Origin: Acidobacteriota bacterium
GTDB lineage: Bacteria; Acidobacteriota; Terriglobia; 20CM-2-55-15
DNA length: 64,000 nucleotides
Direction: 5' to 3'
Assembly: GCA_022821145.1 (NCBI GenBank)
Contig: JAJEEE010000067.1
Span: 1-64,000 of the forward strand
Shown: piece by piece, positions 1 to 64,000 of the stretch
How positions within the stretch are numbered: the stretch's first letter is position 1
Layout of the letters: each line of letters starts with the position of its first letter
Notes under the pieces: generated by a model
Database searches by the model: none
What the model was told of the DNA's origin: nothing
What the model saw: the letters and a program-made list of their open reading frames with translations, nothing else
Position numbers and translations under genes: made by a program

Positions 1-690
1 GGTGGCGGCGGAGGCCGGGGCGCCGCGGCCGCTCCCGAGGAGCTTGCCGAGCAACTGGCCGACGGCGTCTATCTCATCACGCAGGGATACGAAGCGCTCG
101 CGGTGGATTTCGAAGATTACGTCGCGATCTTCGAGGGCGGACAGTCGGCGGCCCGCGGACAGGCCGTGCTGGATGAAGTGATGCGCGTGATTCCGGACAA
201 GGAGATTCGCTACATCATCAATTCCCATCCACATTCCGACCACGCCGGCGGGCTCGTGCCGTTCCTCCGCGCCGGCATCACCCTGCTGACGCATGAGAGC
301 AACGTCGAGTTCCTCGACATGATCTTCAGCACGCCGCGCACGCTCCTGGGCGAGGAGACGCTCACCCCGACCGTGGAGGGTGTCGGCGACGTGATGATCC
401 TCGGCGAGGGTACGCCCAACCAGCTCGAGCTGCATCACATTCCGAACACGCACAGCGACGGCACGCTGGTGGCGTACATGCCCGAGCACGGCATCCTGAT
501 GCAGGCCGACTTTACGCTGACCACCGCGGAGAATCCGTTCGTCGTGCAGTTGGCCGAGCACGTTGCGGAGCTCGGGCTGGAGTTCGACCAGTATCTGGGG
601 GTCCACGCCTCGGCAGTTCCCCAGAACCAGGCGGACCTCGTGGCGGCGGCGGAGACGTCGGCCGCGGCGATCGCCGCCCGCGACCAGTAA
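1..690 (+). CDS. MBL-fold metallo-hydrolase, 5' end outside window
   Basis: The frame is open from base 1 to a TAA at 688-690, so the true start lies upstream; the first internal start (GTG 103) would cut into the first strands of the fold. The visible sequence carries the metallo-beta-lactamase motif H-P-H-S-D-H at about 228-245 and later N-T-H-S-D-G, which supply the usual two-metal histidine/aspartate ligands. Alanine-rich residues just before E-E-L-A-E-Q-L-A-D-G-V-Y-L-I look like the end of a signal peptide or linker, so the protein is probably exported. The substrate cannot be told from sequence. A PQQ-like propeller gene follows in the same direction. Confidence 0.85.
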   Translation, partial: GGGGGRGAAAAPEELAEQLADGVYLITQGYEALAVDFEDYVAIFEGGQSAARGQAVLDEVMRVIPDKEIRYIINSHPHSDHAGGLVPFLRAGITLLTHESNVEFLDMIFSTPRTLLGEETLTPTVEGVGDVMILGEGTPNQLELHHIPNTHSDGTLVAYMPEHGILMQADFTLTTAENPFVVQLAEHVAELGLEFDQYLGVHASAVPQNQADLVAAAETSAAAIAARDQ

Positions 691-704
691 CCCACGCGCG
701 GCGC

Positions 705-728
705 GGGGCCGGCTCGAGGGCCGGTCCC
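705..728 (+). terminator. possible terminator hairpin
   Basis: An 8-bp stem (GGGGCCGG at 705-712 with CCGGTCCC at 721-728, one G-U pair) encloses an 8-nt loop in the 50-bp gap after the MBL gene. There is no T-tract, so intrinsic termination is uncertain. Confidence 0.3.
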
Positions 729-740
729 GCGTCAGTCACC

Positions 741-1961
741 ATGGCCCGGCTGATCGTCTCTCTGTGCTTCGCGCTGGCCGCGTCGTCGGCCGTCGCCCAG
801 GACTGGCCCGAGTTCCGGGGGCCGACCGGACAGGGCCATTCCACCCTGCGCGATCTACCGCTGGAATGGGGCGAGGATCGCAACGTCGCCTGGAAAGTGC
901 CTGTCTCCGGGCGTGGATGGTCGTCCCCGGCCATTGCCGATGGAAAGGTCTGGCTGACGACGGCCGTCACCGACGGCCGCGGCGCATCGTTGCGCGCCCT
1001 GGCGTTCGATGCCGCGACCGGAGAGCCGCTCCTCGACGTCGAAGTCTTTCGCCAGGGCGAGTCACGCCTTCTCAACGCGAAGAACAGCCACGCCTCGCCC
1101 ACGCCGATCGTGGACGGGCCGCGCGTCTACGTCCACTTCGGCGCCGCCGGCACGGCCGCGTTGTCCACGTCCGATGGCGAGATACTCTGGACGACGCGTT
1201 TCCCGTACGTCTCCCAGCACGGCAACGGCGGCTCGCCGGCGCTGCACGGCGATCTCCTGATCATCAACTGCGATGGGTACGACCAGGCGTTCGTGGTCGC
1301 GCTCGACACCTCGACCGGACGCGTCCGCTGGAAGCAGGATCGCCGCGGTCGATTCAGCCAGGCCTACTCGACGCCACTGGTGATCGGCGTCGACGGACGC
1401 GACCAGGTGATCAGCATCGGCGCGTTCCGCGCCACGGCCTACGATGCCGAGACGGGCGAGGAGATCTGGTACGTCCGGTACGAAGACGGGTTCTCGAACG
1501 TGCCGCGCCCGGTGTACGGCAACGGCCTGGTATATATCGATACGGGGTTCAACGACCCGACGTTGATGGCGGTGCGCGTGGACGGCTCGGGCGACGTGAC
1601 CGACTCGCACGTCGAGTGGATCGGGACGCGGTCGATCCCGTTCACGCCGTCGCCCGTCCTGGTGGGGTCGGAACTCTACATGGTCAGCGATCTCGGCGTC
1701 ATCACCTGCGTCGACGCGGCGACGGGCGAGGTCCACTGGCGGGAGCGCGTTCTGGGAAACTATTCCGCGTCCCCGCTCTACGCCGACGGGCGGATATACT
1801 TTTCCAGCGAAGAAGGCGTGACGACCGCGATCGCTCCGGGCACGGAGTTCGAGGTGCTGGCGAGCAACACGATCGACGGGCGGATGCTGGCGTCGATCGC
1901 CGTCTATGACGGCGCGTTCTTCATTCGCAGTCACACGCACCTGTACCGGATCGACGCGTGA
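741..1961 (+). CDS. secreted PQQ-like beta-propeller protein
   Basis: This 406-residue protein has an N-terminal signal peptide ending near S-S-A-V-A-Q-D and then the sequence W-P-E-F-R-G-P-T-G-Q-G, typical of the PQQ-like propeller proteins of Planctomycetes, Verrucomicrobia and Acidobacteriota. Repeated blades are visible as A-x-D-x-x-T-G-[ER]-x-x-W, for example D-A-E-T-G-E-E-I-W and D-A-A-T-G-E-V-H-W. Many members of this group bind no PQQ and are not proven enzymes, so no reaction is assigned. It probably acts in the periplasm. It lies between an MBL hydrolase and a thioredoxin-like selenoprotein candidate, all on the plus strand. Confidence 0.85.
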   Translation: MARLIVSLCFALAASSAVAQDWPEFRGPTGQGHSTLRDLPLEWGEDRNVAWKVPVSGRGWSSPAIADGKVWLTTAVTDGRGASLRALAFDAATGEPLLDVEVFRQGESRLLNAKNSHASPTPIVDGPRVYVHFGAAGTAALSTSDGEILWTTRFPYVSQHGNGGSPALHGDLLIINCDGYDQAFVVALDTSTGRVRWKQDRRGRFSQAYSTPLVIGVDGRDQVISIGAFRATAYDAETGEEIWYVRYEDGFSNVPRPVYGNGLVYIDTGFNDPTLMAVRVDGSGDVTDSHVEWIGTRSIPFTPSPVLVGSELYMVSDLGVITCVDAATGEVHWRERVLGNYSASPLYADGRIYFSSEEGVTTAIAPGTEFEVLASNTIDGRMLASIAVYDGAFFIRSHTHLYRIDA

Positions 1962-1991
1962 CGCCGATTCCGCGCCAAAGATGAGGTACGA

Positions 1992-2387
1992 GTGAACTAC
2001 GAAGCCACATTGTTCGTTGCGATACTGATCGGAGTCTGGTTTTTCCTTCTGCGAACGCGAGCGACCCGGCTCGAGGGAAAGGACCAGTTCACGACGCTGC
2101 TCGGCGGCGGCCAGCCCGTCGTCGTCGATTTCTTCTCGAACACCTGAGCGCCGTGCCTGGTGGCGAAACCCATCGTGAATGGGATCGAAAGGGACCTGCG
2201 GGGACGCGCGAGGGTGGTTCGGCTGAACATGCTCAGCACCGTGGGCCGGGACGTCGCCGGCGCGTACGGAGTGGACACCGTGCCGGCAACGGTTGTCTTT
2301 GACGGCGCGGGCGCCGAGGTCTATCGTCACGAGGGGATTCCCAATCGGAAACGGATCGTGGAAGCCTGCCGAGGAGGAGCATCGTGA
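1992..2387 (+). CDS. membrane-anchored thioredoxin-like selenoprotein (Sec at in-frame TGA 2145-2147)
   Basis: A GTG start at 1992, preceded by an AGG at 1984-1986, opens a frame interrupted only by TGA at 2145-2147 and closed by TGA at 2385-2387. Read through, it gives 131 residues: a hydrophobic anchor (about residues 6-20), then V-V-V-D-F-F-S-N-T-U-A-P-C-L, and a cis-proline motif D-T-V-P-A-T. Aligned with thioredoxin D-F-W-A-E-W-C-G-P-C, the TGA falls exactly on the first catalytic cysteine, giving U52-A-P-C55. A hairpin at SECIS distance follows. The likely role is thiol-disulfide (selenol) reduction at the membrane or periplasm. Alternatives are a TGC-to-TGA nonsense mutation or an assembly error, but both halves stay in frame and well conserved. 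The stop overlaps the next gene's GTG. Confidence 0.8.
2169..2183 (+). promoter_or_regulatory. candidate bacterial SECIS hairpin
   Basis: CCCAU (2169-2173) pairs perfectly with AUGGG (2179-2183) around the loop CGUGA (2174-2178). The loop starts 26 nt after the UGA and has G at its second position. Bacterial SECIS elements are known to need a small apical loop with an early G at roughly 16-37 nt from the UGA, and this hairpin fits. An outer GGU/ACC pairing (2159-2161 with 2194-2196) could extend the structure. SelB binding is inferred, not shown. Confidence 0.65.
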
Positions 2388-3487
2388 AGAAGCATCTTGG
2401 GATCGTCGCGGCCGCGGCGATGCTTGCGACCGGTGTGACGGCGCCTGACGCGTGGACGCAAACCCTGCGGGTCGAAGTCGACATGAACGCGCCGGCGCCG
2501 CGCCTGCCGAACGGCCGGCCCGACTTCAGCGGAGTCTGGGCCCGTCCGGGCGCGCAGGACCTGACCCGGTCGGTCACCAACGACAACGGGACGAGCATCG
2601 TCGGCGAGCCGAATCCGCTGCCGTTCACGCCCTGGGGCCAGGCGCAGTGGGACAACTACGACGCCAACCAGTTCGGCGACTACGCCGGGAGCTGCATGCC
2701 GTTCGGTTGGATGCGGTCGTTCACGCCCCACCCGATGCAGATTCTCCAGAACGACGAGTACATCGCGTTCCTCTTCGAGCAGAGCACGATGTTCCAGGTG
2801 GTGAACACCGAGGGCCTGCCCCACCGCGACGGCTGGCCGCCCACCTGGTTCGGCGACTCGCGCGGGCGGTGGGACGGCGACACGCTCGTCATCGAGGCCG
2901 TCAACTTCAACGGGTGGACCAAGCTGGGCACGATCGGCCATCCCGTCAGCGACGAAGGCCGGCTGACGATGACGTTCGAACGCCCGGACATGGGGCGCAT
3001 CCTGTTCACGTGGACCCTCGACGACCCCAAGACCTACACGCGCCCCATCGGCGGCGAGCGGGTCTTCGTCCTGACTCCCGACGTCGAGATCATGGAGTAC
3101 GCCTGCATGGAGGGCAATTTGGGCTCGCTGATCTCCGGCGCGATCACCCCGTGGTTGGGGCCGACGGACGTGGACGAGAACCGAGTGTATCCGGTGGAGC
3201 GGCAGTGGGACGCCTACGACGAAGCCGGCCGCGTGGAAGTCACCGGCGTGGTTCGCGAAGTGGACTACGCGGGGGCCCCCTACGGCGTTGCCCGGATCGA
3301 CACCGGCGGGCGAATCCTCACCGTCATCCTGGCGCCCGTCGGGAGACTGAATTTTCGCCGCGTGACCGAGGAAGCCCTCCGGCCCGGGCTCACCATCGAC
3401 GTTCAAGGGCTTCCGAGCCGGCAGGTCGATGACGAGATCCGCGCGGAGATCGTGACGCTGGACGGCGAAGCCATCGACATGCGTTGA
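2384..3487 (+). CDS. secreted DFSGVW-family protein with degenerate DUF6152-like C-terminus
   Basis: The GTG start overlaps the thioredoxin stop (GTGA) and has the ribosome-binding sequence GAGGAGGAG. A signal peptide is followed by L-P-N-G-R-P-D-F-S-G-V-W, then G-R-W-D-G-D-T-L-V-I-E, D-D-P-K-T-Y-T and E-Y-A-C-M-E-G-N, the signature of a secreted family found seven times in this window. At 367 residues it is about 90 longer than most copies. The extra C-terminus (from about residue 270, V-E-V-T-G-V-V-R-E-V-D-Y) resembles the DUF6152-like fold of the small partner proteins but lacks their N-P-H histidine. The function of the family is unknown to me. Translational coupling to the selenoprotein suggests a shared role outside the cytoplasm. 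Confidence 0.75.
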   Translation: MKKHLGIVAAAAMLATGVTAPDAWTQTLRVEVDMNAPAPRLPNGRPDFSGVWARPGAQDLTRSVTNDNGTSIVGEPNPLPFTPWGQAQWDNYDANQFGDYAGSCMPFGWMRSFTPHPMQILQNDEYIAFLFEQSTMFQVVNTEGLPHRDGWPPTWFGDSRGRWDGDTLVIEAVNFNGWTKLGTIGHPVSDEGRLTMTFERPDMGRILFTWTLDDPKTYTRPIGGERVFVLTPDVEIMEYACMEGNLGSLISGAITPWLGPTDVDENRVYPVERQWDAYDEAGRVEVTGVVREVDYAGAPYGVARIDTGGRILTVILAPVGRLNFRRVTEEALRPGLTIDVQGLPSRQVDDEIRAEIVTLDGEAIDMR

Positions 3488-3499
3488 GCGGCGCCGCGG

Positions 3500-3958
3500 C
3501 TACCGCCCGGATGTCCGGGTCTTGCCGGCCCGCGTCAACGCGCGCTTCGACTCCCGCGTCATGTTCTTGATGAACTCGACGCGGCGAAAACGCAGAGCCG
3601 ACCAGTCGTCATCGATCGCCACGATGCGCACGGCTTCGAAACCGGCGGCTCCCAGTTCGACCCACCCGGTGTCCCGGTTGAACTCGCATGTGTAGTTTCT
3701 GGACGTGCCTTTCGGAAACGCGAACCAGACCACGGCGTCGCCTTCCGTCTTGCGCGCGGCCAGCTTCGACGCCGCGTCCAGCTCGCGCCGCGTGATCACG
3801 AACGCGAGCATGAAGTCGATGTTCCGGACTCGCTTGGCGTCCCTGACGATCGTCACGCCGCTCAGAGCCGCAAGCTCCGTTTCGAAGCTCGCCGGAGCGT
3901 TCAGCACGAGGATCCGCGGCCTCTCGCCGAGGTTCAGTTTCTTGAACAGTGCCGACAT
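3500..3958 (-). CDS. DUF3052-like conserved cytoplasmic protein
   Basis: This 152-residue protein has no signal peptide. It begins F-K-K-L-N-L-G-E-R-P-R-I-L-V-L-N-A-P and contains V-V-W-F-A-F-P-K-G-T-S and D-D-D-W-S-A-L-R-F-R-R-V-E, the pattern of a small conserved family resembling DUF3052, with a Rossmann-like alternation of strands and helices. A basic tail (K-R-A-L-T-R-A-G-K-T-R) follows. No catalytic residues are evident and the function is unknown. It is transcribed convergently with the preceding secreted protein and divergently from the DUF6152-like gene at 4064. Confidence 0.7.
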   Translation of the reverse strand: MSALFKKLNLGERPRILVLNAPASFETELAALSGVTIVRDAKRVRNIDFMLAFVITRRELDAASKLAARKTEGDAVVWFAFPKGTSRNYTCEFNRDTGWVELGAAGFEAVRIVAIDDDWSALRFRRVEFIKNMTRESKRALTRAGKTRTSGR

Positions 3959-4063
3959 GCCGGTTTCTCCCAGGTCGATTGTCCTATTTTTGCTTCAAGT
4001 CCGCGCGCGGAATCACTAAACTGCCAAGGTGTTCGCTCACTGAAACCATTCGGGAGGATCGTA

Positions 4064-4474
4064 ATGTCACGCAATTTGCTTGCAGCGCTCGGCGTCGCCG
4101 GCTTGCTCGCGGCCGCCGCGCCGGCTGTCGCGCACCATTCCGAGGCGGCGGAATTCGATGAAGCGATGCCCGTCCGGGTTACCGGCGAGGTCGTCAAGGT
4201 CGAATGGCAGAACCCGCATGTCTGGTACTACGTCGACGGCACCGACGAGGTCACCGGCCGGACGGCCGTGTGGGGCTTCTCGGCCGGGGCGCCGAACAGC
4301 ATGCGCCGGCGGGGCATCACGCGCGAAGTGCTTCCGATCGGCGCGACGGTGATCGTCGAAGGCCATCTGGCGCGTGACGGATCGCCCAACGCGTCGGGCG
4401 GCCAGGTCACTTTCGAGGACGGCAGCCGCGTATTCACCGCTTCGGCGCAGGCCGTCGGTCAACGTCCCCAGTAA
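4064..4474 (+). CDS. DUF6152-like secreted protein, mature N-terminus His-His
   Basis: This is a 136-residue exported protein with a GGGAGG ribosome-binding site about 8 bases before the ATG. The signal peptide should be cut at A-V-A before H-H-S-E, so the mature protein would start with two histidines. A third histidine sits at mature position 29 in W-Q-N-P-H. The C-terminal half has the family pattern R-R-G-I-T-R-E-V-L-P-I-G and D-G-S-R-V-F, in a small beta-rich domain. The family has no assigned function. The N-terminal His plus a fixed internal His suggests metal (copper) binding, which is inference. It is followed after 18 bp by a DFSGVW-family lipoprotein gene, so the two are probably co-transcribed. 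Confidence 0.8.
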   Translation: MSRNLLAALGVAGLLAAAAPAVAHHSEAAEFDEAMPVRVTGEVVKVEWQNPHVWYYVDGTDEVTGRTAVWGFSAGAPNSMRRRGITREVLPIGATVIVEGHLARDGSPNASGGQVTFEDGSRVFTASAQAVGQRPQ

Positions 4475-4492
4475 CCTGACGGGAGATTGGAC

Positions 4493-5314
4493 ATGAAGAA
4501 CACGGTTCACTCGAGCCGCATCGTGCTGAAACGGGCGGCATCGGCCGCCGTGCTGCTCGGTTTGACGGTTTCGTGCGCGCCGGCCGAGGAGCCGGCCGCC
4601 GTCGAGGACGCCGGCGCGGGCGAGATGGCCGTGCCCCGGCTCGCGGACGGACGGCCCGACTTCAGCGGCGTCTGGGATCACCCCCGCGTGGGCAACATCA
4701 CCCAGGACGGCGATTCGTGCGCCGGCGGCACGGAAGGATGCGTCCAGGTCGGTTCCGGTCCGCTCCCGTTCACCGCCGAAGGGCAGGCGATGCGGGACAT
4801 CAACGACGAGGACTACTTCGACTACGGCGCATATTGCCTCCCCTGGGGTTTCATGCGCGCCTACGGAACGCCGTATCCGCACGCGTACGTGCACAGCACG
4901 GACCGGTTGGCGATTCTCTGGGAACAGGACAACGCGTGGCACATGGTCCCCACCTATGACGGCGTCGAGTTACCCGCCGACATGGAACCGACTTGGCGCG
5001 GCACGTCCATCGGCCGGTGGGAAGGCGACACGCTCGTGATCACGTCGACGGGGTTCAACGGCCGGACGTGGCTGGACACCGCCCGCAACCCCTTGAGCGA
5101 AGAGTTGACGCTCACGGTCCGGATGACGCGGCCCGAGTACGACACCATCAACTGGGAAGTCACGATGGAGGACCCTCTGTACTACACCGAACCCATCGTC
5201 AACACGCGAACGTTCAAGCTGATGCCGCCCGGCGCGGAGCTCTACGAGTATTCCTGCACCGAGAACAACCGCTGCGAAGGCGGCAATTGCGAGCCCGCCG
5301 ACGTTCAGCTGTAG
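4493..5314 (+). CDS. DFSGVW-family lipoprotein
   Basis: The ATG at 4493 is preferred over an upstream TTG (4487) because GGGAG at 4481-4485 is correctly spaced only for the ATG. The 273-residue product has a lipoprotein signal ending in L-T-V-S-C, then D-G-R-P-D-F-S-G-V-W, G-R-W-E-G-D-T-L-V-I, D-P-L-Y-Y-T-E-P and E-Y-S-C-T-E-N-N-R. It is anchored to the inner or outer membrane facing the periplasm. Its function is unknown. It pairs with the DUF6152-like gene just upstream, the arrangement repeated several times in this window. Confidence 0.8.
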   Translation: MKNTVHSSRIVLKRAASAAVLLGLTVSCAPAEEPAAVEDAGAGEMAVPRLADGRPDFSGVWDHPRVGNITQDGDSCAGGTEGCVQVGSGPLPFTAEGQAMRDINDEDYFDYGAYCLPWGFMRAYGTPYPHAYVHSTDRLAILWEQDNAWHMVPTYDGVELPADMEPTWRGTSIGRWEGDTLVITSTGFNGRTWLDTARNPLSEELTLTVRMTRPEYDTINWEVTMEDPLYYTEPIVNTRTFKLMPPGAELYEYSCTENNRCEGGNCEPADVQL

Positions 5315-5330
5315 GTAGCCGTTCGGTTCA

Positions 5331-5367
5331 GAGGGCCCGGTCTTTCCGAGGGAAACGCCGGGCCCTC
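5331..5367 (+). terminator. strong 37-nt hairpin between genes
   Basis: GAGGGCCCGG (5331-5340) pairs with CCGGGCCCTC (5358-5367). Inside it TTTCC (5343-5347) pairs with GGAAA (5351-5355) around a GAG loop. The result is a nearly perfect 37-nt hairpin in the gap between two co-directional genes. No U-tract follows, so it may be a processing, stabilising or attenuation element rather than an intrinsic terminator. Confidence 0.5.
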
Positions 5368-5392
5368 CGTGACGAAGGGAGGGAGAAATCCG

Positions 5393-6052
5393 ATGACTAG
5401 ATATGTCCTGATCTCGGCCTTCGGCATGGCGATGTGCAGCGTGGCGCCCGCGGCCGCGCAAGACATGAGCTTCTTCATTACCAGCGAGGGCAGCGGAGAC
5501 GGCGGGAACCTCGGCGGCATGACCGGGGCCGACCGTCACTGCCAGGCGTTGGCCGAGGAGGCCGGGGAGGGCGACAAGATCTGGCGGGCGTATCTGAGCC
5601 TGTCGCATCCGGCGTTGACGATCAACGCGCGCGACCGTATCGGGTCCGGACCGTGGTACAACGCGGACGGCGTCATGATCGCGCGTGACGTGGACGATCT
5701 GCACTCCGACAACGCCAACATCACGAACGAGACCGCGCTGACCGAGCGCGGCGATCCCGTCAACGCCGAGGGCCAGCCCAACCGGCACGACGTCCTGACC
5801 GGCTCCCAGCCCGACGGCACGGCGTGGCCGTACGCGCTGATGGACCTGCTGAACTTCGACGGCCACGCCCTGACCTGCAGCAATTGGACCAGCAACGCCG
5901 AAGACGGCCGGGCCATGGTGGGACATCACGACCGCGGGGGTTCGGTGGGTTATTCTCCGTGGAACGCCGCGCACCCGTCGAACGGCTGCAGCCAGGAGAA
6001 CCTCGTCTCGACCGGCGGCGCGGGCCTGTTCTACTGCTTTGCGACGGACTAA
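5393..6052 (+). CDS. secreted lectin/endostatin-like (DUF1554-like) protein
   Basis: The ATG at 5393 follows GGGAGGGAG (5378-5386); the GTG at 5369 has no such site. The 219-residue protein has a signal peptide ending A-A-A-Q-D. It then shows F-F-I-T-S-E-G, G-N-L-G-G-M-T-G-A-D-R-H-C-Q-A-L-A, W-R-A-Y-L-S, R-D-R-I-G-S-G-P-W-Y, T-C-S-N-W-T-S and a final G-L-F-Y-C-F-A. The paired cysteines and G-N-L-G-G-x-x-G-A-D-x-x-C motif match the C-type-lectin-like/endostatin-like domain described for DUF1554 proteins. No ligand can be predicted. A close paralogue lies at 37535-38218. Confidence 0.65.
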   Translation: MTRYVLISAFGMAMCSVAPAAAQDMSFFITSEGSGDGGNLGGMTGADRHCQALAEEAGEGDKIWRAYLSLSHPALTINARDRIGSGPWYNADGVMIARDVDDLHSDNANITNETALTERGDPVNAEGQPNRHDVLTGSQPDGTAWPYALMDLLNFDGHALTCSNWTSNAEDGRAMVGHHDRGGSVGYSPWNAAHPSNGCSQENLVSTGGAGLFYCFATD

Positions 6053-6080
6053 CCAACCGCGCGCCCACCCGGGAGGAACC

Positions 6081-7415
6081 ATGCGGTCCCTGACGTTCTC
6101 GACCGGCCTGCTTCTGGCCGTCTCCGCGTGTGCTCCGGACGCGCCGCCGGACCCGTCCACGGCCGTCGTCTTCGAAGGCGCGCGCCTGATCGTCGGCGAC
6201 GGCGCCACCGTCATCGAGGACTCGGTCTTCGTCTTGGACGACGGCGTGTTCCAGGCGGTGGGTCCCAGTGACGCCGTGCCGGTTCCGGACGGCGCCGAAC
6301 GGGTCGACCTTGCGGGCAAGACCGTCATTCCGGCCCTGGTCGACGGGCATTCCCATATCGGGTACGCCGACGTGGCGGCGTCCATGATGTCGGCCGACAA
6401 CCTGACCCGGGAGAACTACGTCGACCACTTGCGGCGGTACGCCTATTACGGTGTCGCCGCCACCCGGAACCTGGGCACCGACCCGGGAGACCTGCCGTTC
6501 GAGCTGCGCTCCGAGCCGGTCCCGGGGGCCGCGTTGTTCCTGACCGCCGGACGGGGCATCGCCAAGCCCAACGCGGGACCGAACGCGGCATACTACCGGC
6601 CGTCCGCCTACGGCGTGACGACGGAAGAGGAAGCGCGGGCCGTGATTCGCGAGCTGGCCGAACGCGAGGTCGACGTCGTCAAGTTATGGGTCGACGACCG
6701 GAACGGGACGGTCGACAAGCTCACCCCCGACCTCTATCGCCCGGCGATCGACGAAGCCCATGCGCTCGGCCTCGAGGTGGTGGCGCATGTCTATTACCTG
6801 GCCGACGCGAAGGAACTGGTACGGGCGGGCGTCGACGGCTTCGCTCACGGCGTGCGGGACCAGGACATCGACGACGAACTGATCGGCCTGCTTCGCGAGC
6901 GTCCCGACGTCTACTTCATTCCCAACCTGCCGAGCCGGGGCGTTGCGCCGGAGGCCGATCTCGCGTGGATCGCCGAGACCGTCCCCGAGGCCGAGGTGGA
7001 ACGGATGCGGGCGGCCGCCGCGGAGCGCACGCCGGAAGCCATCGCCCGCGCCGACGAATTCTTTGCGGTCCAGGCCCGGAACCTGGTGCGCCTGCACGAC
7101 GAGGGCGTACCCATCGCGTTCGGCTCCGATGCCGGGACGTCGATCGGGTGGACCGTGCATGAAGAGCTTGCGGACATGGTCGCCGCCGGGATGACGCCCC
7201 ATGACGTGATCCGCGCCGCCACTTCGACGACGGCCGAGGTGCTGGGTCTCGAACAACTGGGGGTGGCGGCGGCCGGGAAGAGCGCGGATTTCGTGGTTCT
7301 GGACGCCAATCCGCTGGACGACATCGGCAACACGCGGCGAATTTCGAGTGTCTTTCTGCGTGGGGCGGAGGTCGACCGTGAAGCGCTCCGGGCGTCGTGG
7401 GAGGGTTCACCGTGA
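6081..7415 (+). CDS. amidohydrolase-family lipoprotein
   Basis: The ATG at 6081 has GGGAGG just upstream (6071-6076). The 444-residue protein has a lipobox (A-V-S-A-C) and then the amidohydrolase superfamily layout: V-I-P-A-L-V-D-G-H-S-H-I (metal ligands H-x-H), D-V-V-K-L-W, V-V-A-H-V-Y, G-F-A-H-G, F-G-S-D-A-G-T and the C-terminal K-S-A-D-F-V-V-L-D-A-N-P-L return strand. It is a periplasmic, metal-dependent hydrolase of the imidazolonepropionase/prolidase-like branch with an unknown substrate. Its stop overlaps the GTG start of the PQQ dehydrogenase gene, so translation is coupled. Confidence 0.88.
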   Translation: MRSLTFSTGLLLAVSACAPDAPPDPSTAVVFEGARLIVGDGATVIEDSVFVLDDGVFQAVGPSDAVPVPDGAERVDLAGKTVIPALVDGHSHIGYADVAASMMSADNLTRENYVDHLRRYAYYGVAATRNLGTDPGDLPFELRSEPVPGAALFLTAGRGIAKPNAGPNAAYYRPSAYGVTTEEEARAVIRELAEREVDVVKLWVDDRNGTVDKLTPDLYRPAIDEAHALGLEVVAHVYYLADAKELVRAGVDGFAHGVRDQDIDDELIGLLRERPDVYFIPNLPSRGVAPEADLAWIAETVPEAEVERMRAAAAERTPEAIARADEFFAVQARNLVRLHDEGVPIAFGSDAGTSIGWTVHEELADMVAAGMTPHDVIRAATSTTAEVLGLEQLGVAAAGKSADFVVLDANPLDDIGNTRRISSVFLRGAEVDREALRASWEGSP

Positions 7416-9328
7416 CGAACCAGCGCAGGTTCTGGCCGGCTTTTCTCCTGCTCGTCGGTGCGGTCCCGTCGCTCATCGCCCAGGACGCCGACCCGCAGGT
7501 CGAATGGCTCTACCATGGCGGCGACCCCGGCGGGTCCCGATACTCCGCGCTCACCGATATCCACGCCGGCAACGTCGACCGGCTCGAGGCGGTCTGGGAA
7601 TGGCGGCATTGGGAGACCCCGTTGGAGGAATGGGGAACGACGCCCGGGTTCTTCGAGAGCACGCCCCTGATGATCGACGGCGTGCTGTACGTCACGACAC
7701 CGTACAACAACGCCGCGGCACTGGACGCGGAAACCGGCGTGGAGCTGTGGCGTTTCGACGGCGAAGGCTACAAGCTCGGCCAACTGCTTTCGGCAAGCGG
7801 CTTCAAGCTGCGCGGCACGGCGTTCTGGCGAGACGATGACCGGCTCTACATCTTCCTGAACAGCCGCACGCGGCTGTTCAAGCTCGACGCGTACACGGGA
7901 GAAGCCGTACAGGCGTTCGGAGAGGACGGCGCCGCGTCGCTGGTCGCCGGCCTGGATCGGGTCGACGATATCGCCCACATGAGCCAGAGCTCGCCGCCCG
8001 TCGTGTACGAGGATCTGGTGATCGTCGGCAGCCAGGTTCCCGACCGCGTGCAGATCCGCGACCCGAACGGATACGTCCAGGCGTTCGACGCGAATACCGG
8101 CGAACGCGTATGGACGTTCTCGGTCGTTCCCGAATCCGCGGACGCGCCGGGCGCCGACACCTGGGAAGACGAGTCGTGGCGTACGAACGGCCACGGCAAC
8201 GTGTGGGCGCCGATGACGCTGGACGCGGAGCGCGGCCTGTTGTACCTGCCGACCTCGAGTCCGAGCAGCGACTACTACGGAGGGCAGCGCCCGGGGGCGA
8301 ACCTGTTCGCAGAATCGCTGGTCTGCCTGGACGCGGCCACCGGCGAGATCCGCTGGTACTTCCAGACGGTCCACCACGGTCTCTGGGACTGGGACATCCC
8401 GGCGCCGCCCAACCTGGTGACCATCACCGTGGACGGCCGGGAAATCGACGCCGTGGCCCAGGTCACGAAGCGCGGCGACACGTTCGTGTTCGACCGCGTC
8501 ACGGGCGAGCCGGTCTGGCCGATCGAAGAGCGCCCCGTTCCCATCGACAGCACCGTTCCGGGAGAGCGGCCCTATCCCACGCAACCGTTTCCGACCCGGC
8601 CGCCCCCGTTCTCGCCGCAAGGCGTCCTGCTGGAGGATGCGAACGACCTGACGCCGGAGATCGAGCGGATGGCGCGGGAACGGATGGAGCGATTCCGCAT
8701 CGGTCCGATCTTCACGCCGCCCTCGCTGGAAGGGACGCTGCAGCGTCCGGGGCAGGTCGGGGCCGCCAACTGGGGCGGCGCGGCGTTCGATCCGGAAACC
8801 GGGTACCTGTTCGTGCGCGCGGCCAACACGGTCGGCGTGAACCGCGTCGGACCGAACGACGGGTCGAACCCGCTGGTTCCCGTCGACTACTCCAATGTGT
8901 TCGCGAGCGGCGAATCCGCGTCCCTGCCCGGCGGCCTGCCGCTCGTCTCGCCGCCTTACGCCGTTCTGGCCGCCGTCGACCTGAACCGCGGGGAGATCGC
9001 CTGGCGCGCGCCGCTGGGGGAAGGGAATCCGGCGCTGCGCGAACACCCGCTGCTGGCCGGCGTCGAGTTGCCCGATCGCCTGGGTTCTCCCGGTAACCGG
9101 GGCGGCGCGATGGTGACGGCGAGCGGGCTCGTCTTCATCGGCGGCGGCGACAACTACCTGTACGCGTTCGACGCGTTGACGGGAGAGGAGGTCTGGCGGG
9201 GTCCGATCCCTTACGGGAACACGGGGATTCCGATGACCTACCGCACGCGCGCGGGCCGCCAGTACCTTGTGATCGCGACCGGTCGCGGATCGGACAACGC
9301 GTTGGTCGCCTTCGCGCTCGGCGACTGA
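7412..9328 (+). CDS. PQQ-dependent dehydrogenase-type quinoprotein
   Basis: The start is GTG 7412 within the overlap GTGA and behind GGGAGG (7400-7405); an in-frame GTG at 7397 lacks a site. The 638-residue product has a signal peptide (V-P-S-L-I-A-Q-D), then G-G-D-P-G-G-S-R-Y-S, blade motifs such as D-A-E-T-G-V-E-L-W-R-F and D-A-A-T-G-E-I-R-W-Y-F, H-H-G-L-W-D-W-D-I-P-A, and V-W-P-I-E-E-R-P-V-P. This is the eight-bladed PQQ alcohol/glucose dehydrogenase pattern in the soluble, haem-free form; no C-x-x-C-H is present. It probably oxidises an alcohol or sugar in the periplasm. No pqq synthesis genes occur in the window. Confidence 0.88.
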   Translation: MTNQRRFWPAFLLLVGAVPSLIAQDADPQVEWLYHGGDPGGSRYSALTDIHAGNVDRLEAVWEWRHWETPLEEWGTTPGFFESTPLMIDGVLYVTTPYNNAAALDAETGVELWRFDGEGYKLGQLLSASGFKLRGTAFWRDDDRLYIFLNSRTRLFKLDAYTGEAVQAFGEDGAASLVAGLDRVDDIAHMSQSSPPVVYEDLVIVGSQVPDRVQIRDPNGYVQAFDANTGERVWTFSVVPESADAPGADTWEDESWRTNGHGNVWAPMTLDAERGLLYLPTSSPSSDYYGGQRPGANLFAESLVCLDAATGEIRWYFQTVHHGLWDWDIPAPPNLVTITVDGREIDAVAQVTKRGDTFVFDRVTGEPVWPIEERPVPIDSTVPGERPYPTQPFPTRPPPFSPQGVLLEDANDLTPEIERMARERMERFRIGPIFTPPSLEGTLQRPGQVGAANWGGAAFDPETGYLFVRAANTVGVNRVGPNDGSNPLVPVDYSNVFASGESASLPGGLPLVSPPYAVLAAVDLNRGEIAWRAPLGEGNPALREHPLLAGVELPDRLGSPGNRGGAMVTASGLVFIGGGDNYLYAFDALTGEEVWRGPIPYGNTGIPMTYRTRAGRQYLVIATGRGSDNALVAFALGD

Positions 9329-9367
9329 TACATCGTCGCGCGCGGCCCGTTTCGGCGGCGCAGGGGT

Positions 9368-9850
9368 TCACGGCAACCCGATCAGCCGCCCCCCCAACGC
9401 GATGGTCGTCCACAGCGACAGCGAAACGACTCCCAACACCCGTGCCCCGAAAGGGGTCATGTCCGGGCGGTCGCGCATGATCCTCGGGCGCCGGACCAGA
9501 AAGGTGAAGGCCAGGACGAGGACGAGCGCCGACAGCTTCACCCAGAACGCGGTCAGGTAGTAGTACTTCGTCGCGAAACACATGAACAGCAGGACGCCGG
9601 TCGGCAGCATGATGGCCAAGCCGGCCAGCAGCCACCGTTCGGCGTCGCGCGCGAGCACGGCCACGGGTTGGCGCGACAGGCCGAGCCCCAGGAGGCGGAG
9701 GTCGACGAGAAGCACGGCCCCGCCCAGGACGCCGAGCCCCAGAAGATGGATCCCGGCGATCGCCGGAAAGAACCACGGCGAGCCCCGCATCGCCACCAGC
9801 GGCGGCGAGTACTGGATCCACTGGAAGAGCTCGAGCAGGGTCACGGGCAC
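9368..9850 (-). CDS. DUF6644-like four-helix membrane protein
   Basis: The product is a 160-residue integral membrane protein with about four helices, including F-F-P-A-I-A-G-I-H-L-L-G-L-G-V-L and L-L-V-D-L-R-L-L-G-L. It matches the small DUF6644-type family, whose function is unknown. The start is a GTG directly next to the stop codon of the upstream paralogue (9851-10354), so the two are translated as a unit. The two proteins are about equal in length and share a G-x-x-L-x-V-D-L-R-L-L-G core, so they look like a tandem duplication that might form a heteromer. Confidence 0.7.
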   Translation of the reverse strand: MPVTLLELFQWIQYSPPLVAMRGSPWFFPAIAGIHLLGLGVLGGAVLLVDLRLLGLGLSRQPVAVLARDAERWLLAGLAIMLPTGVLLFMCFATKYYYLTAFWVKLSALVLVLAFTFLVRRPRIMRDRPDMTPFGARVLGVVSLSLWTTIALGGRLIGLP

Positions 9851-10354
9851 TTATCCGAACCAGTACAGTTGATACGGCATCATGCGTCCGGCCAGGATGA
9901 CGGAGGCCCACAGTCCCAGCGCCACGCCCCCGGCCGCGCGGACGCGCCGCGGCGGCACTGGATCCCGGTCCCAATCCGCAATGTCCCGGCACGTGGTGCG
10001 GTGGAACAGCCATGCATTGACGCCGGCCGCCACGATCAACAGCATCTTGGTTCGAAAGAACAGGTTGTCGTAGCGGTCGATCGGTGACGCGAAGAACAGC
10101 AGAGATCCGGAGAGGAGCATGACCGCGAAACCCGCGGCGCTCCACGGCAGCAGGCGCGACATCACCTCGGACGCGGGAACGCGCCGGAGCGTGAACCCGA
10201 GCAGCCGCAGGTCGACGATCAGGGTCGTACCGGCGAACAGGCACAAGGTGAGGACGTGGACGGTCAAGACGACCAGGTACACGTAGAGGGACTCGTGGAT
10301 CGCGATGCTGGGCGGTGTGGATCCCAGCCACTCGAGCAGGCTGCGGAGCGGCAT
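9851..10354 (-). CDS. DUF6644-like membrane protein, paralogue
   Basis: This 167-residue membrane protein has four predicted helices and the same T-L-I-V-D-L-R-L-L-G-F core as its downstream neighbour. Conserved histidines lie near helix ends (T-V-H-V-L-T-L and L-F-H-R-T-T). Histidine-bearing four-helix membrane proteins often bind haem, but nothing here proves that. It is the upstream member of the pair and ends with TAA directly at the next gene's GTG. Confidence 0.7.
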   Translation of the reverse strand: MPLRSLLEWLGSTPPSIAIHESLYVYLVVLTVHVLTLCLFAGTTLIVDLRLLGFTLRRVPASEVMSRLLPWSAAGFAVMLLSGSLLFFASPIDRYDNLFFRTKMLLIVAAGVNAWLFHRTTCRDIADWDRDPVPPRRVRAAGGVALGLWASVILAGRMMPYQLYWFG

Positions 10355-10393
10355 GCGGCGGCGAACGCGGGCGGCTTCGAGCCGGCCCGGAAC

Positions 10394-10828
10394 CTACGGT
10401 TGCGGAAGCCCGGGCACGGGATTCCCGTCGGCGCCGGGCGCCGAACCGCCCATGAAGATCTTGCGTCCGTCCAGGTACTCGAAGAAGACGCCGACGCCCT
10501 TGTCCTCCCCGCTCTTGGCCTGGTAACCGAAGATCCGAATCTCGGATCCCACGGGCAGCGTGTCCCGCGTGACGCCGTTTCGGAACAGGTTCAGCGGCGG
10601 CCCGCCTTCCATTCCCCAGTTGGTCACGGTCCCGTCTTCGTTGGTCACGTCCATCCAGATCCAGGAATGCGGGTTGACCAGCTCCACGAAGGTGACCGTT
10701 CCCTCCAGGTTGATCGGCTTGTTCTCGTCGAACGCGGCCGCGAACGAGTGATGACCCTCGACGGCGGCCGCGAACGGCAACAACGCCGCGGCGACGGCCG
10801 CAACGGCGATCCGTATGGTTTTTCGCAT
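10394..10828 (-). CDS. DUF6152-like secreted protein, mature N-terminus His-His
   Basis: This 144-residue protein has GAGAGGAG before the ATG. The signal peptide is followed by V-E-G then H-H-S-F-A-A-A-F-D-E-N. If cleaved there, histidines fall at mature positions 1, 2 and 29 (V-N-P-H). Later motifs G-G-P-P-L-N-L-F-R-N-G-V-T-R and L-P-V-G-S match the other five copies. The C-terminus is longer and glycine/proline-rich. It is the last gene of a three-gene run behind two DFSGVW-family genes (11969-12904 and 10840-11958), with only 11 bp to the nearer one. Confidence 0.8.
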   Translation of the reverse strand: MRKTIRIAVAAVAAALLPFAAAVEGHHSFAAAFDENKPINLEGTVTFVELVNPHSWIWMDVTNEDGTVTNWGMEGGPPLNLFRNGVTRDTLPVGSEIRIFGYQAKSGEDKGVGVFFEYLDGRKIFMGGSAPGADGNPVPGLPQP

Positions 10829-10839
10829 GGCGGCTCCTC

Positions 10840-11958
10840 TCACGGCTCCAGCCCGGCTTCGAATTCGGCCGCCCGGGTCTGGACGCCTCTCATGACGTTG
10901 ATGATGCCGTAGTTCTGTTCGTGGCACGCGAACTCGAACAGGCCCGGCGGTTCCATCTTCGGCCAGGGATACTCGATGGTCCAGGGGGCCTCCCATGTCG
11001 TCGGATCGGTGATCGTGGCCTCATAGAGAAGCGTATCGTCGTCGATTCGCGTGAACCGCTCGAGAAGTTGCATGTTGCCCGCGGCGCCGCGCCACTTGCG
11101 CTCCTCGTGGAAGTGCGTTGTTTCGACGACGAGCGTATCGCCCTCCCACCGCCCGCGCGCGTCGCCGAGCCACGGCCGGATGTTGTCCGGCAGCTCGGGC
11201 CGTTCGTCCAGCGGAACGATCCGCACGTCGCTGTTCGACTGAATGATGATCACCACGTAGTCCGGCGTCTGGATGATCTGCCCCTCGCCGGTCTGCTGGG
11301 TGAAGGGGATTCCCGGCGGGCCCTGGTTCCCCGTGATGCAGCGTTCGTAGAGGCTTCGGGACTCGAGCGTGTCGCGCCGGGCCTGGGATTCGAGCCGCGC
11401 CCGGCCTTCGGTGGTCATCGGGGGCAGCTTCCCGTCGGGTGGATCGACGATCAGCGACGTGCGCCGGTTGGGGCGGACCGGGCTCTGCCACATGTCCATC
11501 CCGAACTCCGTCCAGTCGTAGTGCACCGTGGCCGGATCGACCGACGCGTCGGTCAGGACCCGTCTCTGGAACTCTTCGATCGCCTCCTCGATCGTGTAGA
11601 GCGGTTGGTCGGCCAGCCGGTCGGGCCGTTCCAGCGGCGTGTAGGCCGCGTTCAGCCAGTAACCGCTGATGTCGGGATCCCCCCACGCGGTCCGCGGGGA
11701 CGGCGCCCGCGTCCGCGCGGGATCCCATACGCGCGCGATGGCCCGTTCGAGCGCCTCGTCGACCTCGTCGCTGAAGTATGCGAACGTCTCTTCCCCGGTC
11801 CGCGGGGACGCTTCGCGGGCGGCCTCGAGCGCTTCCTCGCTTCGCGGGTTGACCAGCGCCGACGGAGGGGTCTCTCCGGGAACCTGCGCTCCGGCGTTGG
11901 CGGCGGCCGCCGCCGCGAGGAACGCGATGCTCGGGGCGACTGCAATCAGGGCACGCAT
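10840..11958 (-). CDS. DFSGVW-family secreted protein, long form
   Basis: This 372-residue member has a signal peptide ending N-A-G-A-Q and an extra N-terminal acidic helical region (about residues 30-85) before W-G-D-P-D-I-S-G-Y-W. It then has G-R-W-E-G-D-T-L-V-V-E-T-T-H-F, D-P-T-T-W-E-A-P-W-T and F-A-C-H-E-Q-N-Y-G. An AGGAGGTAGG site precedes the ATG. It sits between a second DFSGVW gene, 10 bp upstream, and a DUF6152-like gene, 11 bp downstream, in one operon. Function unknown. Confidence 0.8.
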   Translation of the reverse strand: MRALIAVAPSIAFLAAAAAANAGAQVPGETPPSALVNPRSEEALEAAREASPRTGEETFAYFSDEVDEALERAIARVWDPARTRAPSPRTAWGDPDISGYWLNAAYTPLERPDRLADQPLYTIEEAIEEFQRRVLTDASVDPATVHYDWTEFGMDMWQSPVRPNRRTSLIVDPPDGKLPPMTTEGRARLESQARRDTLESRSLYERCITGNQGPPGIPFTQQTGEGQIIQTPDYVVIIIQSNSDVRIVPLDERPELPDNIRPWLGDARGRWEGDTLVVETTHFHEERKWRGAAGNMQLLERFTRIDDDTLLYEATITDPTTWEAPWTIEYPWPKMEPPGLFEFACHEQNYGIINVMRGVQTRAAEFEAGLEP

Positions 11959-11968
11959 TCCCTACCTC

Positions 11969-12904
11969 CTAGTTTTCCGGTCCCGTATCCGAACCGGGCG
12001 TGAATCCCAGCGGTCCGTACATCAGCTCCTCGACGAACGGCACGCAGTTGAACTCGATCAGCCGGGCGTCCTCTTCGACTTGCCGATAGAGCATGAAGCG
12101 CATCGTCCAGGGGCGCGTGAAGACGTTCGGGTCCTCGATCGTCGCTTCATACCGCATGTGGTAGGGGCTGATGGGCGTCCATCGTTCGACGACGCGCAGG
12201 GCGTTGCTGTGGAAGTTGCCGGCGCGGTCGAACCATGTGTGCTCGTTCAGCCCGGTCACCTCGACGACCAGCGTGTCGCCTTCCCAGCGGCCTGTCGACC
12301 AACCCATCCACGTATCGACCGGCGCCGCCGAGTCCGAGTTCATCTCGATGGTCCGGGATGCGCCCTTGTACTCGTACACGATCAGTACCTGGTCCGCGGT
12401 CTGGAAGATCTGGAACGGATACGGCATGTAGTTGGCGCGGGGCACGCCGGCGCGGTAGCACTGCAACTCCGGGTCGCCGGTGTCGAAGCGGCGCGGATCG
12501 TTCGTCGCGTTGACGACCATCCGGTTCTCGTGGTTCTGCCTCTGTTGTTCCCGGGCCCACGGCTGGTAGGGCAGCTCGTTGCCTTCGACGATGCCCGCAC
12601 CGGCCCGCGCGGCGCCCCATGCCCCCAGCAACTCGGAGTACTCCCCCGCGTCGGCCGGGTGCGAGAGGATGTTCCAGTTGGCGGTTGTGAACGACTGCCA
12701 GATACCGCTGATGTCCGGGCTGCCGTCCGGCGTGCGGGGAGGCGCGTAGGGCGGAAACGCTTCGCCCGCGGCGTTTTGGCCGAGAGCGGCCCCGTAACCG
12801 GCGGCGAGCAGGATCAGCACGGCCGCCGCCACACGGGAGGCGATCCACGCGCCGCCAGCCCAGCGCCTTTGCGCGCCTGAACTCATGCTGGTCGAAGTCG
12901 GCAT
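11969..12904 (-). CDS. DFSGVW-family secreted protein
   Basis: The 311-residue product has a long N-region and a hydrophobic segment (A-A-A-V-L-I-L-L-A-A-G-Y) that acts as signal peptide or anchor. It then shows T-P-D-G-S-P-D-I-S-G-I-W, G-R-W-E-G-D-T-L-V-V-E-V-T-G, D-P-N-V-F-T-R-P-W-T and E-F-N-C-V-P. It is the first gene of a minus-strand unit with another DFSGVW protein and a DUF6152-like protein. The final cysteine motif lacks the usual E-N. Function unknown. Confidence 0.8.
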   Translation of the reverse strand: MPTSTSMSSGAQRRWAGGAWIASRVAAAVLILLAAGYGAALGQNAAGEAFPPYAPPRTPDGSPDISGIWQSFTTANWNILSHPADAGEYSELLGAWGAARAGAGIVEGNELPYQPWAREQQRQNHENRMVVNATNDPRRFDTGDPELQCYRAGVPRANYMPYPFQIFQTADQVLIVYEYKGASRTIEMNSDSAAPVDTWMGWSTGRWEGDTLVVEVTGLNEHTWFDRAGNFHSNALRVVERWTPISPYHMRYEATIEDPNVFTRPWTMRFMLYRQVEEDARLIEFNCVPFVEELMYGPLGFTPGSDTGPEN

Positions 12905-12994
12905 GATCCCGCCTTGTCAAGAAGCAAGGCCAATCTGTCACAGCGGTCCGGCCGTGTCAACAACACCCGCCATGCGGATGGCGCGGCGCCGACG

Positions 12995-13837
12995 CTACGG
13001 TCTGGAGTGGGCGGCGAAGAACTCGAAGATGCCGGGCATCCCCCGCGTGATCACGTTCCCGTGGTCCGCGCCGGCGAGCTCGTCGTACGCGTAGTCGAGA
13101 TCCAGCGCCTCCATCGTGTCGACCCACATCCGCGTGTTGTCGACCGGCACGAGCGTGTCGGCGTCTCCCTGGACCACCCGCACCGGCACGCCGCCGTCCT
13201 TGATCCCCTGGAGGATTGCGTCCCGGTCATCGTTCATCAGGAACGACGCGGGCGCGATCGGCGCCAGGGCGGCCCACACCTCGGCGTGCTTCGAACCGAG
13301 GAAGAACGTGCCCGCGCCGCCCATCGAGTGACCCATGAGGTAGGTGCGGCCATCGTCGACGTTGAACTCCTCGCGAATCATCGCGAGAACGTTCATCACG
13401 TCCTTCTCGCTGAGCTCGTCCAGGTTTTCCGGGTTGTCGAGCGCGCCGCGGCCGCCGCGGCCGACCATGAGCATGACCGGCGAGCCGTACCAGCCGCCCG
13501 GGTTGTAGCCCATCGGGCCCACGAGGATGTAGCCGCCCTCCTCGGCCAGGTCGAGCGCGTTGCCGCGGAGCAGCGAGTTCGGATCGCCGCCGAGACCGTG
13601 CAGCGCGATGATCAGGGGGCTCTCGACGTCGTCGGAAACCTTCGAGGACACGAAGACCGCGTAGGGCAGTTCCTCGCCGGTGTCTTCGAACAGGTAGGTC
13701 CGCTGCTCGACGCGCGGATCCGGCGCCCGGTTGAACTGGGCGAAAGCGTCCGTCGTTTGCGCCAGCCCCAACGCGAGGCACAGGCCCAACCCCGGCGAGA
13801 GCCTCATGACCAGCGACTTCCTTGCGATGTCGTTCAC
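12995..13837 (-). CDS. secreted alpha/beta-hydrolase (esterase/depolymerase-like)
   Basis: A GTG start at 13837 has AAGGAG at good spacing; an internal ATG at 13807 is an alternative start. The 280-residue protein has a signal peptide ending D-A-F-A-Q. It shows the alpha/beta-hydrolase landmarks: oxyanion-hole strand L-I-I-A-L-H-G-L-G-G, nucleophile elbow G-H-S-M-G-G, acid in Q-G-D-A-D-T-L-V-P, and catalytic His in G-A-D-H-G-N. It resembles poly(3-hydroxybutyrate) depolymerase or feruloyl-esterase-like LpqC proteins. The substrate is uncertain. It is flanked by DFSGVW-family genes on the same strand. Confidence 0.85.
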   Translation of the reverse strand: MNDIARKSLVMRLSPGLGLCLALGLAQTTDAFAQFNRAPDPRVEQRTYLFEDTGEELPYAVFVSSKVSDDVESPLIIALHGLGGDPNSLLRGNALDLAEEGGYILVGPMGYNPGGWYGSPVMLMVGRGGRGALDNPENLDELSEKDVMNVLAMIREEFNVDDGRTYLMGHSMGGAGTFFLGSKHAEVWAALAPIAPASFLMNDDRDAILQGIKDGGVPVRVVQGDADTLVPVDNTRMWVDTMEALDLDYAYDELAGADHGNVITRGMPGIFEFFAAHSRP

Positions 13838-13862
13838 CGCGATCTCCTTCGGGACGTCTCCG

Positions 13863-14720
13863 TCAGTCGTCGGTCTCGAGTTCCCCGGCCAGCTCCAGTT
13901 CCCTCAGCCTCTGCAGTTCTTCCAGCTCCCGGTTGTTGGTGCAGTAGAACTCGTAGACCTCGCCGTCGCCGAGCGTCCAGCGGCGCGGGGCCGAGTGCCA
14001 CGGCTCTTCCAGTACTTCCGGATCCTCCACGGTGATCTCGACGATCAGGTAGTTCATTGACGGGCGCGAGTAGCGCTCCGTCACCTTCAACTGGTCGCTG
14101 TGGAACCACCCGTTGGGCAGGATGTAGGTCCGCTCGTCGAAGCCGATCGACTCGACGACGAGCGTGTCGCCCTCCCAGCGGGCCGTGCTGTTGCCGTGAA
14201 ACAGCGGCTCCGGATACTCCGGCGCAGGACGGCCGTCCAGGTGAATGACCCGCCAGTTGTTGAGGACCTCGTAGAGCTGGACCAGCATGTCGCCCTTGTG
14301 GACCATCAGCGTCGTATACGGGTTCTGCAGCCATATGGCGGGCACGCCGCGCGGCATGCAGTTGACCGACGACTTCGACAGCTCCAGCTCGATCTCGGTC
14401 ATCGATTCGATGCGTTCCCGGGCCCAGGGTTGGAACACCGGCGGCGGTTCGGGCGTCACGTCCCGGTCGAAGGTCCCGATCGCCGCCGGATCCACGCCGA
14501 AGCGGCCGCTGACCCCCTGCCCGGCGCCATTGGGGAACCAGTGTCCCGTCAGGTCGATCCGCCCATTGGGCAACCGCGGCGGCGGCCCTCCGGGCCCCAG
14601 CACGTTGACGACGTATTCGGTTTCCGCGGCTTCCGTGTCCTGGGCGCCGGCGGGAAGCGTCGACATGGCGGCGGTCATCGCCGCCGCCCATGCGAGACCG
14701 TAACGGATGCGAAGTCTCAT
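13863..14720 (-). CDS. DFSGVW-family secreted protein
   Basis: This 285-residue exported protein has L-P-N-G-R-I-D-L-T-G-H-W, A-R-W-E-G-D-T-L-V-V-E-S-I-G-F, D-P-E-V-L-E-E-P-W and E-F-Y-C-T-N-N-R-E. It ends in a charged, probably helical tail (E-L-E-E-L-Q-R-L-R-E-L-E-L). It lies 13 bp downstream of the DUF6152-like gene 14734-15141, another instance of the recurrent pair, here with the DUF6152-like gene first. Confidence 0.8.
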   Translation of the reverse strand: MRLRIRYGLAWAAAMTAAMSTLPAGAQDTEAAETEYVVNVLGPGGPPPRLPNGRIDLTGHWFPNGAGQGVSGRFGVDPAAIGTFDRDVTPEPPPVFQPWARERIESMTEIELELSKSSVNCMPRGVPAIWLQNPYTTLMVHKGDMLVQLYEVLNNWRVIHLDGRPAPEYPEPLFHGNSTARWEGDTLVVESIGFDERTYILPNGWFHSDQLKVTERYSRPSMNYLIVEITVEDPEVLEEPWHSAPRRWTLGDGEVYEFYCTNNRELEELQRLRELELAGELETDD

Positions 14721-14733
14721 GGCCGGCTCCCCC

Positions 14734-15141
14734 TCAGTTCTGGATCTGTCCGACCTGGCGCAGCACGCCGTCGGTGAACCGGAGCAGTCCGGCCGAAGCG
14801 TACCGTTCCCGGCCGTTCTTGGCCAGACAGCCCCGGACCCAGATCTCCTCGCCGATGTTCTCGATGAAGAGCTGGCGGCCCGTGCCGTTCCGTCTCAGCG
14901 TGATGAGGGCGTAGGTCTGAAACGACCACTCCTCCACCTCGCCGTCGTCGTTCTCGATGTCCATGTAGAAGAACGCGTGCGGGCTTTGCCAGTCCAGTTG
15001 CGTGAGCCTGCCGTTGAAGTCCTGGCATTTTTCGGCATCGAATTCCGCCGCGAACGCATGGTGCGCCGACGAGGACGGCGGCGCGGCCAGAACGAGGCAC
15101 GCCGCAACGACGGCTGCGCCGAGAACATGTGGAGTCTTCAT
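14734..15141 (-). CDS. DUF6152-like secreted protein, mature N-terminus His-His
   Basis: This 135-residue protein has a GGAGG site before the ATG at 15141. The signal peptide ends S-S-S-A before H-H-A-F-A-A-E-F-D. Histidines again fall at mature 1, 2 and 29, here in Q-S-P-H rather than N-P-H. It alone has a cysteine at mature position 13 and more cysteine in the C-terminal half (V-R-G-C-L-A-K-N-G), a possible disulfide or extra metal ligand. It is co-directional with and just upstream of the DFSGVW gene at 13863-14720, and divergent from the lipoprotein gene at 15241. Confidence 0.8.
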   Translation of the reverse strand: MKTPHVLGAAVVAACLVLAAPPSSSAHHAFAAEFDAEKCQDFNGRLTQLDWQSPHAFFYMDIENDDGEVEEWSFQTYALITLRRNGTGRQLFIENIGEEIWVRGCLAKNGRERYASAGLLRFTDGVLRQVGQIQN

Positions 15142-15240
15142 GGACACCTCCGCGATAAAGCGTTGCGTGACGGCGATAGAATACAACGTCATCTCCTGAT
15201 GGAGCTACGAACGAAGCACTGTGACACACGGAGAACTCGA

Positions 15241-16524
15241 ATGCGAAACCAACTCATGCTCGTATCGGCGGCATCGCTGATCGTGACCGGCTGCGCCGAT
15301 TCGCCTGAAACCGAAGCGCCGGCGATCACGCTGCCCCCGGGCTTCACGGCCGAACTCTTCGCCGAGGGCCTGCCGACGCCGCGGCACATCGCCGTCAGCG
15401 ACAACGGAGACGTCTACGTCACGTTGAGGTCGGGCCAGGCGAAGTTCCGGCCGACGGACGAGCCGGGCGGCGTCGCCGCGTTCCGGGACGAGGACGGCGA
15501 CGGATGGGCCGACCAGACGGCGATGCTCGGCACTCCCGACATCGACACGGGGCTCGCCATCCATGACGGACACCTCTACTACTCGTCGATGACGGCGATA
15601 TACGCGGTTCGCCTCGACGGCAACCTGGCCCCCACCGGGCCCGTGGAAGTCGTTGTCGGGGATCTGCCGCAGTCGGCGGCCGGGCACCGGACCAAGCCGG
15701 TAACGTTCGATGGCGAGGGCAACCTGTACACACAGGTCGGCGCGCCCTCGAACGCCTGCCAGACCGAGCCCGGCACGCCGGGATCCCCGGGCCTCGATCC
15801 CTGCACGCAACTCGACGAGCACGGCGGCGTCTTTCGGTTCAGCGCGTCGGCGCGCGACCAGAGCCACGCCGCGGACGGACACCGTTACTCGACGGGCCAC
15901 CGCAACGCGGTCGCACTGGAATGGAACGCGGCGGCCGGCGCCCTGTACCTGGCGATGCACGACCGGGACGGTCTCAGCCGGCTTTGGCCGGAACATTACA
16001 CCGACGACGACGACATCGAGTTGCCCGCCGAGGAGTTCCATCGCGTGGACGAAGGCGACGACCTGGGATGGCCCTACACCTACTGGGATTCGATTCGCAA
16101 CCAGCGCATGGTCATGCCCGAGTACGGCGGCGACGGCGAAACGCCCGCCGAACCCGGTCTGTACAAGGATCCTCTGATCGGTTTCCCTGGACACTGGGCC
16201 CCGAACGATATCGTCTTCTACAGGGACGCGCAGTTCCCCGAGCGTTACCGCAACGGCGCGTTCCTGGCCTTCCATGGACCGGTGGCGCCGCGCCGCGAGG
16301 ACCCGGGCGGCTACAACGTGGTCTTCGTGCCGATGAACGCGGCGGGTGAGATGACCGGCGAGTGGGAGTTCTTTGCCGACGATTTCGAACGCCTCGCGGA
16401 GAGTACCGATAGCGTGGGACGGCCCACGGGTCTGGCCGTCGGACCGGAGGGCTCGCTCTACATCGTCGATGACGCGGGCGGTCGCATATGGAAAGTCTCC
16501 TACACGGGAGACGGAGTCGATTAG
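15241..16524 (+). CDS. PQQ-dependent sugar/sorbosone dehydrogenase-like lipoprotein
   Basis: This 427-residue lipoprotein has the lipobox I-V-T-G-C. The propeller carries L-P-P-G-F-T-A-E-L-F-A-E-G-L, G-T-P-D-I-D-T-G-L-A, G-H-R-N-A-V-A-L-E-W, D-D-L-G-W-P-Y-T-Y and G-R-P-T-G-L-A-V-G-P-E-G-S-L-Y-I-V-D-D, as in the soluble glucose/L-sorbosone dehydrogenase family. It probably acts on a sugar or aldehyde at the periplasmic face. Its 3' end overlaps the convergent MatC-like gene by 4 bp. A second, more distant homologue is at 32084-33310. Confidence 0.8.
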   Translation: MRNQLMLVSAASLIVTGCADSPETEAPAITLPPGFTAELFAEGLPTPRHIAVSDNGDVYVTLRSGQAKFRPTDEPGGVAAFRDEDGDGWADQTAMLGTPDIDTGLAIHDGHLYYSSMTAIYAVRLDGNLAPTGPVEVVVGDLPQSAAGHRTKPVTFDGEGNLYTQVGAPSNACQTEPGTPGSPGLDPCTQLDEHGGVFRFSASARDQSHAADGHRYSTGHRNAVALEWNAAAGALYLAMHDRDGLSRLWPEHYTDDDDIELPAEEFHRVDEGDDLGWPYTYWDSIRNQRMVMPEYGGDGETPAEPGLYKDPLIGFPGHWAPNDIVFYRDAQFPERYRNGAFLAFHGPVAPRREDPGGYNVVFVPMNAAGEMTGEWEFFADDFERLAESTDSVGRPTGLAVGPEGSLYIVDDAGGRIWKVSYTGDGVD

Positions 16525-17759
16525 AGGAACAACAGCCAGCACATCGCCGCGGCGACGAGCGACATCGACAGGCCCCAGGCCAGCATCTTGTTGAACAGCG
16601 ACCGCGTGTCGGCGCCTTCCGGCGCCGCGGCCAGGAACAGGGCGCCGACCGTGGACAAGGATGACAGATCGACCAGGCTGGCCCCCACGTTCATCGACCA
16701 TGCGATCGGCAGCGGATCGACGCCGCCGACGCCTGCGCTGAGTCCCGGGACCATGGGCAGGAACGCCGGCAGGACGACGCCCGACGTGCTGCTGTAGACG
16801 GAAATCAGGCCCGCTCCGAACGCGACGATGGGCGCCAGCGTGTCCGGGCTCGATATCCGCGCCATACCGTCGGTGAACAGCGCCATCCCCTCGGTCGCCT
16901 CCAGGATCGAGACCAGGACCGAGACGCCGGTGACCATCAGGATCACGCCCCACGGGACTCGCTGAATCGCCTCGCGCTGGTCGACCGTCCGCAGCAGGAT
17001 GAGGATCGCGGAGACCGTGAACCCGGTCATGCCGACGTGGGTCTCGAAGACGGCGACGCTGACGATGAACACCGCGATTCCGGCCAGCGTGATCCAGTGG
17101 CGCGCCTCCATCGGGCCGGCATCGTCGGAGACCGCCGTCACGCGCTCCCGCTGCCTGAAGAGCTTGAGCCCGCCGAACAGCGCGAAACCGGCGAAGGCGA
17201 CCACCGCATGGGCGACGGCGTTGTACGTGTAGGTGTACCACTCGACGCCGCCCAGGCCGATCCCGTCCATCACCCCGTTGGCCACGATTCCGGTGGGGGC
17301 GAAGGGCGACAGCGTTCCGGCCAGCGTTCCGTTGCCCGCCATGATGGCCATCAGGAACGGCGATATGCCGGCCCGCCCCGCGACGGCCATGGCGGGCGGG
17401 GCCAGCAGGGCGCTCGCCGGCGTTCCGCCCGGGCCGATCGTCGCGACGACGAGGCCGAGAAAGAAGAACATGAACGGCAGATACGCCACGCGTCCGCGGC
17501 AGAGGCCGACGGCGTGTCCGGTGATGCGGGCCAGGGCGCCGTTCGACTGCGCGATGCTGAACAGCAGCGTCACGCCGACGAGCGTGACGAACAGCGCGGT
17601 GGGGAATCCCCCGATCACGTCGCCGACGGTCATGCCGCCGAGGAAGACGCCGATGATCCAGGCCATCGCCAGCGCGACGATGCCGACGTTGATGGCCGTC
17701 GTGAAGCTCAACCCGACGGCCGCGACGAGCGCGGCAATGGCGACCCAGGCCAGGTTCAT
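16521..17759 (-). CDS. MatC-like carboxylate carrier (SLC13/ArsB-type membrane protein)
   Basis: The product has 412 residues and about 11-12 hydrophobic helices. The N-terminal half (V-G-L-S-F-T-T-A-I-N-V-G-I-V-A-L, then G-D-V-I-G-G-F-P) matches the MatC N-terminal domain of dicarboxylate carriers in the ion-transporter superfamily. Re-entrant-loop-like motifs A-T-I-G-P-G-G-T-P and Y-S-S-T-S-G-V-V are present. It follows a gallate-type dioxygenase and a metallo-hydrolase on the same strand, so uptake of an aromatic or dicarboxylic acid is a reasonable inference. Malonate is the model substrate of MatC itself, but no malonate genes are seen. Confidence 0.75.
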   Translation of the reverse strand: MNLAWVAIAALVAAVGLSFTTAINVGIVALAMAWIIGVFLGGMTVGDVIGGFPTALFVTLVGVTLLFSIAQSNGALARITGHAVGLCRGRVAYLPFMFFFLGLVVATIGPGGTPASALLAPPAMAVAGRAGISPFLMAIMAGNGTLAGTLSPFAPTGIVANGVMDGIGLGGVEWYTYTYNAVAHAVVAFAGFALFGGLKLFRQRERVTAVSDDAGPMEARHWITLAGIAVFIVSVAVFETHVGMTGFTVSAILILLRTVDQREAIQRVPWGVILMVTGVSVLVSILEATEGMALFTDGMARISSPDTLAPIVAFGAGLISVYSSTSGVVLPAFLPMVPGLSAGVGGVDPLPIAWSMNVGASLVDLSSLSTVGALFLAAAPEGADTRSLFNKMLAWGLSMSLVAAAMCWLLFL

Positions 17760-17770
17760 CCGGTCGAAAC

Positions 17771-18646
17771 CTATCGGGCGTCCGCCAGACGGCGCTCGGC
17801 GTCCTCCAGCCGTTGGGCCAGGAACACGGGCGCTTCACCCGGGTTGACGTAGGGGTTGGGATCGCCGTCGCTTCGCGCGGCCAGCCGCTCGTACTTGTCG
17901 AAGAAACTGACCGACCACGGGTGGCTGTGCAGCCAGACGTCCGGGCGGGCCAGGTCCTGGAGACGGCGGATCGTCGCGACGAAGTTCTCCAGCGCCGGCG
18001 CGTCGTTGCTGTTCAGCGTCGGGCCCGGCCACATGAAGACTTCGAATTCCTCGCCGTCCTCGAACACGGAGAACTCCATCGACGTCACGCCGTCGGTATG
18101 GCCCGGGGTAACGTAGAGGTTGATCGTCGTGTCCCCGAGCGTCAGGGTTCCCCCGTCCTCGGTGACCATGTCGCGCGGGACCCCCAACGCGTCTTCCTCG
18201 CCGTTTCTACGGATCGTCTCCTCCATCAGCGCCCAGTCGGCCTCGGCCATCATGACTCGGGCGCCTGTAAGCTCCTGCATGGTCTTCAACCCACCGTAGT
18301 GGTCGTTGTGCCCGTGGGTCACGATGATGTACTCCACGTCCAGGGGATCGAGGCCGAGCTGCTCCATGGCGTCGGCGGTGTGGCCGGCGAAGTCCCCGAA
18401 CAGCGTGTCGATCAGGATCAGCCCTTCGCTGGTTTCGATGACATACGCGCAGACGAAGTCCAGCCCGACGTAGTACAGGTTGTCGAAGATCCTGAACGGC
18501 GTGACCGGTTGCGCCGTTCCGGCGCCGAGCCCCTGCGGGCGCGGCGAAGCCTGTCCATGGGCGTCCCCGGCCGCGAGCATCGATCCCAGGAAGAACGCCA
18601 GGGCCGCCACGGCGAGACGTGGCCTTGCATGGTGTATCGTTTTCAT
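17771..18646 (-). CDS. secreted MBL-fold metallo-hydrolase (B3-like)
   Basis: The ATG at 18646 overlaps the stop of the dioxygenase gene (ATGA), giving 291 residues. A signal peptide (G-D-A-H-G-Q-A) is followed by V-T-H-G-H-N-D-H-Y-G-G, the H-x-H-x-D-H di-zinc motif, then T-P-G-H-T-D-G and W-L-H-S-H-P-W. Other residues (F-R-I-F-D-N-L-Y-Y-V-G) resemble subclass B3 lactamases and related exported hydrolases. It may open a lactone or ester in the gallate-related pathway, or be an unrelated housekeeping hydrolase. Confidence 0.85.
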   Translation of the reverse strand: MKTIHHARPRLAVAALAFFLGSMLAAGDAHGQASPRPQGLGAGTAQPVTPFRIFDNLYYVGLDFVCAYVIETSEGLILIDTLFGDFAGHTADAMEQLGLDPLDVEYIIVTHGHNDHYGGLKTMQELTGARVMMAEADWALMEETIRRNGEEDALGVPRDMVTEDGGTLTLGDTTINLYVTPGHTDGVTSMEFSVFEDGEEFEVFMWPGPTLNSNDAPALENFVATIRRLQDLARPDVWLHSHPWSVSFFDKYERLAARSDGDPNPYVNPGEAPVFLAQRLEDAERRLADAR

Positions 18647-19932
18647 CGGTTGTCCTTGTCCCAGTCCGTCTTTCCCTGGTCCCGGCCGGCGACCGAGTAC
18701 AGGACCTGGGCGTTGCGGGTCTTCTGAAAGTCTTCGAGCGATTCGCCGCGCATCGCCGCGTAGATGTGCAGGTTCGACGTCCCGACGACCGCGCCCAGCT
18801 TCTCGAGCATGAAGAAGATGACGCCGTAGTGGATCATGCCCCGCCAGTCCAGATCGCGGACCATCCGGCGTTCCTCGCCGGTCAGGCCGGCTTCCTCGAA
18901 CGCCGTTTCGGGATCCGACAGGAATCGGCGGCGGTGGTCCGGGATGACCAGGTCGTGCAGGAACCGGTTCAGCCTGTAGGCGCGGACGCTGGTGTCCAGC
19001 GTGAACGGATAGGTGCCCTCGAGCGCGTCCGCGCCGTCCAGTTGGCGGTGGATCCGCTCCAGGTAGGCGTCGGCGGACTCTGTGTCGGTATCGGAAGCGT
19101 CGTTCTCGAATATCAGCGTGCCGATGGCCGTCATGGACGGCAGGTAGTAGGACTGGTGCAGCTTCCGCACCTTCCGGGCCATCGCGCCGCGCATGATCAG
19201 CCACATCACTATTTCCGCGCTCTCCCATCCGCCGCGCCGGGCGTACTCGGCGAGCGTCATCTCGGTGAGCGTCTCCGGATCCTTCTCGAGGAGCTCGATG
19301 AACTCCATGTCCCATTCCGTGTTGTTGAACCCGGCGCGCTCCCCGTGCACCTGGTGGGACAACCCGCCGGTGGCGACGACGGCCACCCGGATGTCCTCGG
19401 GGTAGCTCCGGATCGCCCGGCCGAGCGATTGCCCCAGCTTGTAGCAGCGGCGCGCGGTGGGTGACGGCGCCTGCAACACGCCCACCTGCAGCGGGACGAT
19501 CGCTCCGGGCCAGTCCGGTTCGTGGGGCCACAACGCCGACAGGGGCGAGAAGCAGCCGTGATCGAGCCCCTTGCCCTGGAAGAACGACAGGTCGAACTCG
19601 TCGGCCGTCAAGCCGGCGGCGATGTGGTGGGCCAGTCCCGCGTGGCCGCGGACCGGCGGCAGAGCGCGAGGACCGCCGCCCTCGTCGGCCACCGGGTAGA
19701 GTTCTCCGATGCCGAGCGCGAAGTGGGAGTAGTGGTCGAAGAAGAACGAGGTGACGTGGTCGTTGTAGATGAAGAACAGCACGTCGGGCCGTTTCTCGTC
19801 CAGCCAGCGGCGGACGGGCTCGTAGCCTTCGAAGATCGGCGCCCAGTTGGGGTCGGATTGCTTGTTGGTATCGAGCGCGAAACCGATCGTCGGTGTGTGC
19901 GACGTGGCGATGGCGCCGACTATCGTGGCCAT
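18643..19932 (-). CDS. class III extradiol dioxygenase, gallate dioxygenase-like
   Basis: The 429-residue length matches one-chain gallate dioxygenases, in which a LigB-like catalytic domain is fused to a LigA-like C-terminal domain. Iron ligands are visible as His12 (A-T-S-H-T-P) and His59 (Y-N-D-H-V). His125 (L-D-H-G) and His193 (G-L-S-H-Q) match the two second-shell histidines of DesB-type enzymes. The C-terminal half (from about residue 315) has the LigA-like helical pattern R-L-N-R-F-L-H and F-E-E-A-G-L-T-G-E-E-R. The expected reaction is O2-dependent ring cleavage of gallate or a related trihydroxybenzoate. It is the first gene of a three-gene unit with a hydrolase and a carrier. Confidence 0.85.
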   Translation of the reverse strand: MATIVGAIATSHTPTIGFALDTNKQSDPNWAPIFEGYEPVRRWLDEKRPDVLFFIYNDHVTSFFFDHYSHFALGIGELYPVADEGGGPRALPPVRGHAGLAHHIAAGLTADEFDLSFFQGKGLDHGCFSPLSALWPHEPDWPGAIVPLQVGVLQAPSPTARRCYKLGQSLGRAIRSYPEDIRVAVVATGGLSHQVHGERAGFNNTEWDMEFIELLEKDPETLTEMTLAEYARRGGWESAEIVMWLIMRGAMARKVRKLHQSYYLPSMTAIGTLIFENDASDTDTESADAYLERIHRQLDGADALEGTYPFTLDTSVRAYRLNRFLHDLVIPDHRRRFLSDPETAFEEAGLTGEERRMVRDLDWRGMIHYGVIFFMLEKLGAVVGTSNLHIYAAMRGESLEDFQKTRNAQVLYSVAGRDQGKTDWDKDNR

Positions 19933-20011
19933 GAGCGTGCTCCTTCAGTCGTTGAACGGCGTCGGAGGGATCAGTGTAGGGGCGCGGGCCGGCCCATCGC
20001 AACCCGGATCG

Positions 20012-21031
20012 CTATTCGAGGCTCAGCGCCCGTTCGATCACGGCCTCGCGACCTTCCATGCGGGTTGCCGCGATCTCGTCTTCGGACAGACCCGCGATGC
20101 GTCCGAGAATCCGGTACGGCGACCAGTTGTGCCCGGAGTAGCTCCAGCGGGACATCTCGACGAGCGACGGCAGCGCGCCGTTCCGGATCTCGGCCAGGAT
20201 ATCGGGGTCCCGTCCGGCGCTCAAGTACTGGAGGACCCGCACGCCATTCCCGCGCTCCGCGTAGACGACGGAATTGAGCATACCGATGAACGGGCCGGCG
20301 GGAATCGCGATGCCCAGCTCGGGCCGGGCCGCCGCCAACGCCGCGATGGCCGTCAGCGCCCGCGTGGCGTTGGTGCGCACCGACGGGTCCGGATCCAGGG
20401 ACGCGTCGACGAGATCCTCCACGACGTCCTGCTTGTTCTCGGCGTAACCGATCACGTAGGCGGCGGCCGCCCGGTGGTTCCGGTCGGCGGATTCCGCCAG
20501 GACGCGCTTGAGGATGTCCAGGCGTCCCGAAGCGAAGACGAGGAACTTCTCCTGTTCGGCCTGGGCCGTCGGATCGGAGACACGGGAGTGGCCGGCCGAG
20601 AGGTCTTCGGTCGGCGCGCCGCCCATCGAGGCCGCGCGGACGGCCGTGTTGAAGGCCAGGAACGTGTCGTAGATGTCGGCGGGAAGACGCGCATCGCCGG
20701 CCGGGGCTGGACGCCACGTCAGGCGGGACTCCCCGGTTTCGTCGATGCCGACGAAGACCAGGACGTTGCCGTCGTTGTCGCAGCAGGTGCCGTCGAGCAG
20801 GATCTCGGCGACGCCCATCTCCCGGGCCAGCCGCGGGCCCAGGGTCATGTCCAACTGGGGGAGCGCGTAATCGCCCTCCGCGAAGCCCAGCGCGTCGCGC
20901 ACCTCGGTGTCGGAGAGGGTGCGGTTTCCGTAGATCTCGATCGTGCCGATGGGCGGGATGCCGTCGTTTTGGGCGTGGAGAATAGACAGGAACAGGAAGA
21001 GGAGAACCGGCGACTGGAAGCGTTTCCACAT
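20012..21031 (-). CDS. exported POTRA-like plus HEAT-repeat protein
   Basis: This 339-residue protein has a signal peptide (L-F-L-F-L-S-I-L-H-A-Q). Residues about 29-58, I-E-I-Y-G-N-R-T-L-S-D-T-E-V-R-D-A-L-G, read as a POTRA/FtsQ-type domain of the kind found in BamA and FtsQ. From about 150 on, alanine-rich helical repeats (A-S-L-D-P-D-P-S-V-R-T-N-A-T-R-A-L) look like HEAT repeats. Two adjacent cysteines (G-T-C-C-D-N-D) are unusual. The combination suggests a periplasmic scaffold or adaptor. I do not recognise a named family. Confidence 0.6.
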   Translation of the reverse strand: MWKRFQSPVLLFLFLSILHAQNDGIPPIGTIEIYGNRTLSDTEVRDALGFAEGDYALPQLDMTLGPRLAREMGVAEILLDGTCCDNDGNVLVFVGIDETGESRLTWRPAPAGDARLPADIYDTFLAFNTAVRAASMGGAPTEDLSAGHSRVSDPTAQAEQEKFLVFASGRLDILKRVLAESADRNHRAAAAYVIGYAENKQDVVEDLVDASLDPDPSVRTNATRALTAIAALAAARPELGIAIPAGPFIGMLNSVVYAERGNGVRVLQYLSAGRDPDILAEIRNGALPSLVEMSRWSYSGHNWSPYRILGRIAGLSEDEIAATRMEGREAVIERALSLE

Positions 21032-21080
21032 GGCGGCGTGGGGGTTGGGTTATGAGCCTTTGGTGAAGCTCCGCATTGCT

Positions 21081-21108
21081 GAAGAGATCGTTTTCTTGGA
21101 CTGACGCC
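21081..21108 (+). repeat. 28-bp direct repeat, copy 1
   Basis: The 28 bases starting GAAGAGATCG and ending CTGACGCC are identical to 21361-21388. The flanks differ on both sides. Confidence 0.9.
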
Positions 21109-21119
21109 TCGCTCCGCTC

Positions 21120-21159
21120 GTTGTCCAGTCGCGGCGAGGAACGCCGCGACTGCAATTGG
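21120..21159 (-). repeat. REP-like palindromic unit 1
   Basis: An 11-bp perfect stem (CAGTCGCGGCG at 21126-21136 with its complement at 21142-21152) has the 5-nt loop AGGAA. Its reverse complement aligns along its whole length with the unit at 21262-21300, including the flanking TGGACAA. Confidence 0.75.
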
Positions 21160-21261
21160 CATCCCGCAAGGTCGCAGCGGAGTACGCAGCGCCGGTCATG
21201 GCGTTTGAGGATCCAGGCCGATTCCAGGGTGCCGAGGATACGCACAACGTCGCCGCATTCC

Positions 21262-21300
21262 CCATTGGACCCGCGGCGTCCCCCGCCGCGGGTGGACAAT
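21262..21300 (+). repeat. REP-like palindromic unit 2
   Basis: A 10-bp stem (ACCCGCGGCG at 21269-21278 with CGCCGCGGGT at 21284-21293) has the loop TCCCC. Compared with unit 1, the outer stem bases changed on both sides so that pairing is kept (compensatory changes), and the orientation is inverted. Confidence 0.75.
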
Positions 21301-21360
21301 ACGGCCTCCGGGCCGCCGCGTCAGCACGACGAAACCTCGCAAGGCGCCGACACCGTTAAC

Positions 21361-21388
21361 GAAGAGATCGTTTTCTTGGACTGACGCC
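21361..21388 (+). repeat. 28-bp direct repeat, copy 2
   Basis: This is identical to 21081-21108. It runs directly into a half copy of the REP-like unit. Confidence 0.9.
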
Positions 21389-21432
21389 GCGGGTGGACCA
21401 CGAGGCGCAATGGTTGTCGTTCCATCGGGGGA

Positions 21433-22926
21433 CTACTTTGGAGCCGGGGCCGTCAGCTCGCGAATGACGGCCGCCGTCGACTCCCGGACCACGCTGTCGG
21501 CGCCCGAGAAACCGAAGCCGCCGGCCAAACCGAGCGCCATGTCCAGCGGCGTGACGCCGTCGTTGTCGGCGGCCCCGACGTCGGCGCCGTGGGCGGCCAG
21601 GTAGCGAATCACCTCGTCGAAACCCTGGAGCGCGGCCCCGTGCGCGGCCGTACGGCCCCGGCTGTCGGCGGCGTTGATGTCCAGGCCGGCGTCCAGGAAG
21701 AGGCCGATGGCCTCCGTCATCTGCTCGGCGGTCTTGTAGCGCCCGGTCGAATCGGAATCCCGCGTTCCCAGTCCGGCCGCGGCCATCAGCGGATTCGCGC
21801 CGTTCCGCGTCGTCAGCGCGGGGTCGGCGCCATGGTCGAGCAGGAACCGGATCGCCCGAACGTCGGCCGACTTGGCGGCGCGCAACAGGGGCGTCGTGCC
21901 CGTGTTGAGCATCGTGTCGTTCCCGCGGTCGAGCTTGGTCCTGTAGGGAACCTGGCGATCCAGCGGCCGGTTGACGTCGGCGCCGGCGGCCATCAGCAAC
22001 TCCATCAAGCGGAAGCTCGAGATTTCGTTCCGGATCACCTCGGGCGCCGGCCGGTTGGACTCGGGCATCGTGTTGAAGTGCACGGCGGCGTACAAGGGCG
22101 ACTGGCCGGTCGCGTCGGCGAGATTCGGGTCCGCGCCCAGATCGAGCAGCGTGGCGGCAACGTCGTAGTGACCGTTGATGATGGCGGTCAGCATCGGGGT
22201 CACGCCGTCGGAATCGGCGCCGTGGATGTCGGCTCCGGCACTCACCAGGATTTCCACGCACCCCACGCATCCCTCGCGCGCGGCGAACGTCAGCGGGGCC
22301 AGCCCGCCCAGAGGCATCCATTTGGCGCGCGGTTCGGCCGTGGTCTGCCGTTCCCAGTCCCGGATCGCGGAGCGGGCGTTCACGTCGGCCCCGTGGTCGA
22401 TCAGGAGCCGCACGACGTCGGGATGTCCCTCCGCGGCCGCCCACATCAACGCCGTCTGTCCGCGCCACGATTCGCGCGACGCCACGTCCGCGCCGCTTTC
22501 GAGAAGCGCGGCCGCCGCATCCGCGTTTCCGGTCCGGGACGCCGTCATCAGGACGGTCTCGCCCTCGGTTCCCACCTCGTTCGGGCGGGCGCCGGCGTCG
22601 AGCAACAGCCGGATCATCGCGGCGCTCCCGTTGGTCGCCGCCAGGTTGAGCGGGGTGACGCCGTACCGGTTCCGGGCCGCCGGGTCCGCGCCGCCGTCGA
22701 GGAGCGCGGCCGCCATGTCCAGATCGTCGAGCCGGGCGGCCCAATGCAGCGCCGCGGTGCCGTCGACGTTCGCGTCGTTCGCGTCCGCGCCGCCGGCGAG
22801 AAGCTGAATGACGCGCGTCCGATCGCCCGTCCGCGCGGCGTCGGCCAACTCGCCCGCGGCCAGAGGCAGCGGGAGCAGCAGGACGATGGCCATCCACGCG
22901 GTCGTCGGTGCGGACGCGAGCCTCAT
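21433..22926 (-). CDS. exported ankyrin-repeat protein
   Basis: This 497-residue protein has a signal peptide (L-L-L-P-L-P-L-A-A-G) followed by about ten ankyrin repeats. Each shows the pattern D-G-x-T-P-L-x-x-A-A-x-x-G-x-x-x-x-x-x-L-L-x-x-G-A-D, for example G-Q-T-A-L-M-W-A-A-A-E-G-H and G-A-D-V-N-A-R. The repeats form a protein-binding surface, here in the periplasm or outside the cell. Exported ankyrin proteins of this type are common in Acidobacteriota next to DUF1552/DUF1592 genes. It ends 4 bp upstream of the start side of the DUF1552 unit and shares its direction. Confidence 0.88.
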   Translation of the reverse strand: MRLASAPTTAWMAIVLLLPLPLAAGELADAARTGDRTRVIQLLAGGADANDANVDGTAALHWAARLDDLDMAAALLDGGADPAARNRYGVTPLNLAATNGSAAMIRLLLDAGARPNEVGTEGETVLMTASRTGNADAAAALLESGADVASRESWRGQTALMWAAAEGHPDVVRLLIDHGADVNARSAIRDWERQTTAEPRAKWMPLGGLAPLTFAAREGCVGCVEILVSAGADIHGADSDGVTPMLTAIINGHYDVAATLLDLGADPNLADATGQSPLYAAVHFNTMPESNRPAPEVIRNEISSFRLMELLMAAGADVNRPLDRQVPYRTKLDRGNDTMLNTGTTPLLRAAKSADVRAIRFLLDHGADPALTTRNGANPLMAAAGLGTRDSDSTGRYKTAEQMTEAIGLFLDAGLDINAADSRGRTAAHGAALQGFDEVIRYLAAHGADVGAADNDGVTPLDMALGLAGGFGFSGADSVVRESTAAVIRELTAPAPK

Positions 22927-22930
22927 GGGC

Positions 22931-24259
22931 CTACAGCTCCGAAACCGTGCCCGTGCTGTCGCCCAGCGTGTCGATCTCGACGCCGGCCTTGTCGAGCATG
23001 GCCACCAGGAGGTTCGTCATCGGCGTGCGCTCAGCGTAGCTGATGTGCTGTCCCCCGGCGAACCGGTCCGAGCCGCTGATCACGACGTTCGGAAGCGGGT
23101 AGTGGTTGTGGGCGTTGCTGTTGGACATGTTGCTGCCGTACAGCAGAACCGTGTTGTCCAGGAGCGATCCGCCGGCCTCGGGCGTCGTCCGGAGCCTTTC
23201 GACGAAGCGTGAGAACAGCGTCACGTGGTAGTTCTGGATCAGCACGTTCTTCGCCATCCGCTCTTCCCGGTTCTGGTGATGTGAAATCGCGTGATGGCCG
23301 TCCGGAACGCCGACCTGGTTGTAGGTCAGGTTGCTGATCTCGCGGGCCATCATGAACGTGAAGACCCGCGTCACGTCGGCCTGGCAGGCCAGCGCCAGGA
23401 GGTCGAACATGATGTCGACGTGGTCCTCGTAGACGAACGGGATGCCGGGAGGCGCTTCGGGCAGGTCGAGGACCTGGCTGTCCAACCGGGCTTCCGCGCG
23501 TTGGAGCCGGCGCTCGATTTCGCGCACGTTGTCGATGTACTCGTCGAGCCTGCGGTTGTCGTCGTTTCCGAGTCGGCGTTGAAGGGCGCCGGCCTGAGCG
23601 GCGACGGCGTCCAGGATGCTCCGGTCCTCGGCCCGGCGCGTCTGGCGTTCTTCCGGGCTTCCGCCCTGGCCGAACATGCGTTCGAACACCTTGCGCGGGT
23701 TGATCTCCATCGGCATCGGCGTGGTCGGCGTCCGCCAGGAGAGCGTGTTCATGTAGATGCAGCCGTAGTCGCGGTCGCAGGCGCCGATCAGCCCGGAATG
23801 GTCTTCCGTGGCCAGCTCCATCGACGGCAGCATCGTGTCCTGGCCGATCCGCGCGGCGGCGATCTGGTCGGCCGTCACGCCGGCGTATGCGTCCACGCCC
23901 TGCGTGGGTTTCGGGCGCACGCCGCTCAGCCAGGTCGTGGGGCTCAGGGAGTGGACCGCCGAGGTGTCCGCCGCGGCGTGGCCGAGGCCGCTGACGATCG
24001 TCAACTGGTCCCGGAACGGCTCCAGCGGCTTCAGGATCTCCTTGAACTCGAAACCGCGGCCGACCGTTTCGGGGGTGTAACGGTCCATGATGGCCCCGTG
24101 GGGGTGATAGATGAATCCCAGGCGGAGACCCGGGTCCGCCGCCGTACGGCTCTGGGCCGTCAGGGCCGGGACCATCGCGTCCAGCAGCGGCAGGGCCAGC
24201 ATGGCGCCGCCGCTCTTCAGGAGCGTCCGGCGGGACAGGTGTTTCTTGGTGATGAACAT
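22931..24259 (-). CDS. DUF1552 protein with Tat signal
   Basis: This 442-residue protein has a twin-arginine signal (S-R-R-T-L-L-K-S-G-G) and the DUF1552 pattern: R-L-G-F-I-Y-H-P-H-G-A, V-S-G-L-G-H-A-A-A-D, T-W-L-S-G-V-R-P-K-P-T, L-Y-G-S-N-M-S-N-S-N-A-H-N-H and L-V-A-M-L-D-K-A-G-V. Members fold like alkaline-phosphatase/sulfatase relatives, but no activity is established. It is exported folded and sits 12 bp downstream of the DUF1592 multi-domain haem protein, the constant partner of this family. Confidence 0.9.
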   Translation of the reverse strand: MFITKKHLSRRTLLKSGGAMLALPLLDAMVPALTAQSRTAADPGLRLGFIYHPHGAIMDRYTPETVGRGFEFKEILKPLEPFRDQLTIVSGLGHAAADTSAVHSLSPTTWLSGVRPKPTQGVDAYAGVTADQIAAARIGQDTMLPSMELATEDHSGLIGACDRDYGCIYMNTLSWRTPTTPMPMEINPRKVFERMFGQGGSPEERQTRRAEDRSILDAVAAQAGALQRRLGNDDNRRLDEYIDNVREIERRLQRAEARLDSQVLDLPEAPPGIPFVYEDHVDIMFDLLALACQADVTRVFTFMMAREISNLTYNQVGVPDGHHAISHHQNREERMAKNVLIQNYHVTLFSRFVERLRTTPEAGGSLLDNTVLLYGSNMSNSNAHNHYPLPNVVISGSDRFAGGQHISYAERTPMTNLLVAMLDKAGVEIDTLGDSTGTVSEL

Positions 24260-24271
24260 GGGTTTCGCCTC

Positions 24272-26725
24272 CTACCGAACCGCGGCGGATTCAGGCGTTC
24301 CGCGGCCGGCGGCTCTCCGGGTTCTGAAAGGCTCGCTGTTGACGATCCCGCCGACGATGGACGAGAACCGGAAGTCGTCGTCCCCGGCGGCCCGCACGAT
24401 GCGGCGAACCACCGGCATGTCGTAGTGTTCCAGGCCCCGGCCCAGCGCGTAGGTCAGCATCTTCTCGACCACCGCGCCGACGAACTGGTCCGAGCGCCCC
24501 AGGATGGCCTCGCGCAGGTCGGTCGGTCCGTCGACGGGCGTGCCGTCGGCCAGTTGCCCCGCCGTGTCCACGACCCCTCCGGGTTCCCGCGTGCGCCAGC
24601 GTCCGATCGCGTCGAAGTTCTCCAGCGCCAGCCCCGCGGGGTCGATGATTGCGTGGCAGGACGCGCACACGGGATTGGCCCGGTGCTGTTCCATCCGTTC
24701 CCGCACCGAATTCGGCTCCTCGCCGGGTTCGTTCTCGTCCAGCGCGGGGACGTCGGCCGGCGGCGCCGGCGCCGGCGTCCCCAGGATGTTCTCGAGGACC
24801 CACTTGCCGCGCAGCACCGGCGACGTGCGGTTGGGCATGGACGTCACCGTCAGGATGCTGGCATGCCCGAGCAGGCCGCGCCGGGCCGTGTCGGCCAGCG
24901 GCACGCGGCGGAAGTGACTGCCGTAGATGTTCGGGATGCCGTAGTGTTCGGCCAGGCGTTCGTTGACGAACGTGTAGTCGCCGGTCAGCAGGTCCAGGAT
25001 GCTTCGGTCCTCGCGCATCACGCTGGCGACGAACAGCTCGGTCTCGCGGCGGAACGCCGTGCGCAGGGTTTCGTCGAAGTTCGGGAACAGAGTCGTGTCC
25101 GGGGCGGCGCTCCGCAGGTTCCGAAGGAACAGCCACTGCCCTGCGAAGTTCTCCACCAGGGCGTCGGCTTTCGGGTCGGCCAGCATCCGGCCGATTTCGG
25201 CGGCGAGGACGTCCGGTTCGGACAGCCGTCCGTCGATCGCCCGGTTCAGCAAGGCGTCGTCGGGAATGCTGCTCCACAGGAAGAACGACAGGCGCGACGC
25301 CAAGGCCAGATCGTCGAGCGTGTAGACAGCGCCCGTTGCGACGCCCTCCGGATCCGGCTCGCTGCGGAAGAGGAACTCCGGGCTGGCCAGGATCAGTCGA
25401 AGCGCGTTCTGGATACCCGCCTCGAACCCGCCCGCGCTTCGTCCGGCGTCGTAGAACTCCAACAAGAGCTCGGTTTCGCCGTCGCCAACCGGGCGGCGGA
25501 ACGCGCGCGTCGCCAACCGGGACAGGATCTCCGTCGCGCATGTCCGTTCCGCCTCGGCCGAATCGGGCCGGCAACCGAAGATGCGGCGGCGGCTCGGCGT
25601 GTCGCCCGGTCCCGTCACCGCGTACGGACCCGTGATGTCGACGTAGTCCACCAGCGGGATGCCGTTCATGTTCTGGAGGTCGTGATCCCGTACGTGCGGC
25701 TGGAGCGGCTCGTGCGACGCGGAGTGGTTCTTCCGGAGGAACGCCACGCCGACGTCGTGCGGGCCGGCCGCGACCGGAATACGCGCCTTGAGACGCGCGT
25801 CGATCGCGTCGCCGGCCGCGGCGAAGTTGGCGTCCGACATCGCGTTGTCCGCGTCGCCGCCGACCGGCGCCAGGAACACGCGCTCGCCGTCGATCGTGAT
25901 TTCCAGTTCGTGCGGCCACTCCAGGCCCTTCATGTAGCCCACGATGTTCCGCATCAGGAAGACGCTGAAATCGTATTCCGCGTCCAACGGGAAGGTGTGG
26001 CGAATCAGGACGCCTCCGCGCGTCCCGAGCGGCAGGCCTTCGATGTGTCCCGACTGCGCGCGATCCGGAGGCACCCGGTACACGGAGCTGAGAGTCGCGA
26101 TCTCGGGATCGCCGACCGCCAGCTCGGAAATCCGCCTCGAGGCGGCCACGTATTGTTCCAGCAGCGACGGGGAGACACGCAGCACGTCGGCGATGTTGTC
26201 GAAACCGTAGGCCTCGTCGTCGGCCGGCAGCAACTCGGCGACGTCCACTTCCAGGTCGAGCAGGTCCCGGACGGCGTTGCCGTATTCGGTCCGGTTCAAC
26301 CGGTGGATGGAGGCGCGCCCCGGATCGGGACGGATGGCGGCCGCGTCGTCCAGCGTCCGTTCCAGCCATCCGGCCAACTCCCCGAGCGCCGCGGCGTCGG
26401 GCCGCGGGGCGTTCGGCGGCGGCATCAGTCCCCCGCGCAGCTTGCGGATGACCGGCTCCCAGACCGCGGCGTCGGAGGGCGCCTGAGCCAGGTCGAGCGC
26501 GTCCAGGGCGAGGTCCGCCGTTTGGAGCCGTGTGTTGTGACACGTGACGCAGTATTGGTCGAGCAGGGCCCGATGCGCGGTGAGGTCGGCCGTTTCCTGC
26601 GCCGTCCCGGCCACGTCCGGGACGGCCCAGAGGAACGCGGCCATGCAAACCCACACCCGCGCCCAAGCCACGGTCGGACCGGTCTGGAACGTTTTTCGCG
26701 ATGCTGTTCGCGATTCAGAGCACAT
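24272..26725 (-). CDS. DUF1592-type (DUF1587/1592/1595/1588/1585) cytochrome-like protein
   Basis: The ATG at 26725 is preferred to a TTG at 26740 because an AGG precedes it. The product has 817 residues. A signal peptide is followed by a c-type haem motif Y-C-V-T-C-H-N, a DUF1587 segment (I-H-R-L-N-R-T-E-Y-G-N-A-V-R-D-L-L), then A-T-R-A-F-R-R-P and A-S-R-L-S-F-F-L-W-S-S-I-P-D (DUF1595/1592). A second haem-like C-A-S-C-H precedes I-I-D-P-A-G-L-A-L-E-N-F-D (DUF1588), and DUF1585 closes the protein. It is a periplasmic multi-domain protein shared with Planctomycetes, possibly for carbohydrate or complex-polymer oxidation. Its function is not established. Confidence 0.9.
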   Translation of the reverse strand: MCSESRTASRKTFQTGPTVAWARVWVCMAAFLWAVPDVAGTAQETADLTAHRALLDQYCVTCHNTRLQTADLALDALDLAQAPSDAAVWEPVIRKLRGGLMPPPNAPRPDAAALGELAGWLERTLDDAAAIRPDPGRASIHRLNRTEYGNAVRDLLDLEVDVAELLPADDEAYGFDNIADVLRVSPSLLEQYVAASRRISELAVGDPEIATLSSVYRVPPDRAQSGHIEGLPLGTRGGVLIRHTFPLDAEYDFSVFLMRNIVGYMKGLEWPHELEITIDGERVFLAPVGGDADNAMSDANFAAAGDAIDARLKARIPVAAGPHDVGVAFLRKNHSASHEPLQPHVRDHDLQNMNGIPLVDYVDITGPYAVTGPGDTPSRRRIFGCRPDSAEAERTCATEILSRLATRAFRRPVGDGETELLLEFYDAGRSAGGFEAGIQNALRLILASPEFLFRSEPDPEGVATGAVYTLDDLALASRLSFFLWSSIPDDALLNRAIDGRLSEPDVLAAEIGRMLADPKADALVENFAGQWLFLRNLRSAAPDTTLFPNFDETLRTAFRRETELFVASVMREDRSILDLLTGDYTFVNERLAEHYGIPNIYGSHFRRVPLADTARRGLLGHASILTVTSMPNRTSPVLRGKWVLENILGTPAPAPPADVPALDENEPGEEPNSVRERMEQHRANPVCASCHAIIDPAGLALENFDAIGRWRTREPGGVVDTAGQLADGTPVDGPTDLREAILGRSDQFVGAVVEKMLTYALGRGLEHYDMPVVRRIVRAAGDDDFRFSSIVGGIVNSEPFRTRRAAGRGTPESAAVR

Positions 26726-26793
26726 GGTTCGAACCTGCAATTACATCAGATGCGGGAGCGTCCCGGCAACGAAATAGACGCGGAGAGAGTGAC

Positions 26794-27201
26794 TTAACGT
26801 TCCGTCGTGTCGATCGGCCCGAAAACGAGCGTCTGTCCGTCGGCGAGCATGACCGGGCCCGCCCCGAGAAATTGCGCCCCGGTCTCGGCCAGACGCGACG
26901 TGTCCCGCGGCGGGCGGCCCGTGACCGTGATCGTTTCTCCCGGCCGGATCGTCTGCCGCGTCCAGCCCGTGCGCATGAGCTGGGTCGGGGAACGGCCTTC
27001 GACCATCCATCGTTCGATGCCGCCCTCGGCGGTTTCGGCGTCGACGAACAGGAAGGCGTGGGGATTGGTCCATTCGAACCGGGCGACCGTGCCCGATACC
27101 GTGACGATCCTCTCGGGATCGAAGTAGCTGGCATGGTGTGCGACGAGGGGCAGGGCGATCCCGGTGAGCAGGATCAGGACGGTCGGAGTTCTTACGCGCA
27201 T
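26794..27201 (-). CDS. DUF6152-like secreted protein, mature N-terminus His-His
   Basis: This 135-residue protein has a signal peptide ending P-L-V-A before H-H-A-S-Y-F-D. The conserved N-P-H histidine is at mature position 27 instead of 29 because of a two-residue deletion. Later motifs R-T-G-W-T-R-Q-T-I-R-P-G-E and A-D-G-Q-T-L-V-F match the family. It is the only copy without an adjacent DFSGVW gene; its downstream neighbour is the DUF1592 gene. Confidence 0.8.
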   Translation of the reverse strand: MRVRTPTVLILLTGIALPLVAHHASYFDPERIVTVSGTVARFEWTNPHAFLFVDAETAEGGIERWMVEGRSPTQLMRTGWTRQTIRPGETITVTGRPPRDTSRLAETGAQFLGAGPVMLADGQTLVFGPIDTTER

Positions 27202-27313
27202 TCTCCAACTCCGGTCTCGATGGACACGCCGATCATAACGTAAACCACGTGAGGCCGCCGAACGGAATATCCTGACGTCTGGTTCATGATCCGGCGCCGG
27301 AAGAGTGCGGCGG

Positions 27314-28531
27314 CTAGAACCGTTCCAGGTCCTCGACGATCTGCCCGATCGCGTTCCGCAGTTCCCTCGGGGACAGGACGTTGAGCGTCCTCGGCGACAG
27401 CGGGTCGAGTATCCCGTTGACCTCGTCGAACAGGTCGCGGATGCTCTGCCGGATCCGCACGTGATAGACGCGGCAATCGCAGCGGCCGTCGATATCGACC
27501 TCGGACCGGTCGGCGCCGTCGGCGAACCGGGAGAAGCCCGAGACGAAGATCAGGACTTTCAACGGCGTGTCCCGGCGCGCGACCTCGTTTCCGTCCGCGA
27601 CGCGGCTGGCGACGTGGCCTTCCACGTATTCCCGGAAGAACACCGGGTTCTCGAGGCGGCCGGCCAGCGCCTCGAGACTGATCGACGGCGCGTTCGCCGA
27701 CTCGAAGGCCTCGGTCAGGCGCTCCAGGTCCAACCGTTCCAGTTCCGGTTGTTCGAACACCACCTCGCGTCGGACGAGGTCGAGCCCCCGCGCCGAGACC
27801 GATCCCCGGGCCGGGTCCAGTTGGGAGAGGAAGCGCAGCGCGTCGCCGACATTGTCGATATGGCGGTTGCGCGCGGTGTCGCTCGAGCGGTGCTCGGGCA
27901 TGCTGAGCACCGCGATGAGCTCGATCTGCAGCGCCCGCGTGCTCTCGATCGGAAACGCGAGGTCGCCGACGAACGCATCCTCTTCGGGGAAGGAGGCCGG
28001 GGGAAATCCGGCGAAGGATCCGGGGAAGGGGTCGTCATCGATGGTGTCGACTTCGATGTCCTCGCGAACCAGGTTGTGCCGCTCCGACACCGCGTCGTAC
28101 AGCAGAACCCACAGGAGGTAGTCGCCGGGCGTGACCACGGGTTCCAGGGAGAACGTGATCTCCCCGTCTCTGGACGGACCCGCGCCGGACGTGTAACGGA
28201 CCGGTCCGGAGTAGGCCAGCAGCCGCTCCTCGCGGTCGGTCAACCAGCTCCAGACCGTGAGGTCGCGTTCGATGTTGTCGGTTTCGAGGTCGTCGGTGCG
28301 GACCCGCGCGGTGAGAGGCAGGACGAGCCGTTGATCCATACGCAACTCGGCGTCTTCGACGTCCAGGTCCCAGCGCAGTTCCTCCACCGTTCCTTCAGAC
28401 AGCCATTCGCCGATGGGAAGTTCGAACAATTCCGCCATGTCGGCGGGGCGGTCCGTCTGGGCGTGCAGCGTCGCGGCGAGAACCGGGGCCGCCAATGGCA
28501 GGCCCCACCGCCGCGTGCGATGTCGGGTCAT
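27314..28531 (-). CDS. secreted protein of unknown function
   Basis: This 405-residue exported protein (signal peptide ending T-L-H-A-Q) has a strand-rich first half (L-R-M-D-Q-R-L-V-L-P-L-T-A-R-V) and a second half with L-K-V-L-I-F-V-S-G-F-S-R-F-A-D-G. That last strand resembles the start of a VWA or alpha/beta domain but lacks a clear MIDAS. A C-D-C motif (G-R-C-D-C-R-V) near residue 360 could be redox-active or disulfide-bonded. It is near a VWA-protein gene, and similar proteins occur beside such genes in Acidobacteriota. No function is assigned. Confidence 0.6.
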   Translation of the reverse strand: MTRHRTRRWGLPLAAPVLAATLHAQTDRPADMAELFELPIGEWLSEGTVEELRWDLDVEDAELRMDQRLVLPLTARVRTDDLETDNIERDLTVWSWLTDREERLLAYSGPVRYTSGAGPSRDGEITFSLEPVVTPGDYLLWVLLYDAVSERHNLVREDIEVDTIDDDPFPGSFAGFPPASFPEEDAFVGDLAFPIESTRALQIELIAVLSMPEHRSSDTARNRHIDNVGDALRFLSQLDPARGSVSARGLDLVRREVVFEQPELERLDLERLTEAFESANAPSISLEALAGRLENPVFFREYVEGHVASRVADGNEVARRDTPLKVLIFVSGFSRFADGADRSEVDIDGRCDCRVYHVRIRQSIRDLFDEVNGILDPLSPRTLNVLSPRELRNAIGQIVEDLERF

Positions 28532-28555
28532 GTTCCGAAAACGTGCGCCACGAGG

Positions 28556-29626
28556 TTACAGGCCGGTCGCGTCCTGGATCTCGCTCGAAATGGAGTCTTC
28601 CCAGCGGCTCCATCCCGAGTCCATCCCGTAGGGCGCCCGCGTGAGGACGGCTTCGATGCGCCGGATCAGCCCGTTCTCGATCCGGAACAACTCGGCGATC
28701 TGCCACGTCCACGGGTCGATGGGTCCGGCGGTGACGACGCGGCCGCCGGGCACACTGTACGTGCGGTCCTCGCCCAACGCGTGATCGAAGAACACGAAGC
28801 TGAACACCAACCCGCGTTCCGCGTCGACGGCCACGTAACGGCGGTCGCGAATGCGCCACACGAAGTGAATCAGGCCGGACTCGAACTGCTCCAGGCAACT
28901 CCACTGATCGGAGTACATGTTGGCCGTCGCCGGGTCGGGCCGGGTCTCATCGGGCGGCGTCGGTTGGTTCGTGGTCACGTCGCCGTTCTCGACGCGTTCG
29001 CAGTCGTCGGTGAACGGATACTCGCCCATGCCGTCGTTCCGCTCCATCCCGGCAAAGTACATGTCGGCCACGCGGATCAACTCGTCGCGCGGCATCCGTT
29101 CCTCGACGGGAACCTCGGTCGTGTACACCGCGTGCGGCGCGCCCATCGCTTCCAGGTTGGCCGCCGAACCGCCGCCCCGAATCACCAGGGCTTCCGCTTC
29201 GGAGATCCGGCGATCTTCGACCTTCAGGCGAAGGGCCAGGGAGTTCGCCGCGCCTTCGGGGTTGTTGTTGGCTTCCTCTCGAATGGTTCCGATGAACGCG
29301 ACCTGGCCGGCGTCCACGTCGGTGGCGAAGAGGCGGTACGTCCCCTTGCCCACCATCGTCTTCCAGAGGGCGTCGCCCACCGGAAGCCGCTGGCCGTTCT
29401 CGGTCATGACGAAGTCGTCGGCCAGCGGGACCTGGCTCGGGTCGTGGGCGATCATGGCGTCCAGGTACCGGTCCACGAAGCCCTCCAGGCACTCGCGGCC
29501 GCACGGCGCGAGGGCGGCGTCGCCGGTCGTCGCCGGTGACGGCGTTTCTTCCGGCGCGTCCGCTCCCTGGCATGCCGTGACGGCCAGGAGCGTTCCGACG
29601 GCGATCAGGGTTCGGTAATGCGGCAT
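28556..29626 (-). CDS. lipoprotein with SnoaL/NTF2-like domains
   Basis: The ATG at 29626 starts a 356-residue lipoprotein with lipobox A-V-T-A-C. Two segments look like the NTF2/SnoaL-like fold: R-Y-L-D-A-M-I-A-H-D-P-S-Q-V-P-L-A-D near residue 52, and D-E-L-I-R-V-A-D-M-Y-F-A-G-M-E-R-N near residue 180 with E-L-F-R-I-E-N-G-L-I-R-R-I-E at the end. Such cone-shaped domains bind small molecules or act as isomerases, but catalytic residues are not clear. Its 5' end is divergent from the VWA gene. Confidence 0.65.
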   Translation of the reverse strand: MPHYRTLIAVGTLLAVTACQGADAPEETPSPATTGDAALAPCGRECLEGFVDRYLDAMIAHDPSQVPLADDFVMTENGQRLPVGDALWKTMVGKGTYRLFATDVDAGQVAFIGTIREEANNNPEGAANSLALRLKVEDRRISEAEALVIRGGGSAANLEAMGAPHAVYTTEVPVEERMPRDELIRVADMYFAGMERNDGMGEYPFTDDCERVENGDVTTNQPTPPDETRPDPATANMYSDQWSCLEQFESGLIHFVWRIRDRRYVAVDAERGLVFSFVFFDHALGEDRTYSVPGGRVVTAGPIDPWTWQIAELFRIENGLIRRIEAVLTRAPYGMDSGWSRWEDSISSEIQDATGL

Positions 29627-29816
29627 GGCGGACCTGCCTTTCGCGTACGGTATGAGCAGTCGGATGTTATCAGAAAGCCGCGGCGGGCCGGCGTGTTTTG
29701 CGCCTGATCCAACGGTGGCGCCCTCCGCGCCCGGCGGTCCGCACAAATCGCTGGACCGGCAGCGACGATTGCAGGTGTAATGTTGGCCGGGTCTTCGGCC
29801 TGTCAAGGAATTTCGA

Positions 29817-31469
29817 GTGTCGCCGAATCGGATATTCGTACTCCCGTTTGCCGCCGCCGGGATGCTCCTCCCTCCGCCGGCAACCGCGGCGCCCTGGCAG
29901 GAGACGATCACCGTCGAGACGCGGCTGGTGCAGATCGACGTCATCGTCCGGGACGGCGACGGGCCGGTGCCGGGTCTCGGCGTCGACGACTTCGCGCTTT
30001 TCGACGACGGGCGCCCGCAGCGGATCGTCGTCTTCGACGAGATCCGCGAAGGCGACGGGGCGGCCCGCGAGTTGCCCGCCGGGATCGTTTCCAACCGATT
30101 GGACGGCGAGGGCCGGGAGCCGGCGGCCGCGACCGTGATCCTGATCGATCGCATCAACACCGATCTCGACGGCCAGACCTACATGCTCCAGGAATTCAAC
30201 GAGTTCCTGGAGTCGTGGCCCGGGCGGGGCCGTTTGGCGGTGTACGAGCTCCGCCGGGAGCTTTCCGTGCTGCATGACTACGATTCTCCGGTCGAATCGT
30301 TGATAGAGCGGGCGGCGGAGCTCGCGCCCGAAGACGCGCTCGAGTTGCGAAGCGCGGACGGGATCGGCGGATTCGAGTCGTCGGAAGGCAACGCCGGGCT
30401 GGACCGCCAACTCGCCGAGTTCCTCGGCGGCCGCAACGAGAACCTTGCGGGCCGGGGGTTTGCCGGCGGGGTGGACCGAATCGGACTGTCCGAAACCGCG
30501 AGGGGTGGGTTCGAGCAGCTTTCCCGGGCCCAGCGCGGGAACGCGGCGGCGCAGCTCAACGCGCGCGCCGTTTCGACGGCGGCGGCGCTGGAGACGATCG
30601 CGTACCAGCTCGCGGGGCTGCGGGGACGGAAGAATCTGGTGTGGCTGTCGGGCCGATTCCCGTTCACGTTCGATCCGTATCGACGGACCGACCTGGCCGA
30701 AGAAGTCGTCCCCACCACACTCGCGCTCATCGAGCGCGCGGGACTGGCGCTGATGGCCGCCAACATCGCCGTCTACCCCGTCAACGCCGGCGGCGGCGCG
30801 GCGAGCGCCAACTCGGACCGCGGCGCCATGCAGGAAGTCGCGGACCGGACCGGCGGGCGCATCGCGTTCGACACCAACGACATCGCCGGAGCGATCGACG
30901 ACGCCGTCGAGGACGCCCGCGTATCCTACACGCTCGGCTTCTATCCGGACGGACCGGGCGGCGACGACGCGTTCCACGAGGTCCGCATCGACGTGTTCCA
31001 CGCGGACGCACGCGTTCGCCACCGCGGCGGATACTACGGATTCGACCTGGACGTATCGGAACGGTTGGCGCGCAGCGTGCCCATGGTCGACCTGCTGCGC
31101 AGTCCGCTGGACGCGACCGCGGTGGGCCTGACGGCGCGGGCCGTGCCCGGCGCCGATCCCGGGGCGTTCAACCTGGCGCTGCTGGTCGCGCTCGATGACC
31201 TGAACCTGGAGCAGCGGGACGGACTCTGGCTGGGCGCGATCGACGTGGCGATGTACTTCGATCCCGGCGAAGGCCGGGAGGTGTCGGTCCTGCCGATCGA
31301 GCAGTTCCCGATCCGGTTGAACGACGAACAACTGGAGCTCGCCCGGCAGACGGGCTTCATCGTTCAGAAGAACCTGGAAACGGACAGTGAAACCGGTAGA
31401 CTGAGAATCGTCGTTCAGGACATGACGACGGGCTCGGCGGGATCGATCTGGGCTCCGGTCGGAAACTGA
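29817..31469 (+). CDS. acidobacterial-type VWA domain protein
   Basis: This 550-residue exported protein starts with GTG. After the signal peptide it has T-I-T-V-E-T-R-L-V-Q-I-D-V-I-V-R-D, then G-L-G-V-D-D-F-A-L-F-D-D-G-R-P-Q, the N-terminal strand set typical of the VWFA-related proteins known from Acidobacteriota. The VWA core includes V-I-L-I-D-R-I-N-T-D and R-K-N-L-V-W-L-S-G-R-F-P. The usual MIDAS D-x-S-x-S is replaced by D-R-I-N-T, so metal binding may be lost. It probably mediates protein-protein contacts outside the cytoplasm. It is followed by a small exported protein 21 bp downstream. Confidence 0.85.
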   Translation: MSPNRIFVLPFAAAGMLLPPPATAAPWQETITVETRLVQIDVIVRDGDGPVPGLGVDDFALFDDGRPQRIVVFDEIREGDGAARELPAGIVSNRLDGEGREPAAATVILIDRINTDLDGQTYMLQEFNEFLESWPGRGRLAVYELRRELSVLHDYDSPVESLIERAAELAPEDALELRSADGIGGFESSEGNAGLDRQLAEFLGGRNENLAGRGFAGGVDRIGLSETARGGFEQLSRAQRGNAAAQLNARAVSTAAALETIAYQLAGLRGRKNLVWLSGRFPFTFDPYRRTDLAEEVVPTTLALIERAGLALMAANIAVYPVNAGGGAASANSDRGAMQEVADRTGGRIAFDTNDIAGAIDDAVEDARVSYTLGFYPDGPGGDDAFHEVRIDVFHADARVRHRGGYYGFDLDVSERLARSVPMVDLLRSPLDATAVGLTARAVPGADPGAFNLALLVALDDLNLEQRDGLWLGAIDVAMYFDPGEGREVSVLPIEQFPIRLNDEQLELARQTGFIVQKNLETDSETGRLRIVVQDMTTGSAGSIWAPVGN

Positions 31470-31490
31470 CCGGCCGAAGGGAGGACGGAA

Positions 31491-32021
31491 ATGCGCAGTC
31501 GACGTTCTTCACGGGTGCTGGCCGTCGGGGGATTGGCGGTGCTCCTGGGCTTGTTTTCCGTCGTGCCGTTGCAAGCGATGTGGCCCAGAATCGTGATGGT
31601 CCACGGCGGGCCGCTGGAGAACCGGGTGATCATCGATGACTTCGAAGGGATCCAGGAAATCATGAGATGGGATGCTCCCCATGATGGCGGCGATCTCGAC
31701 TCCCGGTCATTTCTGAACCTTTCACTCTTCTGGAGGTTGACGCTCGCTTCCGGTGAAGAGATCGTCTCGTTGGACGAAACCCGGCTGGCCGAACTGCAGC
31801 CCGAAGATGTGGCAACGGCGGTCAATACTCCGACGCGCGGGCGCTTCTATCCGGCATGCGGAACCACGCCGGCCGTCATCGCGCTGGACACGTACGAGTT
31901 CCCCGATCCCGACTCGTTCCTCATGCGGGAGGTCGTTCGAACCTGGATCGTCTCGGACCGGGCGTTGTCCGTGTTCGAGCGGTTCGGAGTTCCGGTCGAG
32001 TCGGAGTGCGATCCCGGATAG
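31491..32021 (+). CDS. small exported protein of unknown function
   Basis: The product has 176 residues and GGGAGGA before the ATG. An N-terminal hydrophobic signal (V-L-L-G-L-F-S-V-V-P-L-Q-A) is followed by a mixed alpha/beta domain with L-F-W-R-L-T-L-A-S-G and F-Y-P-A-C-G-T-T-P-A-V-I-A, and a second cysteine four residues from the C-terminus; the two cysteines could form a disulfide. I recognise no family. It lies between the VWA gene and a sugar dehydrogenase-like gene on the same strand. Confidence 0.7.
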   Translation: MRSRRSSRVLAVGGLAVLLGLFSVVPLQAMWPRIVMVHGGPLENRVIIDDFEGIQEIMRWDAPHDGGDLDSRSFLNLSLFWRLTLASGEEIVSLDETRLAELQPEDVATAVNTPTRGRFYPACGTTPAVIALDTYEFPDPDSFLMREVVRTWIVSDRALSVFERFGVPVESECDPG

Positions 32022-32083
32022 CCTGGCAAGCGGGGGCCGACGGAAGGCTTGGGCAATCGGCGTCATTGCCAAGGAGTGTGTTC

Positions 32084-33310
32084 ATGAAGCGGATTCGTTC
32101 TCGCTGTTTTCGGCAAGTGTCGCTGATCGCGTTATCGGCGTTCGTATGCGCCGGGAACGCGCTGGCCCAGTTCGGGCGCCCGGCCCGTCCTCCCCTGGGC
32201 GACGGGCCCTGGGTCTATGAGACCTTCGAGCGGGGCATCCCTCCCGTCCGGGTCTCCGTCGTGACGAAGGGCCTGTCGCGCCCGTGGTCCATGGCGTTCC
32301 TGCCCGACGGTGGGATGTTGATCACGGAGCGCGGGGGAACGGTCCGCGTCCTCCGCGACGGCGTTCTCGATCCCGACCCCGTTCCCGGACTGCCCGATCT
32401 CGGCATCGACCAGCTCTTCGACATCGCCCTGCACCCGGACTTCGAGACCAATCGCCAAGTGTATTTCACGTACATCAAGTCGGGCGCGCGCCCCGACGGG
32501 AGCGAGGGCTACTGGGCGACGACGGCGCTGGCGGGCGGGCGTTTCGACGGCGGGCGCTTGACGGACGTGGAGGACGTATTCGTCGCCGATGCGGGATGGG
32601 CGCCGCTGCGCGGCGGCGACGGTTCGCGCGTCGTGTTCGCTCCCGACGGCACGCTCTACATGTCGTCGTCCCACCGCCGGGATCCCGAAGCGCCCCAGAA
32701 CACGGAGAGCCTGATCGGGAAGATCCTCCGGCTGAACGACGACGGCGGCGTTCCGGCCGACAACCCCTTCGTGGGCCGCGAGGGCTTCCGTCCGGAAATC
32801 TTCTCCTACGGGCACCGCACGGTCCTGGGCTTGACCATCCACCCCGAGACCGGCCAGGTCTGGGAGACCGAGAACGGTCCGCAGGGCGGCGACGAGGTCA
32901 ACCTCCTGCGGGCGGGCGAGAACTACGGCTGGCCGATCGCGACCTACGGACGCGAATACGACGGGACCGTCGCCTCGGAAACGCCCCGTCCGGAAGGCAT
33001 GGTCCCGCCCGAGATCTTCTGGGTCCCGTCGATCACGGCCTCGGGGATCATGTTCTATTCCGGAGACCGGTTTCCGGCTTGGCAAGGCAACCTGTTCGTG
33101 GGCGCCATGACGATGGGGCGCATTCCCGGCACGGGCCACATCGAGCGGATCGTGTTCGCCGACAACGGCGGCGAGTTGCGCCGCGAGCAGATGCTCAACG
33201 ACCTGAGGCAGCGCGTCCGCGACATCCGGCAGGGGCCGGACGGGTTGATCTATCTCATCACCGACGAGAACGAAGCGGCGCTGCTGCGGATGGAGCCCGT
33301 CGAGGAGTAG
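32084..33310 (+). CDS. PQQ-dependent sugar dehydrogenase-like protein (aldose sugar dehydrogenase type)
   Basis: The ATG at 32084 follows AAGGAG. The 408-residue protein has a signal peptide (N-A-L-A-Q-F-G) and the soluble glucose/aldose dehydrogenase pattern: L-S-R-P-W-S-M-A-F-L-P-D-G, L-I-T-E-R-G-G, F-D-I-A-L-H-P-D-F, G-H-R-T-V-L-G-L, W-E-T-E-N-G-P-Q-G-G-D-E-V-N, G-E-N-Y-G-W-P and Q-G-P-D-G-L-I-Y. It should be a periplasmic, PQQ- and calcium-dependent sugar oxidase. Its last 20 or so bases are part of a 25-bp repeat found again at 33806-33830, flanking the toxin-antitoxin relic. Confidence 0.88.
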   Translation: MKRIRSRCFRQVSLIALSAFVCAGNALAQFGRPARPPLGDGPWVYETFERGIPPVRVSVVTKGLSRPWSMAFLPDGGMLITERGGTVRVLRDGVLDPDPVPGLPDLGIDQLFDIALHPDFETNRQVYFTYIKSGARPDGSEGYWATTALAGGRFDGGRLTDVEDVFVADAGWAPLRGGDGSRVVFAPDGTLYMSSSHRRDPEAPQNTESLIGKILRLNDDGGVPADNPFVGREGFRPEIFSYGHRTVLGLTIHPETGQVWETENGPQGGDEVNLLRAGENYGWPIATYGREYDGTVASETPRPEGMVPPEIFWVPSITASGIMFYSGDRFPAWQGNLFVGAMTMGRIPGTGHIERIVFADNGGELRREQMLNDLRQRVRDIRQGPDGLIYLITDENEAALLRMEPVEE

Positions 33311-33313
33311 GCC
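33289..33313 (+). repeat. 25-bp direct repeat, left copy
   Basis: This stretch (start GATGGAGCCCGTCG, end GAGTAGGCC) covers the end of the dehydrogenase gene (M-E-P-V-E-E-stop). It recurs with one mismatch at 33806-33830 on the other side of the HigA-like locus. Confidence 0.85.
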
Positions 33314-33365
33314 CGCGGCGACTCCCGAGCGGCGGCCCCTCCGTGGGGTTGCCGGCGCGGTCGCG

Positions 33366-33683
33366 TTACGCCACGGCGCCCAGACCGTTCTTGGCGACCA
33401 GGGTCAGCAGCTTCAACGAAGCGCCCCGCGGCCGCTTCTCGCCGCGCTCCCACTGGCTGACGAGTCCCGCCGTCACGTTGAGGTAGCGGGCGAATACCGC
33501 CTGGCTGGCGTTTTCGCGGAGCCGAAGCGCGCGGATGTCCTCCGGCGACATCGCCGCGACCGGGGTGAGGCACATCTCGTCGAAGGCCCGCATCGTCTTC
33601 TGGGACATGACGCCGGCCTCGGCCAGGCCGAGGGCGGCCTCGTGCGCGGCCGCCAGCGCCCCGCTCTTGTACTGCTTACCCAT
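33366..33683 (-). CDS. HigA-type antitoxin (Xre-family HTH)
   Basis: This 105-residue protein (M-G-K-Q-Y-K-S-G-A-L-A) has the known pattern of a HigA/MqsA-like antitoxin with a C-terminal Xre helix-turn-helix (A-R-Y-L-N-V-T-A-G-L-V-S-Q-W-E-R-G-E-K-R-P). It should bind its toxin and the operon promoter. The partner toxin, which normally precedes it, survives only as a remnant (33676-33780). The locus is bracketed by 25-bp direct repeats. Confidence 0.85.
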   Translation of the reverse strand: MGKQYKSGALAAAHEAALGLAEAGVMSQKTMRAFDEMCLTPVAAMSPEDIRALRLRENASQAVFARYLNVTAGLVSQWERGEKRPRGASLKLLTLVAKNGLGAVA

Positions 33684-33780
33684 CGCAACGAACCTCCACG
33701 ATGGCCCCGACCGCCAGCGCCGCCTCGATCCGCGCCGTTCCGCGCGATACGCTGCTTGATGACGCCGCCGACACACCAGG
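33676..33780 (-). pseudogene. RelE/HigB-like toxin remnant
   Basis: Upstream of and overlapping the antitoxin by 8 bp, one frame reads G-G-V-I-K-Q-R-I-A-R-N-G, the central motif of the RelE-like toxins that partner this antitoxin. A second frame then reads A-R-I-E-A-A-L-A-V-G-A-I-V-E-V-R-C-D-G-stop, their usual C-terminus. The N-terminal half and the residues between the two motifs are missing, so about two-thirds of the toxin has been lost and the rest is out of frame. Confidence 0.7.
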
Positions 33781-33805
33781 AACACCATCCCGGGTATCCC
33801 CCGGC

Positions 33806-33830
33806 GATGGAACCCGTCGAGGAGTAGGCC
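33806..33830 (+). repeat. 25-bp direct repeat, right copy
   Basis: This matches 33289-33313 at 24 of 25 positions, 517 bp away, and encloses the HigA-like locus. Confidence 0.85.
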
Positions 33831-33842
33831 GGTCCGGGTTCT

Positions 33843-35227
33843 TCAGGCCTGCCGGACCCAGCGCAGCATCGTCTTCAGGTTCGGCGGCTTCCCGTACATC
33901 AACAGCCCGATCCGGAACACCTTCGCGGCCACCCAGACCGCGCCGACGACCGACGCCGCGCCGACGGCGATCGAGAGCCAGACCTGCCAATACGGCGGCG
34001 GCTGGGTCGATGTCATCCGTAGCACCATGCCGAACGAGTTGATGGGCGGAATGAAGCTGGCCGCGATCGCCAGCGCCGAGTTGGGGTCCCGCGAGATCGG
34101 GAGCCATAGCAGCCAGGGGAGCATGACGATCAACACGAGCGGCGTTTGAAGCTGCTGCGCCTCGCTCACCTCGTTGACCGCCGCGCCGATCGCCAGCATC
34201 AGGGAGCCGATCACGAAGAAACCGATCAGGAAGAAGATCATCAGGTAGACGATCAGCCAGGGATCCAGCAGGCCGAACATGGCGAACGACGCCAGTGCCA
34301 GGAGACCGAGTCCGATGTAGAGCGCCATCGTGACCAGGCTGATCGCCACGCTGCCCAGGAGCTTGCCGGCCATCAACTCCATCGGCGAGACGGCCGACAA
34401 GAGGACCTCGACGACGCGGCTCGACTTCTCCTCGATCATCGACGTCAGCATCGTCCCGCCGCCGGTCATGATGCCGATGAAAAGCAGCATCATGAACGCA
34501 ATCGGCAGAAGCATGTTGAGTCCGCTGAACGTTCGCTGCTCGGCGTCCGCGGTGATCGTGGTCGATGCCGGGCGCGACACGCGCAGAATGGCTTCGATCG
34601 CGTCCCTGTCCATCGTCTGTCGAGCGACGCGCGCGTCGATGATCGCTTCGCGAACGCTGGAGTGAATGAAGTCCAGGTCCCGTTCGTCGAGGTTGGGCGC
34701 CACGAAAAGGTCGTAGCTTCCGAGCTCCGCGTCGGGGCCGGGCGCCTCGACGGCATTGTCGTGAATCACGATCAGGGCCGTGTGACGCAGCCCGTCGGAC
34801 TCTTCGTTCAGCCATGCCTTCTCGGCTTCCACGTCCGCGTCCGGAGGCCGCTCGACCAGGCGGACGTTGGGAGCCGGCCCCAGTTCCGCGACCATCGCCT
34901 GTTCCGCGGCGGCCGAGGCGACGTTGCGGACCACATCGGGAGTTCCAGCGAGCGCGGGGTTGTCCTCCAGCAACCGCTGAAACTGCTCGCGCCGCCGTTC
35001 GGCGACGGCGCCGGAATCGAGCGTCGCGTTCATCGCCGGAAAGACCGCGCCGGTGGGATCGATGACCGCGTACTCGCCTTCGACCTGGAAGTTGCCGTCG
35101 TCGAAGAGCACCGGCGCCAGGACGATCATCAAGCCGAACATGCCCGGCATGACCAGGAGGCCGAAGATGAACCCCTTGGTCATCGCGATGGCCACGAAGT
35201 CGCGGAGCGCGATCCGCAGGATGCGTT

Positions 35228-35231
<4 letters not shown>
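33843..35231 (-). CDS. ABC-2 type permease (NatB-like)
   Basis: This 462-residue membrane protein has one helix near the N-terminus (F-I-F-G-L-L-V-M-P-G-M), a roughly 220-residue periplasmic domain and about five C-terminal helices. G-G-G-T-M-L-T-S-M-I-E-E-K-S-S-R-V-V-E-V is the characteristic ABC-2 permease/NatB motif. With the ATPase encoded directly upstream (4-bp overlap) it forms an exporter. NatAB exports sodium in Bacillus, but relatives export other compounds, so the substrate stays open. Confidence 0.88.
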
Positions 35232-36205
<974 letters not shown>

Positions 36206-36232
36206 GGCTTCTTCTTGTGGTCCTTTCCGCGG

Positions 36233-37018
36233 CTATTGCGTTCCGAACCGCTGGTTTTCCAGGCAGACGAACTCGATCAGGTCCTCGTCGACCATGATTT
36301 CGTGGTTGACCCGGACCGTCCACGGCTCGGTGTACGCGCCGGGATCGTCCACGGTGATGTCGACCGTCATGCGTCCGAAGCTCGTGCGCGTGAACCGCTC
36401 GGTGTAGGTCGCCGCGCCGGTCAGCGGGCTCCCGTTGATGTCGAGCCACTCGCCGTCCCTCAGGTGGGTCGTCTCCACCACCAGCGTGTCGCCGTCCCAT
36501 CGGCCGGTCGAATAGCCATAGTACCAGGGTTGCGGATCGTTGTCCGGCGCGGGGCGGCCGTCGGTGAAGATCTGCCGGACGCCCATGCTGGCCTCGTACA
36601 GGATGACGAGCAGACCGGGCGTCTGCACGAACTTGCGCGGCGCCCCCTGGGTATGGAACTGCATGATGCCCATCGGCAGGCAGTGCGCTTCCGGGTTGTC
36701 CCGGCTCCCCTCGGCCACCCGCTCGTCGCGCAAGGCTTCCGCCCATGGCTGGTAGGGCAACCCGCTTTCGATGTTGGCGCCGACGTCGCGGAAGGCGGCG
36801 ACGGGCGGACCGGCTTCGGTCGGCGCGCCCCGGCCGGTCCACAGCCCCGTCAGGTCGGGCCGGCCGTCCGGCGTCCTGGGGACGGGTCCGTCCATGTCGA
36901 CTTCGCCGTCCGGGGTTCGGGGGACGTCGGGCGTGGGGAAGAGCGGCCACTGCGCGCCGGCGGACAACGACGCCGCGGCGAACGCCACCAGGACCACCGC
37001 CCCGAACGACGTTTTCAT
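36233..37018 (-). CDS. DFSGVW-family secreted protein
   Basis: The ATG at 37018 has GGGAGG upstream, giving 261 residues. The signal peptide ends S-A-G-A-Q. The header motif occurs twice, first degenerate (T-P-D-G-E-V-D-M-D-G) and then intact (T-P-D-G-R-P-D-L-T-G-L-W), followed by G-R-W-D-G-D-T-L-V-V-E-T-T-H, D-P-G-A-Y-T-E-P-W and E-F-V-C-L-E-N-Q-R. It is divergently transcribed from the DUF6152-like gene at 37103 across an 84-bp shared promoter region. Function unknown. Confidence 0.8.
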   Translation of the reverse strand: MKTSFGAVVLVAFAAASLSAGAQWPLFPTPDVPRTPDGEVDMDGPVPRTPDGRPDLTGLWTGRGAPTEAGPPVAAFRDVGANIESGLPYQPWAEALRDERVAEGSRDNPEAHCLPMGIMQFHTQGAPRKFVQTPGLLVILYEASMGVRQIFTDGRPAPDNDPQPWYYGYSTGRWDGDTLVVETTHLRDGEWLDINGSPLTGAATYTERFTRTSFGRMTVDITVDDPGAYTEPWTVRVNHEIMVDEDLIEFVCLENQRFGTQ

Positions 37019-37102
37019 CAAGGCCTCCCGATAACCTGTTCCGTGAACGCGGGCCAGCGTATCATACGCCAATCATCAGTCTCGGATACGGAGGGGCTTG
37101 GG

Positions 37103-37507
37103 ATGAAAGTCTTGATGAAGGCGGCGGGTCTCGGGCTGCTGCTGGCCGCGTTGGCCGCCGGGCACCATTCCTTCGACGCCGAGTACGATCGCAACCAGCC
37201 GCTGACGGTCACGGGTGTCGTCGTCGAGGTGCAGTGGACCAACCCGCACGCCCGGATCTACGTGGACGGACCCGATCCGGACGATCCCGACGGCGGGATC
37301 GTCCACTGGGACTTCGAGCTCGGACCGCCCAACGGGCTGATGCGGCGCGGTTGGCGGCGGGACTCCCTTCCGCCCGGAACCCCGGTCACGGTCGAAGGCT
37401 TCCGGACCCGGGAGCCGTCCAACGTCGCCAACGCGCGCAGCGTCACGCTCGCCGACGGCCGGCGCGTGTTCGCCGGCTCGTCGTTCGACATCGATGCGCC
37501 GCAATAG
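37103..37507 (+). CDS. DUF6152-like secreted protein, mature N-terminus His-His
   Basis: This 134-residue protein is the most canonical copy. The signal peptide ends A-L-A-A-G before H-H-S-F-D-A-E-Y-D, with histidines at mature 1, 2 and 29 (W-T-N-P-H). It carries W-D-F-E-L-G-P-P-N-G-L-M-R-R-G-W and A-D-G-R-R-V-F. A GGAGGGG site precedes the ATG. It is divergent from a DFSGVW-family gene, so this pair shares a promoter region rather than an operon. Confidence 0.85.
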   Translation: MKVLMKAAGLGLLLAALAAGHHSFDAEYDRNQPLTVTGVVVEVQWTNPHARIYVDGPDPDDPDGGIVHWDFELGPPNGLMRRGWRRDSLPPGTPVTVEGFRTREPSNVANARSVTLADGRRVFAGSSFDIDAPQ

Positions 37508-37534
37508 GCGCGGACCCCGCGTTCTCCGACGCCG

Positions 37535-38218
37535 CTAATCCGCGGCGAAGCAGTAGAACAGGCCGTTGCCGCCGGTGCCGACCAGGTTCTCCTGGCTGCA
37601 CCCGTTGCTCATGTGGACCGCGTTCCACGATGCGTTGGCGCCGCCCAACCGGTCGTGGTGGCCGACCATGGCGTTCCCGGCGTCGTTGCTGGTCCAGTTG
37701 TTGCACGTGGTGACGTCCGGCCGCCCGATCAGCGACATGCCGCGCGAGTCCGAGCCGGTCAGGATGTCGTGCTGGTTGGGCTGGTCGCCGACCCCGCTCA
37801 CCTCGTTGCCGTTCTCGTCCACCGCCGTGGGCTTGCGGATGTTGTTCCGGTCGCGGTGCGTGTCCCCGTGCAGCTCGTCGACGTTGGCGGCGATCAATTG
37901 ACCGTTGGCGTTGAACCACGGGCCCGCGCCGATCCGGTCCCGGGCGTTGACGGCGAGGCCGCCGCGTCCTCCGGTCTGGCTCAGGTACGCCCGCCAGGTG
38001 CGGTCTCCCGCGCCGGCCGCCTCGGCCAGCATCTGGCAGTGCGCGTCGGCCCCTTCCAGGCCTCCGAGGTTGGCGCCGTCGCCCGGCCCCTCGCTGGTGA
38101 TGAAGAATCCCATCGGTCCGGTCAGGCCGCCCCGTCCCCGCTGCGCCATCAAGGCTTCGGGCACGATCAGGAATCCCGCCAGCACGGCCACGGCCGCGAT
38201 GCCTTTCGTTCGGTTCAT
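37535..38218 (-). CDS. secreted lectin/endostatin-like (DUF1554-like) protein, paralogue
   Basis: This 227-residue exported protein is a close paralogue of 5393-6052: F-F-I-T-S-E-G, G-A-N-L-G-G-L-E-G-A-D-A-H-C-Q-M-L-A, W-R-A-Y-L-S, R-D-R-I-G-A-G-P-W-F, T-C-N-N-W-T-S, M-V-G-H-H-D-R and G-L-F-Y-C-F-A. A glycine/arginine-rich insert (G-R-G-G-L) follows the signal peptide. Both copies lie next to a DFSGVW/DUF6152-like pair, which hints at a common context. Ligand unknown. Confidence 0.65.
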   Translation of the reverse strand: MNRTKGIAAVAVLAGFLIVPEALMAQRGRGGLTGPMGFFITSEGPGDGANLGGLEGADAHCQMLAEAAGAGDRTWRAYLSQTGGRGGLAVNARDRIGAGPWFNANGQLIAANVDELHGDTHRDRNNIRKPTAVDENGNEVSGVGDQPNQHDILTGSDSRGMSLIGRPDVTTCNNWTSNDAGNAMVGHHDRLGGANASWNAVHMSNGCSQENLVGTGGNGLFYCFAAD

Positions 38219-38288
38219 GTCGCTCTCCTCCTGTTTCCTGTTTGTGTTCGTGTTCGCGTTCCTGCGATCGAACGGTGACTGTCGAATC

Positions 38289-39290
38289 CTACTTGGGCCG
38301 CCCGGCGAATCCCCGGGCGAGCATCCGCATCTTGTAGATCGTCATGCCCGTGTTCCGCACGCCCTCGGGCGTGGTCCACACTCCGCCGTCCGGTCCGACG
38401 GCTCCCATCATCGGGACGTAGATCGTCCCCTTGTCCGGTCCCGAGAAGGCGATCGTGATCGGACGGCGGGGCGTTTCGATCACTCCCAGGTGCTCGCCGC
38501 CGGACGAGAAGACACGGATGCCCCCGTTGGTCGTCACGTAGAGGCGGTCCTCGGAGTCGATCGCCATCCCGTCGCCGCCGTCGTCCCCCTGGAGCGAGGC
38601 GAAGACCCGGCGGTTCCCGGTCGTCCCGTCCTCGCCGACGTCGAAGGCGAGCACCTCGGTCACGTTGGTGACATACAGCGTGTCGCCCGCCTGGTTCAGC
38701 ATGATGCCGTTCGAGCGGATGTTCTCGTCGGCGACCGTGAAGACGCGTCCGCCCTCCGGGCGCGCGTAGAAGGCGCCGCCGCGCGTGAAGTACGCGCCGC
38801 CCCGGCCGTCGGCGATCAGGTCGTTCAGCCGTCCCAGCGGCGTCCCGTCGGGAAAGCTGTTGGCCAGTACCCGGTACTCCGGGAACATCATCGACACCAT
38901 CGTCAGTTCCTGGCAGCTTTCGAAGAACGGGATGGCCGAGTCCGTGCACGTCCGCTGCACGGCGTAGACGCGGCCCTGGGCGTCCATCGACACCGACCCC
39001 GCGCCGTTGGTGTCCCTCAGGAAGACGACCTCCCGGTCGTTGGCGTCGAGCTTGCGGATCGTGTCGGTCTGCTCCTGGGCGAACATCACGCCGCCGTCGG
39101 GCGTGCCCACGATGCCGTCGGCGGTCTCGAAATCCGCCCAGACCAACTCCCACTCGGCCCCGGCGTCGACGACGCCCGGAATCCCCGCCACCGAGTGCTC
39201 CCGCTCGCCGGCCAGCAGTCCCCGTTGGCCGTAAGCCACGGGCGACAGCGCGAGGCAGAGCAACGGCGCCACGACGATGTTCGATCTCAT
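38289..39290 (-). CDS. secreted SMP-30/gluconolactonase-like propeller
   Basis: The ATG at 39290 starts a 333-residue protein with a signal peptide (S-P-V-A-Y-G-Q). Six-bladed NHL/SMP-30-like repeats are visible: A-D-G-I-V-G-T-P-D-G-G-V-M-F, S-V-S-M-D-A-Q-G-R-V-Y, N-D-L-I-A-D-G-R-G-G-A-Y-F, S-N-G-I-M-L-N and M-A-I-D-S-E-D-R-L-Y-V-T. The N-D and S-N-G motifs resemble the divalent-metal site of gluconolactonases. It is likely a periplasmic lactonase or propeller protein. Confidence 0.8.
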   Translation of the reverse strand: MRSNIVVAPLLCLALSPVAYGQRGLLAGEREHSVAGIPGVVDAGAEWELVWADFETADGIVGTPDGGVMFAQEQTDTIRKLDANDREVVFLRDTNGAGSVSMDAQGRVYAVQRTCTDSAIPFFESCQELTMVSMMFPEYRVLANSFPDGTPLGRLNDLIADGRGGAYFTRGGAFYARPEGGRVFTVADENIRSNGIMLNQAGDTLYVTNVTEVLAFDVGEDGTTGNRRVFASLQGDDGGDGMAIDSEDRLYVTTNGGIRVFSSGGEHLGVIETPRRPITIAFSGPDKGTIYVPMMGAVGPDGGVWTTPEGVRNTGMTIYKMRMLARGFAGRPK

Positions 39291-39428
39291 GCGACTCCTT
39301 CGACGTCCAGGCTGCAACTTGTCAAGCGTGCAGTCTATATAACGACGATGACGCCGGCAAACGATAAGGACGTGCGCGCGCCACGTTCTTCGCTACCCCG
39401 TGTCCGGCGGCTGTGGTAAAAACCCGAC

Positions 39429-41099
39429 ATGCTTCAGACACGCGGCCGATGGGCCATTCCGTACTTCCTGGGCATATTCCTTGCGGCGGCGCCCGCGGGA
39501 CTGGACGGCCAGGGGGCCGACATCGTCCTGACCAACGGCAAGATCGTGACGGTCGACGACCGGTTCCGCATCTCGGAGGCCGTTGCCGTCGCCGGGGAAC
39601 GCATCGTTCAGGTGGGAACCGACGATGAGATCGCCGCCCTGGCCGGCGGCGGAACCCGGATAATCGATCTCGGGGGGCGCACCGTCCTGCCCGGCCTGAT
39701 CGACAACCACGCGCACATCATGGAGGAGGGGCCGATCTGGCAGATCGAACTCCGTCTGGACGGGGTCGAGACGCGCGCCGAGGCGCTGGCCATGATCCGC
39801 GAGCGGGCCGAGCGGCTCGGGCCCGGAGAATGGGTCTATACGCTGGGAGGCTGGGCGCACGACCAGTTCACCGACGACGCCTCCCTTTTCAGCCGCGACG
39901 AGCTCGACGGCGCCGCGCCCGACAATCCCGTTCTGCTCCAGTTCACGCGCGCGCACACGTTTCTGAACAGCCGCGCCATCGAGGAAATCGGCATCGAGGC
40001 GATGGACGCGCCATGGATCGTCCGTGACGGTGATGGACGCGCCACCGGCGTGATCGAGGCCGACGGGATCGCCGCCATCGGCCGGTACCGTCCCGCGCCG
40101 CCCGAGGAGATCTTCGAAGCGAGCAGCCTGGCCATGATCCAGGACATGAACCGCGCGGGCCTGACCACCATCGGCGGCCCGTGTCCGTCCGACCTCGTGC
40201 CGCGCTTCCGCCAACTCGCCGACGAGGGGCGTCTCAACCTGAGGTTCTTCTGCTTCCTCCCCTCGGGCGGCGCCTCCGGCACGCCCGAGCAGGTGGACGC
40301 GCTCCTGCCCCGGATCGCCGAGATGAAGCCGTTTCAGGGCGATCACTGGGTAGACCTGACCGCCTACGGGGAGAGCGTCTACCGGCCGCTGCACGACAGC
40401 ATGCTCGCCCCGGTGACGAACCCGACCGAGGACGAGCTGTTCCAGTGGCGGCGCATCGCCACGGAAATCGCCCGGGCCGGCCTGCCGCTCCACGTCCACG
40501 CCACGATCGAGAACACGATCACGGGGTTTCTGGACCAGATCGAGGCGATCAACGCGGAGTACCCGGTCCGGAACCTGCGTTGGGCCCTGGCGCACGTGGA
40601 CCAGGTCACGGCGGCGCACATCGAGCGCATGAAGGCCCTGGGAATGTACCTGGCGGTCCATACGCGGCCCACGGTGATGGGCGCCCTCTTCAACCGCGCC
40701 CACGGCGAGCGGTCCCTGGACATGCCGCCGCTGGAGACCATCCAGAACAGCGGGATCGTGTGGGGATTGGGCAGCGACGCGTTCGAGGTGAACCAGTACC
40801 GGCCGTTCACCACGCTGTGGTGGGCGGTGACGGGACGGATGGTCGGCGGGCGGACGGTCCTTCGCCAGACCATCAGCCGCGAGGACGCGCTGATCGCGCA
40901 CACCCGCCAGAATGCCTACCTGGTCTTCCAGGAGAACAACGTCGGGTCGATCCAATCCGGCAAGCTCGCGGACCTGGTGGTTCTGGACCGCGACTACCTG
41001 ACGATCCCCGCCGACGAGATCAAGGACATCGCGCCGGTCCTGACGATGGTGGGCGGCCGGATCGTCTTCGACGCGATGACCCTCGCCCCGGCGCCCTGA
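39429..41099 (+). CDS. amidohydrolase family 3 (YtcJ-like), exported
   Basis: This 556-residue protein has an N-terminal signal (L-A-A-A-P-A-G-L-D-G-Q-G-A-D) and then I-V-L-T-N-G-K-I-V-T-V-D-D. The metal site H-x-H is L-I-D-N-H-A-H, followed by V-Y-T-L-G-G-W-A-H-D, H-V-H-A-T, L-A-H-V-D-Q-V, G-S-D-A-F and K-L-A-D-L-V-V-L-D-R-D-Y. This is the long amidohydrolase-3 family, which includes N-acyl-D-amino-acid deacylases and YtcJ. The substrate is unknown. Confidence 0.88.
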   Translation: MLQTRGRWAIPYFLGIFLAAAPAGLDGQGADIVLTNGKIVTVDDRFRISEAVAVAGERIVQVGTDDEIAALAGGGTRIIDLGGRTVLPGLIDNHAHIMEEGPIWQIELRLDGVETRAEALAMIRERAERLGPGEWVYTLGGWAHDQFTDDASLFSRDELDGAAPDNPVLLQFTRAHTFLNSRAIEEIGIEAMDAPWIVRDGDGRATGVIEADGIAAIGRYRPAPPEEIFEASSLAMIQDMNRAGLTTIGGPCPSDLVPRFRQLADEGRLNLRFFCFLPSGGASGTPEQVDALLPRIAEMKPFQGDHWVDLTAYGESVYRPLHDSMLAPVTNPTEDELFQWRRIATEIARAGLPLHVHATIENTITGFLDQIEAINAEYPVRNLRWALAHVDQVTAAHIERMKALGMYLAVHTRPTVMGALFNRAHGERSLDMPPLETIQNSGIVWGLGSDAFEVNQYRPFTTLWWAVTGRMVGGRTVLRQTISREDALIAHTRQNAYLVFQENNVGSIQSGKLADLVVLDRDYLTIPADEIKDIAPVLTMVGGRIVFDAMTLAPAP

Positions 41100-41133
41100 C
41101 CGCGGTCCGCCGATCGGAGTTAGGATATCCACC

Positions 41134-41994
41134 ATGGAAGTGCGCCTGTTCCCCAACGCCGCCCGTCCGGGCGTCGGCATGAAGCCGCGCCGCGAAAGCT
41201 CGCGCCCCCAGTTGCCGCAGCATTCGCGTCACTGTCCGGTTCTGGAAGCCGGCAGCGCGCTCGGCTACCTGGTCTATCCGCCGCTCAAGCCGAGCGAGTC
41301 GTTTCACCTGGAGTACCAGGGCGACGGACGTTACCGGATCGTGTACTTCATTCGCGCCAAGACCGGCCAGTGGCAGCCGGTCTTCGCGCTCACGCTGTCG
41401 ATGCCCGTCGGCAGCGTGGGCATGATGAAGGAGGACGTGCAGTTCATGGTGCAGGACGCGGGCGTTTCCGAGGCCGACGCCATCAAGCTGGCGAAGACGT
41501 TCATCATTCCCGAGGACTTCCACACGCCCCCGGGCGCGGTGGCGCTTCGGGCGGCGACGAACTTCCAGACCCCCGAGGGGTGGGACACGGTCTACGTTCC
41601 GGTCTTCAACATGGTCGACCGGCCGGTGGCGCCGATGCTGGTGGTGCGGGTCGAGACCGACTGGTACGCCCACTCGTCCGAGTTCCGTTACGTGCTGGAG
41701 CCGGGGGAGGGAATCCCCGGCTCGCACAACATGCCGGTGGGGCAGGTTTTCTTCGTTCCCCGCGAGGAGGTCACCCTGCGCGACTGCACGACGGCCGAGC
41801 TGGAGGCGATCCGCCAATCACAGGCGCGGTTCCAGGAGCAGAAGGAAGAGCACAAGCAGACGACGCCGTTCGGACTGACCTACAGTCCGCACTACGCCCG
41901 CACGAGCAGCGCGGTCCGCGCCAGGGAGGCGTCTAGTCGACGCCCGTCGCGGCAAACGCCTCCCGGGCCCCCGGCGTCGTCAGAAAGCGAATGA
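41134..41994 (+). CDS. conserved protein of unknown function
   Basis: This 286-residue, apparently cytoplasmic protein has strands such as S-A-L-G-Y-L-V-Y-P-P-L-K-P and S-M-P-V-G-S-V-G-M-M-K-E-D-V. I do not recognise a named family. Its last 26 or so residues are arginine/proline/serine-rich and are encoded antisense to the convergent ModA-like gene (62-bp overlap), so the original stop was probably lost and the tail is recent. Confidence 0.65.
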   Translation: MEVRLFPNAARPGVGMKPRRESSRPQLPQHSRHCPVLEAGSALGYLVYPPLKPSESFHLEYQGDGRYRIVYFIRAKTGQWQPVFALTLSMPVGSVGMMKEDVQFMVQDAGVSEADAIKLAKTFIIPEDFHTPPGAVALRAATNFQTPEGWDTVYVPVFNMVDRPVAPMLVVRVETDWYAHSSEFRYVLEPGEGIPGSHNMPVGQVFFVPREEVTLRDCTTAELEAIRQSQARFQEQKEEHKQTTPFGLTYSPHYARTSSAVRAREASSRRPSRQTPPGPPASSESE

Positions 41995-42694
41995 ACTCGG
42001 CCGCCGCGTCCTGGGACATCGACCGTTCGAGGACGATCCCGTCATAGACGGTGTAGTTCTGCAACTCTTCGGGCAGGCGGGCGATCAGTTGGATGCCGTT
42101 GCCCTCGTACGGCCGGATCTCCGACAGCAGTCCGAAGCCGATTTCCATGCCCTCGCCTTCCATCATCCGGTTCATGGTCTCGGCCGCGTTGCGGGGCCGC
42201 GCGCTCTTGGGCGCGACCACGTCGCCGACGCCCAGTCCCTCGAACATGCGTTCGACGTATTGTCCCGAACCGGCCGTGTTGAAAATGACGCCGTCGGCGT
42301 CCACCGCCGCCTGCCGGATCGCTTCCGGCGTGGAGACGTCGGGGATGGGGCCGCCCTCGCGGACGATGATGCCGATGCCGACGCGGGCGATGTAGGTCTT
42401 GTCCCCGGCGGCCTGTCCGTTCTCGACACCCTGATCGACGCTGGCCGTGGTGCCGATGATGACGTCGGCGAGCTCGTCGCCGGCCAGTAACTGGTTGATG
42501 GCGCCGGTCCCGGACGCCTCGACCGCGACCGCGTTCCCCGTTTCGAGCGCGAACTCCTCGGCAATCGCGTGGATGGCCTCTTCGACCGGGTTGGCGCTGA
42601 GCACGCGAAGCGGCGTGTCGGCGACTTCCTCGCCGCTGCAAGAGAGCATGCCGGCCAGCAACAGCATCGACCCGACAAGACGTATCGTTCTCAT
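41933..42694 (-). CDS. ModA-like substrate-binding lipoprotein
   Basis: The ATG at 42694 starts a 253-residue lipoprotein with lipobox G-M-L-S-C. L-R-V-L-S-A-N-P-V-E-E-A-I-H, A-S-G-T-G-A-I-N-Q-L, L-A-D-V-I-I-G-T, F-N-T-A-G-S-G-Q-Y and F-I-R-F-L-T-T-P-G-A match the extracellular solute-binding family that includes molybdate ModA. No modB or modC genes are nearby, so it is an orphan binding protein here, and molybdate is only one possible ligand. Confidence 0.75.
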   Translation of the reverse strand: MRTIRLVGSMLLLAGMLSCSGEEVADTPLRVLSANPVEEAIHAIAEEFALETGNAVAVEASGTGAINQLLAGDELADVIIGTTASVDQGVENGQAAGDKTYIARVGIGIIVREGGPIPDVSTPEAIRQAAVDADGVIFNTAGSGQYVERMFEGLGVGDVVAPKSARPRNAAETMNRMMEGEGMEIGFGLLSEIRPYEGNGIQLIARLPEELQNYTVYDGIVLERSMSQDAAAEFIRFLTTPGAREAFAATGVD

Positions 42695-42850
42695 GGTTTG
42701 CCTGCCCCCCGTCCAGGCTGCCAGGATGTTAACCGAGACCGTTCGAAATCGCCCGGTTTTTCGAAAGGAACCGGAAGTGTTTGCCCGCCGCGCAACGCTT
42801 CTGTAGACTGCCGTCGACTTCGTGACGCACCGGATCACGGGAGGGCGCGG

Positions 42851-43546
42851 ATGATCCGAAAGACGCTGTTCGCCGCGGCCGGCGCGGTCGTCATCCTGGC
42901 GTCGTGCTCGACGACGCCGATGCCGGACATCTCGGGCGTGTACCGCTCGGGGCGCGCGGATACGCCCTGCGGGCGCGGCGTCAACTTCGCACGCAGTCCC
43001 GACTGTCCCGTCAACGAGCGCGGCGTGGCCGCGTTCGCCCGCGCGACGCCGGAGACCGACCCGGGCCTGGAATGCGTCGCCGACGGCCTGTCCCGCCAGT
43101 TCACGCGGCTTCCGCGGCCCATGGAGATCATCCAGACCGACGACAAGATCATCTTGCATTACGAGTACTTCGACGTCTGGAGGGAAGTCCACCTGACGCG
43201 CGACTCGGCGCCCCCGGAAACGCCCCATACGCTGGCGGGATTCTCGCTCGGCCGATGGGACGGGGACACGCTGGTCGTGGACACGTCGCACTTGGTGGAG
43301 AACGTCCATACGATCCCCACGAGCGCAGAGACGACGACGCGCGAATGGTACCGCTGGAGCGAGGACGGCAGCCGGTTGCTGCTCGACGTCGAGATCACGG
43401 ATCCGGCGTACTACGACGCGCCGTTCATGCTGGCGACGGCCGAGTTCACGCCGAATCCCGACGACTACATCGCCCAGTTCGTGTGCACGCCCCAGTCCGA
43501 GCTGTTCTACGGCGACATCAACGCGTTCTTCGAACAAGAACCATGA
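42851..43546 (+). CDS. DFSGVW-family lipoprotein, short form
   Basis: The ATG at 42851 has GGGAGGG upstream, giving 231 residues. The lipobox is I-L-A-S-C, then M-P-D-I-S-G-V-Y (tyrosine in place of tryptophan), G-R-W-D-G-D-T-L-V-V-D-T-S-H and F-V-C-T-P-Q-S. It is the shortest of the seven copies. Its TGA overlaps the ATG of the DUF6152-like gene (ATGA), the tightest coupling of the two families in the window. Confidence 0.8.
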   Translation: MIRKTLFAAAGAVVILASCSTTPMPDISGVYRSGRADTPCGRGVNFARSPDCPVNERGVAAFARATPETDPGLECVADGLSRQFTRLPRPMEIIQTDDKIILHYEYFDVWREVHLTRDSAPPETPHTLAGFSLGRWDGDTLVVDTSHLVENVHTIPTSAETTTREWYRWSEDGSRLLLDVEITDPAYYDAPFMLATAEFTPNPDDYIAQFVCTPQSELFYGDINAFFEQEP

Positions 43547-44082
43547 AAACGACAACGCTGACGGCGGGAGTGATGGCCGTCGCCCTGGCCGCGGGCGCGG
43601 CGCATCATTCCGCTCCGGCCTTTTTCGATCTCGACCGGACCGTATCGGTCGAGGGCGCGGTGACGGCGGCCCGTCTGATCAACCCGCATTCCTACTACCG
43701 GGTGACCACCGACGACGGCGTCGACTGGGCCTGGGAGTCGGCCGGCACATGGACGGCGCTCGCCAAGGCGGGTTGGTCCGCCGACACGCTGCCGATCGGC
43801 ACGCGCGTGCGGATGTCGGGCACGCCGGCCCTCACGGGCCGGCCCATCGCCCGCTTCACCACGATTGCCGCGGCCGTGGAGGCGACCGGCGAGACGATGC
43901 TGCTGGTCGGGCTCGACGTGTTCGGCCGGGGCCGGCCCGATTGGTTCGCCCGCGTTCGGGAACTGGGCCGGCCGTGCGACAACGGCGTGGCCGACTGCAC
44001 GGTCCTGGACGCCGCCGGCGTGGAAACGCTTGAACGCGAGTTCGGCGGCCTGGGCATCTGGTCCGAGTTGGCCGTGGAGTAG
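43543..44082 (+). CDS. DUF6152-like secreted protein, extended form
   Basis: The 179-residue product has the signal peptide ending A-A-G-A-A before H-H-S-A-P-A-F-F-D, with histidines at mature 1, 2 and 29 (L-I-N-P-H). After the common domain it has about 40 extra residues with two cysteines (R-P-C-D-N and D-C-T-V). It overlaps the stop of the DFSGVW lipoprotein, so the two are translated together. Confidence 0.8.
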   Translation: MKTTTLTAGVMAVALAAGAAHHSAPAFFDLDRTVSVEGAVTAARLINPHSYYRVTTDDGVDWAWESAGTWTALAKAGWSADTLPIGTRVRMSGTPALTGRPIARFTTIAAAVEATGETMLLVGLDVFGRGRPDWFARVRELGRPCDNGVADCTVLDAAGVETLEREFGGLGIWSELAVE

Positions 44083-44189
44083 CGCGGGAGCGCGTGACTT
44101 TGCGCCGTCCACTCCGGACGCCGGTCAGACCGCGTCACACTACGTATAACATTGACCGGTCGCCGGCAGCGGTGGGACAATCCCACTCG

Positions 44190-44423
44190 ATGGGTACAGT
44201 CCGAGCCGACGCCAAGAAACGAGTCGTGATACAGGGAATCGCTCCGGGCGACGTCTTCGACGTTCAGCGCGAGGGCGATGAACGCTATGTGCTCGTCCGC
44301 CTGCACCGGCCGGATCCCGAGCCGAGAAAGACCTTCGAAGCGTGTCTCGAGGCCATGTCGGATGCGCCTCTGCGCATGGCGTTGTCGTGGGATGAACTGC
44401 GGCAGATCACCCGCGAGCCGTGA
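44190..44423 (+). CDS. VapB-type antitoxin
   Basis: This 77-residue protein (M-G-T-V-R-A-D-A-K-K-R-V-V-I) opens with the short swapped-hairpin pattern of AbrB/MazE-like antitoxins, followed by an acidic helical tail that would wrap the toxin. Its stop overlaps the GTG of the PIN-domain toxin (GTGA), the standard antitoxin-first layout. It probably represses its own promoter. Confidence 0.75.
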   Translation: MGTVRADAKKRVVIQGIAPGDVFDVQREGDERYVLVRLHRPDPEPRKTFEACLEAMSDAPLRMALSWDELRQITREP

Positions 44424-44845
44424 CGCTGCTCGACTCCAATGTCCTGATATACGCTTCACTGCCCGGATCGGCGCATCATGCCTGGGCCCAACAGCTTGTC
44501 GCGCGCGCCGTGTCTTCGGACGGCGCCGCCGTCAACGCGGTCTGTCTGGCGGAGATCTGTGTCGGGGAAGACGAGCCGTGGACCGTGCCGGATCGAATTC
44601 GCGGTTGGGGGGTTGCGGTTCTCGACGTCCCGGCCGCGGCGGCCGATGTGTGCGCGGCCGCATACCGGCGCTACCGTGAGCGCAGGCAGCGCCACTCCGG
44701 CAAGGACTCGCCGCGAATGCCCTTGCCGGACTTCTTCATCGGCGCCCACGCGCAGGTCATGGGCTGGCCGCTGGCGACGGCGGACACCGGCAGAATCCGG
44801 ACGTATTTTCCCTCGGTACGCCTCGTAGTCCCCGGACCCGCCTGA
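44420..44845 (+). CDS. vapC: PIN-domain toxin, VapC-type
   Basis: This 141-residue protein has all four acidic residues of the PIN ribonuclease site: D5 (L-L-D-S-N-V-L), E45 (L-A-E-I), D104 (L-P-D-F-F-I-G-A-H-A) and D122 (T-A-D-T-G-R). It should cleave RNA when free of its antitoxin. This is the one VapBC-type pair of the window that looks intact. Confidence 0.88.
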   Translation: MTLLDSNVLIYASLPGSAHHAWAQQLVARAVSSDGAAVNAVCLAEICVGEDEPWTVPDRIRGWGVAVLDVPAAAADVCAAAYRRYRERRQRHSGKDSPRMPLPDFFIGAHAQVMGWPLATADTGRIRTYFPSVRLVVPGPA

Positions 44846-44855
44846 CGTTCCGCGG

Positions 44856-45665
44856 TCAGAGCCGCGCCAGCCGGTATGTGCCCCGGGCGACGGCGACGGC
44901 ATGGCCGTCCTTGACCAGAAGCCGGTTGCCGATTCCCGCCTCCGGCCGCGTCAGCCCGGCCACGCGCGCCAACTCGCCCGGTACGGTCAGCCCGGCGCCG
45001 TCCAGGAAACAACGCGCCAACTCGCGAACGGCCGTCTCCGGCGTCGTCTTCATGGCGAGTTCCTCGGGGAAGCGTTCGGTCGCGAGTTCCCACAGGTACG
45101 AGAACTTGGGCCGGTAGACGGCGTCGCTGGGAACGACGAGCATGGCGCCCTGCAGCGCGTCCAGGGCCTCGTTGAAGGTTTTGCGGTCGGTGACGCCGGA
45201 GGCGGATCGCAACTCGGCCGTCCCCAACTCCCATTCCCGGCGCAGGACCGCGAGAACGGCCCGGGCCGGCGGGCTCAGGCGCTCGGCTTCCCGCCGCCGC
45301 GGCATCCCCCGGAGCGCCCGGAAATGCGGAATCATCCGGCGCGCCAGGAACATCGACTTGCCGCGAGCCAGCTTCGCGTAGTAGACCCGGCCGCGCCGCA
45401 TGATCTCGTCCTTCAGCGTCCAGGTCCGCGACGTCTCGGGGTCGGTCTGGACGTTGCGCGGCTTGACGGCGTCGCGCCGGCCGCAGACGGCGAGGTACAG
45501 GGACGGGCCGGGGTGCCGCGAATCGGTCAGGCACGCGGCGAACCCCACCTGCTCGATGAACCGTTCGGCCTGCTCGACGGTTTCGACGCGCGCCGCCTCG
45601 GATCGACGCCAGCGGACGTCGCGGTGTTCCTCGATCTCCTCGGGCAGGACGCGCCAGCGCTGCAT
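44856..45665 (-). CDS. AlkZ-related winged-helix protein
   Basis: The ATG at 45665 starts 269 residues. The pattern [28 protein letters not shown] and [13 protein letters not shown] matches AlkZ-related proteins, relatives of the DNA glycosylases that unhook interstrand crosslinks. I cannot see the Q-x-Q catalytic motif of true AlkZ. It may be a nucleic-acid-binding regulator instead. It is divergent from the DUF4143 ATPase, 50-80 bp away. Confidence 0.65.
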
Positions 45666-45716
45666 TCCCGGCAGTATAAGCCGGGCGGCGAGGGCGCCGC
45701 GAGTGTGTTGTAAATT

Positions 45717-45731
45717 TGCATTCAGAATGCA
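45717..45731 (+). promoter_or_regulatory. 15-bp palindrome, candidate operator
   Basis: TGCATTC-A-GAATGCA is a perfect palindrome (7-bp arms) lying between the AlkZ-related gene and the DUF4143 ATPase, directly before the preferred ATPase start (GTG 45743). It may be an operator for one or both genes. Confidence 0.5.
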
Positions 45732-45742
45732 TAATTGCAAAA

Positions 45743-46963
45743 GTGCACGGGTCCTACATACGGCGCTCGCTCGAACCGGTTCTGAGGAAGGCCGCATCGG
45801 AGTTTCCCGCCGTGGTCCTGACCGGGCCGCGCCAGTCCGGCAAGACGACCCTGCTCCGGCGCCTGTTCGGCCGGCGTTGCCGGTACGTCTCGCTGGAGCC
45901 GCCGGACGTGCGCGCCTCCGCCGCCGAGGATCCGCGCGGTTTTCTGAAGCTGCATGCGCCGCCGGTCATCCTCGACGAGGTGCAGTACGCGCCCGACCTG
46001 CTGGCCTATGTCAAGGAGTTCATCGACGCGGACCGCGGCCGCAGCGGGCAGTACCTGTTGACGGGCTCGCAGAACCTGTCGCTTGCCGAGAACGTGACCG
46101 AGTCGTTGGCCGGGCGCGCGGCCCTGCTGCGCCTGCTTCCCTTGTCGAGGCGGGAAGCCGAGGGACGGCCGCGGTCGTCGCTCGCCTGGGAACGACGCCG
46201 CCCCATGAAACCGTCGCCGCACGCGTTTACGCGGTTATGGAGCGGGTTCCTTCGGGGCGGTTACCCGGAGCTTGCCGTACGCCCGGACCGGGACGCCGCC
46301 CTGTGGCATGCAAGCTACGTCCAGACTTATCTCGAGCGGGACGTCCGCACGCTGCGCCAGGTCGGGGACCTGACCGAGTACAGCAGCTTCCTCCGTGTCC
46401 TGGCGGCGCGCAGCGCGCAACTGCTGAACGTGTCCGACATCGCGCGGGACCTCGGAGTGGCCGTCAATACGATCAAGGCGTGGCTGTCCGTCCTCGAGGC
46501 CACGTACCAGGTCATCGTTTTGCGCCCGTATTTCGCAAACGTCGGGAAACGCTTCGTCAAGTCCCCGAAGGTGTACTTCACCGATGTCGGCATGCTATGC
46601 CACCTGGCGGGTCTGAAGGATCCGGAACACGCCGCGTCGGGTCCGATGGGAGGCGCCATCATGGAAACGGCCGTGCTCTCGGAGATCGTCAGGACGCTGA
46701 CCCACCGCGGAACCGAGCCGCGCATCTATTTCTGGCGGACATCGGCGGGCGTCGAAGTGGACTTCGTCCTGGAGACCGCCGGCGGGCTCGTGCCCATCGA
46801 GGTGAAGTTGTCCGCCACGCCCCGTCCGGCCATGGCCCGGTCCATCGCGACTTTCCGAAGCGATGTGGGGAGCGCGGCCGCCGAGGGTTACGTCGTGCAT
46901 CCCGGCGACACTCGAGCGCCCCTCGGAGGGGGCGTCACCGCATTGCCGTTCGCTGCCTTGTAG
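45743..46963 (+). CDS. DUF4143 AAA ATPase with nuclease-like C-terminus
   Basis: GTG 45743 is preferred to TTG 45716, because the latter lies within the palindrome and the family usually starts near [10 protein letters not shown]. The 406-residue protein has Walker [10 protein letters not shown], Walker B V-I-L-D-E-V-Q, sensor L-L-T-G-S-Q-N-L-S and the DUF4143 region with a winged-helix-like segment, [17 protein letters not shown]. The end has V-E-V-D-F-V-L-E and P-I-E-V-K, a degenerate D-x-n-E-x-K nuclease pattern. The role of this abundant family is not settled. Confidence 0.85.
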
Positions 46964-47006
46964 CGCCGCCTGCTCGGGTTCGGCCGCGGCCCGTCGGCAA
47001 CGTTCG

Positions 47007-47035
47007 TGCAAACTTTTGGGCAACCGGATCGTAGT
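47007..47035 (+). promoter_or_regulatory. candidate ECF-type promoter
   Basis: TGCAAAC (47007-47013) and CGTAGT (47030-47035), spaced by 16 bp, resemble the -35/-10 elements used by ECF sigma factors. Transcription would start at or next to the ATG of the sigma gene (47042), suggesting autoregulation and a leaderless mRNA. This is inferred from pattern only. Confidence 0.35.
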
Positions 47036-47041
47036 ACAGGT

Positions 47042-47596
47042 ATGTCGACGGCCGTGGAAACCCGGATGCCGCTGAACAAGCCGTTCGCAGAGATCTACGA
47101 CGAGAACCACCGGCGCGTGCTGATTCTGTGCCGTCACCTGCTCAAGTCGGCGGCTCTCGCCGAAGACGCGGCGCACGACGTGTTTCTGAAGGCACAGGCG
47201 AAGCTCGGGACGTACGATCCCGTGTTCCCGATCTCGAGTTGGCTGCTCCGGATCGCATCGAACCACTGCATCGACGTTCTGCGGCGCCGCAGCCGCGAGT
47301 CGCGGCTGTTTCGGCCGGACGCGCTCGAGACTTTCGAGCCGGTTTCGAAGACACCGGGTCCGCTCGGCCAGTTGCTGACGAACGAACGCGGACGCGACGT
47401 GCGCAGCGCGCTCCAAGCACTTCCCGAGAAATACCGGGTCCCCCTGGTCCTGGCCTATTACTGCGAATTCAACTACGAAGAGATCGGCGCCGCGCTCGGC
47501 GTGAACCGCAACACGGTCGCGAGCTTGCTGTTTCGCGGCAAGCGGCTTCTGCGAAAGAGTCTGACAACGGAGGCGAGACGTGGCTTGTCCAAGTGA
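47042..47596 (+). CDS. ECF sigma factor (sigma-70 family, RpoE-like)
   Basis: The 184-residue protein has sigma region 2 (A-E-D-A-A-H-D-V-F-L-K-A, then I-S-S-W-L-L-R-I-A-S-N-H-C-I-D-V-L-R-R) and region 4 (L-P-E-K-Y-R-V-P-L-V-L, then N-Y-E-E-I-G-A-A-L-G-V-N-R-N-T-V-A-S). It directs RNA polymerase to a specific regulon once released from its anti-sigma factor, which is encoded next and overlaps it by 17 bp. Confidence 0.92.
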   Translation: MSTAVETRMPLNKPFAEIYDENHRRVLILCRHLLKSAALAEDAAHDVFLKAQAKLGTYDPVFPISSWLLRIASNHCIDVLRRRSRESRLFRPDALETFEPVSKTPGPLGQLLTNERGRDVRSALQALPEKYRVPLVLAYYCEFNYEEIGAALGVNRNTVASLLFRGKRLLRKSLTTEARRGLSK

Positions 47597-49211
47597 ATTC
47601 ACTCTGGCCCAGCACGCCGACGGCGAGCTGGGCGTCGAGAGCGCACGCGGGATTCTCGAGCACGTGGACGGATGTCCGAACTGCCGGAATCTCGTCGACG
47701 GCCTGATGGCGGAAAACCGGCTGCTGGTCCAGTCTCTGCAGGACGCGGTCGTCGATGCCGAATCGGAGCCCGTCGCCGGCGTCGCTCCGGCCGCGCCCAG
47801 TCTGTTCTGGCTGGCCACGACGGTGGCGAGCCTGGCCCTCTGCTTCCGCGCGGCGTTCGGAATCCTGTTCGGATTCGAGATGCCCGAAGCCGTGGCGTGG
47901 CTGGATCCTTCGCGGCTGTCGGGGCAGTTGAACCTGCTGGCGGAAGCCCTGACCTACGGGGCGAGGGACGCGGCCGCCATGGCGGCGTCGGCGGTCAACG
48001 CCCTTGGATTCACCGCGCTGTGGGCGGGTGCGCTCATGGCCGGCCTCTGGTTGCTGCAACGGCGCCGCGGCGCGGCGTTCGTCCTGGGAGGATTGATGCT
48101 GGCGCTGGCGACTCCGCTTCCGGGCCGGACCATCGACGTTCGAACCGACGCGACGGTGACGTTGGCCGAAGGCGAGACCCTGGACGACACGCTGATCGCG
48201 TTCGCCGAATCGATCACCGTCGACGGCGTCGTCACGGGGGACCTGATCGCCGGCGGGCAGATCGTCATCGTTCGGGGGGTCGTGGAAGGGAACCTCGTGG
48301 CCATGGGGCAGCGCCTGGAGATCGCCGGCACGGTGCGCGGTACGGTCGTCGGGCTCGGGCAGGGCATCGACGTCGACGGAGCCATCGAAGGGGATCTCTA
48401 TGCGGCCGGCGAGTCCCTGGTCGTCGGCGATGGCGGCCGGATCGGCGGGAACGTCGTGATGGCGGGCGCCGACGCGTCGTTCGGCGGCGCGGTCGGCGCC
48501 GACGTTCACGCGTTCGCGGCGCGGCTGGACGTCTCGGGAGAGGTGGGGCGCGACCTCACCGTCTACGGGGATCGGGTCGTCATCCAGGCGCCCGCCCGGA
48601 TCGGAGGCGACCTGGAAGCCACCGTCGCCGACGAAGATCGGTTCCAGGTCGATCCGGGCGCCACCGTCGTCGGCGAGACGACGATCGAGTTGCACGAGGA
48701 AGAAATCGGTCCGAGCCGCTTTGCCACGGTGTCGTTCTACGTGGGGCAGATCCTCCGGTTGGGCGCCGCCGTGGTGGCGGGGTTGTGTCTCCTATGGCTC
48801 CTGCCGGCCTTCAAGGGGGTCCGGCTGGACGCGCCCCGCGACGTGCTGACAGCGGGCGGCGTCGGATTCCTGGCCGTCGTGGCCACGCCGGTGGCGGCCC
48901 TGGTGGCCGCGATCACCATCATCGGCATTCCCGTGGCCATCGTGGCCATCATGGCCTGGATCCTCGGCCTGTACCTGTCCAAGATCCTCGTCGCCTACTT
49001 CGTAGGAAAGGCGCTCTTGAGATCGGGAGACGACACGCTCGGATCGACGGTGCTCGCGCTGCTGGCCGGCTTGGTACTGTTGGCCGTGGCCGTGAACGTC
49101 CCGCTCATCGGCGGCGTGATCAACGTGCTGCTTGTGGTGATCGGCCTGGGCGCGTTGCTGGTGACGGCCTACCGGGCAACCGTTTCGAGACGGGAATCCG
49201 AAGCGGTCTGA
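47580..49211 (+). CDS. zinc-finger anti-sigma factor fused to bactofilin-like domain
   Basis: The start is GTG behind GGAGG, giving 543 residues. The N-terminus has the zinc anti-sigma motif (H-V-D-G-C-P-N-C) in a cytoplasmic domain. A transmembrane segment near residue 80 and another near 145 follow. A long beta-helix-like region (about residues 190-360: G-D-L-I-A-G-G-Q-I, G-N-L-V-A-M-G-Q, G-D-L-Y-A-A-G-E) resembles bactofilins. Three to four C-terminal helices complete the protein. It should hold the sigma factor at the membrane and sense an envelope signal. Confidence 0.85.
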   Translation: MACPSEFTLAQHADGELGVESARGILEHVDGCPNCRNLVDGLMAENRLLVQSLQDAVVDAESEPVAGVAPAAPSLFWLATTVASLALCFRAAFGILFGFEMPEAVAWLDPSRLSGQLNLLAEALTYGARDAAAMAASAVNALGFTALWAGALMAGLWLLQRRRGAAFVLGGLMLALATPLPGRTIDVRTDATVTLAEGETLDDTLIAFAESITVDGVVTGDLIAGGQIVIVRGVVEGNLVAMGQRLEIAGTVRGTVVGLGQGIDVDGAIEGDLYAAGESLVVGDGGRIGGNVVMAGADASFGGAVGADVHAFAARLDVSGEVGRDLTVYGDRVVIQAPARIGGDLEATVADEDRFQVDPGATVVGETTIELHEEEIGPSRFATVSFYVGQILRLGAAVVAGLCLLWLLPAFKGVRLDAPRDVLTAGGVGFLAVVATPVAALVAAITIIGIPVAIVAIMAWILGLYLSKILVAYFVGKALLRSGDDTLGSTVLALLAGLVLLAVAVNVPLIGGVINVLLVVIGLGALLVTAYRATVSRRESEAV

Positions 49212-49264
49212 GACGCGTTACGAGGCCGGGACTGCCGATCGTGCGTCCGGTTGGCGGACTCCGG

Positions 49265-49501
49265 TCACCGCCGGTCCGCGTCGCGCGCCCGCAGGATGCG
49301 CGACGGTGGGACGCGGGTCCCGGCGGCCCGTTTGCGATCGCGAACGCGCTCGAGCCACGCGTCGACGGAGGGCCGCGCCGCGATTCGCATCAGCTCGGAG
49401 CGCAGGAACTCCTGCATGGACTGACGTTCGAAGGCCGCCCGCGCCGCCAGCTCGTCGCGCACGTCTTCAGGGACCTTCCGGATCGTGATTCGAACCGGCA
49501 T
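49265..49501 (-). CDS. orphan ribbon-helix-helix antitoxin (FitA/VapB-like)
   Basis: This 78-residue protein (M-P-V-R-I-T-I-R-K-V-P-E-D-V-R-D-E-L) has a ribbon-helix-helix start and the tail R-I-L-R-A-R-D-A-D-R-R, typical of antitoxins encoded just before a PIN toxin with a GTGA overlap. A GTG does overlap its stop, but the frame that follows ends after 17 codons and has no PIN motif. The toxin is missing. Confidence 0.75.
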   Translation of the reverse strand: MPVRITIRKVPEDVRDELAARAAFERQSMQEFLRSELMRIAARPSVDAWLERVRDRKRAAGTRVPPSRILRARDADRR

Positions 49502-49577
49502 GACTGTAATGTGGCAGCAGAGACAGCATTATTCAAGCAACGTGGCCGTGGGTCCGAACCGCACCGGGCGCCCTCCA

Positions 49578-49790
49578 TTACGCCAACATCAGCCGTTCAC
49601 CCTTGGGTTCGGGGACCGGGTCGCCGAATTCCCGCGCGGTCTCGATCCATAGCTCCATGGCCTCCTGGGCGTGCATCAGCGCGGCTTCCTGAGTGTCCCC
49701 ATGAGCGACGCACCCCGGCAACTGCGGCACCTCGGCAACGAAGGCCCGGTCGTCGTCGCTCCAGTAGAGAATGATTTCATACTTGTACAT
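49578..49790 (-). CDS. hicB: HicB-type antitoxin
   Basis: This 70-residue protein has Y-W-S-D-D-D-R-A-F-V-A-E-V-P-Q-L-P-G-C, then A-H-G-D-T-Q-E-A-A-L, the partial RNase-H-like fold of HicB antitoxins. It should neutralise HicA and regulate the operon. Its ATG overlaps the stop of the frameshifted hicA directly upstream. It lacks the extra DNA-binding domain of longer HicB proteins. Confidence 0.85.
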   Translation of the reverse strand: MYKYEIILYWSDDDRAFVAEVPQLPGCVAHGDTQEAALMHAQEAMELWIETAREFGDPVPEPKGERLMLA

Positions 49791-50043
49791 CAGTCCGTTA
49801 CCTCAAGCTTGCGTTTCACGATGACGTGCCGGACCTGTCGCACCTGATAGGGCTTGGCGTGGCTGCCATCACGCTGCAGGTTGAGGCGTTCAGGTATACC
49901 CGCCTTCCTGAAGATGTGATGGCTCCCTCGTACACGTTCTACAAAACCAGGCGGAAAAGCAAAGCGCGAAGATCCTCGAATCGGATACCGGCATCCGATT
50001 GACCTTGGCGTACCCGATCCTGGAGTTCCGTGTATCGATTCAT
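49790..50043 (-). pseudogene. hicA: hicA toxin, frameshifted
   Basis: The first part reads I-R-F-E-D-L-R-A-L-L-F-R-L and then a stop at 49939-49941. The next frame continues G-F-V-E-R-V-R-G-S-H-H-I-F-R-K-A-G-I-P, then K-P-Y-Q-V-R-Q-V-R, the HicA core with its catalytic G-S-H-H. Restoring one G near 49943-49946 (CTGGTTTT to CTGGGTTTT) joins the two halves perfectly. The start is ATG 50043. The gene is thus a HicA toxin inactivated by a single-base deletion, while hicB downstream stays intact. Confidence 0.8.
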
Positions 50044-50215
50044 GTTCCCGCTTGGCCGAGAACCGGCCGCCGATCCGACTGTTTCGGCGATTCGCAAGGC
50101 CGCATCGGGCAGACTGTCCGGGCCAACGCCCGGAGGGAATCGCCGGACATTGTAGGCGAATTCGCTTGAGTCATGCCTCACCTTGCTGATCACGGCGACG
50201 TCCGTACGCGACGTC

Positions 50216-50393
50216 GCCGCAATGCGCTATGACCTCTCGATACGAACCGGCCCGGCCAGCGCCCGGGCCACCGCCAACACATCGTCGTCCATGGTGATCG
50301 TCGTTCGCATGAAAACATCACGACATCGACAACGGAGTGTGTCGAGTCGCGGCAGCCTCGTCCTCTCGAACAGTGTGACGCGGACAGTTTCAG
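50216..50393 (-). pseudogene. collapsed fossil of the defence-operon junction (nuclease 3' end, RHH antitoxin, DUF499 3' end)
   Basis: Positions 50260-50393 match 56480-56626 closely: the end of the nuclease gene, the gap and the start of the antitoxin (M-R-T-T-I-T-M-D-D-D-V-L-A-V-A-R-A-L-A, ATG at 50310). The frame then jumps to V-R-I-E-R-S-stop at 50227, and the bases around it match the last codons and 3' flank of the DUF499 gene at 53262-53285. The fragment is what remains of a second operon copy after deletion of the intervening sequence. Same orientation as the intact operon. Confidence 0.7.
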
Positions 50394-50452
50394 GTGCTCT
50401 TCGACCCGCCCTGGGTCCCGCCGGAAGGCATCCTGTTGCGCGCCGCTGCAGA

Positions 50453-50606
50453 CTACCGCCCGCCCGGATCCGGCATGCGGTAGCCGACGCCGCGCTCGTT
50501 GAATGTCCAGGCCGGGCGCGCGGCGTCCTCGCCGAGCTTGCGGCGGAGGTTGCGGACGAACACGCGCACCAGGTTCGGTCCGCCGCGCTCCCGGTCGCCC
50601 CACACC
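50453..50606 (-). pseudogene. winged-helix response-regulator fragment
   Basis: The minus strand reads V-W-G-D-R-E-R-G-G-P-N-L-V-R-V-F-V-R-N-L, R-R-K-L-G-E-D-A-A, then F-N-E-R-G-V-G-Y-R-M-P, the C-terminal end of an OmpR/KdpE-type DNA-binding domain. A stop at 50607-50609 cuts off everything upstream. Only about 50 residues survive. Confidence 0.7.
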
Positions 50607-50673
50607 GTCTAAATGATGTTACCAAGACATCATTGTGATGCTACGCTGTGCGAACGCCGGGAAGGAGGATCCC

Positions 50674-51111
50674 ATGACGCAAGGCGCCGGCCACACGTCG
50701 CCTCCGCCGATGGCGGGCATCGACGTTCCGATGTCCGCCTTCGGCGACACCGCCGCGTTCATACGCGCCGTACGAGAGGGCGTACCCGGGAAGGTTGTGA
50801 AGCAGGCCGTGGACGTGGTGGGTCAGCGCGATTTGTTCGTTCGTGTGGTGGGAGTCTCGTCCGGAAACCTGCACCGGGTCTATCAGCGTCCCAGCCTGAG
50901 CGCCGCCCAGTCGGAGGCGCTCCTGGATGCGCTGCGAGTGTTCTACAGCGCGTCGACGGTCCTGGGGGGGCTGGACGCCGCGCACGAATGGCTGGAGACA
51001 CCGCTCCCGGCCATGGGCGGCCAACGTCCACTCGATTTCTGCGACACGTTCAGCGGTCGCCGCTTGGTGCAGCAGGCGATCGCGAAGATCGAACACGGCG
51101 AATTTCCTTGA
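50674..51111 (+). CDS. Xre/MbcA/ParS-type antitoxin
   Basis: The ATG at 50674 follows AAGGAGG. The 145-residue protein has a helical Xre-like N-domain (V-S-S-G-N-L-H-R-V-Y-Q-R-P-S-L-S) and the C-terminal toxin-binding domain with V-L-G-G-L-D-A-A-H-E-W-L and P-L-D-F-C-D-T-F-S-G. It should neutralise the RES toxin encoded immediately downstream (TGATG overlap). Confidence 0.88.
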   Translation: MTQGAGHTSPPPMAGIDVPMSAFGDTAAFIRAVREGVPGKVVKQAVDVVGQRDLFVRVVGVSSGNLHRVYQRPSLSAAQSEALLDALRVFYSASTVLGGLDAAHEWLETPLPAMGGQRPLDFCDTFSGRRLVQQAIAKIEHGEFP

Positions 51112-51593
51112 TGCGGATTTACCGGATATGCCGGATCGAGCATCTTGAGAACTTCGAAGGTCACGGGGCCGGTTTCAGACACGGCGGGCGCTGGAACGAG
51201 GCTGGCGTTCCCGTTCTCTACTTCGCCGAGAGCGCCAGCGTGGCGATGTTGGAAATGGCGAACTATCTGCCGTCGCCGCGCATGGCGCCCGCCGCCTACC
51301 GCCTCGGTGTCTACGAAGTTGCGTCTTCCGCGTCCATCAAGAGATGGCGGGTGCGCGACCTGCCGGAAGACTGGAATGAATTTCCGCATTCGCCATGGAC
51401 CCGGAGCGAGGGAACCGAATGGCTGCTTCACGGCAAGGAGTCGCTTCTCTCCGTACCCAGCGCCGCCGTGCCGGGCGGCCTGGAGAATGTCGTGGTGGCG
51501 AGTCCGCCCAGACTTGCGCCTGTCAGGATTCGCCTGATGGAGGCCATCGAGGCCATCTACGACTCGCGAGCGTTCGCGACCCGGAGAGCGTGA
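51111..51593 (+). CDS. RES-domain toxin (NAD+ phosphorylase-like)
   Basis: The 160-residue protein is a RES-domain toxin of the MbcT/ParT type: F-R-H-G-G-R-W-N-E-A-G (Arg27), V-L-Y-F-A-E (Tyr37), E48 in A-M-L-E-M-A-N, and a C-terminal P-G-G-L-E-N-V-V-V. Characterised members destroy NAD+ or modify metabolic enzymes. It is translated together with the Xre antitoxin, and its own stop overlaps the GTG of the next toxin. Confidence 0.88.
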   Translation: MRIYRICRIEHLENFEGHGAGFRHGGRWNEAGVPVLYFAESASVAMLEMANYLPSPRMAPAAYRLGVYEVASSASIKRWRVRDLPEDWNEFPHSPWTRSEGTEWLLHGKESLLSVPSAAVPGGLENVVVASPPRLAPVRIRLMEAIEAIYDSRAFATRRA

Positions 51594-51871
51594 CCCGGGG
51601 GGAATCGTCCGGATCGTTGGCCGGCGAGGCCCGCGCCGCGGTGGCGCGCATCCACGCGCGCTTGCGCGGCGTTTCCCTCGGCAACATGGGAGACACACGG
51701 GCGGTGGGCGAAGGGCTCTTCGAAATGCGTGTTCATCATGGCCCCGGCTACCGGCTGTACTGCCTGCGCGACGGGGAGACCGTCGTCGTGCTCTGCGGCG
51801 GCGACAAGGGCAGCCAGCGGCGTGACATCGAGCGCGCCGGGCGGATGGCGAAGGACTGGAGGCGGACGTGA
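51590..51871 (+). CDS. RelE/HigB-like toxin
   Basis: The GTG start lies in the GTGA overlap with the RES gene, giving 93 residues. A-R-I-H-A-R-L-R-G-V-S-L-G-N-M-G-D-T-R-A-V-G-E-G, then F-E-M-R-V-H-H-G-P-G-Y-R-L-Y and L-C-G-G-D-K-G-S-Q-R-R-D-I match phage-Gp49/HigB-like killers. The usual N-terminal strand (E-x-R-x-T-x-x-F-x-x-W-L) is shortened and divergent, so activity is uncertain. Confidence 0.8.
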   Translation: MTRGESSGSLAGEARAAVARIHARLRGVSLGNMGDTRAVGEGLFEMRVHHGPGYRLYCLRDGETVVVLCGGDKGSQRRDIERAGRMAKDWRRT

Positions 51872-52152
51872 CCGAGACGTTCAGCAAGTGGGACCCAGCC
51901 GAACATCTGCGCACGCCGGAGGATGCGCGGCTCTACCTGCAGGCATGCGCCGACGAAGACCCGGGGGACGGCAGCCTGATCCGCGCCGCGCTGAACGACG
52001 TGGCGCGTTCCGGGAACATGGCCCGCCTGGCGCGCGAAGCCGGCATGACGCGAGAGAGCCTCTACAAGGCGCTGTCGGCGGACGGCAACCCGAGCTTCGC
52101 GACGGTCATGCGCATCACCCGAGCGCTGGGGATGCATTTGCGCATCTCGTGA
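51868..52152 (+). CDS. HigA-like antitoxin (addiction module antidote)
   Basis: The 94-residue protein reads Y-L-Q-A-C-A-D-E-D-P-G-D-G-S-L-I, then M-A-R-L-A-R-E-A-G-M-T-R-E-S-L-Y-K-A-L-S, the helix-turn-helix of the antidote family that partners Gp49-type toxins. Its GTG overlaps the toxin stop. It closes a stack of four genes in which every junction overlaps. Confidence 0.85.
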   Translation: MTETFSKWDPAEHLRTPEDARLYLQACADEDPGDGSLIRAALNDVARSGNMARLAREAGMTRESLYKALSADGNPSFATVMRITRALGMHLRIS

Positions 52153-52362
52153 CGCGGCCCCATTGTCCCGGGTCCGCGTTTCGGATCGACGGTCCTCGCG
52201 TCCTTGAGGGGTCTTTTTCCGGTTGTCGCGGCGATCGACGTCCCGCGGGTGGGAGACGTGATCCACTTCCTGCTCGCCGTCGTCGTCGGGTCATCCATTC
52301 CGTGCGAGTTCGATTGCGTCGCCTCCGCGGGCTCGCTAGACTTCCACCACGGGAGGACGACC

Positions 52363-53202
52363 ATGAAGCGAGCGATTCCGGCCACGGCCGTGGTCTGGCT
52401 GGCGTGCGTCGGGGCGGTGTCCGACGTCCGCGGCCAGCCGAACGTCGACTTCGATCCCGACAAGCTTCAGGCCCTGATCATCACCGGGCAGCACGTTCAC
52501 AACTGGCGTGGCACGACTCCGATCCTGAGGCGGATCCTCGAAGAGACCGGGCTGTTCGAAGTGCGGGTCACCGAAGAGTTTCGCTGGGCCGGCGGCCAGA
52601 CCATCGCGCCCTACGACCTGGTGGTCGTCAATTACTACGACCGCGGATCGAGGCCGGACCTCGCCTGGGGCGCCGAGGCCAACCGTGCGCTCGAGGAATT
52701 CGTGGCGTCCGGGAAAGGGTTGGTGCTCTACCACCTGGCTCTCGGGGCCTTCGACGGCTGGGCGGCGTACGAGCGGATGAGCGGAGGCAACTGGCGGACG
52801 GGGAACGGGCACCACTCTCCCCGCCACGACTTCGTGGTCGACATTCGGGACGGGGAACATCCCGTCACCGAGGGCCTCGCATCCTTCATGGTCGAGAACG
52901 ACGAGCTGTACGCCAACCTTCGATGGCAACCGGAAGGGTCGTTCCGCGTCCTGGCCACGGCCTGGGACGACCATTCTCTCTACGACGGCCGGGCGCGCCA
53001 GCCCATCCCCGGCGACGGCATCGACCAGCCGATTCTGTGGACCACGGAGTTCGGCCAGGGACGGGTGTTCGTCACCACTCTCGGCCACGATGTCGAGAAC
53101 GTCACCCCCGAGGGTTTCGCCGTGACCTTCGCGCGCGGGGCGGAGTGGGCGGCGACCGGCGCGGTCACCCAGCCGATTCCGGAGACCATGCGGGCCCCCT
53201 GA
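52363..53202 (+). CDS. secreted ThuA-domain protein
   Basis: The ATG at 52363 follows GGGAGG. The 279-residue exported protein has the ThuA-like glutamine-amidotransferase fold: L-Q-A-L-I-I-T-G-Q-H-V-H-N-W, Y-D-L-V-V-V-N-Y-Y, G-K-G-L-V-L-Y-H-L-A-L-G and G-Q-G-R-V-F-V-T-T-L-G-H. Family members are linked to sugar use (trehalose or glucoside metabolism). The region before it (52153-52362) shows nothing recognisable. Confidence 0.85.
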   Translation: MKRAIPATAVVWLACVGAVSDVRGQPNVDFDPDKLQALIITGQHVHNWRGTTPILRRILEETGLFEVRVTEEFRWAGGQTIAPYDLVVVNYYDRGSRPDLAWGAEANRALEEFVASGKGLVLYHLALGAFDGWAAYERMSGGNWRTGNGHHSPRHDFVVDIRDGEHPVTEGLASFMVENDELYANLRWQPEGSFRVLATAWDDHSLYDGRARQPIPGDGIDQPILWTTEFGQGRVFVTTLGHDVENVTPEGFAVTFARGAEWAATGAVTQPIPETMRAP

Positions 53203-53265
53203 TCCGGGCGGCGACCGGCGGGCGCGCTCGCGTCACGACACAATGCGCCCGGTTGCCCCGAAGTG

Positions 53266-56040
53266 CTATGACCTTTCGATACGGATCCGCTCGGTCAATC
53301 CCAGGTCGTCCAGAATCTGCCGGAGATCCGTTTCGGTGCTCTCGGCGAAGCCGGCGTCCACGCTGACCGAAAACTCTATTCCAACGCTGAGGTCGTCTCC
53401 GGAGCGCAGCTTCGGCAGAATCTTGGTGCCGAGCCGGTTCCACACTTCCGGGGGCACGGTTCCGGAAATCCGTAGCGTTGTTTTCGCCGCGGTCGAGGAC
53501 GGACCGCCCGCTGGGGGCGGTTCCGGGTCCGGCCCGGGCGGCGGGTCCGGCTTCGGGGGTGGCTTGGGGCCGGGTTGCGGCGGAGTTCCGCTGCCGGTCA
53601 AGGCGTTCACCGCCGCGGTCTTCGTCAGGAGGAACACGCTCGGCTCGAACGCCACTTCCTCCTGGCCGGCCGGTTCCGAGTACCAGACACGATCGTAGCT
53701 TCCGTCGTCGTGGACGCCGGAAGCCAGGCCGAACTCTCCCTTCGACACGAACTCGGTGATCTTCCGGCGCAGGATCGCGTCGGGATCGATCAGCCGCGTC
53801 AACGAGCCGTCGAGGAAGCTTTGCCGCAGGCTCGTGAGGGGCCACGCGCCCGTGCCCTTGAACGCGGGCGGCCAGTGCCGGCCGATGTAGCCGGCGCCGA
53901 CGTTCTCATCCAGCAGACCTTCGGATTTCAGCGACCGAATCATCCGGCCGCACAGGGTCTCGTTTGCGCTCGAGTGGCCGGCTCCGAGATCGATGATCTT
54001 GAGCCCGTCTTGTTCCGACGCGTCCCGGAGTGCCACGAAACGATAGCTCGCCCAGACTTCCTCCTTGGAGGCCTCCTTGGCGTCCCGGACCCTGTCCTGG
54101 ACTCCCGCGCGGTCGGCCGCATCGAACTCACTGCCGAGAACGCCTTCCGTCAGTTCACGTCTGACGCGCTCCCATGCAAGCCACAACTCCACCTTGTCGT
54201 GAAGCTCGCGTCCAGGTTTCTTCGCGCACCAGACCAGGGCGCCCGGATAGAGCCGCGCCGAGCCGCCGCGGTCGCGTGTCCATGCGCTCACGCGGTTCGC
54301 GGTTCGGCCGCCGGTCTCCCATTCGGTGTCCGGGTCGAGAACGACCAGCGCCAGGCGCGGGGAATCCGTGATCGTCCCCGGGTCCTCCGGAAACGCTATG
54401 ACGGGAAGCGTGGCGCCGTCGCGAAACTCGTCATCGACAAGCTTGCGCATCGCTGGCTTGATGTCGGCTTTCTCGTCCAACGATGCGCGGCGGTCGCTGA
54501 CCACCTTCTTCAAAGTCGCCTGGTGGTGAATGCGATATCCGTCGACGCCCACCTTGCGAACGAAGAACCCCGAGTTCTCCAGCGCCGCAGCAGCGTTGTC
54601 GACGGTGGCGGTATCGACGTCGGGTTCCCCCAGCGCGAAACGCAGCTCGGGCAGATGGGCGACCTTGTCGACTTGTCCGCCGGAGGATTCGAACAGGATG
54701 GCTGCACCGACTCGCCGGTGGATGTCGCGAAGCGCGCCGTGGGCATCGGCATCCAGAGCCCCGGCGTGCGCCATCGGTCCCGCGATGTCGGCGTCGATGG
54801 CCACGTCGAGACGATGCTCGCCCAGTTGGCCCAGGACCACCGAACGGAACCCGGCCTCCGCCAGCGGCGCGGACCCGAGCGTGATCAGCGGCTCGGTGCG
54901 CGCCTTCTGGAAATGCTCCCTTGCCGCCCAGGACACCCATTGCGCGAGCATGGCCAACGCCCCGCGAGTTTGCTGGAACTGGGTCAGCGCGCGCCATTTT
55001 CGTTGAAAGACCGACAGCGTCGCGGGATGGAACGGGTAGCATGCCTCGAACCGGCCTCTCAGAAAATCCCGGGCCTTGGTTTCCGTTGTCGCCGTGTCGA
55101 CGGCCAGCCATTCCGGCGGCAGACGCGCGGTGCGTTCGAAGCACCAGTCCGCGTATGTCTTCGAGACCTTCTTGCGAACCCGCGACGGGCCCAGGTCCTC
55201 GAAAAGCCTGCGGCGCACCACCTCGCTGATCTCGGATTCGTCATTGGCGATCAGGTCCTGGGCCACGCGGCGAACCACTTTCGTGATCCGTTCCTGCCAC
55301 TCCCGATCCCAGTCCGTCATCTCGACTTGGCTTCGGGGCAGGCTGATGACCGCGGCGGCATGCGTTGTGCCGGAGACCGCAACCGTCAGGTTCTGAATGA
55401 AGGCGTGGAAGCTGTCCGCCATGCCTCGATGGCGGTTGACGAAGTTCAGCACCTCGTCGAAAAGCAGCAGCACCGGACCGTCGGCGGCCGCGAACACGCG
55501 TTGCAGGGACTCCGTTCCCGGCGGCGTGGTCTGCGCGGTCGTACCGAGCGCGGCGACGCCGGGGTCGCCCGCAAGTTGCCGCGCCAGGTCGATCCAGGGT
55601 GTTTCCCGTCCGTCGGCCGGATCCCAGGCGTTGCCGACGAACACCCCGACGCGGGCGGATGGCGTGCCGGACACTCCGGCATCCGCAAGCAGATCCGCCA
55701 CGCCGTGTAACGCGGAAGCCTCCTGACCGGCCCTGGCCAAGTGGTAGAGCGCCGTCAACGTGTGTGTCTTGCCGCCGCCGAATTGAGTGATCAGTGTCAG
55801 AACCGGAGCGGTGTTCTCGGTTTTGCCGGAAAGCCGCCGGAGCACCATGCCCGCGTGCTCCTTCAACGCGCGGGTGAAACAGGTGCGTGAGAAGAACGCC
55901 CCCGCGTCGCGGTAGTCCTCGGGCGCGGTTCCGGCGACGACCTGCTCGAGCGCAATGGCGAACTCGTCCGGGCTGAACGAGCGGCCTTCACGCACTTCCT
56001 TGCGGGGCGTTACGACTTTGTACCAGGGATCCAGCGCCAT
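53266..56040 (-). CDS. DUF499-type anti-phage ATPase
   Basis: This 924-residue protein has Walker A G-G-G-K-T-H-T (88-94) and Walker B L-L-L-F-D-E-V (191-197; D195, E196). Its N-terminus W-Y-K-V-V-T-P-R-K-E-V-R-E-G-R and the core T-L-I-T-Q-F-G-G-G-K-T-H match the DUF499 family known beside DUF1156 methyltransferases in anti-phage cassettes. A proline-rich linker (about residues 820-850) leads to a small C-terminal domain. It is the last gene of the minus-strand operon, separated from the nuclease by the relict VapBC. Confidence 0.85.
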   Translation of the reverse strand: MALDPWYKVVTPRKEVREGRSFSPDEFAIALEQVVAGTAPEDYRDAGAFFSRTCFTRALKEHAGMVLRRLSGKTENTAPVLTLITQFGGGKTHTLTALYHLARAGQEASALHGVADLLADAGVSGTPSARVGVFVGNAWDPADGRETPWIDLARQLAGDPGVAALGTTAQTTPPGTESLQRVFAAADGPVLLLFDEVLNFVNRHRGMADSFHAFIQNLTVAVSGTTHAAAVISLPRSQVEMTDWDREWQERITKVVRRVAQDLIANDESEISEVVRRRLFEDLGPSRVRKKVSKTYADWCFERTARLPPEWLAVDTATTETKARDFLRGRFEACYPFHPATLSVFQRKWRALTQFQQTRGALAMLAQWVSWAAREHFQKARTEPLITLGSAPLAEAGFRSVVLGQLGEHRLDVAIDADIAGPMAHAGALDADAHGALRDIHRRVGAAILFESSGGQVDKVAHLPELRFALGEPDVDTATVDNAAAALENSGFFVRKVGVDGYRIHHQATLKKVVSDRRASLDEKADIKPAMRKLVDDEFRDGATLPVIAFPEDPGTITDSPRLALVVLDPDTEWETGGRTANRVSAWTRDRGGSARLYPGALVWCAKKPGRELHDKVELWLAWERVRRELTEGVLGSEFDAADRAGVQDRVRDAKEASKEEVWASYRFVALRDASEQDGLKIIDLGAGHSSANETLCGRMIRSLKSEGLLDENVGAGYIGRHWPPAFKGTGAWPLTSLRQSFLDGSLTRLIDPDAILRRKITEFVSKGEFGLASGVHDDGSYDRVWYSEPAGQEEVAFEPSVFLLTKTAAVNALTGSGTPPQPGPKPPPKPDPPPGPDPEPPPAGGPSSTAAKTTLRISGTVPPEVWNRLGTKILPKLRSGDDLSVGIEFSVSVDAGFAESTETDLRQILDDLGLTERIRIERS

Positions 56041-56057
56041 GAGTCCGTCCGCGACCG

Positions 56058-56311
56058 TTATACAGGAATAACGCAGGGGAAGGCCCGTTCGCCTTCCGAC
56101 GCGAGCGATTCGATGCCGCCGTCCGGCGTGGCCAACTGCCCGTCAGGCCTCCCGGTTGCGGCAAGCAGCATGGCGTTCGTCACCTGCCGGTACTCCAGCA
56201 ACCGTGTGGCGACACTCTCCGGCCGATCCGCGATGGACCGCCCAAGCCGCTAGAACGCACGGGAGCCCAGGAAAAAGCGACCAAGGCGTTGACATCCGGC
56301 AACCCAATCAC
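56058..56311 (-). pseudogene. vapC: vapC PIN toxin with internal deletion
   Basis: A GTG overlaps the antitoxin stop and reads V-I-G-L-P-D-V-N-A-L-V-A, the PIN N-terminus. After about 15 codons homology breaks off. In another frame the C-terminal PIN part reads L-E-Y-R-Q-V-T-N-A-M-L-L-A-A, then Q-L-A-T-P-D-G-G-I-E, ending at TAA 56058-56060. About half of the toxin, with its second and third acidic residues, is gone. Confidence 0.75.
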
Positions 56312-56535
56312 GAGCAGTCCTCCAGCGACCGGTGCACGTCCTCACTGGTAATGGGCTTCGCATCGGCGGCGACCGGGAATACCGTGTCGTGTCCGCCGTC
56401 CCGGACAGGGGGGACGCTCCTGAATCCGCGCCGCGCCAGTTCCGACAAGGCGCTGCCCAGGCTGCTTCCGTTACGCGCAGCCAGCGCCCTGGCCACCGCC
56501 AACACATCGTCGTCAATGGTTACCGTCGTTCGCAT
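56308..56535 (-). CDS. vapB: ribbon-helix-helix antitoxin, partner of dead vapC
   Basis: This 75-residue protein (M-R-T-T-V-T-I-D-D-D-V-L-A-V-A-R-A-L-A) is a VapB-like antitoxin with an RHH domain. The reading frame is intact, but its toxin is a pseudogene. It sits between the nuclease and DUF499 genes of the defence operon. Confidence 0.82.
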   Translation of the reverse strand: MRTTVTIDDDVLAVARALAARNGSSLGSALSELARRGFRSVPPVRDGGHDTVFPVAADAKPITSEDVHRSLEDCS

Positions 56536-56578
56536 GAGAGCAACATTTCATCACAACATACGAGCGGGATGTGTCGAA

Positions 56579-57532
56579 TCACGGCCGCCTCATTCGGTCG
56601 AACAGTGTGAGGGCGGACCGTTTCAGACGCGCGAGGTTCGCGTAAGCCGCAGGCGCGTAGTCTCGGCTCGCATCGTACATCCGATAGCGGGTGCCGTCCG
56701 TCACGACGACATCGCATGTTACGCCGAGAGCCGAGACGTAATCGATCGCCTGATCGAGCGCGCCTTCAACGCCTTCGCCCAGCCGCTTCGCCTCGATGAG
56801 AAACCGACAATGCTCCGGCGCTCGGGGCAACCTGGAGAACACGGCCACGTCGACGTTCCGCCACTCCACCGCGACGTGCTCGGCCGGCCAGCCGAGCGCC
56901 CGGAGGAACGGAAGGACGTAGTGCCCCACGAGTTCGTGTTCGCTGGGCCGCTCGCCGAACTCGCGCGCGTCCCAGTAGAAGTCTGCAAGGTCACGAACCT
57001 GCGCGACAAGATTCCGCAGCTTGTCCGGCGGCTCCTCGAGTGCCTCTTCCTCGACCGGCAGGCTCGGTAAGGCGCCGGACTGCCAGTCCGTCGGCGGCGA
57101 GCCGACGAACCGCCGTGCATAGTTGACTGCATCATCGTGACGAACGCGCGAAACCCGGGGTGGGCTCATGCCGAAGACCGGTACGCCGAAGTCGTGCGGT
57201 TCGGGTAGCGGACGCCAGCACACCCGCCGGGCATGCTGAAGGTCCCAACCGTTCACGTCATCGAACTGAGGCAGGTATTGGTAGTCGGACGCGACGACAC
57301 CGACCGCCTGTATGGTCTTGCGGCCCGTGCGAAGCAGCAGCACATCACCGGTGCGAAGCTCGTCAGCGAAGCGCCGAACCCACCCGCCTTCGAAGTCTTC
57401 GTCGGAGCGCTCGGCACGCCATGGTCCCGAATCTCCGGGGCCAATCAGCGCGACGCCGTTGTTTACGAATACGTCGGCGTAGGATCGGTCTGTGGAGCCC
57501 GCGGACACCTGCCAAATTGTGCCCTCATTCAC
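56579..57532 (-). CDS. PUA/EVE-like domain fused to PD-(D/E)xK nuclease
   Basis: GTG 57532 gives 317 residues; TTG further upstream would overlap the methyltransferase end. Residues 5-110 (I-W-Q-V-S-A-G, R-T-G-D-V-L-L-L-R, V-G-V-V-A-S-D) resemble an EVE/PUA-like domain, a fold that reads modified bases. Residues 195-285 form a nuclease core with D228 (V-D-V-A-V-F), E247-A-K249 (F-L-I-E-A-K-R) and Q261, as in HSDR_N-type restriction subunits. It lies 16 bp after the methyltransferase gene, so a role as the restriction arm is likely. Confidence 0.75.
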   Translation of the reverse strand: MNEGTIWQVSAGSTDRSYADVFVNNGVALIGPGDSGPWRAERSDEDFEGGWVRRFADELRTGDVLLLRTGRKTIQAVGVVASDYQYLPQFDDVNGWDLQHARRVCWRPLPEPHDFGVPVFGMSPPRVSRVRHDDAVNYARRFVGSPPTDWQSGALPSLPVEEEALEEPPDKLRNLVAQVRDLADFYWDAREFGERPSEHELVGHYVLPFLRALGWPAEHVAVEWRNVDVAVFSRLPRAPEHCRFLIEAKRLGEGVEGALDQAIDYVSALGVTCDVVVTDGTRYRMYDASRDYAPAAYANLARLKRSALTLFDRMRRP

Positions 57533-57548
57533 GTCGATCGTTCCGTTC

Positions 57549-60494
57549 TCACCGTGGCGCCGCAAGTAGCATGGCGTCCACGAGTCGCTTTTCCTCGCTA
57601 CCGCGAGGGTAGAGGGCCGAGAGCGCGTTGGCGAGGCGCAGGAAATCCGGGCCGCGGTCCCGTTCGGCGGCGAGCAGCGTGCGGAGCGCGTTGGCGTGAC
57701 CGCTCGCCTGTAACAGCATCGCGGCGTGCAGCCGGTCGAGAGTGGTGGCGTCGATGGTCTGAAGCTCCGCGTCGCCGTCAAGGAGCCGCCGTCTGCCGCG
57801 ACCGCGAAGCTCGGGGTTCGGCGCAGCATCGAACTCCGGGAACAGCGTCGGCTGAACGCTGCCGCCGGGGTCACTCTCGATCCGGTCCGCGGCGTTGCCG
57901 GCGCCGTCCTCGCCAAACAGGTCCTTCGCCCGCTCCGCCACCGGCATTAGATGTACGATGCCCTTGTCCTGTCGGATGATGCGGCCAGTCCAGTTGTCGA
58001 GGTCTACCCCCATCGGTTGCGCGAAGCGGCGCACCACGTCGAAGGGAAGGCTGAAACCCGAGGCCGTAGTCCTAGCGCCGACATCGTCATCCGCCTCGTC
58101 TGCACCGCTGTGTTCCGCGGTCGTCTCGGTGCTCTGGAGCGTCCATAGAAACAGGGCCGTAAGGCGGGCGTCTTCTTCGAGCGCGCCCGTGAGGCCGTTG
58201 CTCGCCCGCGCTTCAGCCGTGCCGAGTACCTGCCGGAGTGCGGCGCGTCCAACCACCTCCCAGACCTTTTCCAGGTACTCCGCTAGTCCGACGTCGCGCC
58301 CCTCGGCGGTCTCCACGGCGCTACACCGGCTGAAAATCTCAAGCGCGGGACCGATGCAGGCAAACACCAAGTCGGCGCCGCGGATTCCCTCGTCCTGCAA
58401 GCGTTCCATCCAGTCGGCAACGCGGACGGGAAGCTCGCGCAGTACGTCGGCCCAGTCGCCGACGGGAGCGTGCGCGGGGCGCGGGCGACAGACGAGGTGG
58501 ACGCTGGTGGCCAGGGACGCCGCCTCCCGTGCGTTAAGGCGTGAACCCATCTCCGTCGCGACGGGCCACGACCCCGTAATCGTCCAACCACCCGAAATCA
58601 TGCCAGAGAGCAACGCCTCCCAGCCCTCGGTGCTCTTGTGGGCGAAGACCACTGAGCCGACACCGTCCTTGCGCAGAACGCGGCGGCCTTCCGCGAAAGC
58701 AGCGGCCATTCCTTGCTCATAGAACGCCGCGTCTTTCTTAGAACTGCTGAGACGATGGGGCCGATCCACGACGATCTCTCCGGCCTTGGGTGTTGTGCCG
58801 GTGTTATTGTCGATGGATCGAAATAGGGGGTGACTGGGCATCGCGCGCTTGAGCCATACGTAAAAGAAGTCCGCAAGGTGTGCGTAGGGAACGGCGTCGT
58901 AGTAGGGGGGATCGGTAAACCAGACGCTGGCGGTCTCGTCGGGGAGGGGGTGGTCGGCAGCGTCGGCGGGTTGAACTTGTGCTGTGTGTGTGCTGCGAGC
59001 GCCGTCGATAACATCGCTGAGCAGGCGATACCCGCTCTCCCAATTGCCGGGCCCGTCGGCGGTTACCACAACCTCGGCGAAGTCCCAGACAATTGGTAAG
59101 GCTTGCCGGCCGAAAGTGTGCTGCATTTTTTCTGCGACGGCGTTCCATCGAGTACAAGACATGTCGCTCATCACAACGCGGCTGAAGGCACAAGCGAGTA
59201 GCCCGAGCTGGCGAGATTGCTGAGTGCCCCTTGCAAGTTCACAGAGCCCAACTAGCGCCACCTTCTGGCGCGCGGTGAAGAGATCGCCCCACTGACGCAT
59301 CCCGTAAATCGGGACGCTGATACGTCGGATTTCGGTCATCGCTATTAGTTCATCCGGCACCGGGGAGAGGCCCTGCTTCCCCCTGGTGCTCCACTCGTCA
59401 AGAAGCCTCGCCACCCGCCCCTCGGCCCGGCGCACTGCTGCGTAGTCGGCTTCCGTTGGCAGCCGATAGTGCCGCCCCCTCTGCCCCGACCGGAGCGTGA
59501 CCACGGCCGTCATGCGCGCGCCACCGATCCGCCGCCCTCCGGCGTCGAACACCACGTCCGCACAGCCCCGCTGGGCGGCGAGCTGCTCCCGCACTCGCTC
59601 CGGCGACAATACTGCACCGCAACAGAGGCACGTGGCCCGGGCACGAGTCACCGTGCCGGCGCGCACCTCGCTGTCCGCTTGCGGCTCGAATACCTCGAAC
59701 GAGACGCGCGGTCCCCCGCCTTCGAGCCGATCCACCCGGACCCGTAGTGCCCGCTTGCGCTTCGGCTTCTTGCAGAGCCACAGCGACCGCATCAATGGGA
59801 TCTCGGCCCCGCAAGTCGGTGCCTCACAACGCACGGTTCGCGCCCACAGATAAGCGATCGGCGTCGCGCCATCCGGGTCAGATGGGTATAGTTCGACGAG
59901 GTCCGTCTGTGCCGCGGCCTTGATCTCACCGCCGATTTGGCGAAGCTCATCAGCTAAAACCGAACCGTGGCGCGGGATGTCCTCCAGCATGACTTTGAGG
60001 ATTAGACACGCTACTGGATTCAGGTCGCTGGCAAATGCCTCGCAGCCGAGCCGTAGCGCTTCGAGCGGAATGGATCCGCCGCCGGCGAATGGGTCCACCA
60101 CGAGAGGCGCTTCGTCCCCATGAGCCGCCCGCACCAAGTTGCGTCCTACCTCCAGGTAGGTTTCATTGGCCGCCATGTCCCAATTGGCGAAGGCGCCGAT
60201 GAACCAGAGCAAGGCCTTCCGCAACTCCGTGTCGTTCGTGGGCGGTTGGCGTACCTGACTCAGAATGTCTTTGGCTTTCCGTTTGAACTCTTCAGGGCAT
60301 TGGGGATCGCACGGGTCGGGAAGGAGCAACGCCAGCAGCACGGCGCGGCTGGAAGCCAGCGGGCGCCGCGCCCACCAGAGGTGCAGGGTCGAGGGATGCC
60401 CGTGCCGGATCGATTTCTCCCGCGCCGCGTGTTTCGAGACGACCGCGATTGGGAAGTCCACCTCCGCGAGGCGCTTGCACTCGCGTGGGATCAA
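57549..60494 (-). CDS. DUF1156-type DNA methyltransferase
   Basis: This 981-residue protein starts with TTG inside the overlap with the DUF262 gene. Its N-terminus has the DUF1156 pattern (K-R-L-A-E-V-D-F-P-I-A, then H-P-S-T-L-H-L-W-W-A-R-R-P-L). The SAM motif is D-P-F-A-G-G-G (134-140) and the catalytic motif D-P-P-Y (528-531), so it should methylate adenine N6 or cytosine N4. Cysteines at 223, 228, 289 and 292 may form a zinc ribbon. It is known as a component of DUF499-containing anti-phage cassettes. Confidence 0.9.
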   Translation of the reverse strand: MIPRECKRLAEVDFPIAVVSKHAAREKSIRHGHPSTLHLWWARRPLASSRAVLLALLLPDPCDPQCPEEFKRKAKDILSQVRQPPTNDTELRKALLWFIGAFANWDMAANETYLEVGRNLVRAAHGDEAPLVVDPFAGGGSIPLEALRLGCEAFASDLNPVACLILKVMLEDIPRHGSVLADELRQIGGEIKAAAQTDLVELYPSDPDGATPIAYLWARTVRCEAPTCGAEIPLMRSLWLCKKPKRKRALRVRVDRLEGGGPRVSFEVFEPQADSEVRAGTVTRARATCLCCGAVLSPERVREQLAAQRGCADVVFDAGGRRIGGARMTAVVTLRSGQRGRHYRLPTEADYAAVRRAEGRVARLLDEWSTRGKQGLSPVPDELIAMTEIRRISVPIYGMRQWGDLFTARQKVALVGLCELARGTQQSRQLGLLACAFSRVVMSDMSCTRWNAVAEKMQHTFGRQALPIVWDFAEVVVTADGPGNWESGYRLLSDVIDGARSTHTAQVQPADAADHPLPDETASVWFTDPPYYDAVPYAHLADFFYVWLKRAMPSHPLFRSIDNNTGTTPKAGEIVVDRPHRLSSSKKDAAFYEQGMAAAFAEGRRVLRKDGVGSVVFAHKSTEGWEALLSGMISGGWTITGSWPVATEMGSRLNAREAASLATSVHLVCRPRPAHAPVGDWADVLRELPVRVADWMERLQDEGIRGADLVFACIGPALEIFSRCSAVETAEGRDVGLAEYLEKVWEVVGRAALRQVLGTAEARASNGLTGALEEDARLTALFLWTLQSTETTAEHSGADEADDDVGARTTASGFSLPFDVVRRFAQPMGVDLDNWTGRIIRQDKGIVHLMPVAERAKDLFGEDGAGNAADRIESDPGGSVQPTLFPEFDAAPNPELRGRGRRRLLDGDAELQTIDATTLDRLHAAMLLQASGHANALRTLLAAERDRGPDFLRLANALSALYPRGSEEKRLVDAMLLAAPR

Positions 60495-62599
60495 ATGGCC
60501 TTACCCCACCGCTTGTGTACGTACTTGACAGCCTCTTGAACGGGAAGGGCGCGGGTCCCGTTGCCCACGCGGAGGTAGAAGATCGAATCGTTCTGGTGTT
60601 CCACGTAGACGGGATGGTCGCTCGGTTGGACAATCACGTGGCATATGTCGTGGCCGTCGATGGCGTGAAAATTCACGGTCAGGAACGAAGACGCCGCCGC
60701 TTCGCCGAGATTGTGGACGAGAAGCGCCTGCAGGTGCTGCTCGAACCCGTCACGATCCTTCCTCAGAGTTGCGTAGTCATCTGCGAGGCCGACGAAAGCT
60801 CCGGCGTCGTCGACTCCGATAAGCAGGGTGCCGCCGTCGGCGTTCAGGAACGCCGCCAAGGTCTTGATCACCGCGTGTTCGAGCACCTTGTTGACCCGGC
60901 TTTCCCGGCGGTCCCAACGCAAGCTGGATTTGAATTCCAGATCGGCGCTCTCGCCCGCGGCGGCGAGCTTTCGGACGCGTTCCTCGTCGATCAGGTCGTC
61001 GTCGGGCTTCGGGAGCCAACTCGCGATGAACTCGTTCATGGCCACCGCGAGCAGCTGGCGGCGAGCAGCCAGGAAGTCGAGAAAGCGTTCGGGTTCCCAT
61101 AGCGTGCGGTCCATCGGCACGGACTGCGCGCGTAGAGCGCCCGGCTGGTTGTCCTCCACTTCCGGCAGATACTCGGCCGGCGATGTTCCGCGGTATTCCT
61201 TGGGCGCCTCTTCTATGAGCACGACCCGGTTGGCCAGCGCGTTGATGCGATTGGTATCGGTGAATTCGACCTTTTCGAGCAACCGTCGGGAAAAAATACG
61301 ATGACGTTCGCCATCGAAACTCTTTCCAACCACCGGGTCGTAGATCCGGATGCCGGTGAACCAGTCGCGCGCGTCTCGATGCCGCGCCACCACGCGGCTC
61401 AACCGTGCGGCGGCCGAGCTGATGCTTGCACGTTCGAGATCTTCCGCTTCCAACGTGACCCGGCCGCGTTCTCGCAGTATCGCGGCTTCCAATTCGTGCG
61501 TCGGATCCACGTCGTTGCCGACGACCAGCGCAACGTCCTGCTGGAGCTTCGTCTCGGAGGACCCGGAGTAGCGAGCCCAGAGGCCGGCCAAATAGATCCA
61601 CCGGATGAACCGCCGGCGCAGCACGTCGGTGGGAAACTGTCCGCCCTGCCGCGCCAGGTACACGGTGACGGGGACCAGGACGTAGTTCGTCTGCAGGTCG
61701 TCGAGACTGCTGATGAACGCTTCGTGACGCAGCACGCTGGCGAGATGTTCGAACGCTGGCTGCATCTTTTTCCAGGCGCTCTTCAGGACATCGGCCGGGG
61801 TCTTGAGGAAGGACCCTTCGAGCAGCACGGATCCAACCGCGATTCCGGCCAAGGACCGCACCAGGAAGTTGAGATCGACGTTGAATCCTCGTTCCGCCAT
61901 CTTCGCGCCGAACGCGCGCAGTTCCGCACGGGCCTCGGGCCACAGACTGCAAATATGGGCGATGGTCAGATCGGTCTTGTCCAGGCGCGTGCCCTTGCTG
62001 TTCACGCGGTTGAAGATGTCCACGACCTCTTCGACCGTGTAGTTGTCGCCGGCGACCTGGTCGACGGTATAGGTATACTCACGGACCTTGTCGAGGCGGC
62101 TGAGTCGGGCCAGATTCTGCTGAATGATCGCGCGCTGCTCGTCACCGACTCGATCCAACCGTTCGAGCAACGCGTTCAGCCCCTCATTGAGAAAATCGTG
62201 GACGCCGATCCATGTGGGGTTGTTGTCCATGCGCGACTTCTGCCAGAAGCGGAATTCTTCGGTCTGCATGTTGAAAAACAGGTCGAAGAACAGCGACTCG
62301 CCTTCGTAAAACCGGGGCGCCTCGCCCTTGAACAGGACGAACAGCGTGGTCAGGCGCTGCTGGCCGTCGAGCAGCAACAGTGAGTGTCCGTCGCGCTGCG
62401 CCTCGCCGCCACGCACCATCGACGGCTTGTAGGTGCGCCAGATCAGGAGATGCCCGGTCGGGTGCTCGCGGTAGAGCGACTGCATGAGCCCGCGTACCTG
62501 GTCGCGGTTCCAGACGTAGCCGCGCTGGAACTCGGGCAGCAGAATCTCTCCGCGGCCAATCTGACTCAGCAGGTCCTGTATGGATCTGACTTCATGCAT
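60491..62599 (-). CDS. DUF262 (GmrS-like) protein with C-terminal AlbA_2/Schlafen-type domain
   Basis: This 702-residue protein has L-P-E-F-Q-R-G-Y-V-W (21-30) and L-L-L-L-D-G-Q-Q-R-L-T-T-L (about 74-86), the DUF262 nucleotide-binding signature found in GmrSD and BrxU-type enzymes that attack modified DNA. The usual C-terminal DUF1524 HNH nuclease is absent. Instead the end (about 555-690) reads S-A-D-L-E-F-K-S-S-L-R-W and D-G-G-T-L-L-I-G-V-D-D-A-G, the AlbA_2/Schlafen-like nucleic-acid-binding domain. It is 14 bp downstream of DUF4276 and overlaps the methyltransferase by 4 bp. Confidence 0.85.
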   Translation of the reverse strand: MHEVRSIQDLLSQIGRGEILLPEFQRGYVWNRDQVRGLMQSLYREHPTGHLLIWRTYKPSMVRGGEAQRDGHSLLLLDGQQRLTTLFVLFKGEAPRFYEGESLFFDLFFNMQTEEFRFWQKSRMDNNPTWIGVHDFLNEGLNALLERLDRVGDEQRAIIQQNLARLSRLDKVREYTYTVDQVAGDNYTVEEVVDIFNRVNSKGTRLDKTDLTIAHICSLWPEARAELRAFGAKMAERGFNVDLNFLVRSLAGIAVGSVLLEGSFLKTPADVLKSAWKKMQPAFEHLASVLRHEAFISSLDDLQTNYVLVPVTVYLARQGGQFPTDVLRRRFIRWIYLAGLWARYSGSSETKLQQDVALVVGNDVDPTHELEAAILRERGRVTLEAEDLERASISSAAARLSRVVARHRDARDWFTGIRIYDPVVGKSFDGERHRIFSRRLLEKVEFTDTNRINALANRVVLIEEAPKEYRGTSPAEYLPEVEDNQPGALRAQSVPMDRTLWEPERFLDFLAARRQLLAVAMNEFIASWLPKPDDDLIDEERVRKLAAAGESADLEFKSSLRWDRRESRVNKVLEHAVIKTLAAFLNADGGTLLIGVDDAGAFVGLADDYATLRKDRDGFEQHLQALLVHNLGEAAASSFLTVNFHAIDGHDICHVIVQPSDHPVYVEHQNDSIFYLRVGNGTRALPVQEAVKYVHKRWGKAI

Positions 62600-62613
62600 C
62601 GAACCCTCTCGTC

Positions 62614-63225
62614 TCAGGTGCGTCCGGCGCTCAGTCGCCGTAAACAGTCCATCGTGCGGCGCAGGCTGTCAGCCTGTGCGGCGGCGACGTCTGGCCTCCA
62701 GCGTTCGGTAGTGTACTCGATGAGGCGTGACGTGTACGCCGGACCCTCGATCCGGCGGCTCGCATCGCGTGGGACCAAGTCGCGAGCGATGTCCCGGCGG
62801 CGCGAGCGGCGAGCCAGGTTGACCATGGCCTGTTTGGGATGTTCCAGTGCCTCTGGGTCCGCCGGTATGGCCTTCCGGGCGACCCCGATGAAGGTGGCCA
62901 ATCGCTCCGCGTCCGCCATGAGCCACGCCTCGACGGCCTGCACTGCGAACCGGAAGCACATTCGTGGCGCCGGGTCCGGCAGCCATGCATTACGGACCGG
63001 CGGCGCACACTCGTCCTCAGCGTCCAGGTCGACGAGCACCAGCCACGGAGCATGGCGGGCCGCATTGTTGTAACCGGCGATACGTGTTCTCAGGAAGGGT
63101 TTGCCGTTTTTGCCGTAGACGTCACCCGGCGCGTGTCCGACGTGGCGTATCAGTCTTCGGACGACCGCTTCGTCAAGGATGCCTTCGACCGCGGCCGAAA
63201 CAGTCACGACCGTCGACACGGTCAC
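62614..63225 (-). CDS. DUF4276-type TOPRIM-like protein
   Basis: This 203-residue protein starts with GTG in the overlap with the ATPase stop (GTGA). E14 (A-V-E-G-I-L-D-E) and D66-x-D68 (L-V-L-V-D-L-D-A-E-D) fit a TOPRIM metal site, as in OLD-family nucleases and related effectors. It is strictly coupled to the ATPase upstream, which would be its sensor. Confidence 0.75.
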   Translation of the reverse strand: MTVSTVVTVSAAVEGILDEAVVRRLIRHVGHAPGDVYGKNGKPFLRTRIAGYNNAARHAPWLVLVDLDAEDECAPPVRNAWLPDPAPRMCFRFAVQAVEAWLMADAERLATFIGVARKAIPADPEALEHPKQAMVNLARRSRRRDIARDLVPRDASRRIEGPAYTSRLIEYTTERWRPDVAAAQADSLRRTMDCLRRLSAGRT

Positions 63226-64000
63226 ATGTCCTCGAACATCGCGAGTTGCGAGGCGTTCTCCGGGCGGGTTTTCGGAATCGCGACGTCGGCGAGCGACAGT
63301 CCGCCTTCGAGCAATGCTCGGACCTCGAAGTTCGATCCGGCCGGCACGACGTCGGTCCCTTCAGCTCCTGGAATAAGCAGCATCGCCTCGTCGAGACCGA
63401 TGCCGTCGTCGCGCAGCAGATCGGCGGAATGGGTGCTGACGAACACCTGCCGGCCGCTGCGGCGCTGCACACGTGCCAGCATCTGCGGCAGGACCCGCAC
63501 GATCTCGGGATGCAGCGACAGTTCCGGTTCCTCTAGCAGCAACGGGCCGCCCTTGTCCATGGCCGCCCAGAGCAGTCCCATGAGCCGCAACGTTCCATCC
63601 GAGAACTGTTCCTCGTTCTGCCACGCCCCCTGCCGACGCCAGTGTTGGTACTTACCCCGCAGGTGCGGTGTGCCTCGGGCGTCGCGCCAGAGTTCGATCT
63701 GCTGGAGCTGCGGGACGGCGACTTTCAGGGCGCGTTGGATGCGGCCGAGCCGTGCGGTCCTCGTGCGCTCCGACGTGTCCGCGATCTGTTCCAGAAAATC
63801 GCCGCCGAACGGATCGTTCGTTCGGCCGACGGACCGATCAGGTTCGCGGACGAGCTGCGGAACCAGGTGCAGATAGCGAATCGAACCGAAGAAGACTGCC
63901 AAGTCCCGGAACGGTTGATTCACGTTGACCTGTTCCATGTACGTCTGGGTCAACCGTTCGGGATCGGCCTCGTCCTCCTTGTTGGGTCTCTGAACCAGCG
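63222..64000 (-). CDS. ABC-type AAA ATPase, C-terminal part, continues past right edge
   Basis: The frame is open through base 64000, so the N-terminus with Walker A lies outside. The visible part has the signature F-S-D-G-T-L-R-L-M-G-L-L-W-A, Walker B L-L-L-E-E-P-E-L-S-L-H and H-loop F-V-S-T-H-S-A-D-L-L, as in AAA_21/AAA_15 ATPases of OLD, PARIS and Rad50-like sensors. It is the first visible gene of the minus-strand defence operon. Confidence 0.85.
   Translation of the reverse strand, partial: LVQRPNKEDEADPERLTQTYMEQVNVNQPFRDLAVFFGSIRYLHLVPQLVREPDRSVGRTNDPFGGDFLEQIADTSERTRTARLGRIQRALKVAVPQLQQIELWRDARGTPHLRGKYQHWRRQGAWQNEEQFSDGTLRLMGLLWAAMDKGGPLLLEEPELSLHPEIVRVLPQMLARVQRRSGRQVFVSTHSADLLRDDGIGLDEAMLLIPGAEGTDVVPAGSNFEVRALLEGGLSLADVAIPKTRPENASQLAMFEDM

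Follow-up and report, generated by a model that had tools for sequence, protein, structure and literature searches.

Organization of the locus

The window, by which we mean the whole 64 kb stretch of acidobacterial DNA that we analysed, carries a reading frame that runs from GTG 1992 to TGA 2385-2387 and is interrupted solely at TGA 2145-2147. Translating this TGA as U gives a protein of 131 amino acids with selenocysteine (Sec) at residue 52, in the context FFSNT-U-APC, and Pro98 in DTVP. A hydrophobic segment (residues 2-20) is followed by a thioredoxin domain that holds both Sec52-Ala-Pro-Cys55 and Pro98. The features at the locus are as follows.

741..1961, + strand: beta-propeller protein of the PQQ type (Pfam PF13360) whose start resembles a signal peptide; 30 nt separate its end from the Sec-thioredoxin gene, an order kept in the sister species G001
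1983..1986, + strand: Shine-Dalgarno-like GAGG, 5 nt before the GTG; the sister species (locus L047) has an identical GAGG, 5 nt and GTG
1992..2387, + strand: Sec-thioredoxin gene, 131 aa, predicted Sec52, stop TGA 2385-2387
1995..2051, + strand: N-terminal hydrophobic segment, residues 2-20, a predicted membrane anchor (Kyte-Doolittle; AlphaFold2 helix)
2145..2147, + strand: in-frame UGA, predicted to encode Sec, residue 52, at the first-Cys position of C-x-x-C (TGA in all 12 members; machinery present)
2154..2156, + strand: codon for Cys55, the resolving cysteine, invariant in all 12 members; it follows the UGA and precedes the alternative start at 2160
2169..2183, + strand: apical stem-loop of a putative SECIS, CCCAT / CGTGA / ATGGG
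2283..2285, + strand: codon of Pro98, at the thioredoxin cis-proline position, invariant in all 12 members
2384..3487, + strand: downstream protein with a signal-peptide-like start, whose GTG start and the Sec-thioredoxin stop share 4 nt (GTGA)

These coordinates and the translation agree with the initial annotation, which had put a TGA at the first Cys of a thioredoxin C-x-x-C motif and pointed to the cis-proline in D-T-V-P. With the Sec52 site read as Cys, the protein matches Pfam PF00085 (Thioredoxin) at 34.3 bits against a cut-off of 23.5. When we ranked the in-frame TGAs of the window that have open sequence on either side, TGA 2145 had the most coding-like codon usage on both flanks (0.31, with the runner-up at 0.12). 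All that an ordinary ORF caller reports here is GTG 2160-2387, a product of 75 aa, which is the truncated automatic call that had been predicted. Because the UGA splits the gene for such a caller, proteomics on standard gene models would miss the product.

The sister species has the same gene order and the same 4-nt overlap, there as ATGA, and members of the subfamily outside the window genus have different neighbours. The proposal of a secreted-protein operon therefore stands in part: the exported-looking neighbours and the overlap are present within the genus, but the other members sit elsewhere. Any functional link to the neighbours is a guess, and at most one for the window genus, because the neighbours of the other members differ. 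The proteins at 2384-3487 and 4487-5314, neither of which has a Pfam match even at E = 1, share GRPDFSGVW and several cysteines, and both have signal-peptide-like starts.

Selenocysteine machinery in the source genome

The source genome is a 4.18 Mb draft assembly of 89 contigs that is 99% complete. All four genes that had been proposed as a check on the reading, selA, selB, selC and selD, are present: tRNA-Sec (selC; 75.1 bits, anticodon TCA, i.e. UCA), SelA (545 bits), SelB (380 bits) and SelD (360 bits), each with a score above its curated cut-off. A search for another selenoprotein, made as a positive control, indicates that the organism employs Sec decoding elsewhere as well: it found a second gene with an in-frame UGA, of the formate dehydrogenase type (G000:C67:3919-5376, locus L179, TGA at 1768; L180 in the sister species). 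It encodes a molybdopterin enzyme with the TGA in ARL-U-HGPTVASL, which we take to be the formate dehydrogenase motif. In both species the TGA is followed by a strong GUC-loop hairpin.

Decoding of UGA as another residue such as Cys occurs in some bacteria, and Cys and Sec are indistinguishable from DNA alone. We nevertheless consider it very improbable that UGA 2145 is read as some other residue, whether by another tRNA with a UCA anticodon or by loose decoding. Among the best tRNA-Sec-like matches that we checked for anticodon, UCA was seen only in full-length tRNA-Sec, and SelA, SelD and the Sec formate dehydrogenase-type gene are all present.

Members of the subfamily

We searched for members with profiles in 396 phylum genomes and 399 class genomes, and we also scanned public genome contigs. 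This gave 12 distinct members, which come from six acidobacterial families besides one public contig (L060). The initial annotation had asked for a comparison with homologues at this position, and the related genomes carry TGA, not TGC: the Sec52 codon is TGA in 12/12 members, and neither TAA nor TAG ever replaces it among them. The sister species, with 84-85% protein identity, shares this TGA, and the FFSNT-U-APC context around it is identical. In the class sample there were four members at 165-174 bits, all with TGA, and the next matches were at 63 bits or less, almost all of them without an internal stop. We did not find a Cys form inside the subfamily in the phylum, class and public-contig searches. 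The gene is sparse (4/399 class genomes). Another candidate that had been listed with an in-frame TGA, G056, was rejected as a member; its TGA precedes the domain, and the motif itself reads WCAPC.

SelA is encoded in every one of the 12 member genomes, and a clear tRNA-Sec (64-79 bits) was found in 11; a strong tRNA-Sec was not seen in the remaining one, the MAG G178. Since SelA is common in the phylum (above cut-off in 250 of the 396 sampled genomes, ~63%), the association of the gene with SelA is weak by itself, and what carries weight is that there are no exceptions.

The recurrence of the TGA also bears on two other readings, in which the TGA comes from faulty sequencing or assembly, or the gene is a decaying pseudogene. 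The source assembly is a draft in 89 contigs and a single substitution would convert TGA to a Cys codon, but 12 distinct assemblies have the same TGA at the same codon, and one of them is the single-contig genome of Acidobacteria bacterium Mor1. A sequencing error, which had been named in advance as grounds for abandoning the Sec reading, is thus not what the related genomes indicate. Together with the selection described below, which speaks against a pseudogene, this makes error or decay an explanation that we regard as negligible.

In a tree, the Sec forms group with the Cys form of Bacillota bacterium ZC4RG38 (L069) and one other Cys row. The Sec/Cys label needs three changes on this tree, and the starred branches force only one. 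The tree is therefore compatible with one or several origins of Sec and does not decide between them.

We made two further observations on individual members. The most divergent Sec member, L125 (G486; 306-719), has a signal-peptide-like N terminus, with a small hydrophobic protein upstream and a protein starting MANCCRGSAERST downstream; by eye, this neighbourhood resembles a metal-resistance context. In L048 (2597-3049 and 4830-5336), the N-terminal stretch RFVARHSLFIFPGIGF of the Sec-thioredoxin is found unchanged at the start of another ORF of that contig, one that has a CVLCH haem-type motif. The repeated stretch may be a leader common to both, or a repeat in the DNA.

Selection and translation past the UGA

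We compared the gene between the source genome and the sister species. The segment after the TGA has a dN/dS of 0.084, which is strong purifying selection and not what decay would give, and the two other frames of that segment have values of 4.6 and 5.1. The segment before the TGA is poorly conserved (dN/dS 0.54). This sequence comparison supports the view that the region beyond the UGA is translated in the Sec-thioredoxin frame and is under selection.

The same region could be selected as a separate protein if the UGA were a genuine stop, giving a 51-aa membrane peptide and then a 75-aa protein from GTG 2160, which is where the ORF caller places its start. However, Cys55, invariant in 12/12 members, is encoded before GTG 2160 and would be missing from such a protein, which argues against a conserved protein made by re-initiation. 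The 75-aa product would be a thioredoxin that lacks the catalytic motif, several members do not have an ATG, GTG or TTG at the codon equivalent to 2160, and a genuine stop would sit poorly with the fact that, among the members found, TAA and TAG are never used in its place. We judge a genuine stop to be highly unlikely. The reading that we prefer, with high confidence, is that this is an unannotated acidobacterial thioredoxin with a predicted membrane anchor, in which the in-frame UGA encodes Sec in place of the first catalytic cysteine.

A putative SECIS hairpin

Counted from the TGA, the first 60 nt form an alignment of all 12 members that needs no gaps. Within them is the stem-loop CCCAT-CGTGA-ATGGG, which begins 21 nt after the TGA and whose apical loop begins 26 nt after it. 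All five stem pairs form in 11 of the 12 members, with one pair broken in G190, and there is a compensatory change, as one stem pair is A-U in eight members and G-C in three. Paired cells make up 98.3% at the hairpin position and at most 57% when the position is slid. The Gly codon here is GGG in 12/12 members, compared to 21% in the background. Between the source genome and the sister species, the 22 codons that follow the TGA show a depletion of synonymous changes, with 1/20 there versus 27/88 elsewhere in the gene (Fisher P 0.02).

We also estimated how often the stem would arise by synonymous choice, with the amino acids fixed and pooled codon usage. The chance was 1.5% to 8% per lineage, and the joint probability over 10 lineages, leaving out two congeneric copies (including G190 with its broken stem) to limit double counting, was 10^-15.7, a value to be used as a guide only because the lineages are not fully independent.

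A published bacterial SECIS model has criteria for stem, loop, spacing and energy, the last at -7.5 (PMC13188914). The stem of 5 bp, the loop of 5 nt, the G within the first two loop positions (here the second) and the spacing of 26 nt all fit this model. The bare hairpin, at -5.4 kcal/mol, falls short of the model's -7.5, whereas the 54-nt segment that includes the flanks reaches -17.2. For the window sequence alone, the 71-nt region around the UGA folds no better than shuffled sequence (z 0.04), and the case for a SECIS therefore rests on conservation and not on stability. Rfam at the gathering threshold gave no match in the window, a result that says nothing about short bacterial SECIS hairpins. 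RNAalifold also drew another small stem, in which columns 11-13 pair with 18-20; it hardly varies, and we make no claim for it.

Fold and membrane orientation

An AlphaFold2 model built from the twelve-row alignment has a pLDDT of 87.5. The matches that Foldseek listed were thioredoxins, or fusions and complexes containing one, with target TM-scores mostly of 0.7-0.85. The model thus supports a thioredoxin fold. The N-terminal segment has a Kyte-Doolittle mean of 1.81 over 19 residues and is predicted as a helix at residues 3-19.

The side of the membrane on which the domain would sit is less consistent, as the orientation given by the positive-inside rule disagrees between members; an envelope role like that of ResA, TlpA or DsbE calls for a domain on the outer face. 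The window copy has four K/R after the hydrophobic segment and none before it, and by the positive-inside rule this puts the thioredoxin domain in the cytoplasm. The protein would then still be a Sec-thioredoxin, but a membrane-tethered general reductase that faces the cytoplasm and does not act on exported proteins. Against this, Mor1, G438 and SFBin12 have their charges on the N side of the hydrophobic segment, which points to a periplasmic domain, and in G213 and G178 a K/R-rich loop leads into a second helix, which implies a domain outside. The signal-peptide-like N terminus of G486 and the exported-looking neighbours in the window genus also go against a cytoplasmic side. We give the cytoplasmic arrangement a little less than an even chance.

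Relation to known thioredoxins and selenoproteins

Thioredoxins containing Sec were reported in 2006 (Zhang 2006, PMC1794560). A 2026 inventory covers 119 selenoprotein families and subfamilies (PMC13188914), and lists the Sec-thioredoxin (PF00085, UxxC) as experimentally verified, citing Kim 2015. The branch described here has the same thioredoxin domain, Sec at the first catalytic Cys and bacterial-type recoding. Because domain and Sec position are the same, it belongs to the known thioredoxin family by the inventory's own rule. Compared by description, it differs from the known Sec-thioredoxin in having a hydrophobic N-terminal anchor, in that every member found has Sec, and in that its motif lacks the preceding Trp (NT-U-APC, NT-U-MAC, DF-U-LGC). 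The initial annotation had called this a notable selenoprotein; the sequence evidence strongly favours its being real, but Sec-thioredoxins as such were already known (PMC13188914, PMC1794560). What is new is the membrane-anchored and so far Sec-only branch, a novelty that we consider moderate. The selenoprotein reviews that we searched do not mention Acidobacteriota.

TrxA and TrxC (TIGR01068, NF008229) are the best family matches by sequence and structure, and share the fold, the motif position and the cis-proline. The new branch differs from them by Sec in place of Cys and by the membrane anchor, and it scores far under the equivalog cut-offs (47 bits against the TrxA equivalog TIGR01068, where the cut-off is 96.8). 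By profile score, the closest Cys form is that of Bacillota bacterium ZC4RG38 (94 bits), which has a similar hydrophobic N terminus of two segments. Its motif is FYSDF-C-MRC with an ordinary Cys codon, compared to FYSDF-U-MAC in a Sec member.

SaoT (NF040730), HUIPC (NF047660) and TsoB (NF045694) are likewise thioredoxin-like or disulfide-related selenoproteins, and SaoT and HUIPC have a UxxC motif (PMC13188914). No match to SaoT or HUIPC was found at E 0.001 for any of the 12 members, and TsoB gave a weak match (6.4e-4) in one of the 12.

Proposed function and significance

The gene product is best explained, from its sequence and the model, as a membrane-tethered thiol-disulfide oxidoreductase of the thioredoxin fold with a predicted Sec52-Ala-Pro-Cys55 active site. 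In the mechanism that we propose, the short hairpin in the mRNA would recruit SelB carrying Sec-tRNA(Sec) at UGA 2145, and selenocysteine would be inserted there in place of termination. The Sec52 selenolate would be the attacking nucleophile, Cys55 would resolve the mixed selenenylsulfide, and cis-Pro98 would shape the substrate groove as it does in ordinary thioredoxins. We infer the actual insertion of selenium, the role of Sec52 as the nucleophile and the action on disulfides at the membrane. A more specific idea, which we hold tentatively and consider less likely than not, is that this obligately Sec, membrane-anchored branch is a selenium-dependent envelope redox relay in Acidobacteriota that acts on exported partners, such as the gene neighbours in the window genus.

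The finding adds a well-supported and easily missed branch of selenoproteins in a phylum where about 63% of the sampled genomes encode SelA. The Sec-only look of the branch opens the question of why Cys is not tolerated. With it, selenium likely has a part to play at the membrane in a phylum that is widespread in the environment.
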